From NCBI GenBank assembly GCA_037043015.1, contig CM073324.1, positions 14,839,013-14,903,012 of the forward strand: 64,000 bases of DNA. The letters run 5' to 3'. The stretch comes from Bryum argenteum (Eukaryota; Streptophyta; Bryopsida; Bryales; Bryaceae). The notes beneath the pieces were generated by a model that did not search any database, was not told the DNA's origin, and saw only the letters and a list, made by a program, of their open reading frames with translations. Below are positions 1 to 64,000 of the stretch, piece by piece; the first letter of the stretch is position 1, and every line of letters begins with the position of its first letter. The position numbers were made by a program, and so were the translations under genes.

Positions 1-1200
1 TTAAATTGAGTCATTCAAATATTTATCTCTTAATATATTTTCATGCAAGTTGAAGAGAGAAAACTAAAAAAATTGAGTTCAAGAGCATATTCTGCAATAA
101 AATTTATCCATAATTGTTCGCTTTGATGATTAATCGATATAATTGGTCAACAACATGCACAACTCATTGCTTTGTTATACCAATTGTCACTTGACGATTT
201 GATGAATTCACAAGGTTGTTTGTAACAATTGTGAGCATAAATCTTTCTACAAACAAGTTCTCAAATTCAGAGTGTTTTCGTAATAACATAAAAAGTGAAG
301 TAATCTACAACGTAATCAAAGAGTTTCAACTTAAATCGCAGCAATTTTAATAATAAGTTAGCAATAGCTACTTACATCCCTGATGTGAATGTTAAGTGAG
401 GTTTTGCAAAAATGTGCTTTACTTTGAAGTCTTGTATATGCAAACAAAATAATTGCTTCACATTATTATACCCCATTATGAACAAACACTATGTACTAAG
501 TGAAAAGATAAACAAAGAGGGTTTGTAATATGTGAGAAAATTTTATTAAGATTTAGAGAAATTAGACCATGTGATTTCATAAACTATCAAAGATTTCACA
601 ATATTTACTTAATATGTAGTATATACACAAGTTTTAAGATTGTGGTTGTCATACAAATCTTATTTAGCTGTAATTTGGTTCATTTTCACAATTTCTATTA
701 ATGGTAGTATATGTTTAGGTCTATTTTAGTTGTAGAGATCAGTGAGTTAAAACAATCTCTAGGTTGGAATTAGGAAAAAATACATCTTACGGGCTTGTGA
801 AAGACTAAGACTGATTTTTAATCTTGTAATGATATCACAAGTGCCATTTTGACATGAATGTCACATACCATTACATTGATTGCATTTTTCCTATATGCCA
901 AACTTCAAAGTTTCAACTCCTCTATTACCATAGTTTACATGATGGAGTCTTATATTTTACCCTACTAACTTTTTATTCCTAAATCCACCATCTATCCTAC
1001 CTTAATTCAACTCCAAAGTAGACAAAAAAATGACATTAAGCTTCCAATTGTTGCATGCTTTTCAATGCATATTGTGTGCATGATATCTAAAATTTAGCCC
1101 TTTTTCGCTAGCATGGGCTTTTGACGGGCCTTTGACATACTCCAAATGTTTAAGTATTGAACATCTTTTGGGCTTGTCACGAACGTGTTACTGTCACAAA
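1..1200. other. AT-rich intergenic DNA without a recognisable gene
   Basis: No open frame of useful length, no RNA gene and no clear transposon domain is visible. The composition is strongly AT-rich, as in the other intergenic parts of the window. The stretch runs into the tandem array that follows. Confidence 0.6.
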
Positions 1201-1214
1201 GGATTAATTAAATT

Positions 1215-2235
1215 TCTTCTATAATGACTAATTATTGTACAACTCATTATAGAAATGTACAACCCTGATAAGGCCTCTCCGCCAAAGTCCCAGGCAGTAA
1301 AAGGTCAAATATCTTTCGTAACAAATTTATCGTACAAGTCTTTATAAGAATGTTCAACTCATTATAGGAATGTACAACACTGTCAGGGCCTCCCCAACGG
1401 ATAAAGGGTTAAATATCTTCTGTGAGTAGATTATTCTACAACTCATTATAGAAATGTACAACCCTGACGGGGCCTCCCTGCCGAAGTCCAAGGCAGTAAA
1501 AGGTCAAATATCTTCTACAACGAGATTATTGTACAAGTCTTTATAAGAATGTTTAACTCATTATAGGAATGTACAACCCTGTCAGGGCCTCGCCAACGGA
1601 TAAAGGGTTAATTATTTTTTGTCAGGAGATTATTGTACAACTCATTATAGAAATGTACAACCTTGACAAGGCCTCCCACGGTCAAATATCTTCTTTAACA
1701 AGATCATTGCATAAGTCTCTATAGGAATGTTCAACTCATTATAGGAATGTACAACACCGTCAGGCCTCCCCAACGGATAAAGGATTAAATATCTTTTGTC
1801 AGGAGATTATTGTACAACTCATTAAAGAAATGTACAACTCTGACAAGGCCTCCCACAGTCCCAGGCAGTAAGCGGTCAGATATCTTCTGTAACAAGATCA
1901 TCGCACAAGTCTCTATAGGGATGTTCAACTCATTATAGGAATGTACAACACTGTCAGGGCCTCCCCAACGGATAAAGGATTGAATATTTTTTGTCAGGAG
2001 ATTATTGTACAACTCATTAAAGAAATGTACAACTCTGACAAGGCCTCCCACAGTCCCAGGTAGTAAACGGTCAAATATCTTCTGTAACAAGATCGTCGCA
2101 CAAGTCTTTATAGGAATGTTCAACTCATTATAGGAATGTACAACCATGTCGGGGCCTCCCCAATGGTAAAAAGTTAAATATTTTCTGTAACAAGAGTATT
2201 GTTCAACTCTTTCTAGGAGTGATCGATTGTTCTTG
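1215..2235. repeat. Tandem array, about five copies of a ~195-bp unit
   Basis: The phrase TGTACAACTCATTA(T/A)AGAAA recurs near 1235, 1437, 1630, 1810 and 2005, so the period is roughly 177-200 bp. Each unit has two related halves. One carries TATAGGAATGTACAAC followed by GTCAGGGCCTCCCCAACGGA, the other carries GACAAGGCCTCCC followed by CCAGGCAGTAAA. The minus strand of the last two units stays open for 161 codons (1785-2270), and its translation is itself duplicated. The peptide therefore comes from the repeat and is not evidence for a gene. Copies differ by point changes and small deletions. Confidence 0.85.
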
Positions 2236-2624
2236 TTTAAGCTAAACAAAGAAAATGTAAAAGACGACAACTACCTTCTCATTGAGAGGGTATGCTATGT
2301 CACTTTGGGATTAACCCCTAAATGCCCAATCTACTCAATCTAAAAGCTCAACAATTCAGCAAAGCCCACACTTTCCAAAATAAGTTATTAAATTGAATTG
2401 TTGAGTTACTATCTTACAAGTGAATATAATAATATGGAGACAAAGCTAAGCAAGTGCAAATTGCTTATTCAAAGCATGGTATAATGGTTGTTGTTAATCG
2501 AAAGTAGTAAAATTGGTTGTTGGTATGATTCTATATGGCAGAAGAAAAAGAAAGGGAGTGAGTCTAAGCTATAGTAGGCGGCCAGGCTCCTGCTGCATCC
2601 GTTTGACAAGATGAGGGTAGATTC

Positions 2625-5600
2625 ATGGAGTCGGCCTTGACACCATGCATTTCAGCCGCCGCTGACGCTACGTCCACCTGCGGCTGGTCTCTCAAGAAGT
2701 CCAAGCATCGCAAGCTACAAGCCGCTCGAGCGCTCAAGCTTCAACAACATCATGGCACCAACATTCTTGACAACAATAACAACCCCGAGCCTCATCGTCG
2801 TCACCACCACTCTCACCACCCTCAGCAACGCCCAGTTACTTACACCTCCCCTTTCTCTCTCTCTCTCTCTTGTAGCCTCATTCCAATCCCATCTTCGACT
2901 CCAATAACTCTGTTCCCGGGATGGTATTGAGGGTGATCGTGGGCTTTGCTCCGATGCTTATGTTTGTGAGGTTGTTGAGGTGATGATCGTAGGCTTTGCT
3001 CCGATGCTTATGTTTGTGGGGGTGATGATCGTGGGCTTTGCTTCGATGTTGTGGGATGGTATTGAGGGTGTCTGATGAGATGATGTATGTGGACTTTGCT
3101 CTGATGCTTATGTTTGTGGAATGCTAACCCTTGCAAAAGGCTTGTGAAATGCTACTGAGAGTGATGATTGTGGGTTATGTTTGTGGGATGCTAATGAGGG
3201 TGATGAGTGTGGGCTTTGCTCTGATGTTTGTGGAATGCGAATCCCCGGAAAGGGCTTTCACTGATTGTGGAATGCTACTGAGAGTGATGAGGTGATGATT
3301 GTGGGCTATGCATCGATGGGATATGTTTGTGGGATGCTGATGAGGTGATGATTGTAGCTCGTTTGTGGGATGGTAATGAGGGTGATGATTGTGGGGTTTG
3401 TGGGCTTTGCTTCGATGATGATGTTCGTGGGGTGATGATTGTGGGGTGCCTTACACATGACCCTATTGAGGCAGGACATTGCGCTGGTAGACCACCAACA
3501 ACATCTGCGACGACTGAAGCAAGACGGTGTTGACCAGCCACGGCGACGGCGGAACGATGGCGGTCCATGGGACCTGATCGGAGTACGTTCGAATTCAGAG
3601 CTTGGCACTTGTTGTATTAGTTTCTTTTGCCAGAGAGGTCCAATTGTGATTGAGATCAGGCTCTCCTGCAGGGACGGAGAGGTGCGAAGCAGCATCCGAA
3701 ACAGAGTATGCGAGCAGCTGTTGAGAGTCGGCGCCGTCTTGCTCGTGGACCTCGAAGTGGGAGCACTACTGCCACTACGGATGCTGCTGCTGCTGCAGCA
3801 CAACCAATGTTGCCGTCTGAGGATCACCGTGTGGTGAGCACGGATTACCAAGCTGCCAGAACGCAAGCGTTGATGCGAGTGACTCTGCTGGCAGCGGGGT
3901 TTGTGATCGGAGCCCGCGGAATCAGCGCCAGATTGATTGGGCAAGTCACGGGCGCCATCGTGCAATCATGGACAGAATCTTGCCGGTACGTTGAGCTCAG
4001 CACGACTCGAGCGGTGAGAGATACGTGCACTATTGATAATCTTCTGAGGGATTTGTAATTGTTGCCCAGGCCGGATTCGGTTCCTATTCGGCTTTTTCGC
4101 ATTCAAGGCAAGAAGGCCGTGGTCCAGGCAGCAGTTGCACTGATAGAGCAAGCCGTGGCGAAATATAAAGATCTGTGCGAGTGTAAGCGGCGCGGGGAGT
4201 TTGTGCAGCGGGAACATGTCATCGGTGGTGTGGAATTTTACTACCAGCCTCCACCTCGCAAAGCCTTCGCCAATAACGGCAACGACCAATCACCCAAAGC
4301 TGCAGAGGAACCGCAGTCTGTGCTCAGCACGGCTGGTCCATTTCCGCCCCATCAGGTGTGGTTGCAGCACTTGCAACAACAACAACAACAGCAAGTGCAA
4401 GCAGTAGCGGCCGCTGCTGCCCAACAAAAGCACTCATCTCTCCTGGAGGTAACGCAAGCACTAAAACTTCCATACCATCGATTCTTCGAACTACCATCGC
4501 CAATCAGCCTTTTAAAATTCCTTCCGTGTTTCTCTGAGTGTAGGGGCAGGTCACCAAATCGGGAGATAGTGACCATGGCGACGTTGCTCACCAATCGCGC
4601 GTCTTCTTTGATTGGCAACCCCAGGTGACGGTCACAGCCAACTCATTCCGTATACAACCTCAGTTGATGCCATATTGACTCAGAGTTCTGTGCAATGAGA
4701 TTGCTTGCAAAAATTAGTCACTTCAATGGCTCACTCTTGACACAAGTTGCATAATGTACATCAGTTTTGCTTCGCTTTCTGCTCCAAAGTCTACCATCTT
4801 TCCTTCCGTGTTTCAGCCCGATTTATGAAAATTTTACATAACCACGATCATCACTTGGCAAGCGTGTCAATTGACACTGAAAGGATCCATTCATAGATGT
4901 GTTGCGCTACTTAATTTTGGGACTTGGGTTGACTGCAGGTTGATAGACAGCTCATGGGGTTACAAAGTCCAGAGCTGGAGCGGGCATCCGAGTTTGAGCT
5001 TCTCGACCATGCGTTGCAACAATCGGTAGCTTCCTTAGAGCAAGCGCTTCAGCAAGTACGCCTGGAACAGCGTCTCCTCCAGCACAACAGGTCAATGAGC
5101 AGCGAAACTGGACTCTTGCAGAATCATCAACACAAGGAGAATGGTAATCTTTGGGTAGATCCGAGTCCGGAGCCAAGAGGGGCAGCAGCATCAGCTGCGC
5201 CAGGGTTTCACTTGGGCCCCAGCTTGTTCTTTTTTGGCGAAGGCGGGTTGCCAATCCCAATTTCACCGCCAGGTGACAGATCCGACGCAGATACCAGCAA
5301 CTGCATTTTCTTAGACACGAGCACACCGTGCACGCCATTTGACTTTCCTCACTGCGACTTTCTTCGCGAGAGTTTGCCGAATTTTTCCTGGGCGGCGAAA
5401 GAGCTGCCTGGAGAGCGCAACTTGTATGAGGCTGCTTCGCCTTTGCGAGAAGATGCTAACGACAGCCTCTGTATTGTTTGTCTTGAGCACCCGGCCAGCG
5501 TCAATCTCGTGGTACTTGCCTCCTTTATTCTCCGTCAATTACCACATACTCCATGCTCTACCGCCCATTCTTAATGAACCTCAACTATATGTGCCATTTT

Positions 5601-6126
5601 GACATGGAGTGGCGTGGACTCGATTGCGCTTCTCTGTTGCACATCTTACCGATGCAATTGCTCACTGTTACCATATTAACCTTCTTCTTCTACAGTAGTT
5701 CCCCTTCCTCCACTCACCTTCTATTCCTGAATCCACCATCTTTCCTTCATTACGCCATTGTCATTGATTAATTGAGGTTAATGGGTAAGCATATTGTGAC
5801 ATCTTTCCTTCCCTTTTTCTACACCATTATCAGTGATGATTGAGGCTAATAGGTAAGCATATTGTGAGTGTTTTAGAGAGCAGAGAGACTCTGAAAATGC
5901 TTGATGCGCTGATGCAAACGTGGTGTTGTTGCAGCCGTGTGGGCACAACTTGTTTTGCTTCTCGTGTGTGGGAGGTTTGCTAACCTGCCCTCTGTGCCGC
6001 CAACCCATAGCGGCCCTGCACCCACGAGGCACGAATGGCGTGACACCGGAAATCGTCGACGTTTCCAACAACCTCAATGCCTCGAGCTACAACATGTGGA
6101 ATTGGATTCCGGGTGCTTCAGTCTAG
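2625..6126 (+). CDS. KH-domain and RING-finger protein (MEX3-like RNA-binding E3 ubiquitin ligase candidate)
   Basis: Six exons give one open frame of 622 residues: 2625-2923, 3471-3582, 3672-3985, 4070-4448, 4939-5511 and 5935-6126, all with GT-AG borders and matching phases. Around residues 205-275 lies a KH domain with the GxxG loop in GFVIGARGISARLIG, split by an intron before the last strand and helix (RLFRIQGKKAVVQAAVALIE). A low-complexity Q/A stretch follows (~residues 360-380). The C-terminus is a C3HC4 RING: CIVC, PCGHNLFCFSC and CPLC, completed exactly by joining exon 5 to exon 6. KH plus C-terminal RING is the architecture of animal MEX3 proteins, which bind mRNA and carry ubiquitin-ligase activity. 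RNA target and substrate are unknown here. Exon 1 is His/Asn-rich and is the least certain part. The start is the first in-frame ATG. Confidence 0.8.
2930..3440 (+). repeat. Degenerate short tandem repeats inside intron 1 of the KH-RING gene
   Basis: The words TGATGATTGTGGGCTTTGCT, CCGATGCTTATGTTTGTG and GGGATG(C/G)TAATGAGGG recur many times with variable spacing. The units are about 35-60 bp. The region holds no convincing exon and is bounded by the proposed donor at 2924 and acceptor at 3470. Confidence 0.7.
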
Positions 6127-7906
6127 CTAAGCCGGACACCTACAAAGGGCTCGTGATTGATCACCGGCACAACAATCATGTGTACAATTGAGGTGACACA
6201 TTCATAGGCTTGGTTTACTTAGATCCTTTTTATGAGATGTTGTTCTCCTCATGACATGGTATATGTATCTAGTTTCGCTGAGGGAATGGGGACGAAGTTT
6301 GAAGTTGGCGACGAGAATCGGATCGAGCTCCAACAAGATAACCTCTAACTTGCTTAAAGGATACGCAATTAGAGCACTTGGACGTACTTTGGTCAAGAAT
6401 GTCGACATGATGGAACAGTGTTCAGTAGAGTACTGTAGTGGCCTTGATAAGGTGACTGCAACACGAAATTCTGAAGAGGAGATGCGCACATCTGCACGAG
6501 GCTATGGAGATCAGGAATGTGTTGGTTAGTGCAGATCAGTTGTTTAGATTCAGCTCATGCCACCAAGGGCATCATAATCTGGTTGACCCAGGTACAGGAC
6601 TAAGATTTTGGTGTTTGTTGCTTGGAGTTGATCCTCAGTGGATATTAGGCTGTTGAGTTTCTGGGCATGAAGGTGAACAAACCGAACATTGTAGATTGCT
6701 GCCCTATTTTGAAAGTTGCTGGAGGTGAAAAAACAATAAGGCGACGGAGGGCTCAAACAGTGGCCCTCATCGTGATTTGTGATAACGTTTTGCATACTTT
6801 TTTAACAGGAGAATTGAGAATTGATGCACTCAGTATACAGATCTTATACATTTGAGACGTTATCAGATACTTGCTCTTTATACTCCTTGCATGACTTTTG
6901 AGTTGTAGCCCGCCATTTTTACGTGACTATGCTTTGTAATGCAAAATGTGTAAAATATGTTGGAGAGCAGACTTATTCGTGTGAGCCTTCATGCTATCCA
7001 CACTCCAAGCAAGGAATATCACAGGAAACGCCATAGCGATGACGTACATGGTCTTCACGTTCGGTCAATTTCTGTCCTTTTCAAGTTTCAAAGACAAAGA
7101 GTAGGATTTTTGGTGCCCGAAAGCAGAAAGATTCTACGCAAAAGCTAAGTCCTGAGACCTAGACGAGGTCGCCGACCGAGGTGACGGGATCTGGGGACAC
7201 TGACACAAGATGACGTGAAGATGAACAGAAGTAAGAAGGACGTTTAAGTTAAGTTAACTCACAGTGTGCTGATTCCAGAGCAGGAATTCTGACCGCATTC
7301 TGTCACACATTCTTCTTGCTCCTCGCATTCGTTTCACAATCCTCACGATTCGTGCTCGGTGAAGCTTACGGTGGTCGCGCGTGTATATGCCCCTCGTTCG
7401 CTGGTGGAGGTAGCTGTTGCTGCGGTCGCGAATTCTGTGAGTTCTAAGTCATAGGGCTGATTCTCTTTTGTGAGTGAATCTCGAAAAATGCTTGCTGCTG
7501 AAGACTTAATTTTATTCGAACTTATTCAGATTCCCCCCGAGTTAGTTACGTCGGCACTACTGTACCCACTTGCTGGGAGGATTCTGGAACAGTAGGGTCT
7601 TCGGAATTTAGAAGTCTGAGACAGCTAGGTGTGATTTTCAATCTCGAGCCGTTCAATGAGGGATGACTCGTATCTTATTAGTGGCCTTGATGCTCAGCTC
7701 ACAGTTGACAGCTTTTATTGAGATCATAAGCTTGCGGAAGGAAATTGGATATTGCAGCTTGCGGAGCTCAATGGAAGTTATAGTCTCCGTTCTCGCTGTT
7801 TAGGGTTTCATGGTTGGAATCTGCATGCTCTGACGGCTTTGGTGACATTCTTGACAGATTCGCGCCACATTCGACGCACCGACACAGAATCTTAGGCTAT
7901 CAATCA
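6127..7906. other. Intergenic: KH-RING 3' side and TPP2 promoter/5' UTR
   Basis: Only short open frames without family resemblance are present. The distal part should hold the TPP2 promoter and 5' UTR; a telo-box-like TTTAGGGTTT lies at 7798-7807. A weak open frame upstream of the chosen TPP2 start (from 7814) lacks an ATG. Confidence 0.5.
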
Positions 7907-10900
7907 ATGTTGTCCGGCTGCGTTGATCATCTCATTGCCTCAGGAGACAAATGCTGGTATGGACCGGTGCAATCATACCCTGTTGTAGCTTCTTCGTCAT
8001 GCAACAGTCTGAGACTTGGGTCTGCATTCAGTCTGAAGTTGAAAGCTAGGAAAGGCAGACGATGCGGGCTTCCAGTTGCTGCCCATGTGAAGGGCATCAG
8101 GGTGGCACTGAGCAGACAAAATGCCAAGAGAGGTGTGAGCTACATCTGCTCATCTGGTGGATACAGAACGGATGGGGAAGCTTTTTTGTCAATTGCATGC
8201 TCATTTCCTCATCAGTTAGGGTTTAGTATCTAGTATTAAGGAATCGAAGTGGGTGCAGACATTGCCAATTGTGAATCTGGAAGCAACGCTGAGAACTAGC
8301 AAATGTTGTTTTCTGCAGCACTTGCAGGTGCGACGCATGATAAAAAATGCAACCATGAATTATATATTCAATTGGTTCTCAAACCGTATTGCTAACATGC
8401 TACAGAAGAAGATTATCAATCGGTGTTTATATTCATCGCAGGGTTTATGAAAATTTCTTGGTTGTCCAGGGGTTAATCCACAACATAACTTGAGAGCAGC
8501 AGTAAGGAAGAATTTCAAGGAGCAGGGTGGTGTACAGAGCGGCTGGTTTTCCAGTAACCGGGAGCTTCGTAACCAAGACTTTTCCCGAAGTTTTTCATTT
8601 CTTCAAGGTCAGGAAACCTATTCTCCTACCTTCGACGACAATTCATCTGACAGGATGGGAGGTTCATACCCGGCAGAAGTCAAACGCTCCTCGGATTCAG
8701 AGTCCCATTTCCTAGAAGGGTTGATGCCGAAGAAGGAGATTGGGGCTGCTCGCTTCCTTGAAGAGCATCCTCATTACGATGGAAGGGGCGTCAAGATCGC
8801 AATTTTTGGTAAGACACTCCATTGGATGTACATTAGCATAGCTCAAACACGCATTGTATGGTTGCATCAACCTCTCGCCTTTTGTGCATATAAGGTCCTA
8901 TACTTAGCTTTAGATTGCTAGAATCTGTATGCTTCTTCATGAGACTCCAAGATCGACAGATTGAGAGAACTGCTCGGTTACGGACTGATCCATCGCGTTT
9001 CGTGAATTTAGACTCTGGAGTCGACCCTGCAGCTGCTGGTTTGCAAGTGACAACAGATGGGAAACCCAAGGTCATCGACGTACTTGATTGGTAAGCTCAG
9101 AAAGGAGCGGAAGAAAGTGATTTTTTCCGATATCACTTCTTCAGCCGTTGCTTTTCTTGTCATGAAGCCTTTAAAATTGTTGAATTTTTTGTATGAATTG
9201 TAAATAAGTACGGTTTCATGCCTCGAACCTTTGTGTTAGAAATCTTTTCGTTTTTGGAAGTCTTACATGAGGTGCTTCTCTGAATGCAGCACTGGAAGTG
9301 GAGACGTGGATACTTCCACGATAGTGAAAGCAGATGCAGACGGGTTTATTACAGGAGCCTCAGGTATCCTCCTGACCAAACCATAATAACTCTTGTGTAG
9401 TATATACTCGACTACTTGTTCAAGCTGTAACAATTTTGTGGGTATTGTTCGAATCATTCTTATTGCGTCAACATGGCTGGATATTGAATTACCATTCTGA
9501 GGCCGGCTAGAAAGTTATTGTAGCCGCTAACATGTCGATGAGTAGAGGAACTTATGACCGGGTTTTCCCGCTGACTAGGAGCCCGGCTTCAAATAAACAA
9601 AGAGTGGAAAAATCCGACTGGGGAATGGAGGGTAGGCGCTAAATTAGCATTCTCACTCTTCACCGACACTCTCACGAGTCGCCTCAAGGTAAGGCCGTGA
9701 TATATCGATTTGTCACAGTTCATCTTCAAATTTTATCACGCATTTGACATTTCTGATCGAGTTTTGGCGATTTCTTATGCAGGGAGAACGCAAAAAGAAA
9801 TGGGATGAAGAGCTAAGAGGCTTACAAACCGCTGCACTCCGTAATCTTAATGCTTTTGATGTGGTAAGTCACCTACCGCGCAAAAGTTTCAACTAGATCG
9901 CTGTCCTGATTTGTATATTGATTTCAATACTTCTGGTTCCACAGAAACATCCTCAACCCACTGAGCCAGCTCTAAAGAAAGCTCGGGAAGATCTCCAAAA
10001 TCGAATTGATCTTCTGCAGAAACAAGCTGACGTAAGAATCTTGCACCTGATCTCTCTCATTTTTTATTTCCATTGTTGCTGTTCAGTACTATCGTCTTCC
10101 TTTGTGTACTGCTTACTGGATTTTATGCATTACTGCTTTGGATTTAGAATATGTTGTCCTCACGAGGCTTTTCGTTATCAAACAATGCCTAGACACTCCT
10201 AGATGTGGTAGAGACACATGTTTTCATAAGTGTGACATCGGTCCATTCCATCACTGGCTAAGGATAAGTTCTGTCTGTTCCCTAACAACTGAGGTATTTT
10301 AGAACTTATATTTCATTTAAGTCATGGTGGTAAACGAGTCTTTTTGTTTTCTGCAGAGTTATGAGGACAACGGGCCTGTCATTGATGCTGTCGTCTGGCA
10401 TGATGGGGATTTATGGAGGGCTGCATTGGACACTCAAGATATGGAAGAAGAAAGTGGACACGGAAAGCTTGCTGATTGTATTCCTTTGACCAACTACAGG
10501 TCCTTATTCGCCTGTTGCAGTATATCACTTCAGTTGTTAGGAATCTTCGTAGAGTTAATATTGGCCTCATCTAAAAAGTAGTAGGGTTGTGGAACTACCT
10601 TCAAAAGCTGTAGGACCTTCAATTGCTGCCCTCTCAATATGTTCATATTGATGGATCTGCAGAACTGAGCGCCAATATGGAATCTTCACGCGGATGGATG
10701 CTTGCAGCTACGTGTTGAATATTTTTGATGATGGAAATGTGCTTAGTATCGTTACAGACTGCTCTCCTCATGGCACACATGTTGCTGGAATCACTGCCGC
10801 CCACCACCCCGAGGTTTGCGCCTGCATCACTGATACACTTGGGCGTCCACTTTACACTTCGTCTTTTACAGTGTAACTATTTGCTACATTCAGGAGGTAT

Positions 10901-13900
10901 AGACACACATCGTAACAGCATGTGTGTGATCCCTGGTGGCCGTTCATTTTGCAACAGGAACCACTCTTGAATGGAGTGGCACCAGGAGCTCAAATCGTTT
11001 CTTGCAAGATTGGCGATACTCGACTTGGTTCCATGGAAATCGGCACAGGCCTGGTTCGCGCCCTTATAGCAGTGGTCGAGGTATAATCTTCTACATTGCC
11101 CTGTATCTAATATTCCGTCCAGGCCTCGCGTCACAGGACGTTAAAGAGGGACAGTAACTTATGCAGGCTGTCTCCGTGATGTACCTTCAATCATCAAACT
11201 GGATTTTCTCAGAATGTATCCTAGAGTTTTCATAAAGTAACTGAAGTGGGCTTGTTACAAATAACATATCCTTCTTACAGCCGGTTCTCTTAATCATGCC
11301 CAACTGCATCTCTGGAGACAATTGGCTTTTCAGTTGCTGATCTCTTGAATGTTGTGCCTACAGACAAAGTGTGACCTCATTAACATGAGTTATGGAGAGC
11401 CAACTTCAATGCCAAACTATGGCCGTTTCATCCAGCTAGCTGAGGAAGTAAGAACACTGTCTTACTCTTCTGCTCAGCTCCGTGTCGGAGTTTGATACGA
11501 CATATATGCAAGGCTCATTGTGTTTGTCTTCCGTAACTATTTGTACACTACCCTGGGTTCTGCCTTTACTATGAAACGACATTGGGTTTTCATGGACCAA
11601 TTATGATGCCTTTGTTTTATTACGGTCATATCATCGTGCATGGCGAAATTTTGTAATTCTCCACTCGACTTACCAGTTCTCATGCTTTTGTTTCGTGGCA
11701 GGTGGTAAACAAACATGGGGTGATATTTGTATCGAGTGCAGGAAACAATGGACCATCACTAACCACAGTAGGTTCCCCTGGAGGCACGTCATCAAGTATT
11801 TTGTCCATCGGGGCATTTGTGACTCCATCAATGGCAGTTTCAGCTCACTCTTTGGTTGAGGCACCTACAGAAGGCGTCCAGTACACCTGGTAAATGACAA
11901 GCACTCTCTAAAAGATGTTGCCTCAGCTACTCTTTTGACAACTACTGTTGTCTGGTCGCAATGGATAATCATTTCTTCACTTCGTTATAGCAATTTATCT
12001 TGCTTTAATTTATTGTTGTGTTATCAGGTCGAGCAGAGGACCAACAGCAGATGGCGATCTAGGGGTTGGTATTAGTGCCCTTGGTGGAGCTGTGGCTCCA
12101 GTGCCCAAGTGGACTCTTCAACCACGCATGTTAATGAATGGCACATCGATGTCTTCTCCTTGTGCTTGCGGTGGCATTGCCCTGATCCTTAGCTCCCTCA
12201 AGGTTTGCTCACTTCTCAATTAAAATAAAGGGTGCATTCATCCCATTTCTGGTCCTCTCATCACACTGGTAGTATCGAGTTTGTTATCGTATACGTTCGG
12301 TTTGTAGGAGTATTAAGCGAGTGGAGAAGTGCTCTACAGAACAGCATGTCAACGGTTCTGTGTGGTGTGGGAACTAGTTCCGACTTTGCTTGACATAATC
12401 TGAATGCTCTGCCTATTGATCAGGCAGAAGGACGTCCCATTAGCCCGCATGTGGTGAGAAAAGCACTTGAAAATACTGCAGCTCAAGTCCATGCTGTACC
12501 TGAGGAGGCTCTTACAATCGGTCGAGGTCTTTTGCAAGTTGACAAGTAAGGCTGCTATACGCCTTCGTCTTGTTTACCCTGTATCTCCTCGGAAAATCTA
12601 TTGAGTTCTATATCAATTCAGTTTCTATACTATTCTGTACAGCATCCACACTAAAGTGCGAGTAGATGCGCACCTGGAGCTTAGACATAGTGGCTCTTGC
12701 GTCGAACGGCTGCTACTTATAACCTTATCATATGTTGGCCCCTTCTCCATGGTTACAGAAACCATCGTATATTTGTGCATCATGTGATTCTTGTTTGATG
12801 TTTAACATGATTTCAGGACTTACGAGTATCTGCAAAAATGCAAGGATCTCCCACCTGTGAATTATAAGGTGGAAGTTACTCGTGGCGCCAATTCAGGTGA
12901 ATGTTATATCCGCAATCGTCATTCTGCAAATGGTGTCAATATATACGTAATTGCATATCTATGTTTTGGATCGTTCTATGCAACGTTTGGAATCTGATTA
13001 TGGCGCTTATCCTGAATGTAGAGTGATCTGTAATGGCAGTCTCTTTTGTATTAATGATGCTCGTGAGGAAACCATCATTTTAGCTGCCTATGCTGCAAGG
13101 TGCTTGCAGTGATCAACTTGTAAATCTCAGCTGAGATCTGATTGAAAATGATGAATTACTTGAGAACCGTGGTTCGTCCGTTTAACAGGGGTCACTCTCC
13201 GTGGGGTTTATTTGAGGGAGGCTTTTGACTGCCGTCAAGCCAGTGAGGTACTATCACTAACGAAGGCTTTTTTATCACGATCGAAATCATTCAAATTTAA
13301 TACGGGGTCGATCTCCATACAGTCAAGGAGTCAATATAGACTGAACGCCGCGTTGCTTGTATCTTTTTCAGTGGAACATCACAGTCAGGCCCACTTTTCC
13401 TGAGGATGCTGATAACCTGAACACGGTGGTCCCCTACGAAGAACGCGTGAAGTTGGAAAGTGGTGCCTCATCTTGGCTCAAGTGTCCTGATTATCTGTTA
13501 CTCACCAACAACGGCCGCACCTTCAAGTACTTCCCTCTCACCGAAATAGCTCTTGCTACTTGGACCTGAAAAAATATCGTCTGATATTAACTTCTGTATG
13601 TGGTCAGTATTGTGGTGGATCCAACAGGTTTGAAGGAAGGATTGCACTACTCCGAAGTTGTGGGTATCGACTCCGAGGCACCATGGCGAGGACCCCTTTT
13701 TAGGATTCCTGTGACCATATGCAAGGCGCTGGAGTTAAAGACATTGCCACCAAGAGTATCCTTTACAAACATGTCGTTTGTCCCAGGTACTATTCATCAT
13801 GTCTTCTGCATTTGCTGCATTAGCCATATCCTTGTTGATGATTTGTTCTGTTTGTGGAGCTTTTAGTAACCTGGGTGGCTCGGAGCAGGCGCGATTGAGA

Positions 13901-16900
13901 GGAGATTTATATCCGTTCCAGAGGGCACAACTTGGGCAGAAGCAACGCTGAGAATGAGTGGCTTTGATACTCCTCGAAAATACTACGTGAATGCTGTGCA
14001 ACTTGTTCCTAAGAAACGGCCAATCGTGTGGACCAGCTTTGTGACTTTTCAATCGCCATCTTCTAAATCTTTCTCATTCCCTTTGATTGGAGGGGTAACA
14101 ATGGAGCTCACTATTGCCCAGTTCTGGTCCAGTGGCAGCGGTAGTCATGTGCCAGCTACCGCAGAAATAGAGGTAAGCATTATGTCATTGCCTTTGAAGC
14201 AGTTTTTCTGAAGCATACTCTGGTCCTGAACATCGCTTCTGAACGTTGCGCAGATCGAGTATCATAGCTTACTTGCTGTTGACAACGAAGTATCCATAAA
14301 GGGTAGCGAGGCAACTGCTCGAGTAGATGTGAAAGCAGCTCTTGGGACCGAAATTCTAGCCCCATCCGCCACTTTGAACAAGGTACCCCTGTACTCTTCA
14401 GTTTTTATGCTTCTTGCTCATTATTCCATCTGGCTGGGGCATTTTCAAAACTGTCATACCAAACCTCTGGTTAGTGACATTTAACTGGTTGACAGTGAAA
14501 GAATATCGGCTGTTAACGGGCTATCTAATTATGGTGTTCATATGTACAGCTTCGAATTCCTTATCGCCCAGTGGAGGCAAAGCTTGCTCCTTTATCAGCA
14601 ACAAGGGACAAGTTGACGGATGGCAGGCAGATCAATGCACTCACTTTGACGTAAGCATATGTTGCACACTCACTACAAAGTGCCCGAAGAGAATATGCAC
14701 ATCTAACAGCTTCCTATATTCTTAATGCTATATTCTCTGCTCTTTTCGCACATGTTGAACTCTTCACTGCTTTCGAGTTACTGGCTTCGTCTGAGCCAAT
14801 TCAGCATCCAGAGGTTCATGTTGCTGAACATCACTTCTTATTCTCGGTATGCAGATATAAATTTTCAATCTCAGAAGGTGGCAGTGTGACCCCAAGGTTT
14901 CCACTCTTAAATGACCGCATGTATGATAATGAATTCGAATCACAGTTCTATATGATTTGCGATTCCAACAAGGTGCGTTGCCTTGATGTTTCATTATTTT
15001 TGTGCTAGAAATGCTGTTCGCAAGTTGTCTATCCCTCGAATACAGTGTTTCGGATTCTGCCAAACCTGACAACCACCGTCTGGTTTACAATATGTGTTCG
15101 TAGTCTTCATCAAAATTGTTCTAATTCTCTGAGTATGCTAGAAAATTCTAGGACTCTTTGTGACGATGTCAGCTATATATTGATAATAAATATGTTCAAC
15201 ACATTGTATACAGCGAGTTTTATCGATGGGAGATGTATACCCAGTGAGCACGAAGCTTTCGAAAGGAGACTACACTTTGCTACTTCACATCAGGTTTTAT
15301 CTTGTTTATTCTTCATTCGGAGAGTGAATGCTTACCGCAATGCCATTTTTTAAATGTATTGTGTTTACATAAATGATGTTCTGCAATCTCTGAGCTACTG
15401 TAGTTCGATTCGAAGATTTAAATACTGCAAAGTGAATCAACGTGTTCTCTCTGTGGCATTACCAGACACAACAACACAAGTTACCTAGAAAAGCTGAAGA
15501 AAGCGGTGTTGCTGATTGAACGCAATTTGGAAGACAAGGTATATCCAAGCCTTTATTAGTGATTGTCTTATTTTTAAGTACAGTGTTGAGTTCTCCCTAA
15601 TATGGGGTCTTGCCTTGATTGACAAACCTAACCTGTTCTTCATTGTGTATGTACAACAGAGTGCAATCAAGCTGAGTTTTGCTTCACACATCGATGCAGT
15701 TATAACAGGAACGGATCCATTTGGAAACGTCCAATTAGCATCTGGGTATGATTTCATAACTTCCAGTAGATGTATACTAATGTCGAGGAGTTCGTGCCTG
15801 AATTAACCGATTCTGTCATGCATCGTAAATTGCAGAGAATCACGCCCCTTTTACATTGTTGGCCCATCCGATGACAAGATACCAAAGGTATGACATCTCT
15901 GTGCTCGCTAGGAAACATATTCTTATGCAGACTGACGCTGTTTGACTTGCTCCAATATCATCAATATAAGCAATGAACATGCATTGGGAGATTATGTAGG
16001 CTCTATCAAGCGATTGATGAGTCTGATTCTGTGTTATGGTGTGGTGCAGGATGCGACGCTGGGTTCAGTGCTGTTGGGTGAGATCTCGTATGGGCAGGTA
16101 TCGATCGGGAATAAAGGAGGCAATGGAGGAGCAGCCTGCCCTGCAAAGTCACCAATCACATATGTTGTACCCCCACCACCAAAGGTTCGCCACAATCTCA
16201 ATATACTCGTCTATCCTTCGCAATAAACTGATAAATATCATTAGGTTTCACGATACTCTTTTTAAGCCAGAGTCTGGTGTGTGTGCAGGAAGCGGATAAA
16301 CCCAAAGAGAAGGAGGATGATGCTAAGAAGAGCGTTTCCGAAGCCATGGATGCGGAGGTAAGTCCTCTTTCTGAAAGTTTTTGCGACTATGGACTCCAGT
16401 AACAAGGCACAATACTGGTCTTGATCCTTCAGTTTGTATTTCAGGCTCTAGCTTTATTTCTTGTAAGCTTGAACCACTTTCCATAGCTTACAGATCATGC
16501 TACCACGAACTACTGTACCCTACATGAGAATAGCGTATGCCATCGACTTTTACTTCGAATGAAAGCAGTGATTTTGACGAGAATCAATGGTACAGGTGAG
16601 GGATGCAAAAATCAAAGTACTGTCAAGCCTACCCCTGAGTACAAAAGAAGAACGAGAAGAATGGGAGAAGCTTGCTGCCTCTCTGAAGGTCACGACCCTA
16701 TACCGCTTCCTTGTTTAGTTTACTCTTCTATCATTTTCGCTTTTTATTTCGGAGTAGGTTTGCCTTTCTTGTGGACTCATCAAGTGCTGCTACTCCGTTG
16801 CAGGCTGAGTACTCAAAGCACCTCCAACTATTTGTGGAGATTTTGGATAAGATCTTTGCATCCCAAGGCACGGGAGACGACAAGTTTAGTGTTTCCAAGG

Positions 16901-18321
16901 TGACCATCGTCTCAAAGCTTCTCATGGATCGCCCTTATAATGCAGAATGTACATGAACTTGAGGAAGTTTGCTGTATAGTATTGATTGCAAGTATCCTCT
17001 AAATGTTCGACGACTTGACCTGATCGGTGTGTAGTATGCAGTAACTCTGTCGCCTTTGCATGACAGGTAATTGAAGCAGCTGATGATGTTATTCACCTTG
17101 TGGACACTATGACTCTTGCAAAGCACTTTTCGATGAAAAGTGAATCTGAAGATGCCAATGCCGCGGTAAGCGTTTCTGGTCAGAAGTGTTCCATTTTCAT
17201 TTTAACAGTATCTGATGTTAAAACCATCAACTACTAATTTTGACTTCCTCATAGGTAATTGAGAGTAGTTAATCTTCTAGAAAAGCCCGCTTGCAAGATG
17301 AACATACTAACCTTCAACTATCAGATATCTTAGCAGTTATCTCATATGATAGATCGAAATATAGTGTCCTCCGATTGCTCCTCTCACCCGCGTTCATATG
17401 CATGAACAGAAAGTGAAGAAAGAGATGGAGAAACAACGGGATGCACTGGCAGATGCGTTGTACAAGAAGGGGCTCGCGTTAATTGAATTGGAGGAGGATC
17501 AGGCAACCCCTGAGCAGGTATGCTTCATGATCTACTTTTCAGTACTACTAATCTAGTCATATACCCACATTTGGTGTTAATATTGAGTCCTTGCCTGATT
17601 TGCAGGAGAAGTTTGAGGAATCTCTGTCAACCACAACCGATGCACCAGGTGAGAAGAACGCATATCCTCACGCATGATCTGCACAAAATATATGAGGTTC
17701 TAGTTTTGACTATTGGATTGCAAGGTATTGAAATTCATGTGTTGTTGTAATGGTGGTGATATCAAAGAAGAAGTAGAAACACCTTCGTCTGCAGCTCCGA
17801 CACCCGATGTTTTTGAGGAGACGTATGCGGAGTTGCGCAAGTGGGCTGATGTTACCTCACCCAAGTTCCTTTTACTCGCTGTAAAACGGGAAAGGCGTGC
17901 TGGTCGCCTTGGAAGTGCTGTGAAGGTATGTGACTTACGATTCTGTTTCAATGTCGTAACCTCAATAAGCATATATAAATATGTCACTAAAATGACGTTT
18001 TGTGATAAAAGGGCAGTTTTGGTTTGTCAAATGGCACTTGGAATATTGCCATTGCAATTGCCCATTTGTGTTAGTATCGTCAGATAGGAACCATCAAATA
18101 AAGTCAGACTATCCGAATTGGAGAGTGGATTGATTAGTGGCAATGTTCTTGTTTTGTGGCAGTTATTGAACGACTTGATCCAAGACGAGAGCAAGCCGCC
18201 TCAAAAGAATTTGTACGAGCTTCGTGTCAAATATCTGGAAGAGATTCAGTGGCCACAGTTGGCCGAGTATGAACGCAAGTGGTTGTTCGTGCGTTTTCCC
18301 TCCTCGCTTCCTCCCTTCTAG
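7907..18321 (+). CDS. TPP2: Tripeptidyl peptidase II (subtilisin-like serine exopeptidase)
   Basis: TPP II removes tripeptides from the N-termini of peptides released by the proteasome and assembles into very large complexes. Thirty-five coding exons with GT-AG borders join in phase to 1445 residues, close to other plant TPP II proteins plus an N-terminal extension. The S8 catalytic residues are present: Asp in AIFDSGVDP (exons at 8470-8808 and 9012-9090), His in SPHGTHVAG (10663-10813), the oxyanion Asn in SSAGNNGP (11702-11889) and Ser in NGTSMSSP (12028-12202). The long insert between Asp and His is typical of TPP II. Later exons match the family ([31 protein letters not shown]) up to the end, [14 protein letters not shown], at 18321. 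Start 7907 is the first ATG in frame; exon 1 (7907-8132) joins exon 2 (8470) through AG|GTGTGAG. The first ~100 residues resemble a transit peptide, rich in Ser, Arg and Lys; this is inference. Confidence 0.95.
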
Positions 18322-20429
18322 ATTCCTGCGACTTCTGAGACTTCCATTCCTTCCAAGTGATTCTTCGGTGAAGTTGATGTAGCAATTTGGAAACGGATTT
18401 TTAGAAAATTTCTGGGGCAATGATTTTCTTTGCTCCTGCTGCCATGTTCCTGAGCTTCTGACATGCAGTAAAATCATTCAATTCTGCTTGTGCCTTCGAA
18501 GTTGTAGCGCGTACTGAAGCTTATCTAAGGCACCTTGCCACTCTTGGCTCTCATGTTGCCACTATTTTTCAGCTTGTTTACATTCAGTTTTTTTTGTAAC
18601 CCGCATGAGGTACATAGAGATTTTTCTGCTATTGATGTGATAGACAGAAGGTTAGGAGTGGTCTCTGAGTAATGACTACCAACCAAGAGAAAGTTGTAGA
18701 GCTCTTTGAGGCGAAGCTTGCTTGAAGATGTGAGCGTGTTTATACAGAGAAACTCCCTTGTCATGTGGAGGTAATTAATTTCAAGTCTAGAAAGGCACCA
18801 AGTGTGCAATTCCCGGCCGGTAAGGTAATCACCGTGCTGTACATTCCGTAGTAGTCGAGGTAAAGAGTCAAGAATATACCTACAAAATTAGATAGAGAAT
18901 AGAATTGAGTTACAGTTCACAACTGCTTCTTGGTCACTTGTTCATTTAAAGTAACACTAAAAACTCCCAGAATCGATTCACAGAAGTCCAGGCAGATGAA
19001 AAAAAGTCTTGATAATTTGGTGGTAGAGAAAGACTGGTAAGTATTGCACTAGAGGTGGTACCCCAAGTCAAATGATCTCAACAGGAGTTGAAGAACTCAA
19101 TTGGCAGGCAGTCAAGTGCATGTTAGATTTCAGAGACTGGAATCAAGGAGTTCGTTGAACTACGCATGCAAATCGGATTTAGCGGGGAACCAACCAGCAT
19201 CATGCAGTGTCGCCTGTAATTAAGGAGCCATGTAGGGAAGTAGAACCACTTCATTTGGCTTTGACAGTTGGTCAGAATCCAAAATCATCAAAAACTTTGA
19301 CATATATTCAACTCCGAAAGTCTTTTGTTCAACTGTTGAGAGCTTCTATTTCGAGAAACATAAGCTTCTATTTACGAGAAACATGAGCTTCTATTTCAAC
19401 CGGTGAATACTCACATGTGTACTGCAGTAACCAGTTCGCACTACACACCTTCCGTTTTGGTGACCGAGTATCCTCTACCAGTTTGGCGCTCTCGCCTGAA
19501 TGCTTGGCTTTGCAGGAATCACCTCACCCACAGTGTGAATACTTGGTGCAGCATCACCAGGAAGAGCTCCAAGGCAATTCCGCAGCCGATTGGATCTATG
19601 TGGTAAGCAGAGTGAGAACTGGTAAGCAGGGAGAGCGTCGGATGGTTCACCTCTTCACTTTGAATATGAATTTCTTTCATGGGAGATCGGCAAGCGTGTC
19701 GTATGACAAATGCCGGATTGACGCACCGGCCGTTGCCGACTGTGTCAGTAGTCCTGTCCGTCTGTGTCTGGGTAGTCTGTCGTCTCTGGCCCTGTCGGTG
19801 TGGGGTGCTTGGTCTCTGTGTGTGTGTGCGGGTCTGTGGTTTGTTCTTGTTTTGCTAATCAATAAAGTATGCTTCTCAGATGAATTAAGCTAGAAACCAT
19901 ATAAATAGACTGAGGAACCATATTTTCTCCGGCCATGAGGATACTGTCCTGTCGCAAGGCTAGGTCCTTCGTAGATTCTTTCAGTTTGTAATGGCCCTGC
20001 GAACAATTCCATGGCCGGATCGAGGAAGTCAAAAACTCTTTCGGAACGAAGTTTCGCAATGTGGACAGATTAGATGCGACTTCGGATCTTGTTTCGCTAG
20101 CTCGGGCACCATGTTCAGGGGCGCAGAAGCGACACATGTAGCGGAAGGATAACATAAGCATAGCTGTGTTTGAAGCCCGATGCTCACCATTGTTGCATGC
20201 ATGGGGTTAGTCACCTGAAATTTCTGCGGCTTGCTGTGAGAGCTGGAGTAAAGTACATCCCTGTGAGGAGATCAAGCATCAACGTAGACATGAGCTCTCC
20301 CAATGCGTGATTACTCTCTGGCTCACTCTCCTGCATGGCTCTGCAGGAGTTCCAGTGTGCCAATCCTTGAAATAGCATCACCAGTGCGAACTTGAAGATA
20401 ATCTTGCAGCCGTTTTGATCGTGAGCAGG
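18322..20429. other. Intergenic between TPP2 and the lipase gene
   Basis: The first few hundred bases are probably TPP2 3' UTR. An open frame at 19417-19893 has no ATG start (it opens with GTG) and ends part of its best-composed section at a possible donor (GTGGTAAGC, near 19600). It could be an untranslated or upstream exon of the lipase gene but has no family match. A TG-rich run lies near 19800-19840. Confidence 0.45.
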
Positions 20430-22448
20430 ATGAGTATCAGTCCTCGAAGCAGGGACAATGGAGACTACGTTTTGTTGCAGCGGCCCGGCACCATAACCGG
20501 ATTTTTAAACTCATGGGGGCGCCATTGGGGGCAGAAAGGCGTGGAGAGACCGTCGTGGAAGGACGATGAGCTCGACTTAGGATGGCGCGAGAGACTTTCG
20601 CACTTTTTCGTGGATGTGCTTTCGCTGGTACAACTTCCGTTGGAACTCGTGGGGACAATTGTGGAGCTCCCGGGCAACCTGTGGCACTCCAGCCAGGGCA
20701 GTCTATGGAACCTGCAGCTCGTGCTTGACGAGGAGAGTGACAAGTACCACTCGCTCATCGCGCAGCTAGATCCCCGAACCGAGCTTTGGAAGGAGAAATC
20801 CGGTGACGACTCGCCTCCCAGCGACACCGCCACCAGCAAAACGTTTCCCGGTAACGACGCCGGCGCCAGAAAAACCGCTGATGTGATGATCATGGCTTCC
20901 AAGCTCGCATACGAAAACAAGCTCTTCGTCGAGAACGTCGTTACCAATACATGGCTTGTACATACCAGCTCCCAATGTCCCACGACAGCTCTTCATGAGA
21001 GGATTTGCTTGTAATGGTGCGCTGATGCGGTTGTTGAGCTGCAGATGAATTTCGTGGGATTCTACAACTGCTGGAACGAGTTTCTAAAGGAGGACAACAC
21101 GCAGGTGTTTGTGTTCCGAGAGAGCACATGACGCGAAAGCCATCGTTGTCGCCTGGCGCGGCACTGAGCCTTTTAACGCCATGGACTGGAGCACTGACTT
21201 CGACTTCTCGTGGTACAACTTCAAAAACATGGGGAACGTGCATGTGGGCTTCTTGGAAGCGCTTGGTCTCGCCGATCGCAACGACAAAGAATCGCTCAGA
21301 ATGCTTCGGGACAAATGCGGACCCAAGTATTCCAACAAAATGGTAAGCCCAACAACGTACATCTTCTTGTGCCGAAGTTCCTTAAACACTAAACCCTAAA
21401 ATATCACTGCCCTGTCCCCCAGGCGAAGCCGCGAAGGGGGATTCTGCGTCTGGTCTTCACAAAGACGTGATCGAAGACTCCAGCAAGCGACTAGCATTCG
21501 ACGAAGTGACCAAGAAAGTGAAAAAGCTCCTGATCAAGCACCCTACGGCGAAAGTGTACATCACGGGCCACAGCCTCGGAGGCGCACTGGCAACTCTCTA
21601 CACAGCTATGTTGTATTACTACGAAGAAACCAGCATCACAGAGAAGTTGGCTGCCTTGTACACATTCGGCCAACCACGAGTCGGCGATGCGGAATTCGCG
21701 AACTACATGAAGGCGAAGCTCCCGGAATCGATCTACTTCCGAGTGGTCTGCTGCAATGACATCGTTCCAAGAGTACCGTTCAATAACAAGCTCTTCGATT
21801 TCAAGCACTTCGGATACTGCACGTACTACAACCGCCGCTACCAAGCCCAGGTACAGCCCCTTGAATCCATGAGCAAGTCCGTCTCTACATCTCAATTTGA
21901 CATACCGAAACTGCCATCTTGTCACAAAGTGCTACTTCGTGAACTGGTAATGACACCCTCCGATACCATCATGATGCACCTATGGCTTTTCTGTAACATC
22001 ATTATATCACCCTCTTTTTTTTTGAAACCTCCTAAAAGTACCGTCGCCATTACATAAACCGAAGTGAGGGGGCTTGGATTCTAGCTTACTGATCTGGCCG
22101 GTGGTTTGCTTGGGATTGCAGTGCTTGGAGGAGGCGCCAGGGAAGAACTACTTCTACTTGTCGGATCTGTTAACGGTGCATGTAACTGCGGCCGGCGAGC
22201 TATACAATGCGGTTCGGCTCGCAGGTTCAGAGTATGCGGAGTCGTGGGTGTCGCTGCTTGCGAGAGTGGCGGCGCTCTTCGTTCCGGGAATCGGTGGACA
22301 CAGTCCTGTGAATTATGTGAACTCTGTGCGCCTCGGTCCTGCTCCTCTGGTTGTCAAGCTCACCGAGGAGATTCACACTGTTGATAGCATTGTGCATGAG
22401 TGGGAAGACACGATTCGTGACTTTGTCTATGACATCATCGCTCGATGA
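20430..22448 (+). CDS. Class 3 triacylglycerol lipase, OBL1-like, with a broken frame in exon 2
   Basis: Lipases of this family (plant oil-body lipase OBL1) hydrolyse stored triacylglycerol at oil bodies. Exon 1 (20430-20957) holds the N-terminal hydrophobic segment and MASKLAYEN. Exon 2 (21045-21342) holds VAWRGTEPF, exon 3 (from 21423 or 21437 to 21850) the nucleophile elbow GHSLGG and YTFGQPRVGD with the CNDIVPRVP segment, and exon 4 (22122-22448) GHSPVNYVNSVRLG and the end. The order and motifs fit the whole family. Exon 2 starts in one frame (MNFVGFYNCWNEF) and continues in another from about 21118, where a GAGAGAG run appears to have lost two bases; the first frame hits TGA at 21129. 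Alternative use of an AG at 21119-21120 would restore the frame but delete about 25 conserved residues. The best acceptor for exon 3 (21421-21422) is also out of phase; 21435-21436 is in phase. It is either a decayed gene, an assembly error, or spliced differently. Confidence 0.8.
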
Positions 22449-25407
22449 TGTTGTTTCCACTGTAAAGGACTCAAGTATATATGCCTAAGATGTCCACCAG
22501 CGTTGCAATCTCTTTGAAGAACTTAAAACCTCGTGTTCATTTTCATCCACTTTCGAATTCATTTTCGGAGCATTCATACGGTCCAGTGTGATTGTGCAGA
22601 TTAAAACTTGTTGAATCCAAGCTCCCTCAGGTCATCGTCAAGCAAGAAAGTATGTTGCTAGATTTTTGTTTACTTTGGTCGATGTCATTTTGAAACCAGA
22701 TATGGTGATTCTTGGTATTTCCAAAAAATCTACCCGGATAGATCCCAGGGAGATCACTCCTTGTAATTTAAGATATACACCTAAGTTAAGAGGGTATTTC
22801 ATGTGGGGCTATTTACATTTGTTTTTGTGTTTTAAATGACCGTATATTACATAAAAAGCTACTCGGGGCGTACTCTCGGTACCCTATGGTGTTTTATAAA
22901 TTCATACATGTGTTGAATTACTTGAGGCTATGTTACATATAAACAGTATGGGTGCAGTTTTTCCAGCCTTGTACAAAAATCTGCTCTCAAGGTCAAAGAT
23001 TTTGTCCTACTTTGATTGTTGCAACATATCAAAACTTAAACATAGCAAAAAAGGTCATATTCGTTAAATCGACACAAAATAAGGTTCTTGGGACTTAAAA
23101 TGATACTTAGTGTATATAACGCTTTGTTGTATTTTGCCTTCACTCCTCTATGTGTCCAAAGGACACGCGAACATATTAGTAATAGAATAAAAGGAGTTGA
23201 GAGGACAAGGGATATATGTGAATTTTATACCTACTTTATGATTTAAAGCATATATACTTATTCTTAAGTCACATTGATAAAAAAACTATCTTTTATGTTT
23301 TTCTCCATGTGTTCAAAGGACACGTGGACATACTAGTCCTACTATAAAAAAAAATTAAGACTCCTATTTGTGAAGGCTAACTTATAAATAAAATGTCATA
23401 CTACACATTGTTTTTATATGGCTTAATTTATATATAATAAAGTATGTAGCATTTTATGGACCCTATAGTAGTCTTATACATTATATAAAAATTCTCCCCT
23501 TTGAATTAAATAGACCCTATATTTTAACTCACGTATATTTCTAAAAAACAATAGTGATCTCCCCGGGGGATAGATACAAGTTTATATCATCACACATCCC
23601 CACTACTTTTGGTTGATTCTATAATATATTTTCAAACGCTGAAATTTATTTACTATCTTGACAAGAATAAAAGTAATTATGAATGAAAATAATTTTGCCA
23701 TTGAACTTCCACTACCCTTCCTCTCATCAACGTGGTGGCATGATGGGCCCCACTACCTAGTTTTTACTAATACCACAAGAACATCTACGAGGCATCCATG
23801 TACACATAGATGGTAAATAACCTCATCAGAGTAAGTTACAATAAACCCAAATCATGTAGTGTGGCCACACTAAACACAATTTATAGTGTACCGATATACT
23901 GAAAAAGCCTAAACTTATGGAGATACATGCAAGTGCATAACGTTGGGTGAAATACCCCATGGGGTGGGTGCCCAATTTTGACCTTTTTGCTCTATAAGCC
24001 CATGCCACGTGTGAAAAGGAGCAATTATTGGTTTGAAGAATTGGACACCATCTACTAGTCTACTGTATTATTGAAAGTGAGAATCTAGTATTTGCGATTA
24101 GAAAGGGTGATTGAGACCGAATACTGTCACTGACTGGGCCTTCCTCTGATCCAGTATTCCCCCACCAACAAAAAGTTACTGTAACTTGAACTCCTGGTGT
24201 TTTCCATAGCACTTGTTTCAACAAAGTTACTTCAAAAAAGAATGTTTTAAACCTTATAAACTTAATAATATAACTTGTGTTTTGATTGATTCAGCAATCC
24301 TTCAATTCAAAGGAATCCTTATCATTTGCTGAACCAGAACATTCATTGATTAGTTCGATCCATGTTATCGAGGTCAATGTGAAAAGCATTTCGATTGAAA
24401 CGATTTGAAGCCCCAGGTCACAGGCTATAGGTGGAACTTGATTGCAGTAAAGAACTTACGTCTGAGTACCAAGCTCGAACTGTGTGCAATAATGGCGCCT
24501 GGGTTGTCAATGATGTCCACCAGTGTGCCGAATCACTACCTCTATTCTTACTAAAAAGTTACCACGAATATACTCCTCAGTCTCCCACATATCATCACTC
24601 ATAAGAAGATTACTGCAACTTTCGCAATGAAATCCAAGTTCTAGAACCAATCGTCATCTAAATGCATAAAAGCCATTGATATGCATGCAGATACTGTTGA
24701 TGGAACTTACTCCGGACCGGCTCATGCAGATTTCATCCTTCTGTGGGGAAAACTGATCGATCGAGACTCCGGGTGTTACGGTGCCGAAGACTCGAACCGA
24801 TTAGCTCAAACGTCGATCTCAGTATACATGAATGATTGTTGCAGCTTCATCATTCAGTACTATTGATGCGCATCTAGCTCGTGGGCCCGATTCGTGTCGC
24901 ATCGCTCCTTCATTCAAGGGCCTTGTCAAATTCAGGGTGCGCCTCAATCATTTTCTTACTAGTACCCAGATCGTGCTTTCCGATCGATGGATGGATCGAG
25001 TGAGCCATAGCCAGGTTGAGAGCACAGGGTTAGTATGTTGGAGGTCACGATCTAACACTATAACAGATTGATAGCTGGCGATGGGAGCATGTACGCCATG
25101 ATCTCATAAATTGGCAATGATCAAGAAAGATTTGGGTTCATGATTCAAACCAACAATGATGCTGGAAACGTTTCAGGGGAAGCTATTGATCGCAGCATAT
25201 GCATATTTCGAGTCGTCGGTAACGAAGACGCCGAGGCTTCGGCGATCTCTTACGAAGCCCAGAATCAAGGACGCCGCAGTTTTGAAGTGGAAAACAGATC
25301 AAGGGCTAGTAAGTGAGGTGATTGTTCGTTCAGAAACTTGATCATTTCAGAGCTTTTGCTGACAGATGCTCAAATGAGGTGATGGTCAGTTGATTGATTG
25401 GATCAGA
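22449..25407. other. AT-rich intergenic DNA with a candidate inverted-repeat element
   Basis: No protein-coding signal is seen. Part of the stretch (about 22.74-23.57 kb) is bracketed by inverted repeats and listed separately. The right end should hold the promoter of the receptor kinase gene. Confidence 0.5.
22741..23572. mobile_element. Candidate non-autonomous element with inverted termini
   Basis: GATCCCAGGGAGATCACT at 22741-22758 is mirrored by AGTGATCTCCCCGGGGGATA at 23553-23572, giving imperfect inverted ends around ~830 bp of very AT-rich DNA without coding capacity. Inside, TGTGTCCAAAGGACACG (about 23150) and TGTGTTCAAAGGACACG (about 23308) form a second repeated, self-complementary motif. 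No clear target-site duplication was found, so the borders are tentative. Confidence 0.45.
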
Positions 25408-27990
25408 ATGAGCGTCCGGAATGGGGTGCTACTGGTGGTAGTGATCGTGGCCGTCACGGTGGGGGTGGCGGCTGGATTAAACTCCGAAGGCGTAGCGCTC
25501 CTAGCGTTCAAGAAGGCCATTTGGTCGGATCCGCAGGGAGCGTTTCGGAATTGGAATAGCTCTGATGCTACGCCGTGCCGTTGGAAGGGTGTCACTTGCG
25601 TGGCGGATCGCGTGGTGAGCTTCAACTTGTCGCGGCAGGCACTCGCGGGCACCATCGCGCCTCGCCTCGGCCAGCTACGGTACCCTCCTGACCTCATCAT
25701 CTCCAATAGTTTCCACTCGCGAGTATCATATGGTCCACAATTGTATCTGTGCCAGGCGTCTCACGGAGGTGAGCTTGGAATTCAACAAGCTGACGGGACC
25801 GATTCCGAAGGAGCTCTTCAAGTCAAACTTATCGCGCCTGCAGCTGTCGCAGAACGAGTTGACGGGAGTGATTCCAGCAGACTTGGGTCAGCAGCTGCGT
25901 GTGCTCGACCTGAGTGGCAACAATTTGACGGGCGCGTTGCCACAGGGGATCACTGCTTGCATTCGTTTTCGGAGGCTGGTGTTGAGCAGCAACAGAATTG
26001 GGGGTGTTATTCCGGTTGGCATAGGCGCGCTGCCGCTGGAGCGTCTGGACTTGTCCGAGAACCAGCTCTCGGGCTCCATCCCTGACGACTTCGGCAACCT
26101 CACTTCGCTACTGCCCCAGGTACTCTCACCTCTGACTTTGCAAATCATACGAATAGATTCACGATAACTGCAACCCAGTGTTTGAGCAGATTTGAGCCGT
26201 GCAGGTGCCGTTGAATCTTTCCAACAATTGTTTGTCCGGCGGGATTCCATCATCGCTAGCGAACCTGCAAAGAGTGGTTCTCGACTTGAGCAACAACAAT
26301 CTTTCCGGCCCCGTGCCATCCGCCTCTTACTTCCAGTCGCAGGGGCCTGTGGCGTACATTGGCAATGCCGCCCTCTGTGGCTCCCCTCTCAAGATCGGCT
26401 GCACTTCGCCTTCACCATCGTCATCCGTTATTGCGACGGCTGATGACCTGAGTGCGGAGCCGGCCCTGAGCACAGTGGTGGCGATTGCAGTAGGAAGCGG
26501 CATTCTGGGGCTGATGCTCATGGCCTCGTTCACGCTTTACTGCCTCATGAGCATCAGCAAATTGTCTGGGAAGAGTGATCATAGCATCCGAAGTTGTTGT
26601 TTGCGAGCTCCAGGATCCGATGACGAAGGAAATGACGAAGAAGTAGATGATGATGGTGCCAAATTGGTGCAGTTAAGCGGCGTTTATTCCTTCAATTTGG
26701 AGGAGCTCTTACGCGCTACCGCGTTCAAACTCGGGCGGAGCCCTGCAGGGATCGTGTACAAGGCCGTATTAGAGACTAAAAGTGTAGTTGCAGTGCGAAG
26801 GCTGGGCGATGGCGGAGAGCAGAAGCGGAAAGAGTTCGAGAGTGTAGTGAATTTTCTGGCTGGGATCACTCGGCATCCGAACGTTGTGAGCTTGCATTCG
26901 TTCTCCTGGACGCCGGAGGAGAAACTGCTCGTTTTCGATTACCTCCCCAACGGCAGCTTGGACACCGCCCTGCACGGTCAGGCAAATGATTCTCTTCCAA
27001 ATTTCCGATTCACATATAATCAATCCATATTCTTCCGACTGCCAATTGGTGCAGATCGAAGAACCTCTGACTGTTATGAGCTCTGCGATCGCAGGGAGGT
27101 CTGAGAAAGTGAAGGGGGCGCTCACATGGGACGCGCGAGTGCGAATCGCACGCGGGGTAGCGCAAGGAATTGCGCACATCCACGACTGGAAGTTCATTCA
27201 CGGCGACATCAAACCTGGAAACATTTTCCTCGACGTTTACTTCGAGCCTCAAGTAGCTGATGTGGGTCTTCAACAACTGCTCTCGCTCATGAAGCCAGAG
27301 CACCCCAACATCAAGGACTCGATTGCAGCGCGAGGTGATTCCGGGCGGAGCGCTTCCTCAGTGTCCCCTGCTCCAGGTCCGCATCTGCAATCTCATGCAT
27401 TCGCTTGATTCTCTAGAGATGGATTCAGATGATCATGGAGTGGCTGATCGATGTGGTTGCAGAGTCGGGGAGCTGGAGCTTGACGTGCATGAGTCCCCAG
27501 AAGGCAGCGGTGTGCGTGTCGGCGACGGTGGGGGTGATGTACCAAGCGCCGGAAGCAACGAGCCAACGTCGAGCGACGCAGAAGAGCGATGTGTACTCGT
27601 TCGGCGTGGTGCTGGTGGAGCTGCTCACGGGCCGGTCGCAGTTCAAGCAGATGGCGGCGGGGCAGCTGGACGTGGTGGCGTGGCTGCGCGCTGCGCTCGT
27701 GCAGAAGAAATCTCTGAGCCATATCTTCGACCCCACGTTGCTGATCGACACCGACGACGAGCGCCACTCCAGAATGATCGAATCCTTGCAGGTATCCTTT
27801 CCTCCTGCATCTTTGCCAATTGCATTTTGTTGAAGCGGCCATAGCCCTGTTGAAATCCAAGACACTCGTTTGACCACTGTCGGGGAGCACTGTGCAGGTA
27901 GCATTGGCTTGTATAGCGCCGCACCCCAACTCCCGTCCCAAAATGAAACAAGTGGCTGAGTTTTTTGAAGAGATTCATGCCACTTTGTGA
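25408..27990 (+). CDS. Leucine-rich-repeat receptor-like kinase, subfamily III type (ZAR1-like)
   Basis: A membrane receptor kinase. Six exons (25408-25679, 25756-26119, 26205-26981, 27055-27334, 27463-27791, 27898-27990) join in phase to 704 residues. An N-terminal signal peptide (about residues 1-28) precedes the LRRNT segment with WNSSDATPCRWKGVTC, then about seven LRRs (for example LRVLDLSGNNLTGALP), a C-terminal cap (NAALCGSPL) and one transmembrane helix near residues 301-329. The cytoplasmic kinase domain has a modified glycine loop (LGRSPAGIVYK), VAVRRL in place of the usual VAIK lysine, HGDIKPGN for HRD, DVG for DFG, then QAPE and SDVYSFGVVLVELLTG. The first two changes are common in this subfamily; DVG is less so. 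Intron 3 (26982-27054) fits only as a GC-AG intron of 73 bases. The start is the first ATG in frame. Confidence 0.88.
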
Positions 27991-28390
27991 CACGGTATGG
28001 TATTTCATCATACTCACATTTTTCTGATACTTGATGACCATCTGTGAAGAGGGAGCTTTTTTGAGTAGAATGGAGCCACATTAAACTTAGTGCAAATACT
28101 TAGTATACCCACCTTCTCAGTGAGAGAGGTCTTCAATGTTGACATGACAAGGTTTGTCAACAATTAGCAATGACAGTTTTCAGCTTAGAACACTCTTGCT
28201 ACTTGTGAAATATGATGTTGTTTGTTGAAATCAAGAAACCCTAGTATGTGAGTTCTTGAATTTACCCTCACTATTTGTATACATCACATTACTTATGTAC
28301 CCTCATGTATTATAAGTGTATTTAATCACACCTTGAAGTGTCGTAATTTTATATATAGTTTAATTTAACTCCCTGTGGTGAAGTGATATA

Positions 28391-28457
28391 ACAAAAAAAA
28401 AAAAAAAAAAAAAAAAAAGAAAAGAAAAAAAAGAAAAAGAAAGAAGAAGAAGAAGAA
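28391..28457 (+). repeat. Poly(A) tract grading into A/G-rich simple sequence
   Basis: A run of about 27 A residues is followed by AAAAG and then AAG/GAA repeats. It may be the tail of a retroposed sequence or a plain microsatellite. Its length is likely to be polymorphic. Confidence 0.8.
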
Positions 28458-28754
28458 GTGTATCTCAACATATTTAGGGTTGAACATTTGCCCAAAATCA
28501 ATTAGCTTGCAGAAATTTCAAATTACAATTTTATATTTTTCAAGTTTGTATTGGACTACATGCAATAGTGGTCCCTAAAAGAGACATGTATGCACTATTT
28601 AGATTTGTGATCAAATAAACTTTTCATACCTCTATTTATTTATTTTTTGCTAAGTAAGTGGCCTTTGAAATTAAGTTTCAATTTATCCGCATATGAAAAT
28701 TCAGCTTTTCCCAAGATTTGATGTGTTCCCTGCAACGTTGCTTTATCATACAAA

Positions 28755-28863
28755 ATTCCTATTCATTTGCTAGACATAATTTAGATGAGATGTACATTTG
28801 ATACAGTGATAGCATCTTAGATGTACATCTCATCTAAATTATATTTGACAAATGAATAGGAAT
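28755..28863. repeat. Long hairpin: 43-bp inverted arms around a ~23-bp loop
   Basis: The left arm 28755-28797 (begins ATTCCTATTCATTTG, ends GATGTACAT) is the near-perfect reverse complement of the right arm 28821-28863 (begins ATGTACATCTCATC, ends AATGAATAGGAAT). Weaker complementarity continues outward for another ~15 bp on both sides. This could be a small foldback/MITE or a hairpin RNA precursor. Nothing in the sequence alone separates the two. Confidence 0.8.
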
Positions 28864-29415
28864 ATTGTTTAATAAGACAATCCTCGTTCCGTGAAGGTAT
28901 AAAAATCAAGTGAAAGTGAATGTAATCCACCTAGGATCAAGAGCTTCAAGAGGCTAAGTTACCAAATTCTTGGCCTATAAAATACAACTTTATTTTCCTA
29001 TTGCAAGGGAAAAAAAACTTCTTTTTCTAGTTATAAACATTACATGATGAGGATTTGAATATGAGACTTAGTTCATTTCTACACAATCACTCTAAGTACA
29101 AAAAATCTTATGGTTACATGTTTAAAAATATGTCACATATTGGAAATTTTCACCTTGCATTGAAAGTACTCCACTTTACGGGAAAATGAGAGAGATGAGA
29201 CAATTTTACTTTGGAGCAATTTCACGTGGTTAAAGAAGTAGGATCGGCTACATATAGGGGAGGGGATCAATTACACTTTCAAACACACTAATATAGATAT
29301 CTAATGAGCCGAATTTGTCAAAGAGGGGCCCTCCAAATATCTAAAGATAGCTCCTCTTCAAGTCCTCCTACTTGTGTGCCTACCTAACTTCCACCCAAAA
29401 TATTATTTTCTTCGG

Positions 29416-29702
29416 TTACTCCTAAAGCTCCATGGTGTTTTTTGGAACCTTGAAATATCAAGGTTGTTATTTTATGCCTTTATGCACTCTCGTGGGTGTC
29501 AACCAATTTTTTATCTTTTTACCGTTGCATTTTTACCATTTAAGAGATCACAACATCCAAAGTTTGTCTCCCGTATTCTTTTGGACATTATGAAGATTGG
29601 TTTTGAAAATTTCGAAGGTTGCCTTTATATATTTGGTAAAATTTTTGGCTTAGTTCATTTTAGAACTTAAGTAGTGATTTAGTAATCAACAAAGTTTGAA
29701 AG

Positions 29703-29741
<39 letters not shown>

Positions 29742-29930
29742 AAAAAAAAAAACCTTTTTGAATTGCTCCATTTCGACTCGCAATCCAAGGATTATTCTAG
29801 GAGACTCAAAAATTGGAATTTGACTTTGCAAATTTTACCACACTTTGTTGTATAAGGTACACATAGTAAAAATCTTATGCAATATCACTTCTAACCCCAC
29901 ATCTAAACTGCCCAAAAATGCAAAATTCCA
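29416..29930 (-). mobile_element. Copy of the dispersed CCCCTAAA-ended repeat (inverted orientation)
   Basis: The stretch is the reverse-complement relative of 61490-62048. Shared passages include the ACTCAAAAATTGGAATTTGA neighbourhood near 29805, CTCGCAATCCAAGGAT and CACTTCTAACCCC. Its left end, TCCTAAAGCTCCATGGTG, resembles the terminal sequence of the copy at 48.5 kb. A run of about 40 A residues lies inside (29702-29739). The right border is unclear. Confidence 0.6.
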
Positions 29931-30411
29931 TTGTGGGTCTTAGGGCCGGTTTACACTACCATGGAGAAGTCCTCCGATTATGAATAATAGGGAACCTTTC
30001 AATTGTGATTGCTTGAAATTGTTACTTTTCACTAGCGAGTGTTTTGTCTACGGTCAAAAACACAATTTGGTGAACTTTTGGGATGGTAGATAACATGACA
30101 TGATTGACATGATGGCAACACTTTTTGGAGACGGAGTTCTCTAAAATAGTGATTTCTTGTCTTGCCTGAAGAGGCCGCTTTAGAAACCACTGTTCTAGAG
30201 AACTCCTTCTCAATAGATTAATTATTCTTCAATACTTACACTCAATTTCGTCCAAAGGATTTTGGTGCTGAGTGGTACGAAACTGCAACATGGCAAAGAA
30301 ATGAAAGGAGGGCTAAATAAATCAAGTTCTCTTGGTATGTGTTAGATTACTACATTACCCCGGCTTGTATTCATGGTACTTGTTGATTTCCTTCATCTCT
30401 GAAAGAGAGGA

Positions 30412-30775
30412 TAGATAGATAGATAGAAACTCCGGTCCCTTTCTAAGGGGTCGGCGTGAATGAAGTGTCCGTTTGTAATGCTAATATCCCGATGGCCACC
30501 GGACAAGGGAAAATTGGAACAATACTACTTCCCCCTCTCGAGGGTGGACACTATAACTACGCTAGTTTCTAGCCTAGTTACTAGTGCCTTGAAGATACTT
30601 GACATAGTATCCCCCTAAAAGGCTTTAAGGTACCCATACAACAAGGTCCAAAGACCCCCCACAATAGTTGGGTGGACTATAGTGGTGAGCACCTTGCCGG
30701 CATGGGGATTAGAACCCATGACCTCCTCATTGGGGGCCTAAGCCCTAACCATCAAGCCAAGGCTTGTGGTGCCTT
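30412..30775 (-). mobile_element. tRNA-derived SINE, apparently full length
   Basis: Read on the minus strand the element starts near 30775 with an internal RNA polymerase III promoter: A box TGGCTTGATGG (30749-30759) and B box GGTTCTAATCC (30706-30716), one base from the canonical GGTTCGAATCC, with a normal 32-bp spacing. A tRNA-unrelated body follows and the 3' end is a (TATC)n-type tail at about 30411-30427. It is flanked by TGAAAGAGAGGA (30400-30411) and TGAAGGAGAGGA (30776-30787), a 12-bp target-site duplication with one mismatch. SINEs are mobilised by LINE machinery and encode no protein. A second, 5'-truncated copy lies at 62578-62723. Confidence 0.85.
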
Positions 30776-31875
30776 TGAAGGAGAGGAAATACAAGGTAAG
30801 GGGAGGAAATATTATTTGTAATTTGATTTTTTATTTATTTTCCCAAGAGTAGAAACATGTTCGAGTGAAATGAAGTAAAGGGTTAAGAATATTGAAGATA
30901 TCAAAATCATTGCAACATAGGATTCATTGTATCAAAATTTTGAGTATAACGGTTAATTAGGAAGATGTGGTTTTTACCATGTATAGCAATCACCATGTAG
31001 AATAAGGTATTTATTATAGTTAACCTTCACCATTTGGTGAACTTTCCTTCACCGGCACCTAGACTTCTCCAATGAACTCCTCTACTAGACTTTTCTTTTC
31101 ATTGATTAAATTACGACTAGTCAAGACATTTTAAGAGATGATTTATTGGCTCTAATTCTTCTCCGGCATGTTCACCATTGGCCCCATATAACCATGTCTT
31201 GGGCAAGCAATCTTGACTAACCAGTGGCCTTCTCCACCGTAGTGTAAAGCGGCCCTCAAAGAGCTTTAGTGGTTACACTTGACTTTTGGGAGATTTCAAC
31301 ATACCTTTTGGAAATACTTTAAAACTAATAAACTTTTAGACTTAGAGCACTTTGGACTTTTGATATGATGAGGTGGAGTTTGGCACAAGGCACTATATAG
31401 TGGGACACTAATGAGGACCATTTGTGGAAGGGTGTGAATTTAGAAGGGTACTATACTTGACAACACATGTTTTGTGATTACATTTAGCCGCTAATACTCT
31501 TAGAGCCTCTCTGACCAAGCCATTTTTATTTGAGGGTGAGGGTCGCTGCCATGCAACTTAGAGACACTCGACATGTGAAAATAAAAGTCTTTTTATATTT
31601 TTAGAATGCGTGTTTGCCAAGAGGGCTTGGAAGCCTTCTTGATGATACGGGCCACTCTCTTTCTTATGTAAGGAGGATTCTTCCTTCGTTTTAGCTACAT
31701 CCTTTGTCCTCCATTCTTTGAGGAGTTACTTCTCTAACTAAATTGAGAGGAAGGATTTGATGGTGCGATCCACACATGTTGGCGAATCTATAATTTTCCT
31801 CCCTCATGAGGGAGCTTTGCTACACGACAATCCTAGGCAAAAGATGGGTCTGGTCAAGCATGGGCAAGCGTCCTA

Positions 31876-32310
31876 GGGCCCATTCCCATGTAAGACCCAT
31901 CCATGTAAAATTGAGAGGGTCTTAGTAAAATAAGACATTCCCATGCAACCCAATCTGTAATTAGTTTTATGGAAACCCATAATATTTCAAGAGCTTGCCA
32001 AGGGGAGGTGTCAGGTCTTTGAAATATTACGGGGTTCTGCAATACAAAGATAGTGTGCGACACTTGTCTATTGAGTATGTGAAAATAAGCAAGTGGTGAG
32101 TAGAGCTTTAGTCCTATACACTAGCAATTTAATCTTAGAATGGGGTGAGAGTGAGTTGGGCAAAAGCTTTGTCCACCACTTGCTTATTATCAAGAATGAG
32201 GGGTCCGCTTTGGAAGCAACATGTAATATGCACCTTCTAAAATGGCCCGTGAAAGAGTATAGGTAGCTACAGTGAAAATGGGGGGACGGGTCTTACATGG
32301 GAATGGACCC
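31876..32310. mobile_element. MITE-like element with 23-bp terminal inverted repeats
   Basis: GGGCCCATTCCCATGTAAGA (start of the 23-bp left end, 31876-31898) is repeated in inverted form at 32288-32310 with 22 of 23 positions matching. The ~435 bp between has no coding capacity. This is the structure of a miniature inverted-repeat transposable element. No convincing target-site duplication was found. Confidence 0.7.
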
Positions 32311-32439
32311 TCTTGGGGATTGGAAGATTTCAAATATGTTCTTAAGAGTTAAAATTAGAAGGTAAAAACAACAAAAAAGAAAAAAAAGAAAAAAAACTAA
32401 TGTCCAGGCTCGGGAAGAAAGGTCCGGTACCGACGCACG

Positions 32440-32452
32440 ATTAGGGTTAGGG
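32440..32452 (-). promoter_or_regulatory. Telo-box-like promoter motif upstream of RPL10A
   Basis: ATTAGGGTTAGG, the complement of AAACCCTAA-type telo-boxes, lies about 110 bp before the RPL10A start codon. Telo-boxes are characteristic of plant ribosomal-protein and translation-factor promoters. A second block, TTAGGGTTAGGGTT (32829-32842), sits near the end of intron 1. Confidence 0.6.
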
Positions 32453-32560
32453 GCTCCTCCCTCCGAAGTACGAGAACCCCCTCTGGTGATTTATCCTCTC
32501 CCTCTTTCCGCACCTCAGCGTCTGCTCGCTTCATCTCTTTGTGTCGATTCTGTTACAACC

Positions 32561-33887
32561 ATGAGGTTCGTGTTGCTGCCCTAAGATGCTCCAAAAGCGC
32601 TTCTCTCTTATTAGTGTCGGTACCATGGAATTGTCGTCGCGCGGTCCACCCAGCCGCGGGCGGAGAGCGGCGATGCTCTCCCCAAATGGGTACCTGGGTC
32701 TCCACCCGGGGGAGTGACCTTCTCTTCTTTCGAAGAGGAATGAACTCTGTCCTCGTCTTCGTCTTACTGATCGCTATATTTCAAGGTATGAGTAGTGCCA
32801 TCATGGGACGAGTTTTTGTTTGTTATAGTTAGGGTTAGGGTTCTAACGGCATGTTCTGGGATGCAGTAAGCTTCAGAGCGATGTCCTCCGGGAGGCGATC
32901 TCCCAGATTACTGCGGCCGCCAAGGAGAAGAACCGCAAGTTCACGGAGACCGTGGAGCTTCAGATTGGTCTGAAGAACTATGACCCGCAGAAAGACAAAC
33001 GTTTCAGTGGCTCCGTGAAGTTGCCGCACATTCCTCGTCCTAAGATGAGGGTGTGTATGCTCGGTGACGCCCAGCACGTTGAGGAGGTATATTCCCATCC
33101 ATCATCATGATTAAAGTTACTTAAGCTACCAGTCTCCTTTGTTTTTCTAGTCTTCTTATACAAAGTGAATGAAGTCGCCACGCGAATGTATCTCATGGAA
33201 TTGGATGGTCGAAGATCCTAGCTATGTGTAATCGCCCTGGCTGTACGTGATGTAAAGCTGTCCATTTCTGCTCTTGTTTCTTTTAACCAGTTCCTTCAAA
33301 TTGTATGATCAATCAACTGTTTTCAAGTGGTTAAATGGAATCTTTGGCATGAGCAGGCGAACAAGATCAACATGGAGTGTATGGACGTCGAGAGCCTGAA
33401 AAAAATGAACAAGAACAAGAAGCTGGTCAAGAAGCTAGCCAAGAAGTACCACGCTTTTTTGGCGTCTGAGTCTGTGATCAAGCAGATTCCAAGGTTGCTT
33501 GGGCCTGGTTTGAACAAGGCAGGAAAGTTTCCTGCTCTAGTGTCACACCAGGAGTCGCTTGAGGCCAAGATGATGGAGACCAAGGCTATGGTGAAGTTTC
33601 AGTTGAAGAAAGTTCTGTGCATGGGTGTGGCCATCGGAAACTGCGAAATGGAAGAGAAGCAGATCTTCCAAAACACTCAAATGAGTGTGAACTTCCTCGT
33701 TTCTTTGCTGAAGAAGAACTGGCAGAATGTAAGTGGATGGACCCTATTTGTTTTTTCTTGATGGAAATCTGACACAGTTCTCGCTCTATTTCTACAGGAG
33801 GATCATGTCTGACTTTCTCTTATGTGTTTGCAGGTTCGTGTGTTGTATCTGAAGACTACCATGGGGTCCCCTGTTCGTATCTACTAG
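32561..33887 (+). CDS. RPL10A: 60S ribosomal protein L10a (uL1)
   Basis: A structural protein of the L1 stalk of the large cytosolic ribosomal subunit, which guides release of deacylated tRNA. Four coding exons: 32561-32565 (only ATGAG), 32867-33086, 33357-33728 and 33834-33887, all GT-AG, 216 residues, exactly the family length. Diagnostic segments are [45 protein letters not shown] and the C-terminus [12 protein letters not shown]. The five-base first coding exon followed by a completed Ser codon is needed to give the expected MSKLQSD start. Telo-box motifs upstream and in intron 1 fit co-regulation with other ribosomal-protein genes. No irregularities are seen. Confidence 0.96.
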
Positions 33888-34984
33888 GCATGCTTTTTGT
33901 AGACTTTTATGCCTTCATACGGTTTTGTGTAACAACAATTTTAGATCTTTAGGCTTTTATGCCTTCATACGACTTACATTGTGACTCATATTTTTTGATC
34001 TGAGTGACCCGCCAATTTTGCACATAGTTCTAGTTCATTAGAAGTGTCCGTATTTGCTAATCGTGTTACTGGTTGGGCATTGCAGTCTGCTACGAATAGT
34101 GTGTAGTGCTATCTTGTCTAGTGCAACGAACTATTTTCAGTCGTGATGACTCATTGTTCCCACAGTTTTTGTTGAATTGCACATGGGAGAAAGAATTTTT
34201 TCGTTTATATGATTTTCATAGAAAATTGCATATGACATCCTTAACCCTTATTGTCGCTTGGGGTCTGGTCAGCCCCTTTGCTTCACAATTCCTCATACTT
34301 TGGAGTCCCCCCAAACTGCGGTATATGTGCTTTATATTCTCAGAATTTGCCTAAAATAAATAAGATTGCAGGAACTTAAGAAATGCACCAAAGTTTGAGA
34401 TTATACTCTTTCTCAAGTTTTGTTTTTTTACTTGGAAATAAGGTTTCTAGGCATGATTTTACTTTTTGGATCCCTCATTCAATTATTCATCACATGTCAT
34501 TTCATCACAACTTCATCCCTCATTCAATTATTCATCACAACTTCATGTGAAATTTTAAGCATTTCTTTAGGTTTTATAGGTCGCATGAGGGTAAAATTTG
34601 CACAGAGATGTTCTAAACTCACTTCCTAACAAAAACTCAAAGAGCTATGGTTCTAATTTACTCTTAAACTTGATTTTATGGGCTCGTGAAAAACTTCAAG
34701 CCCATTTTTGCAGCATGGAAAACAACCTTTTTAAAAAGAAAGTTTAAATGTAATGATCTCAGAAGGAATTTGAAACGAAGTTTTGGTACACACATATATG
34801 GACAAGTTAGATCTAAGATCATATTGTTACATACTTTAGATTACGTCTACAGTTGAAATTTTTTGTCTTGCATTTATCTTGAAAGAGGCTAATTTTGAAG
34901 AGTTTTGGCATATTTGGGGGATTTCGACTTTAGGGGTTAAAGTGGGACTAAATTAATAATTACTTCCTAAATTAATTAATATTT

Positions 34985-35010
34985 ACTTCGTTGTGAATCG
35001 ACAACGAAGT
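34985..35010. repeat. Short perfect hairpin (10-bp arms, 6-bp loop)
   Basis: ACTTCGTTGT (34985-34994) and ACAACGAAGT (35001-35010) are exact inverted repeats around GAATCG. It is not followed by a T-run and lies in noncoding DNA, so no function is assigned. Confidence 0.6.
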
Positions 35011-36598
35011 AGCTCACATTCTACTACAAAAGCATTCCGCATTCCATTACAATAAGAATTCAATAGACTGTGAACCGGTTTGATAAGCATTGCATCCGAT
35101 AAGTGGAAACATTACATAACATTACAAAATGCCAGATGACGAAAGCATTCTTGCTACCAGTTGATATAGGACTCTAAACTGTAACCGTCCGGGAACTGCC
35201 TTGTATCTGCTACGTCCAGCTGTCATGACGGATGAAGTCGTGACAACTTCCTAAATTATTAATCATTCACCCACAAACACGGCTTACCTCTCCTGTGGCC
35301 GACTATGATTAGAAAGTGTACACCAATCCACTTATCCACCCTTTGTCACCGTTATCCAAGGGATGTATGCATGTAGGGTAAAACTAACAATTTAATATCA
35401 ACAATCGTGAAAGGCATAGCAAATGGAGGAAGATGCCTCCTATCAAGTACTAGCAATGGCCACCTTGTAATTGGAAAGTTTGATTACACCCTAAACTTTG
35501 ATCAAGGAAAGGGAATAGGGCAAGGTGGAACTCTACTTCAAAGGAGAAGGTGACTCTTACAACATCCCTATTTGGTGGGATTGGAGACATTAGGTACTTC
35601 ATTATTTTTTTGGGTTAACTTCTACTTTGCAAAAGTTCAGTGAGTTGAGAACCACATCCAATTTTTAGAACCTTGTTTGGATTCATAGATTGTTTGCAAT
35701 AAGCCTTTAAGCACAAACCGGGCAAGGTTTCCTCAATGTTAATAAACTTACTATTTTGGGAAACTAATATTGTTCCTCTTAGATTATTGGTGGCCTTTCG
35801 TTTTTTATATTATATGATATGTTATTTTAGCCAATCACAACAATACCCAACTACTAATAATAGCAAATGTATTTTCTAGTAATTTTCAAAATTTTACCCT
35901 CTTTTATGCATTGCAAATCAACAATTACTATTTTAAGAAACTTAAACGTAATCATGTCATGTAAAGATTACGGTCTTCATGTTTCCTTTTGAGCAAAACT
36001 TCATAAGAATTACCAAAAGCATATTTTATAACACATTTAAGTTTTTCTCGAAACCCCTTTGGCCTTTAGGAGTTCATGGCAAAGTCCAAGTAGAATTGTT
36101 GTCATACATCCTTATGACCTCTGCACAAGAAGATTTCGCAATCAAGTAGCACTCAAGAATGCAAGAGCGAAACCCTACTACTTCATCGTTCATCATCCCC
36201 CAAAATATTGATCGAGGTTGCACTTAAAGATTGTGAAGCGGGCAGGGCGAACACGGCTGCGGCACGCAACAAGTACCATGTGAGTTGTTTCCTAGCCACT
36301 GAGTGCGGTAGCGTAAGGTTGGTAAGTAGCAGCGAGCCTAGTAAGAGTCGTGGCAGGGCGAGCCCTGCTCGCTATACAACGTAGCAAGTCAGTCGAGCGG
36401 CAAGGCTGCCACCTTCTAAGACGTGCCTCCTGTCTTCTAGCAAAAGCTTCTCACCTCCTAGAATTCTAGCCCAAGGAAGCTATTAACAGTATTCATTCTT
36501 CTAAACACTGTTCGTATTGCCGTTGTTAAGTTCATGAAGTGCAACATGTGAATGAGGTTACTCTATCAATAAAATTTAGAGTGTCACTAACCTCCTCT

Positions 36599-36658
36599 GC
36601 AAGAGAGCCATCAAAAAGTGTCAAAATTGCAAGAGAGCCATCAAAAAGTGTCAAAATT
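36599..36658 (+). repeat. Perfect direct duplication of a 30-bp unit
   Basis: The unit starting GCAAGAGAGCCATC and ending TCAAAATT occurs twice head to tail without a mismatch, which suggests a recent local duplication. Confidence 0.85.
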
Positions 36659-39529
36659 ACGAAAATCTGATCGAAAGCCTAACCTCCTAACTGCAACAAT
36701 CGACTTCATAGATAAATGCACATATATCATCTTCCAAGAAATGGTGTAAACTCAAGAAAATATTTTACTTGTTTCAAAATTCAAAGCATATGACATGCCC
36801 ATTAATCAAATCTAGATTGGGGCCTAACTCTAAATAGATAGAAGGAATGATTCACATATGACTAAAGCAATAAAAAGAGCTTCGTTGCTAATAACTAAGT
36901 TAATTCTACAATAAGCTGTCACAAACTGCAAGATTATGTGCCATTACCTCCATGCCTACTCCAATATATTGGTACGTTAGATACTTAATTTCAGAAGGCA
37001 ATGGGTGATGAATGGCTAGGCGGTACTCATTCGGCACAAGGAATTGGTTATACTTACCGCCACCATTTCTTTTAAACTTGCATACATGAAATTCCACAGA
37101 AGTGAGCAATTGTTTGAGGTCTTTGCTTATTGATGGAGCTATGATAAATACATTAGCTATTCTAGTACGTCGTCATATTATTTTAGTAGGTAGTCATATT
37201 ATGCTGCAAATGTAATGATTACTATTCTAAAAGTAGGTTGGAATTGTGCTGGTTACTGTCTTTATTCAGGGCGTTGAAAGCCATTCAGAACAATCAGAAG
37301 CAGCTAACTGCAACCATTTGATTAGGGTGTGAGTGACAAGATGCTTCGAACTGTAACTACGTTCTTCAAGCTCTTCAAGCTCCTCAGGCTATTGGCAATC
37401 AAAACATGCACGTCAAATTTTTGCATAATCTCGAATTTCGAGCCATTTCACGTGTATAAGTAACATGTCACTTTACACTTTACTCGTTCTTGGTTTGTTG
37501 ATATACAATGCTGATATACAATGTCCACCTTGAGAGGGGTTTATTTAGTTGTCCTATACCACTGTTGTTGTGTGATTATGTCCAGAGAGCATATAAGGGC
37601 AGGTCGAACGGACACTATGTTCTCGTAAGGGTCTGGTGCTCTTCTCATAGCCGGATGCTCCCTCGAGAAACTTGATTCCTCTTAGGAACACAAGTTTCTG
37701 GGAGGTATTGAAGATTTGTTTTTTTGGTGCAATCGCAAGCGATTGAGATGGACTATTTTGTTTTGGGGTTGGAGCTCCGGCCCTCAAAATGACCCCAATT
37801 TGCAGGCCAACCGCAACTTCTAACCCCAAAACAAGTTGAGTTCATCCGTTTTGAAGGATGAGTGGGGCACTTTTGAGGGCCGCCACTCACAATACAAGTT
37901 GAGTTCATTCGTTTTTTAGGATGGGTGAGAATGCTCTAAGTGTCGAAAGCAAAGATGCATTCGAAAATCAAGTCTTCTTAGCTTCAACGCCATTTTTTAA
38001 AAGAGGTTCAATAATTCAATCTTTATTTTGAGGATGCGAGGCAAGGACCTTGTTTGACTTCTTCACATGAGACAGGTGCCATTCGCTTGCACAAGTAATT
38101 CTGAATAAAAAATTGGTCGCTGAACGTGCAGAATACGCGTGGATTATGATTAGGCAAGTTCGGAGTTAGATACTTCCCACAATCCCGCCACCTTCGCGGT
38201 CTGTAGGAAGATGCCCGCCATATTCCTACAAAAAAGCAGCTTCAACTCAGGATCGCAGTGAACGTTCTGTTACTCCGCATTTTTGCTCCCAGTACCGACA
38301 GTTCAAGATCTCAGATACATGGTAGACTGTAGTAGCTACATGGTTGTTGTTGTTTTGGAGGAACGTACCATAGCAGCCGCAGAACTCAAGCTAAGGAGTA
38401 AGAATCACTGCAATTCAAGATTTCCTCTCGTGTTTGAGCAGGTGAGATGGCGAGATAGACGAAGAGAAATTCTCGGTAGAAACGTGCTGAAGGTGAGTCG
38501 TTTCCTGCTCAGACTGTCTTCTGTACGTTCCGATACTGATTCTTGTCCGAAGCTTCTGATGCCGCAATTATTCTCTTAGGGTTAGGTTATGACCAGGGGC
38601 ACAAAGTTTTTGAACTTTCGTAAGCTATATGATCCTGCTGGTTTTTGAGGTTGAATTCGCCGTGCAAAAACCACTGGCAAAATGGATGGTGGATTTACCA
38701 CTTGTGCGACTGCCAGATGCGTGATTACCACTGTGTTTGTACATCTCTGTTGCTGTCAAGTGAAGCTTCGGTAGTGATCATTGTCGATGTATTTGTATTT
38801 CCTAAATCCTCTTTCTGGAGATTTGTGGTGGATGTAGAGAAATTGAAGAGCTTGATCGTACCGGAGTGTGACTGCTCACTTGGGGTTGCAACAAGGACCA
38901 CTCATTGCCTTGAACCAATTGCATTTTGCGTGTGTGTTCAACTGTAACAGCCTTCCGCCTCTTGCTACTATGGAGCATGAAGTGAACAAATGAACGTACG
39001 CTTTTCTGGTTATATAAACAGGTTCGATATTACGTCTCTTTTTTTGGCGACATTTCTGTTGATTTGCTTGACCCACAAAGACTTGCTGATAGCTGATATT
39101 GAAGGAGATAAGCTAAAGTTGTTGGCCGCTCTGAAGTCAGTATTCATGTAGTCGGTGTGGAATTTCTGTTCAATTTCTATCAAAGTTACCACATCTGCTT
39201 CACAACCTCCTCATTTGGTAGCTGTTATTTGACCAACAAGCTATACAACTATAAAAATTCATGGTGCAGTTTAGAGTTATGTAAGAGAAGGTGCTTACAT
39301 GCATACAGCATGGCTGAGGCAGCAAGGAGATTGATGCGTGACGAAGAACGTACTGTTTTAAAAGGGGGCAAGTTCTTGATGTCGGCATTAAGTGCAGGAG
39401 GCTGTAAACCATAGCTTGGGCCGACTGATTTGTAAGTTTTTTGCTGAATCCTTGAATGACTCTAGAGGCGTGGAGGATCGAAAGCCCAGTTTCTGAGCCT
39501 GCTTGAGGGTACCGTGCAGCGTTATCAAT

Positions 39530-42500
39530 ATGGAGAGATCCATGATCTCATGGCGAGGGTCGAAACGCTCAGCCGGAAATGTTGCAGAAGAGGGCGGTGC
39601 TGATGAACATCAGCAGTTGGGAATTGCGGAGAATTACAAACGTCGTCGGACCAAGTTTGATATATTTATAAACCACCGGGGGCCTGATGGTAAAGCTTTT
39701 GCCTCTCATCTTGAGGAAGCACTGAATACGAGAGGGTACGCTCCTTTCTTTGATCAGAATGGGCTAGGGCAGGGAGAACACTTCCCCGAGGCGATCAAAG
39801 CTGCAATTCAAGATGCGTGCATTCACTTGGCAATATTTACCCCTCTGTACGCGGAGTCCAAGTACTGCCTGGACGAGCTAGCTGACATGGTGGAGTGCGT
39901 AAAGAAGGACTCTAGTGGCACCGTGAAGTTGATACCTATCTTCTTGAAAGTGACTCCTTCAAGTATTCGGTGTGCAGAGAGAGGGCCTTTTCAGGAAGCA
40001 TTCGAGCACCACAAGCAGAGGGATTGAGGCTTGCGCATTCCTGTTTGGAAGGAAGCTCTTCATGATGCTGCCGACATGATGGGCTTTGAAGGTGATAAAT
40101 TCAAGTAAGTGCCTGAGCATCATACATGAATGATACTCTAATATGAAAATAATGGGTTTGTGAGTTGATAGTAGTTTGTGGCATGCTATATTGACGGAAT
40201 GAGGCAAGTATGATTGACTTCTTCATCTTTATTGATGTTGTTTTCCTTAGTGCTAAAGTATAAGTGAGTTTTGTACCGATCTTGAATGTGTGCAGGAATG
40301 AATGTGAGCTCAAAAACGCTATTATTAATCGAGTAGAAGAGATTATTGATTCAATGCGAGTAGACACGACACAATGGGTTCCAACTCACATTGTTGGTCA
40401 TGAGGAGGTGCTTGGATTTGCTCGCAGTAAACTTGAATTGATGGGGGATAATGTCGCCATTCTAGGCATTTGGGGCGCGGGTGGCATTGGCAAAACAACT
40501 CTTGCTAAGAAATTGTACAATTATTACTCAACACAACGATCATTTGGGTACCAAGTTTTCTTGGAGCTGGGCAAAGGTAAAGATGTGGTGCATTTGCAAA
40601 ATCAAGTACTTGAGCTCTTGGGCAAGAAGGAAAAAAATGTGGTTGAAACGTATCGAGGACATCTTTATAAACTAGTCAATGCGAGGGTGCTTGTTGTAGT
40701 AGATGACATTTCCCACGGGGAGCATTTTACGGAGCTTGTACCAGACTTAAAGAAACTAGGAGGTGGAAGTCGTATCATTTTAACATCACGTGACAAGGAT
40801 GTCTTGGATATGGTCTTTAGGGAAGCACCTCAAGCCTACTATTTACTTGAGATGCAGGTGCTCAATCGTGAAGAGTCATTGGAGTTGTTTTGTGTTCATG
40901 CATTTGTGAACAAATCAATCCCAAATCATAAGCACCCGTCGTACCGTCTTGGGAGGAAAGTAGCAGATTTGTGTAGGGGTTTACCATTAGCGTTGGAGAT
41001 CATTGGAAAACACTTATATAATAGGTCGGTAGCAGAGTGGGAAGAGGAAGCTAGAGAAATGAGCCTCAATCCTAAAGTCCTCGACACATTGAGTATCAGC
41101 TACAATGGACTTCAATCCAAGTCGGACAAGATGATGTTCTTGGATGTGGCTTGTCACATGGTTGGGCTTTTGGAGGAAGATGCTATAGATATTTGGGAGT
41201 CTTGTGCGTCACGTGATATGGAACCTCCGTGCAGGCGTGACCGTTGTTTGACCTCTAGAAAGGTGAAGGGCTCTTTGCAAACTTTGAAAAACAAGTCTCT
41301 TGTGAAAGTGGACTATAACGGAAGATTGAGCATGCACGACCTTATCCAAGACATGGGTAGAAAGATGGTTCAAGATGAGTCGGCAGATGAGAAAGGCCGC
41401 GGGCTTGGACAATATAGCCACTTGTGGAATCGGGCTGACGTCGAGGATGTCCTAAATGAAAAGGAGGTAAGTATAATCAGCGTCTCGATGCATAGTAGTA
41501 CACTCCAACATGTCATGCTATTGCTTTTGCAACTTTTGGAAGTATATGATTGATTTCCATTATAGGAGCCTGAGAGGATTATATGGAATTTAACTTATTA
41601 AATCTTTTGGTTTACGGATCAGTTAGGTGTTTTGTAATGTATAAGTGTCTGAGAATGGAACCTCTTGTCTGGAGAATATTGTTATCATATTCTTCAAATT
41701 CCACAAGAAAAAAAATGAGAAATATGTGGGATGGTTTTTCAAAATTTGATTCCATCAATGTACAGGATATATTATTGTTCACATCTTGCGTAATTCGAAT
41801 ATGCTCACTATGTTGGGAAACTTCTCGTCTTGGTCGCTCTTAATTATATTAACAATTATCACTCTTTGATATTGTAGTCTTAAACAATCAAATTTGATCA
41901 AACATAGTGAAGTAAGGTATCTTTAGGAAAAGTATAGTATTGTAAAGGCCCAATATGAAATGAAATTTAGAACATGTCTTTCTTGCTAGCAAATATATTA
42001 TAGTAAAATAGATCACCTACTACCACCATGTTCTAGGACCTCAATTTGCTATTAGAGCTTCCCTTTGAATAGGCGTTATAAAAATCAGCTTCCCAATACT
42101 TTTTTGAGGTGGATCCTCCTTTGCCAAATTGGCTAATGTGCATGTTTTGTTTTTATTTTGTGGTCTTTTACTTTGTATCGATTTGCTTCCACTTGGCTCT
42201 ATGGGATTCACGTGTGAAAATTGGTTAAACATCACATAAGCTTCCACATGGCTGTATGGGATTGACGCTTGAAAATTGGGTAAACATCAAATATTGTTCA
42301 CTACACCATTTGGCACATACATTTCATCATTAACAATATCTACTATCTCACAAAGTATAAGTAAAGAATTTTAAGAACGATACATGTACAATATTTTTCA
42401 CAATTTCTCCCTCAAAAACTGTCTAAGGTTTGTCTAAAATAAAGATATATTCCATCATATTTCTTAAGCAACTTGCCAAAATTTCAATCCGAGTGTAGAC

Positions 42501-45500
42501 AATGCTACAATTTGGAAAGGGAGGTAGGAAACTCGGATTCCAAGACATGTCGGAGGGTATTGTAGTTGACACTTAGTGAGTTCCCCTAAGTAATATCTGC
42601 AAATTGATTTGTAACATTAGAAGATAGCTAATCTAAGCTCAAAATTTTGGATTAAACCTAGTTCTTGTGGAGCTCGGGTCACGAAGGATGCTACTCATAT
42701 TGTAATTCTTATTTACAATTAATGAATGTTGTGAGTGTCCATATCTTTATAAAGATGTAGGTATATTTTCTTATTTAGTGGATATTGGTACTTGGCGCTT
42801 ACGCAGGGAACAAAGGAAGTTCGAGGCCTATCGTTGGTTGGGTTGAATGGAAAGACTTTCATGGCTTCGGCATTTCGGAACATGACCGAGATTCACTTTC
42901 TACTATTAGATGGAGTTTGTATAGAGGGAGACTTTTCACAAATCTCCAAAAAAATTCGTTGGATGCAGTGGAGGAATGCACCTCTTTCGAGCCTGCCTTT
43001 GGAGCTACATTGCTCGAACTTGGTAGTTTTGGATCTCTCGAATAGTAAGAGCCTCACTCAGTTATGGGCAGAACATGATGCATTTCAGGTATGCAATTTG
43101 CGTCTATTATTCACTTCGAACCTCTAGAAAGATACACACAGAATAGACGGTGAATTGGCTATAAAGTATAAGATGGATAATTAAGAAAAAACAAAATTAG
43201 AGTGAGTCTGCATGGTTAGTAAGGTGCTTGTAGATTATTTGAGTTTTGTTTTGTACACTTCATTGTTGTTGTGGAGTCACTTTGCCATACTTGGAGTTTA
43301 CTTCACCGGACAGTTTGCATTATGAAGGTGGTTTTGATTGTTTTTGAGTGTACCTAAATGCAGGTTCCGAGGTTTCTGAAGACTCTGATCCTTGAGAATT
43401 GCACTTCACTAGAGAAGATTCCAGAAAATATCAAGTCTTTGACGAGGTTAAGGATACTCAATCTCCGGTGGTGCAAGAAGCTGACATCTCTACCAAGTTC
43501 TCTTAGAGAACTCAAGGGACTCGTCAGTTTGGACTTGGGATATTGCATGGGCTTGGAGGCTTTGCCTGATGTTGTGGTGGAGCTGCGAGTTCTGGAGACA
43601 TTCTGTATTGATGGATGTGTCAAGATACGAAATCTGCCATCAGATTTTGGAAATCTTAGGACATTGGTTGAATTCTCTGCTATGGCAGTTTTTAGTGTGG
43701 TTGCCTTACCTGATTCTTTTTCCAAGTTAACTCGTTTGGAGAAGCTGGACATGACTAATTGCATATCTTTATCTGAGTTGCCGAGGTCTGTGAAGAACCT
43801 AACGCACTTGATAATGTTTGCTGCAAGTGACACATCTATCCGAGAGTTGCCTAGTGACCTCGGGGATCTCAAGAGACTTCATCACCTAAACCTCGGCCAT
43901 TGCAACCAATTAGAGAGCCTTCCCGACAACTTTGGAGACTTGCAAAATTTAAGCAATCTTGATATGACGAAGAATAAGATATCAAAACTGCCTTATAGCT
44001 TCAAGGATTTGAAACACTTGACGAACCTGAATATGCAAGGAAGCTCTGATCTTGTCGATGTTGAATCTCTACCTGTTTCACTTGTGGAGCTGGAACTTGG
44101 AGATTGCCCCAAGGTGGTAAGAGTTTCTGTCAAGGAGCTATCAAAGCTAAGAATACTTACCTTGTGCAATTGCACAAGCTTGACTAAGTTGGAAGGGATG
44201 GAACATGCGGAGTCCCTCGTGAAATTGAATGTGAGTGGATGCTGTAGACTCTTAGAACTACAAATTGACCTCTTCGGAACAAGAATGACACACTGCTATG
44301 TAAGTGGGAGTGGAGTGTGCGTGAAGTATAGCAACGATTGGAACCAGGTATTCATCATAGTCCTCTAGATTCTTGTCATATCCACTGAAGCTCACTTAAA
44401 GCATTGTGTCCAATATTGAATGCTGAATAGACATTCCAAGTTCTAACATTTCTAAGCTGAATGTATATGAGGACTTTTTTAGGCTGGAGCTCCATTTCTA
44501 CAAGTGGTCAGCTACTATGACCATGCCATGGGGTTTCTTAAGAACTCGATGACCAAGAAGATAAATGCAATGCAAAAGACAAATGAGTTGTGCATGGAAA
44601 CTGGAATCATGTGGAGCACTGTTGCAGCCGTTGTCATTACGGTGGTGGCACACGACCAAGGTTCGTCTGGATACACCGATTCACTTGGGCGATATGATAC
44701 CCTCTTAATGTTTGAAGGGCGAATTGTACGATCAGAGGAAGGATCGGATATGGAAGTATTCAGAAGCTGACTTTTCCGTTTGCGCTCAACAGACTATAGA
44801 GATCAGGTATACTTGTGCACATTACGCAGATCACACCCGCTCATTCAAAGGCTGAAGCAGGGCGACAAGCTGTGTGTTTACGCACTCCCTATATGTGACA
44901 AATTTGGAATCACAGTTATGCAAGGACACATTCATGTTGCGTACGACGAGGATGCATCAGAAGATCCATTTCAAAATTTGCTCTTGAGAGATAATTTGAG
45001 CAGTAGTTTCCGAGCACAACCTTTTCCAGAAGTCCGGCAAGCATTCATCGAAAACCGTCGCATCAAATTCACTGTCAAAAATAGTCATAGTAATCTGCCT
45101 ATCGAAGGATATGGACAAATTGTATTTCAACCTGTCTCCGTCCAAGCCAATGGTCGAGCCCTCTTCTCAAGAATAGTAAGTTCCACTACTTCAATTATTG
45201 GAGAGCTTACTATCGTTCTCTTTCCCTTGAGTTGGCTAACAATTCTCTGTGTTGCAGGTTATGGGCTTTAGTACCTGCGGAATAATTTGTAATATTTGCG
45301 ACGAAGTCATTTCTGAACGTGGTTACCATTGCAACACATGTGCTGATTTTGACATATGTCAGAGTTGCAAGGAGGTGAAGCAAACAGTCCATTTGTCTGC
45401 CCATCTCTTGACCGAATTTGTGACGAAGGGCCATAAGAAGAATTTTGGGTATGTTGTGGATGATTTGTGGTGGAGTGAGAACTTCCCGGCTCCGGCTGAT

Positions 45501-45593
45501 CCTTCTTGTGCTAGTATGAGGAGAATTTATGCTGCGGATCGATCATGTGAATCAATCCCAAATTACAAGATAGGCTACATTGTGGACGTGTGA
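39530..45593 (+). CDS. TIR-NB-ARC-LRR immune receptor with C-terminal ZZ zinc finger; two in-frame stop codons
   Basis: Intracellular plant immune receptor. Exons 39530-40104, 40296-41466, 42807-43088, 43364-44347, 44483-45175 and 45258-45593 join in one frame of 1347 codons including the stop, but codons 166 (TGA, 40025-40027) and 1100 (TGA, 44768-44770) are stops. The TIR domain (FDIFINHRGPDGK ... YCLDELADM) keeps the Glu equivalent to the catalytic NADase residue. NB-ARC: P-loop GIWGAGGIGKTT, kinase-2 VLVVVDDI, RNBS-B GGGSRIILTSRD, GLPLAL, and MHDLIQDMG. The LRR exon has about a dozen repeats (for example LRILNLRWCKKLTSLPSSL). An unrecognised segment of ~230 residues follows, then a ZZ-type finger with CNIC, CNTC, DFDICQSC and HLSAH. 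Family knowledge: the TIR motif is of the moss type. Either the locus is a recently disabled gene, or it expresses a TIR-only product of 165 residues. The domain calls are firm; the intactness is not. Confidence 0.85.
42184..42291 (+). repeat. Two tandem copies of a ~54-bp unit in the second TNL intron
   Basis: GCTTCCACTTGGCTCTATGG and GCTTCCACATGGCTGTATGG start two consecutive units, each ending in AAAATTGG(T/G)TAAACATCA. They lie in the 1.34-kb intron between the NB-ARC and LRR exons. Confidence 0.7.
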
Positions 45594-46394
45594 GAGTAAG
45601 TTTTAAAGAATCACTGTTCGAGCATCGGAACTTGCACTGTGTTGTATCTGCAGGAAATAAATGACGCTGAGGAGTTGGAAGTCAAACATCATATATTTAT
45701 GTGATTTGCCGCTCCGCAATACCGAAGCTTCTGAAATACTGGTCTACAAACGGGGTTCATGTCCTCTCTTGTGTGTGCAACGGCTGAGGATGCCAGACTA
45801 ACCGCTCGCGGTTCGCCCACTAGAGTTGAAACATCCATGCCGCTCCGTAACTCTCCCGCTTCCGCGCCCGATGTCGCTTCCTCTGGGTTCCGGAGCTCGC
45901 ACAAGCTGCTCCCGCCTCCGACGTCCTTCAGTGCTCATCGTCGCTATTTAGCAAGCTTTCAGCATGAGCGCAAGAACATGCACGTGCTGTTGCACAAAGA
46001 TTTCGTGAAGTCTCCAAGACGAAGTGCAATTTCAGAAGACTTCCTAGAAATATGCAGTATAATGTTCTAAGCACAAGGTAAATTATAAGTTGCGGCATTC
46101 TGAGACCTCTTGAGCCTTGAATGGGAGGGGTAGCTCATCACATCTTTGTTGCAAAATCAATCGATATTTTCTCAAGAAGCCGCCAGGAGAACGATATTCT
46201 AGGCAACAATTGGTTTTTATCGCAAAAGACAGCAATTGGTAATAGTGCAGTGGGACAACAATTGGTTCTTTTTACACAAAATCATTTCTGTTTGATTTAA
46301 GGTAGTATCTGATCTTGCTTTATTGGGACAGGAATGCATAAAATGTGGTGCCACATGTTCGAAGTTGGTTAGACTTCACTCATTCGCATAGGCA

Positions 46395-46840
46395 AATGAC
46401 ATCGTGCTGGCTGCGATCTGGAAGCACGACTTGTACGATCAAAGGAACGATGGAATGGATATGAAGGTGTTCGAAAGCCGGCTTTACGCATTACGCCACG
46501 CAAATCTTTAAGGATCAAGTGTACATGTGCACGTTACGTAGATTACACCTGCTAATTTAGACTCAAAGGCTGAAGTAGGGCGAGAAGCTTTGTATGTATG
46601 CACTCTCCAGATATCAGAATTGGGAAGTGACAATCATGCAAGGACACAATCATGTTGGTTACGACGAGGATACGCCGGAAGACCCATTTCAAAATGTGCT
46701 CCTAAGAGATAATTTGAGTAACAATTTCGAGTAACAAGTTAAGTTTCAATGGGTTCACTGTTCGACCATTGGAGGTTGCAGTGTCTTGTCTTAGCGACAA
46801 ATGAAAGGCGGTGGAGGGCTGAAGATGAAACATCATCACC
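46395..46840 (+). pseudogene. Decayed duplicate of the TNL tail and 3' UTR, lacking the ZZ exon
   Basis: The stretch aligns with 44690-45010 of the TNL gene (TTGTACGATCA, AAGGACACAATCATGTTGG, CCATTTCAAAATGTGCTCC, CTAAGAGATAATTTGAG). Several frameshifts and stops prevent translation. At about 46748 it jumps to sequence matching the TNL 3' flank near 45610 (TCACTGTTCGA...), so the exon with the zinc finger is missing. It is a partial tandem duplication that has since decayed. At the position of the second TNL stop it reads CGG (46479-46481). Confidence 0.75.
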
Positions 46841-47918
46841 TGATTGCAACTTTGTTATATTATTCGAGAGGTGAGAGAAGGGGAACGTCTGCTTGAAATG
46901 GTCTGTGAACAACACTTGTTGTGCGACCATCTTCATGTTACTGGATTTTATGTACTCCAACACTGCGATCTTGCAGCTGTGAAGGAAGCCCAACATGTTG
47001 TAACAACTTGTGATGTGCTCTCGTGGATTTCATGTTGGAGTCAATATATTGATCTGCTTCCACTTTGGAGTAACCCTAATGTTGCACTGTGGATTGAGTA
47101 ATGTAAGAAAATGAAAAGGTGAGCCCAATATTCATTGTAATTTGGGTTTGATGTAGAGATGTACCAAACTCTTGAAAGTTGTGTGCTCGAGGTATGTGAC
47201 TCACAAAGTGTTCCTCAGCCTAGGAGTCAACAAGGGAACAACATCTAAAGTCGGATGTCGAGGCACTCTCCGACGGTCGCTCTTTGTAGCTTTCACCGTA
47301 TTGATAATGTCGTTGGATTCTTTGGTTTTTTCGTTTGCAAGTCTCCCAAATTTCTTGCATTCTTCACCTAAATTTCGTTAAAATGATAATATTCTACAGA
47401 AGTGGCACTTTCAAGGGTTTTAATCCAGTGAAATAGAAACTAAGGATGGTTATATTGTGCTGTAGAAAAACAATACATGGTATGCAATGGCATCATAGGT
47501 GCCACTTTTGGAAGCATGATCAAACATGCCACCACATTGGCACTACTGACAAATTGGTTTATCAAAGTGGCAATTGGAATGTTGGCTTTTGTGTATCAGA
47601 AATGTCCATTTTCTAGTTTAATCAGTTAAAAAACAAATATTGATGATTTCTTAAATTTTTATTATGAAAGCATGCAAAAGCATTCCAATCTCACCATGTA
47701 ACTACAGTGGGGTACATTTTGCTTACAAATTATGGCCCTCATCTCCTTGAGATTTGTTTAATGAAGTAGATACTATATAACAAATATAAGCATTGTACAG
47801 AACAAGATGGGTACAAGGTCATTGGACAGATGAATCCTGATTTGAACTAAGAAAGAAATCCCGTCAAATTTGAGTATGGCGCAAACCTTACAAGAAGTAT
47901 ATAGCAGAATGTTTGGCG

Positions 47919-48032
47919 CCTACCTTCAAATCTGAAAGGACGACGTGGGATGCGAGTCTACCTTCAAATCTGAAAGGACGACGTGGGATGCGAGTCTACC
48001 TTCAAATCTGAAAGGACGACGTGGGATGCGAG
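47919..48032 (+). repeat. Three perfect tandem copies of a 38-bp unit
   Basis: The unit TCTACCTTCAAATCTGAAAG followed by GACGACGTGGGATGCGAG is repeated at 47957-47994 and 47995-48032, with a first copy from 47919 differing only in its first bases (GCC/CCT edge). The near-identity suggests a recent expansion. No coding frame is associated. Confidence 0.9.
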
Positions 48033-48534
48033 TCGAAGCCAGTCCCCGGAATAGCATCATGCGAAGAATTCATTTACTAGTATTTCGTCGATCAAAACGA
48101 GTCATCTGTTCACACTAGAAAGCATCTCCATTTCATTTCTGGTCATACAATCAAGTATTCAGTTTCCAAAATAGTTTTACTTGTTTCCTCAGTGACAAAC
48201 ATATGCAGATTCCATGAGCTCGCTAACAAAGAGTTTGCAACCAAACGAATACTGAGACTCTTCTCAAAGAAGATACTCGAGATTGCATCATAGCTTCTCT
48301 TAGGAAGTTGCAACAAATGAGTAGTGGTACGATGAGACGTAATTAGTCTGTACGTGATACATAAATTGATCACGGAAATTCTTCACGATCTGCAATTCCT
48401 TCTGCTTCAATCTCTCTGCACCACCACCCACTCATTCTGTTCCCCGACTTCTTCTTCACTAGAAGTAAAAGTTTTTTCTACAATTGGGGTACTGTACTGC
48501 TATTTCCACCACATTTATTTTGACTGTAGATTAA

Positions 48535-49460
48535 CCCCTAAACTACCAAGGCCTCCGATTAGGAGATTTGCGATTTCGGGCAGCCTAAGTCAAGATGTTA
48601 AAAGTAATATTTTTGCCTAAGATTTTTACCGGATGTTCCCTATACTACAAGGTGTATGTGGGAAAATTTGCAAAGTCAAACTCCACCTATGGAGTTCTTA
48701 AACGCAAATTTTAGTTTTCAGCCTTGGGGCGGGCAGAAAAAAACTTTTTATTTTTACCTTTTTTTAAAATTTTTTTTTTGAAATCTTTTCTTGATTGATT
48801 TTGTACTTAGGTTTCCAAGTGACCCAAGTTGAAACTTTTACCAATCCTACAAGGGCACCCTTCAAAAATTACAAGAGCTAGATTCAAAGTTTTCTTTGAT
48901 ATTTCTGTTTTTTCTTTCAAAATTCGCCAAAATTTGAGATTTTGGAATTTCTTGAATTTCTTTTTTCTTGAAATTCAAAAAATCAAGAAGTTATATACTC
49001 ACCGTTCATTTTTTCCATAAACCATATACAATAAACGTGGTGCATGTTTTACCAAATCCTTGATTTCTACCTTCTTCTAGTAAATAAGTTGCATGAAGGT
49101 TCAAAAAGCAAAATGAGTGTCTAAAATATTGCATGGGCATGCTCAACTTAGTTATATACATGGAAAAAAATATGAGCTAGATGTTTAAGGTAATAAGCAT
49201 CACGTTTTCCTTTGCACAAAGTCGACTATGTTTGCTGAAAAAAAAATTGTATCAACTTTGAATGTTATGATCTTACAAATGGCTACGATCCAACGGTTGA
49301 AATTTCGGCCACTACCTCTAATAATAGTTCTCTTCAAGATCATACGGTTGAAAGTTTCAAAAGAGTGTAAAAAATATTTGCACACTCCAAAGTTTACAAG
49401 GTGGTATGAAATTGCAATTTTGGAGTTTAGAGCTCACAAAACACCATGGTAGTTTAGGGG
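48535..49460. mobile_element. Non-autonomous element with 17-bp inverted ends and TTAA flanks
   Basis: CCCCTAAACTACCAAGG (48535-48551) is mirrored at 49444-49460, whose complement reads CCCCTAAACTACCATGG (16 of 17). Each end is directly followed on the outside by TTAA (48531-48534 and 49461-49464). TTAA duplications with C-rich ends are the hallmark of piggyBac-type insertion. The ~926-bp inside has no transposase frame. It is related to the copies at 29.4, 50.4 and 60.9 kb. Assignment to piggyBac is inference from the flanks only. Confidence 0.7.
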
Positions 49461-50353
49461 TTAAGTTTACCGGTACAGGATACTGCAGTTTCCAGTTGCG
49501 AACTGTCTTCGCCATAGCACTCTGAATTTAGCGAAGCAATCCAAGTTGGCGCTGGCACCTTTTTCGTGAAGAATGCAATCTTCTACCCTTCAGAGCTTAT
49601 GTGTAATTAGTTAGCATAACAAACTGTCGTTGCATTGTTCTAGCTACAAGCGTTGTGCAGAAATATTCTTAGCAAGTTCAAAGATTGTGGCTAAGTTTTG
49701 ATGCATTACGATTGGGGACTTCAGTTGGCTTGAGATTGAGAGAGAGCTTTCATTGTAAGCATATGAGGCTGGTGCTTCCTCACATGTAAATTGGCAATTG
49801 TGTCACTGTACCCTATTTGAGCTTCACCTTCATTGAGCACGCAAATCTTTAATCTAGGAGAGATTTTGAAAACGAGGCTTTGGATAACTTTATTCTAGAA
49901 TCGCCATAGTTTTGGAACTCATACGGGTGACTGGATGATTAAGTGATTTTCAAGAGTAGTAAGATTGAACTAGATCGATTGCATGTTATGGCCTGGAGGC
50001 TCTCTGCAAAATTGCCAAGCTTTTTATTTTTGCTTGACGTGAAGCATTGCGCCACAATTGCGCTTGCTTTGGATATCTAGATTTTTAACAAATTGTGGTT
50101 GTATCTCATTTAATATGCGATAAAATTGATATTGCAAATGCACTCTTCGCACTGCAATGTTTCAACTTTGCAGTTCTTATTAAAGGTTGGACATACAATG
50201 GGCAAAGCTCTTGATGGGGCCAATTCAAGGGAGAATCCACTCAAGTGATTGGCACAAGTGAACCTTGGCCCCTAAATTTTAGAGAATCCACTCAAGTGAT
50301 TGGCCAAGTGAATCTCTTGAAAATGGCCCAAAAGGCCTTGCATGGGGAGTTGA

Positions 50354-50907
50354 CCCCTAAATTTTACTAACCTATTTTTAGCCAAAACACATTTTCATGA
50401 TATGTCACTGTTATGGATGGAAATAAAGGTAAGTTCTTTAGATCTCAACTATACAAACTTATTGTAAGGTTAGTGTAGGTCATGTAGGTCAAAAAGTTGG
50501 CCTCATAGATTGTCAGATCATAACATATTTTACTACTAAAGAGAATTGCAAAATTTCAACACTTTCTCTTTGAAGTGACAATGCATCCAATAGACTCACT
50601 TGAATAAAAAGATCACCAACTAAAAAGTTGATCACATTTAATTTGATACTATTGGCTTGCAATGGTAAAACATGCAAGTGTTTGAAATTCTAAGAAGTCA
50701 GAATAGTTGCCTACACTAAAATGCATGCCATTTGTTCACACATCATTGTTTGGGTATGCAATTTTAACAACACAAACAAGGCTTAATTCGTGACTCAATC
50801 CAAGTGGATCGAACATAAACGAAGCCCATATAAGGAAGTAATTGCTCTTCAAAGTTTCTCCCCTTCATCCAAAATGTTGTTTTTTTGACACAAGGGACGT
50901 TTAGGGG
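50354..50907. mobile_element. Shorter relative of the CCCCTAAA-ended element
   Basis: The ends are CCCCTAAATTTTAC (50354) and ACGTTTAGGGG (ends 50907), flanked by TTGA and TTCA, which look like altered TTAA sites. The interior matches 60950-61490, for instance TCATAGATTG(T/C)(C/G)AGATCATAA and CTCCAAAGTTTCT-type passages. No coding capacity. Confidence 0.55.
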
Positions 50908-52000
50908 TTCACTCCAAGTGCCCAATCAACCATTTTATGGTCGATCCCAAATTTTGAGGAGCTGTAGCACTATAAATAAATATCCCGCCACATTTTGTGG
51001 CACCTCAAAAAGAGGCTCTCGACTTGCTAAAGGTAGCGTCTTTCGAAGTTGTCCTCCTTGCGTAGTCACGCACCCAATTTCCACCCAAACTCATGTCCAA
51101 ACGGGTTTTCTCCAATTTCCACCCAAACTCTTGCCCATACTCGTTGTCTTCTTGAACGCCAAGCAAGGTTGAATGTAGTCAGGGAAGAGGGGTTGTTAGA
51201 TTTATTGACCTTTCGAATCTACAACCTTTCAAAGTCTTTACAATATTCTGCTGTATCTCCTATAACAGCATGGGTTCCAGCATTCCAACCAACAATTGGC
51301 TCCTCCCTGAGATGCCAACTCAGCCAATTACCACGTCGGAGGACCTGACGTGGCAATGGCAAAGAACTCCGGTCACCAAGAGATACAGAGCCTCACCGGC
51401 TCACCGCACTCAATCGGACCCAACAGCGATTCTTCTTTCGAAACCCACAATCGCATCATCTTCCTCACGATTACCATTTCCAGAATCGCCCTAATCTCAC
51501 GCTGGTGATCCCATTTCCTCCCTTTCCCGTTCCGTGAGCCTCCTTCTTTTGTACTCTCCCTAAAAATCAAATCAACAATAAGCATCATCAGCACCTTCCT
51601 TCACTCTCTTCAATTGTAACCAATGCTAATACATACTAACTCAAATCGATGATGGTATCATGTTACAGAACAATGCTTCTTATGCTTTCACGTTTGTATT
51701 ATAGGTTTTTCGATTCTGCAACACCTAAATTATGGCATTGAGAGTGGAAAGTTTGAATGATATAATCAATGGACAGTTGGGGTTCTTATTTCTTGAAGGC
51801 TATGTGTCGAGATTTGAAGTGGTTTGAATGCTTTGATCATGTCTCATTGTTTGAATGGTTATCTTAGCGGTGTTCTAAGAATATACATTTGGAGACGGTT
51901 AGACCTAATTGCTGTCTGTATGTGCAGGAATTAGTGCATAAGAGGCTCCCGTGATCGTTCGGTGTCAAGCGATTAACCTTCATTTGAAGGTGCTGTGACC

Positions 52001-54209
52001 ATGATGCTAAAATGTGTGTCTTTCTCACCTTTGGTCTCTGGAAAAGTCTCCAGCGCCATCCACAAGTCAAGTTATAGTTGTAGTCTACGGAAGGGTGCTC
52101 AACATCCTCCTTTCTACCTGCTTGCAGCCAAAAGTTGCGGACCATCCCTGCTCGGTGAGAAGATTTTAGCAGCATTCAAACTTCCTAAGCAGATTGGAGC
52201 TGCTCCTCTCACTCGTTCCAATGTAAATCATGTGGTAAGCTTACATGCCTCCAATCTTGCATAAAACTCAGACTATCTCAAGCTATGGACAGGGAATCCT
52301 CTCGTATGGGCTCGTTTATGCTTTAACCATGAGTTAGGGAGAGCACTCTGCTGATGATGTTCGATCGATTACCTTGTAAACCGATTATGCAAGAATTTAG
52401 ACATTGCTCTCCTTTGGTTGATCGGATTTGCAATATCATATTCCATGTCTGAGCTTCAAATCGTTGTATACAATGGCTTCCGTTTCTGCCGACCCTTTCA
52501 TCTAAATTGCAAGCATTTCATAACACTTCAAGGTTTAGACTATCATAGAGAATAGGCTTCCTTATGTGTAACCATGAGTCATGGAGCTATCTTGTTTTGA
52601 GCATTTTATGGAATATCTTGTGAGATCGACCCATCTACATTGGTTACCTTAGTCATTCGACTTGCAGTATGACATTTCCTGTTGAGTGCTTTTTCTGGTT
52701 GGCAGAATGGATTCGCGAGGAACAGTTTACAGGCCGGCTGGCCACGGAGCTCAGAGGCTAGCCAGTTCAATTCTGCGGCCGTGAAGGCGATCCATGGAAA
52801 GCCCAACGTGTCTGCTGCCAAATTGCAGGAAGGGCTTTGGTCAGCATCATCATCATCATCAGGAAGGGCACCGAGGAAGCTGCAGGCGAGTGGAGACGGG
52901 CATGGACCGTGGCTGTTGTTTGGCCTTTGCTGTATCTGCGCATCAGCGGCAGCGGCTGCTGCAGGCTCGTTTGCTCCTCGCGTATTGATTGGTAGCCCCC
53001 CTGCCGCGGCTGAAGCTCTGGCTAGGAGGTCGACACTTCCGGCTTCTGCGTCTAGTTCAGAAAGTGAGGCATCTCATGGGAAGAAAGTTTATTTTGACTA
53101 TCATGTCACTGGTGAGGTCATGACCCCAATTGGTGATGCAGAAATTGGTACCCCTTCTTTCTTGTCTGCACATACATACCAATACACACTTCTACTCTGC
53201 TCTTACCGCCATTCGCATCTGGTATTCATTCTTAGGGGAGTTGATAGTAGTTGCTTTGAAAGATCGCCCAGTCTGAGATTGATTGTGTTCGCTCAGTTGC
53301 ATTTGTTTGCTGAGCAGGTGTTCCTGGAGATGGACGGTGTTTGTTTCGTGCAGTAGCACATGGCGCTTGCTTGAGAAGCGGGAGACCAGCTCCTGATGAA
53401 AGCACTCAACGTCAGATGGCTGATGACCTGCGTAATAAAGCTCTAGACGAGCTTGTGCGACGTCGAGAATCGTCAGAATGGTATGCTTGAACAATTCTGT
53501 CGATCAATTCTTTTAAATTGAAAACTGCTACTTGCTGATCTCCAAGGTTGCATTCCAACCATTCTTACAAATGCATTTGCAGTTGTAAATTGGCTAAATG
53601 GGCTACCAGTTGTTTTGCAATCGGTCATCAGACATCTAGGTATGATGTCTAGAGTCCAAATGGATGTATATATGAGCAATCTTTGTTGTTCATTCAGCCT
53701 CGTTGATTTCTGAACAATGTACAGGTTCATCGAAGGAGATTTCGACGCGTATGTGAGGCGCATGCGTTTACCCCATACATGGGGTGGCGAGCCTGAGCTT
53801 CTGATGCTTTCCAATGTCCTCCGGCAAGTCTCAAATCTGTCATTGAAGCACATGAGAAAGGCATTCGTTGTACTTAGAAACTTACACTTGGAATATGTGA
53901 ATGAATCTTTTTCAATCATAAGCATGAAGTGATCATATTCGTAAGCACTGTCTACCTTAGAGGCTCATTCATCATGGGCGAAGGTGGTTTTTGGATCTCC
54001 ATCAATTTCAAGGGGCTAACATCGTACGCTTTCGTGTCCACAGGATGCCCATTACAGTGTACATGAAGGATAAAGGCGGTGTGATCTCTATCGCAGAATA
54101 CGGTCAAGAGTTTGGTACCGACAAACCCATTCGGGTCTTATATCATGGCTTCGGACACTACGAAGCCCTGCATTTACCGGAAGACACACCCGTGAATTCA
54201 AGACTGTAA
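52001..54209 (+). CDS. OTU-domain cysteine protease (deubiquitinase, OTU4-like)
   Basis: OTU proteases cleave ubiquitin from proteins or chains. Five exons: 52001-52234, 52706-53147, 53318-53480, 53725-53823 and 54044-54209, giving 367 residues in a consistent frame. The N-terminal ~225 residues are Ser/Ala-rich and of low complexity, with a hydrophobic stretch (LLFGLCCICASAAAAAAG). The catalytic core is in the last three exons: PGDGRCLFRAVAHGA with Asp and Cys of the DGxC motif, then WFIEGDFDAYV, HTWGGEPELLMLSNVL, and HGFGHYEAL with the catalytic His. It matches the plant OTU group of Arabidopsis At3g57810 (OTU4). Intron 4 (53824-54043) has a GC donor (CCG|GCAAGT) and normal AG acceptor. The N-terminus may be an organelle transit signal or membrane anchor; this is uncertain. 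The start is the first of two adjacent ATGs at 52001. Confidence 0.88.
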
Positions 54210-54746
54210 GTGCATAGGGACTCACATATGCAGTAACAGTTGCATCCCAAACTGTCTGTATGTAATAGAATTTTGACAGATCTAGACTTAGATTCCCTAT
54301 GAACGTTACCTGTATTATGTAGAGGATTCTACTGAGGACCGTTTAAAAGAGAGATGGCAGTTTTTTCTGTGTCTTGGGGTAATAGAAATGTTGGATTATT
54401 GAATCCGTAAGATGAAAGCTTGTATTAGGATTTAGCTGGTTGGAGTTTCTTGTGGTACTTCAGGAAAGGTACAGATGTTTACTTTAGGGTATCAGGCTTT
54501 GATGGGAATCGGTATGCAGGTCTTATTGCTCTGCTTCATCAAGTAAAACTTATCCAACGAGAAGGAAGAGATGACAAATGAGTTCAATAATCCTGTAACA
54601 CATACGAGAGATTGAAGATGTGGCTGGCTGATCTTAAAATTTCTAAGCGATGGTATGAACACCTTGCATATTATAGCCCATCGAAGGAAAGTACCAAGAT
54701 GTGCAAATATATGTTGCATGAGGAGTGTTCTCTCTTCTATGACCTG

Positions 54747-54970
54747 CAGGCTTTCAAGAATGGATCCAAATGAGCTCTATTCACATCAACCTTGATAAAA
54801 TGGATCAAATGAACACTCTATTTACGCCAACCTTGAAAAGAGGCATGAAGGTTTGCAGACTTACTTCAAGAATGGATCAAATGAACACTCTATTCATGCA
54901 AGCCTTGAAAGAGGCATGAAGTTTTGCAGGCTTACACTCTATTCACGCCATCCTTGAAAGAGGCATGAAG
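54747..54970 (+). repeat. Four imperfect tandem copies of a 45-70-bp unit
   Basis: The words GCAG(G/A)CTTAC, CAAGAATGGATC(C)AAATGA, ACACTCTATTCA and CTTGAAAGAGGCATGAAG recur four times with internal deletions. The units decay in length from left to right. Confidence 0.75.
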
Positions 54971-55511
54971 TTGTTTGTAGTTAAAACTTGACGATCACCT
55001 GGAGCGAGTGTTTATGTGCTACTTAAAAAATGTGAATCCAATGTCATAGCCAACAACATTGTTGTTACAATTAGAATGTTGTGTACCTCAACTTACCAAA
55101 ACATGGATCTTGCCACATGGGAACAAAGACTAAGACTTAGCAATCACTCACTGCACTACTAGGAAGACCTACGAATTTGGTAGCCAAATACAAGTCCTTG
55201 ATTATCTTACTTTGGAAGTGCGAAGTCAACGTAGCATTCTTAAATTAGTATACTTTGGACCTTTTTGTGTTGATGAACGTGCCCACTATAATGGTATTCA
55301 GATGGCTCCATTTTTAAAAATTGGCCCAAAAAAGAAAAACGATTCAGAAATAAGGCAAATTTACTATTTAATGCAATCAATAATCATTGACCACGCTTTC
55401 AAGAAAGGTCCTACCTTGTGTTGATGATAGAATGGAACAAAGTGATCTAACAGGATTAATTTCTTGAACAAAATTTATTGAGTAATGACAATTCATAGAG
55501 TTTGTCTTACC

Positions 55512-55615
55512 AATTTTGATAGAGGTGTGTAGGAATAATCAAACTTTTAAAATTAAATGGAAGATGAGGTAATTTTGATAAGAGGTGTATAGGAATAATC
55601 AAACTTTTAAAATTA
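55512..55615 (+). repeat. Tandem duplication of a ~58-bp unit
   Basis: AATTTTGATA(A)GAGGTGT(G/A)TAGGAATAATC occurs twice, each copy continuing with AAACTTTTAAAATTAA. Two differences separate the copies. Confidence 0.75.
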
Positions 55616-56207
55616 AGATTTGTATTGGTGGATGTAAATGAAAGGAGCCAACCATTGGATTGTTATTAAAATCTTTTGCATTGTTAGCAATATTTTGTGC
55701 ATTTGTGTAATTGTAAAGTCATCAAACTCTTACACTCTTTAAACAAAGTAATCACCAGACACAAGAATAAGGTACAATAAAGGCCCAACTCGAGCATCAT
55801 TTACGACTGTAGAGAAAATTCTATAACACTAGAAATTTCGTTTTCATGGTTCAATTTCAACATCAAAGTTCTTTCTTTGCTACAACCCACTGAAAAAGAC
55901 GTGATGTAAAGTGATCATTGAGATGAGAAGAAAAAGAATGTTGTATCCTCAATAGAGATTTTAAATATTCTGAAGGACCGAGATCATCTAGACAGCAAGT
56001 TTACGGAGCAGGTACGTAGAGCTAAAGGACGAGGCATGTGCGACAGTAACACTGAGGCATGCGAGACGGTTGCAGCACTCGAGAATCCTCAACTGTTTTG
56101 AGATCACAGCAAAATTAAAGTTACTCTTCACCACTCGATAAAATGCCCACCTGCTCAAAATAAAACACCTCCATGAACCCGATGCTTCAGCTTTAGCTTC
56201 AGCTCCA

Positions 56208-58343
56208 ATGGCCAGATACAGGAAATGCCCGAGACCCTGTGCGCAAGGAAACTCCTGCAAATGGATGCTCAAGATGCTGCAGCAGGTGCCGCCACTGAAG
56301 TGCCCTTACTTCCTCAAGAATGTCAGCAGCTTCATGCTATGGCGACCCAGCAATCCTTGCCCCCGCCTGGTAAGCTCGCAACTCAGTATTCATACACTGG
56401 AGCATATACTGACAGTGGAAAGTACTGGAATTGCAGGAAGTACCGGCAGATTTCGTGCAAAGACACAGTGACAAGCTCACTGACATGGTGGAAGTGAGAG
56501 GACCTTGCAAGAGCACCTGGCACATGAGAGTCAACATTCTGATGCAGAGACACAGGCGAGTCATGTTGGACTGGGGATGGAGAACTCTCGTCAACGACTT
56601 GGGACTGCGCCAGGGCGACCATATTTTGTTCGTGCTCACGGCTTTCTCCAAGTTCAAGGTGTACATCTTTGATGACGTTGGAATCAGGAGAAGGCTGAGC
56701 TCACTCTACACCATGCAGGATGCTGCTTCGATGGTACCGTCCTGCATTTGGAAGCAAGCTCCCTGGGAAAGAGACGAGGGCGAACGAGCGTTAGTGCCGA
56801 CTGAGCCCTGGAAGGTAAGGCTGAGGGAAAAGGCTGTAGCGTGCAAGCCTGTTGTGGTTGAGCTTTCTGATGACAACAACTGCCAAGAGCCCAGCGAGTC
56901 AGAATATACCTTGAAGGGAAGTGGAGTTCGGTTGGAGGAGAGTGATAGTTTTCAATCGTCCCAGAGAAGTGCCTTCCGCAAAAGTGCAGTCCGACTCGTA
57001 CCTCCCAAGACTCCCCCTAGTTTCATCAAGAAGGTGCCGGCCATCAGCTTGAAAGACGAAACTGGCATCCATTGCGCACACCTGGTGAGATAGCAATCTG
57101 TCAGTTTGATGAACATCAAATCTACTTACTTCCTTCCGCTTAAGTAACGACACCTGATTGCGAATTCGAAACTTCATTGGGGTCAACACTAGAGATATCC
57201 TGTACACCCCAATCTGCTTTCAGGAATTGTCGTTTCGATATATCGACATGAATCGACATCAGAAAACTTCAGTAAGACACAAGGTTGGAGGTTTTCTTCT
57301 TAAGAGTACTAGCCGAGAAGCACAAGCTTGTAGACGCGTCGGAATTTTCCTGCAATAGTCAAGGGACTTGAAGGAGGGTCGTCACCTTTCGTAATTGTTG
57401 CCATTGCATTTGCAGGAGGTTCCAGGCATCTTCACACAACGCCATGAGAGACTGTTCAAGGAGTACGTTAGCCTGCAGGGACCTACGGGTCGGGTGTGGC
57501 ATGTCCGATGTCAGATCACTGTTCAACATGGTTACAAGCGAGTCAAACTGAAAGCTGGATGGTTCGACTTCGCCGTGGACAATATGGTGAAGCTTCATGA
57601 CCAGCTCCTCTTCACGTATGTGGCTGAAGGCCAGTTTCGGGTGCAGATCGTTACCAAGGGCCACCGTCCGAGAGGGAGACCCCGTCACGTCCGACCAGGT
57701 AACTCATCGAGAAACCCCATTGCTATTCAAAGAGATTAGGAATACGAAAGTGAAGACAGCACAATCTTACTTTCCTCCTAGTATGAGAAAACGGTTATCA
57801 GTTACCTACAAGCACAAACAAGGCTAACTTTCTCTAATTAAACAAATATTCACCCAATGAAATCAGGCAACAAACGCACTTCCAAAGTAAAGTCATCCAA
57901 CTTTTCGTGGATATCTGAATCTCATGCTCTATTTGTAATGATGAAGACCATGGTGCCATTGAGGTTATGGCTATTTTCGGTTCGAGAAAGGCTTCTCACT
58001 TTGGGGATAACTCTGATGTCCAGGTGAAAATGAGGTATACTGTACGTACCTTCCACCACCACCACCAAAGCAAAAAATCCAGGACTCAGAACGTGCACAC
58101 TGCATGCCAGAAGAAATCGTGCAGGAAGGTAAAGCTCGAATGACTCAGAAGGACCAGACGGAGACACCAGGCACGCCAACATCATCCGACTACCAGCAAC
58201 CAGACATCAACAGAGACACTTTGAAGAGTAGAATAAGTCTGTTGCAGCAGCAGCTTTTGACGCATAGGAAGACGCTAAACAAGGTGGAAGAGCGTTCCAC
58301 AAGCAGGAGAGGGAGGATGGAGTGGGGACTAGGACACTCATGA
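56208..58343 (+). CDS. Protein with two B3 DNA-binding domains (REM-like)
   Basis: Plant-specific B3 proteins bind DNA in the nucleus. Exons 56208-56369, 56437-57084, 57416-57698 and 58111-58343 give 441 residues in one frame, all GT-AG. The first B3 domain spans exons 1-2: CPYFLKN, LEVPADFVQRHSDKL, STWHMRVN, LVNDLGLRQGDHILFVL and FKVYIFD. The second starts exon 3: EVPGIFTQRHERLF, GRVWHVRCQI, WFDFAVDN, LHDQLLFTYV and FRVQIV. The splice junction falls at the same codon of both domains (before EVP), consistent with domain duplication. A basic stretch (RPRGRPRHVRP) follows, resembling an AT-hook. The last exon is less certain: it encodes a Gln/Lys-rich segment and a likely coiled coil (LKSRISLLQQQLLTHRKTLN). 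If it is not used, the frame ends at 57739. Start: first ATG at 56208. Confidence 0.82.
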
Positions 58344-59581
58344 ACTTAAAATGCCTTAGAATCAGATCTCTTCTTTGTCAAATCAGATTCTTTGCAGAGA
58401 CCTAACGTTCTTGACTAGCAGCTAAAAGAAACGAGAACGAGTGTTAGTCAAGAGATAGCAAAGACAATATTAGTTTGCGATGAGAATTCAGATGTAATAG
58501 AGCGCTTACAAGCAACGTGCTCGCAACAACCTCCATGTGACTTTTCGTACATGAGTGCGTTGCAAACTAGGATCACACCCTTTGCAACATCTGCAAGAAT
58601 CAACTTTATTGTCCATCTGGTGAATAGAGGAGTCTCATCTAGAAACTCACTCCTGCCGGACGATGTTACAAGCAGAGCAATACTTCTTCGGTTGATCTCT
58701 AGACACAACTCGACGCTCACAAGCATTACCCCTAAAGCATTCGGTTCATGATGAACTGTGAGACGATTAAGTGGACCATCGTGTATGCAATTGACTTTCT
58801 AGAACTAAGTGCCAGTTCCTCAGTCTCACAACATCATCAGCCATTTGAAGGTCAAAAGCGCTCAATGCTCAAATACAGTGTCAAGCATTCTCGAAAACTG
58901 TCTTCATCCAAGCCCCGACCTCATGCTAAAACCAAAGACTCCAATCCAACTCCGTGATTGCAAGTCACTCCACGAAGCGTATGCGTCCTCGAAAAGCATC
59001 ACAGAAGTAGCAAAACAAAAACCTAGATTTCATTTGCTCCAGCATTACATGACATCATGATTCTCTACAGCTTCGCTGAACATAGAGCGAGCATCCGCAT
59101 TCCCTAAAATCGGGGAAGCAACCACGAAGTGCTGGAAAGATATCACGCCATCTGCCTCTTCAAATTCAGAATCGCCTCATGTTCTTAGACGCCATCCATA
59201 CTCACAGCCAATAGCGACATCAGACTATCAGTTCATTCCCATTCGGGCCAAAAACCCTAATCCATATCATCGCCACCATAGTAACAGAACCAAGCAACCA
59301 ACTCACCTTCACTCACAGACCGATCCAAGATTCACAAGCCCATCGAAGACATCACGGTTCCAATTAGGTCAAGAATTGCTCAAACAGCTTGTTCTTCTTC
59401 AATGGTCCTCAAGGGAAAAGGTTAGATACATATGTCCTGCCTTGCCACACATCTGCTCGTTGACACAGATGTCCCCTCTGATACTCTAAACAACACCGAA
59501 CAGAAATGCCTGCCGGTAATCAAAAGAGCATCCCCATTCCCGCGTATTAATCTATAACAATTGTCCGATCAGTTTCTAAAC
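58344..59581. other. Intergenic between the convergent B3 and CHCH genes
   Basis: The two genes are transcribed towards each other, so this stretch should hold both 3' UTRs. No additional gene or repeat is recognised. Confidence 0.5.
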
Positions 59582-60004
59582 TCACAGCACCATATGCGAC
59601 GACGATCCGCGACGGCACTCGTTAAGCATGTCGATGTAAAACTGGCATTTCCCGATGTCGCTGTTGTTGGCATTCACGCAATCCTGGAACGCCTTGGACT
59701 GGTTCTGGCACGCGTCCGCGGACACGGGCTGCGCCATGGGAGCACCGTTCTCGGCCGGGGCGCCGTTGTGCACGTGCTCGACGGTGCGCGGGCCCATGAT
59801 GCTGTCGACGGCGCGGTGGGCGACGGCAGAGCCTGTGCCGAACGCCATCCCCTGCGCGATGGTGGCGCCAAGGCCGGCCATCATGCCTCCTCCTCCCGAG
59901 CTCTGCTGCGGCACGGCGGGCGGGTGCGCCTGGTGCACGGGCGCGGGTGGCGGGGCCGAGCGAGCCACCGGCCGCGGCGCAGGTCGTGATCGCTGGCGAG
60001 GCAT
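59582..60004 (-). CDS. Twin CX9C (CHCH) mitochondrial protein, CHCHD2/CHCHD10-like, copy 1
   Basis: Intronless frame of 140 residues. The N-terminal ~40 residues are rich in Arg, Ala and Pro, as in targeting regions of the family. A Gly-rich hydrophobic segment (MMAGLGATIAQGMAFG) precedes the conserved AVDSIMGPRTVEHVHNG. The C-terminus has two CX9C pairs (CQNQSKAFQDC and CQFYIDMLNEC). In CHCH proteins these form two disulfides through the MIA40 pathway of the intermembrane space. It is nearly identical to the divergent gene at 63177-63596. The GC content is far above the surrounding DNA. Start: ATG complement at 60002-60004, where the paralogue also starts. Confidence 0.9.
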   Translation of the reverse strand: MPRQRSRPAPRPVARSAPPPAPVHQAHPPAVPQQSSGGGGMMAGLGATIAQGMAFGTGSAVAHRAVDSIMGPRTVEHVHNGAPAENGAPMAQPVSADACQNQSKAFQDCVNANNSDIGKCQFYIDMLNECRRGSSSHMVL

Positions 60005-60858
60005 GGCGCTTGGCTTTGATCCGAACTCGGTGATGGCGAGCTAGGGTTCGAGGATTGCAATAACAACGCGGTAATGATCCTGCAACAAAACAGGACAGTG
60101 ATGGCAAAACGAGAGAGACGACCTCTAGAAGGTTCTTTATTGGCTGTGGCTCTCTAACTTCCGACGTGGCTGCTTCTCGGATGAGGTGGACTATTGGATC
60201 CTGCTTCCTCCTCGAAAACCAAAGAGCACCACAAATCGAACAACTTTTGTATTCAACCAAGAAGTGGATTTTAGCTTTTTCATTTAGGAATTTGCAATGT
60301 TCCTAAGAGGTAATTTTTAGCTTAAAATAAGGTATTCACTACTAAGGAGCACCTATAAGTTTCTACTCATTTGAATTATAAAATTTTGTGTTAATCAAGA
60401 AGTAATTCCTATATGAGATAGGCTAGTTCGATGGAAATCATATTAAAATCAAAATACCTAAAAATGAGGAAATGGAATTGGACTTGGAATTGGCAGGAGT
60501 ATTGAATATTTAACAACCAATATCCCAATCAATGAGTTAGACTATCCCTACTTTTGACATAATTTTTACAAATGAGTGGATTTTTTTTTTTTGCAAATTG
60601 TATCCAACTTGAACACATGGGTATTCTATGGAATGTGAGAAGGTGAAAGACTGCTTGAAGGACTTCAATAACCCTATTAGAGCCTGAGAAGTGGGAGCTC
60701 AAAGTTATGGACCCTACAAAGGTGTACATGCCTTTTTGTGAGACTATACGATATTAATAGTTACTAGTATAAGTATTAAGTGTAACACATGAACGATGCA
60801 ATACAAAAGTGGAACTAGAAATGCAAATAGGACCATTTTGTGTTTTGAGTGACTTTAA

Positions 60859-62048
60859 CCCCTAACTCTCCTTGAAGCCCAAAATGGGTTTTTTAACCCC
60901 TAAATGGTTTGACTCATTTGTAGTAAAATGAACACATCCTCAAAAGCATTGTCATAGGTGGAGGTAAAAGTGTGTTATCCAAATCTCAACCGTACAATCT
61001 TGTCGTAGACATATTGAACATCATGTGGGTCAAATTTTAAGTCATGAGGCTTCATAGATTGCGAGATCATAATGTATTAATACTCAAAAATGATCACATA
61101 ATTTCGTCATTTTCACTTTAAAGTGAAAATGCTACCATTAGACTTATTGCAATGAAAAAGTCACCAATTAGAATGTTGTTCACCTTCATCTCAATAGCAT
61201 CCTTGAACAAAAAAAAACCATGAGAAAAATTTCTTTGTGCAAATTATGGCCCTGCAATGGTGAAAACTGCCCTAAATTTTACAAAGGAAAAAATGTCTAA
61301 AACTAGGCTGCTGTCACTGAAATGCATGCCATTAATTCATACTTCATTGTATGGATCTGAGATTTTTATGACATGAACTAGACTTGATTTGGGACCCAAC
61401 CCAAGTGATTTCGTCCAAAACGGAGTCCGGATGAAGAAGTTATGGCTCTCCAAAGTTTCTGTCATCCAGAATGTCGATTTTCGACATTCGGCCCGCTTAA
61501 GGGTTAAATTCCGGGCAGCCTAGATGAAGGGGTTAGAAGTAATATTTTTGTCTAAGATTTATACTGAGCCCTCCTTACACTACAAAGTGTATGTGGTAAA
61601 AATTTGCGAAGTCAAATTCCAATTTTTGAGTCTTCTAGGACGATCCTTGGGTTGCAAGCCGAGATAGGGCAGCTTAAAAAAGTAACTTTTTTTAAAAAAA
61701 TAAATTGAAACATGATCATTACTAAATCACTACTCAAATTTTGAAGTGACTCAAGTCAAAAAGTTTACCAATTTTACAAGGGCAACCTCCAAAAATTTCA
61801 AAACCAATCTTCGCAATGCCCAAAAAAACTTGGGAGACAAACTTTGGATGTTATCATCTCTCAAATGTTAAACATCCAACGGTCAATTTTTTGAACAGTA
61901 ATCAAGAATATTCTTAGGTACAAGATCTTACAGTTGGAAGTCTTAAAAAAAGAAAAGAAATCGGTTCATACCCCAACGATTGCTTAGAGGTATAGAATCG
62001 GAGTTTTGAGGTTTCAAGCTCCCAAAACCCACCAAGGAGATTTAGGAG
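60859..62048. mobile_element. Longest copy of the CCCCTAAA-ended non-autonomous element (~1.2 kb)
   Basis: The left end CCCCTAACTCTCCTTG (after TTAA, 60855-60858) pairs with the right end, whose complement reads CTCCTAAATCTCCTTG (14 of 16), followed by TTGA (62049-62052), a probable altered TTAA. The copies at 29.4 and 48.5 kb match its right half and the one at 50.4 kb its left half, so those are deletion derivatives or related subtypes. No transposase is encoded. A further terminus-like TTTTTTAACCCCTAAATGG lies inside near 60891. Confidence 0.6.
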
Positions 62049-62577
62049 TTGAGACACATACATACTACCTTTCAAGGAATGTATTTTAGAAACCCTCGAC
62101 CCAATTGAAGGTCTATAAGCGGCTACTATACTCCTAGACACCCTATTTGGCTATTCCAAAGCCTTGTCATCATACATAAAAAGCCAAATCCGCTTCGTCT
62201 CGAAGTGGTCGTCATATCTTAATTGGTTGATTGGGATATAATTGATCCTTGTTAGGAACGTGTCAAACTAGCTTATCACGTACAAGTAATACACCCTTCT
62301 TAGTACTTTGTTAATTCCTAAAAATGATTCCCCTTATCAATTTTTGTGAAAGTCTTCCACAATGAAATTTTTCATGTTACTAATTATAACACCTTAACGT
62401 TTTTAATTCCTCATTTTTATTTTTTAAATCCTTACAAATATTTAGATTGTATAATATGCCTAACTCATAAACGAGTCGAATATCAAAATTCAATATTTTG
62501 GAAAATAAGTTAAAACCTCAAAGGCAATGACTCCTCCGAGGTTTCTCTATGCCATATCCAACTATTTTTGGATATGA

Positions 62578-62723
62578 CGTAGTTATAGTGTTCACCCTCG
62601 AGAGGTGGAAGTAGTATTGTTCCAATTTCCCCTTGTCTTAGTGGCCATCGGGATATCAACATTACGAAAGAACACTTAATTCACGCCGACCACTTAGAAA
62701 GGGACCGAAGTTTCTATCTATCT
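62578..62723 (+). mobile_element. 5'-truncated copy of the SINE
   Basis: The stretch matches the 3' 145 bp of the minus-strand SINE at 30.4 kb: GTAGTTATAGTGT(C/T)CACCCTC, GTAGTATTGTTCCAATTT, GTGGCCATCGGGATAT, AATTCACGCCGACC and the tail TTTCTATCTATCT. The tRNA-related head is missing. A 22-bp palindrome (ATATCCAA...TTGGATAT, 62554-62575) abuts the truncation point. Confidence 0.8.
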
Positions 62724-63176
62724 CGACTTCGAGCAATTTAGCCGTGACACATGAAAAGCTCCCAAATGGCTTTGAGAACAAGATATGGTTTCATCTTAAA
62801 TTTCTCGCCTTTAGTTGAATTTGGCATACAAGCGGTGAAAATTTAAACCAAGCGAATATTCTCTTATTCATCCTCAAGAATAAGGCCCTTGGGCACCACG
62901 CTTCCAGTTATCGGTGAGAGGCCACGTCGGAATTACAAGGGTCGTAGCCCATAGGGAACCTTCTCGACCTCCATCGTCTCTCTGATACAAGCCGTGGCCA
63001 AGACGCACACCCCTTGCTTTATCAAGCACCGCAACCGATCACACTATTGCCGAGCACCAAACCCTAAGTCACCATTTTCCAAAAGCTCGCAACTCTTGCA
63101 GTAGTTGCTTTGGACCAGCGTAGAACGCGAGAAGGAAAAAGGATTTGATTTGAGATCGAGAGAAGAGTGAGCAGCC

Positions 63177-63596
63177 ATGCCTCGCCAGCGATCAAGACCC
63201 GCGCCGCGGCCAATGGCTCGCCGAGCACCGCCGCCGGCGCCAGTGCATCAAGCGCACCCGCCCGCCGTGGCGCAGCAGCAGGGCGGTGGTGGCATGATGG
63301 CCGGCCTTGGCGCCACCATCGCGCAGGGGATGGCGTTCGGCACAGGCTCCGCCGTCGCGCACCGCGCCGTCGACAGCATCATGGGCCCGCGCACCGTCGA
63401 GCACGTGCACAACGGCGCCCCGGCCGAGAATGGCTCTCCCATGGCACAGCCCGTGTCCGCAGACGCGTGCGTGAACCAGTCCAAGGCGTTCCAGGATTGC
63501 GTGAATGCCAACAACAGCGACATCGGGAAGTGCCAGTTTTACATCGACATGCTTAACGAGTGCCGTCGCGGGCCGTCGTCGCAGTTGCTGCTGTGA
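63177..63596 (+). CDS. Twin CX9C (CHCH) mitochondrial protein, CHCHD2/CHCHD10-like, copy 2
   Basis: Intronless frame of 139 residues, differing from copy 1 by about a dozen changes, mostly at the two ends. The Gly-rich segment and AVDSIMGPRTVEHVHNG are identical, and both CX9C pairs (CVNQSKAFQDC, CQFYIDMLNEC) are intact. The two coding regions are nearly identical in DNA too, including many silent positions, so the duplication is recent or the copies are homogenised by gene conversion. A purine-rich leader (GAGAGAAGAGTGAGCAGCC) directly precedes the ATG. Confidence 0.92.
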   Translation: MPRQRSRPAPRPMARRAPPPAPVHQAHPPAVAQQQGGGGMMAGLGATIAQGMAFGTGSAVAHRAVDSIMGPRTVEHVHNGAPAENGSPMAQPVSADACVNQSKAFQDCVNANNSDIGKCQFYIDMLNECRRGPSSQLLL

Positions 63597-64000
63597 GCTC
63601 TTGTCGTATTCATTCGATTGCGCAAATTGCGACGATCGGGCAATTTTTAAGCCATTTATTGATTGATAAGGAAAAAAAAAAAAAAAAGCAGGCGTTACTT
63701 TGGGATTTAGATTAGTTTGCTACTCAGGGAGGATGGTCTGAGTGGCGCGGACGCTTCTTCATGAGCGGATGCTTGGCAATGCTGTACATGTAAATTGAAC
63801 CGTGTTACTTTAAAAGAGATTGAAGGTCATCCCCCCCCTTTTTTTTTTGAGAAGCATGCTAGGCCTTATTGCGTCATTTCTTCAAGTTGGCTGGTTTTTC
63901 ATTGAGTTCGCGATTCCTATTGAGCATCGCAATGGAGGAATTTGTGATTTGCAATGATTTGCAAGTGGGATGGGAGCTTCGGCTGTAGCTATTTTAGGAG
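63597..64000. other. 3' flank of CHCH copy 2
   Basis: A run of about 16 A residues (about 63671-63687) and a C8/T-run near 63832-63850 stand out. No further gene is seen before the window ends. Confidence 0.5.

What the first reader, a model, noticed from the sequence alone, without database searches (positions are those of the whole stretch)
45258..45593. A ZZ-type zinc finger is fused to the C-terminus of a TIR-NB-ARC-LRR receptor
The last exon of the TNL gene encodes an evident ZZ finger (CNIC, CNTC, DFDICQSC, HLSAH) in phase with the preceding exon. Fusions of extra domains to plant NLRs often act as integrated decoys that mimic pathogen targets. ZZ fingers bind N-terminal degrons, histone tails or SUMO in other proteins, so an effector target of that kind is conceivable. 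I know of no characterised NLR with a ZZ integrated domain; that is a memory statement, not a search.
Basis: partly seen in the sequence, partly recalled or inferred. Interest (0 to 1): 0.8.

Follow-up and report, generated by a model that had tools for sequence, protein, structure and literature searches.

The report
Plant immune receptor with ZZ finger
A small family of plant TIR-type immune receptors carries a ZZ zinc finger as its last exon, probably as a built-in sensor for pathogen interference, but the copy in this window is broken by two early stop codons.

Summary
Window 45258-45593 matches Pfam ZZ (PF00569, 31.3 bits, cut-off 21.4) with all eight zinc ligands, and splices in phase 0 to a TIR-NB-ARC-LRR gene. 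The architecture is not an accident of one locus. All 11 genes found in the NB-ARC clade at 76% identity or more have a ZZ match 3.6-5.3 kb downstream on the same strand. One, C4:14667902-14673932, is open across six exons as a predicted 1344-residue TIR-NB-ARC-LRR-ZZ protein. The other ten each show at least one stop or break. Two more distant TIR-NB-ARC loci share the post-LRR exon but have Methyltransf_FA domains downstream instead of ZZ, which looks like tail exchange. Integrated sensor or decoy is the best reading but is not shown. ZZ domains in NLR-like proteins were already listed for Physcomitrella (PMC7145615) and rice (PMC3532234), so this is a new member of a known kind. The species was not identified.

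The parts
39530..40104 (+). Exon 1, TIR domain (starts ATG; phase-2 donor)
   Evidence: Pfam TIR 8.1e-21; splice sites and frame shared by paralogues
40025..40027 (+). Premature in-frame TGA in the TIR exon; paralogue A has CGA
   Evidence: also reported as 1 TGA (same assembly)
40296..41466 (+). Exon 2, NB-ARC and winged helix
   Evidence: Pfam NB-ARC 1.1e-31, WHD_ROQ1 6.8e-11
42807..43088 (+). Exon 3, start of LRR region
   Evidence: 86-96% identical to the same exon in five paralogues
43364..44347 (+). Exon 4, LRR
   Evidence: Pfam LRR_14 9.7e-30
44483..45175 (+). Exon 5, post-LRR exon, predicted beta-sandwich, no Pfam family
   Evidence: model made for paralogue A
44768..44770 (+). Premature in-frame TGA in the post-LRR exon
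   Evidence: 1 TGA (same assembly)
45258..45593 (+). Exon 6, ZZ zinc finger plus a conserved tail of about 57 residues, ends in TGA
   Evidence: Pfam ZZ 1.7e-07; paralogues
46342..46803 (+). Decayed second copy of the post-LRR exon downstream of the gene
   Evidence: 43% identity to the exon of copy A, with five stops

Best explanation
This is one broken copy of a small TNL subfamily whose last exon is a ZZ finger. Shown: the order TIR, NB-ARC, LRR, beta-rich exon, ZZ in six assembled copies; a ZZ tail in all 11 genes found; one open copy; intact zinc ligands in copies A, W (the window copy), B and C. Inferred: in a working copy the ZZ is an integrated sensor. It mimics, or is, a ZZ domain that a pathogen effector targets, or it binds the free N-terminus of a protein. 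Binding or interference at the tail would release NB-ARC autoinhibition, oligomerise the receptor and switch on TIR NADase signalling (established for other TNLs, recalled). The window copy is a pseudogene, or at most makes a short TIR fragment.
For: ZZ match and TNL domains. Of 76 NB-ARC matches to copy A, 12 (11 genes) are at >=76% identity and all 11 genes have the ZZ tail; the other 64 are at <=40% and no ZZ hit lies near an NB-ARC outside the clade. Open 1344-residue copy A. Phase-0 junction between post-LRR and ZZ exons in six of six assembled copies, five with a GT donor and copy C with GC. All eight ligands kept in A, W, B and C, finger dN/dS 0.42, bootstrap 0.19-1.02. Acidic residues that p62 ZZ requires for N-terminal Arg (D129, D147, D149; PMC6197226 passages) align to D12, D30, D32 of A. 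Two TIR-NB-ARC loci sharing the post-LRR exon have PF12248 downstream instead of ZZ.
Against: Ten of 11 copies show at least one stop or break, so the family may be dying. dN/dS of the ZZ exon is high (0.55, 0.62), the finger's bootstrap interval reaches 1, and the tail is not clearly constrained. Two ZZ tails have no NB-ARC match upstream. The window copy has Asn where p62 has D129, copy B has Asn at D149, and p62 R139 is Gly in A. No transcript, effector or binding data. The AlphaFold model of the ZZ exon failed (pLDDT 30.7).
Confidence: 0.55

Rival explanations
1. The ZZ exon is a separate small gene of about 110 residues lying just downstream of the TNL.
For: The exon has an ATG at its second codon in W, A, C and J.
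Against: The gap to the TNL is only about 80-90 bases with splice signals in all six assembled copies. Copies B and D have no ATG at that place. 21 of 23 family ZZ matches follow an NB-ARC of this clade.
Confidence: 0.05
2. The ZZ is a structural or regulatory tail (stability, nuclear placement, SUMO or partner binding) of a normal TNL and not a decoy.
For: Found with all 11 genes of the clade on two chromosomes, moderately constrained finger; solved ZZ structures include SUMO1- and histone H3-linked ones.
Against: Two more distant TIR-NB-ARC loci with the same post-LRR exon do without it and have another domain downstream, more like exchangeable bait than a needed part.
Confidence: 0.3
3. The whole family is a relic: the fusion formed, spread by duplication and has no present function (this overlaps with the other readings, which concern what it did).
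For: Ten of 11 copies broken; high dN/dS in the last two exons.
Against: Copy A is open over 1344 codons and mean NB-ARC dN/dS is 0.27.
Confidence: 0.25

Closest known systems
NLR-IDs (plant NLRs with integrated domains), including NLR-like proteins with ZZ PF00569 in Physcomitrella patens (PMC7145615)
   Same: Extra non-canonical domain in an NLR; the same Pfam domain is named.
   Different: The section read gives no gene, architecture or copy number for ZZ; here the order TIR-NB-ARC-LRR-ZZ, 11 genes and one open copy are described.
Rice NBS-LRR Os.24417 with 'Zinc finger, ZZ-type' (PMC3532234, table passage)
   Same: NBS-LRR plus ZZ.
   Different: Listed without TIR; relationship not tested.
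Grass major integration clade MIC1 (PMC5819176, abstract and outline only)
   Same: Related receptors with different fused domains.
   Different: Here only two tail types, ZZ and Methyltransf_FA; fusion of the latter to its TNL was not tested by splicing.
ROQ1/RPP1-type TNLs with C-JID
   Same: TIR-NB-ARC-LRR followed by a beta-rich exon (ROQ1-like winged helix).
   Different: No C-JID match to the exon, and a further ZZ exon.
p62/SQSTM1 and CBP/p300 ZZ domains
   Same: Ligand pattern; acidic residues for N-terminal binding in copy A.
   Different: p62 R139 is Gly in copy A; no binding data.

Membership tests
ZZ-type zinc finger (PF00569) | Profile match above the curated cut-off | tested here: met
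   31.3 bits against 21.4; paralogue A 30.0
ZZ-type zinc finger (PF00569) | Eight Cys/His zinc ligands | tested here: met
   Conserved in A, W, B, C; fragment E has lost two, one Cys and one His
ZZ-type zinc finger (PF00569) | ZZ fold | tested here: inconclusive
   AlphaFold pLDDT 30.7
TNL receptor | TIR, NB-ARC and LRR in order on one strand | tested here: met
   gene model
TNL receptor | Open reading frame through all exons in the window copy | tested here: not met
   TGA at 40025 and 44768
TNL receptor | Open reading frame in a paralogue | tested here: met
   Copy A, 1344 codons
TNL with C-JID (PF20160) | C-JID match after the LRR | tested here: inconclusive
   No match of the exon or in the genome (where no control genome rang either); model is all-beta in most of its confident core
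NLR-ID (integrated domain) | Foreign domain in the same transcript as the NLR | not testable with these tools
   Only predicted from splice sites and phase
Integrated decoy | Domain mediates effector recognition | not testable with these tools
   No effector or interaction data

The most novel reading that the evidence does not exclude
The TNL-ZZ receptor is a direct reader of free protein N-termini. Its ZZ groove, with the acidic residues that p62 needs for N-terminal arginine, would bind a new N-terminus made by a pathogen protease, or an exposed histone H3 or SUMO N-terminus, and so trigger TIR signalling; related TNLs exchange ZZ for Methyltransf_FA at the same tail site.
Probability: 0.08. 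Interest if true: 0.85.

Novelty: new member of a known kind. Interest (0 to 1): 0.42.

Why it matters
It gives a concrete gene set, with one open copy, for testing whether NLRs with ZZ tails sense pathogens through the ZZ. ZZ domains in other proteins read N-termini, histone tails and SUMO, which are plausible effector targets.

Tried and rejected
Separate ZZ gene: rejected on splice signals, spacing and copies without ATG. Donor of the ZZ: the best non-family hit is a ZZ near a TAZ finger (C1:34.1M; 42%, query residues 9-46; 'HAC/CBP type' is my recalled label for ZZ plus TAZ), then a ZZ at C3:21.9M that by eye is close to the PDB sequences named BIG; a tree of ten ZZ sequences had supports of 23-80 and resolved nothing. 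The post-LRR exon profile gave six weak PDB sequences, best a potassium channel at E 0.0018, taken as unrelated; Foldseek's 50 listed matches were mostly unrelated beta-sandwich proteins, TM by query length 0.23-0.39. AlphaFold of the ZZ exon failed. NCBIfam gave only two hits far below their cut-offs. Seven other NB-ARC loci scanned for lineage clues did not identify the plant. In one search the start of the LRR exon of copy C was placed wrongly, so stops after that point in copy C were ignored; its TIR stop stands.

Full report
Observation. Window 45258-45593 encodes 111 residues and a stop. Residues 9-43 match Pfam ZZ PF00569 at 31.3 bits, E 1.7e-07, cut-off 21.4. The eight ligands (CxxC, CxxC, CxxC, HxxxH; pattern recalled) are present and shared with three paralogues. 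Upstream exons on the same strand match TIR (8.1e-21), NB-ARC (1.1e-31), a ROQ1-type winged helix (6.8e-11) and LRR (9.7e-30). Exon borders follow consensus splice sites: 39530-40104, 40296-41466, 42807-43088, 43364-44347, 44483-45175, 45258-45593.

The window copy is broken. In-frame TGA codons lie at 40025-40027 in the TIR exon, where paralogue A has CGA, and at 44768-44770 in the post-LRR exon. Searches report the same stops, but from the same assembly, so assembly error cannot be excluded without reads.

The architecture recurs. The genome that holds the window (258.8 Mb, 25 contigs) was searched with the ZZ exon: 29 matches at E up to 1. Of these, 23 lie in clusters on C4 and C6; 21 of the 23 have an NB-ARC match 3.6-7.0 kb upstream on the same strand, and 2 have none. 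The other 6 lie at least 0.69 Mb from any NB-ARC match or on a contig with none. Searched with the NB-ARC exon of copy A, the genome gives 76 matches at E up to 1e-20: 12 matches, representing 11 genes, are at 76-100% identity (two of these genes are partial or split), and the remaining 64 are at 40% or less. All 11 genes have a ZZ match, the nearest 3.6-5.3 kb downstream; no ZZ hit lies near the others. These searches look exon by exon and score only the best candidates, so counts are lower bounds.

One copy is open. Six copies (the window's W, and A, B, C, D, J) were assembled from fetched pieces. Copy A, C4:14667902-14673932, reads without a stop through six exons as a 1344-residue TIR-NB-ARC-LRR-post-LRR-ZZ protein. 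In W, B, C, D and J the frame is broken. The five C6 genes that were not assembled each show at least one stop or split exon. So ten of 11 appear damaged.

One gene or two. The junction between the post-LRR and ZZ exons is phase 0 in six of six assembled copies, with a GT donor in five and GC in copy C, and an AG acceptor in all six. The introns are about 80-90 bases. Copies B and D lack the ATG at the start of the ZZ exon. A separate ZZ gene is therefore unlikely.

Selection. Mean pairwise dN/dS is 0.34 for TIR (A, W, B, D, J), 0.27 for NB-ARC (all six), 0.22 for the first LRR exon (all six), 0.50 for the second LRR exon (A, W, D, J), 0.60 for the post-LRR exon (A, W, C, D) and 0.62 for the ZZ exon (A, W, B, C, D and the fragment E at C6:5602732). 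Copies were left out of a set where the exon is broken in frame or, for the LRR exon of copy C, was badly placed; stop codons were skipped. For the finger alone in A, W, B and C it is 0.42, bootstrap 0.19-1.02, and for the tail after the finger 0.65, 0.34-1.54. The finger was probably kept by selection for part of its history; the evidence is modest, and broken copies raise these values.

Related loci carry another tail. The post-LRR exon of copy A finds two further loci, C7:4433588-4434052 and C6:7529653-7530123, at 36-40% identity; both have TIR and NB-ARC matches upstream (their LRRs were not examined). Neither has a ZZ hit; both have a long open frame with two Methyltransf_FA domains (PF12248) downstream on the same strand. 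Splicing to the receptor was not tested. This fits exchange of tail domains after a shared post-LRR exon, as described for the grass MIC1 clade (PMC5819176, abstract and outline).

Mechanism. p62 ZZ needs D129, D147 and D149 to bind N-terminal arginine (PMC6197226, passages). In the alignment these fall on D12, D30 and D32 of copy A; R139 falls on Gly. Copy C keeps all three, the window copy has Asn at the first and copy B Asn at the third. So copy A could bind a free N-terminus; no binding was measured. TIR signalling after NB-ARC release is recalled knowledge of other TNLs, applied here by inference.

Post-LRR exon. No Pfam match. The AlphaFold model of copy A's exon has mean pLDDT 54.4, with block means of 66-87 over residues 31-60 and 71-150, all strands apart from one short helix. 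Foldseek gave mostly unrelated beta-sandwich proteins at TM 0.23-0.39 by query length. Its place is that of C-JID in ROQ1 and RPP1, but identity with C-JID is not shown; the genome search for C-JID found none, and no control genome rang either.

Literature. Searches (phrases combining ZZ, NLR, NB-ARC, TNL, NBS-LRR, integrated domain, bryophyte) listed no functional study of an NLR with a ZZ domain; most listed papers were seen only as titles and abstract starts. PMC7145615 (section 17 read) names ZZ PF00569 among NLR-like genes of P. patens. PMC3532234 (passages) lists a rice NBS-LRR with ZZ. PMC3419713 (one passage) has 'ZZ-type' only in its reference list. [quoted passage not shown] PMC12787737 and PMC8559963 have no occurrence of the ZZ terms tried in the main text. 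Supplementary files could not be read, so details of earlier ZZ-NLRs may exist there.

Limits. No transcripts. Paralogue counts are lower bounds.

Noticed in passing
window 46342-46803; also C4:14675340-14676111, C4:14818660-14819445, C6:5563667-5564546, C6:5932178-5933169: A second, decayed post-LRR exon, outside the window copy with a second ZZ remnant, lies roughly 0.7-2.2 kb downstream of the C4 copies A, C and W and of D; similar remnants lie at C6:5.93M. This suggests an old tandem duplication of the last two exons before the copies spread.
   Followed up: partly
L078 (G000:C6:15830900-15834400): A TIR exon followed on the same strand by four Methyltransf_FA-like repeats (three scored, one seen by eye), with no NB-ARC match nearby; a further match lies on the opposite strand at C6:15834702-15835061. 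Possibly a TIR-Methyltransf_FA protein.
   Followed up: partly
L076 and L077 (C7:4431000-4434300, C6:7529400-7532700): TIR-NB-ARC loci with tandem Methyltransf_FA domains downstream of the post-LRR exon.
   Followed up: partly
C6:5602732-5603091 and C6:5592667-5592942: ZZ tails without an NB-ARC match upstream; the first has a post-LRR remnant, so these are probably gene fragments.
   Followed up: no
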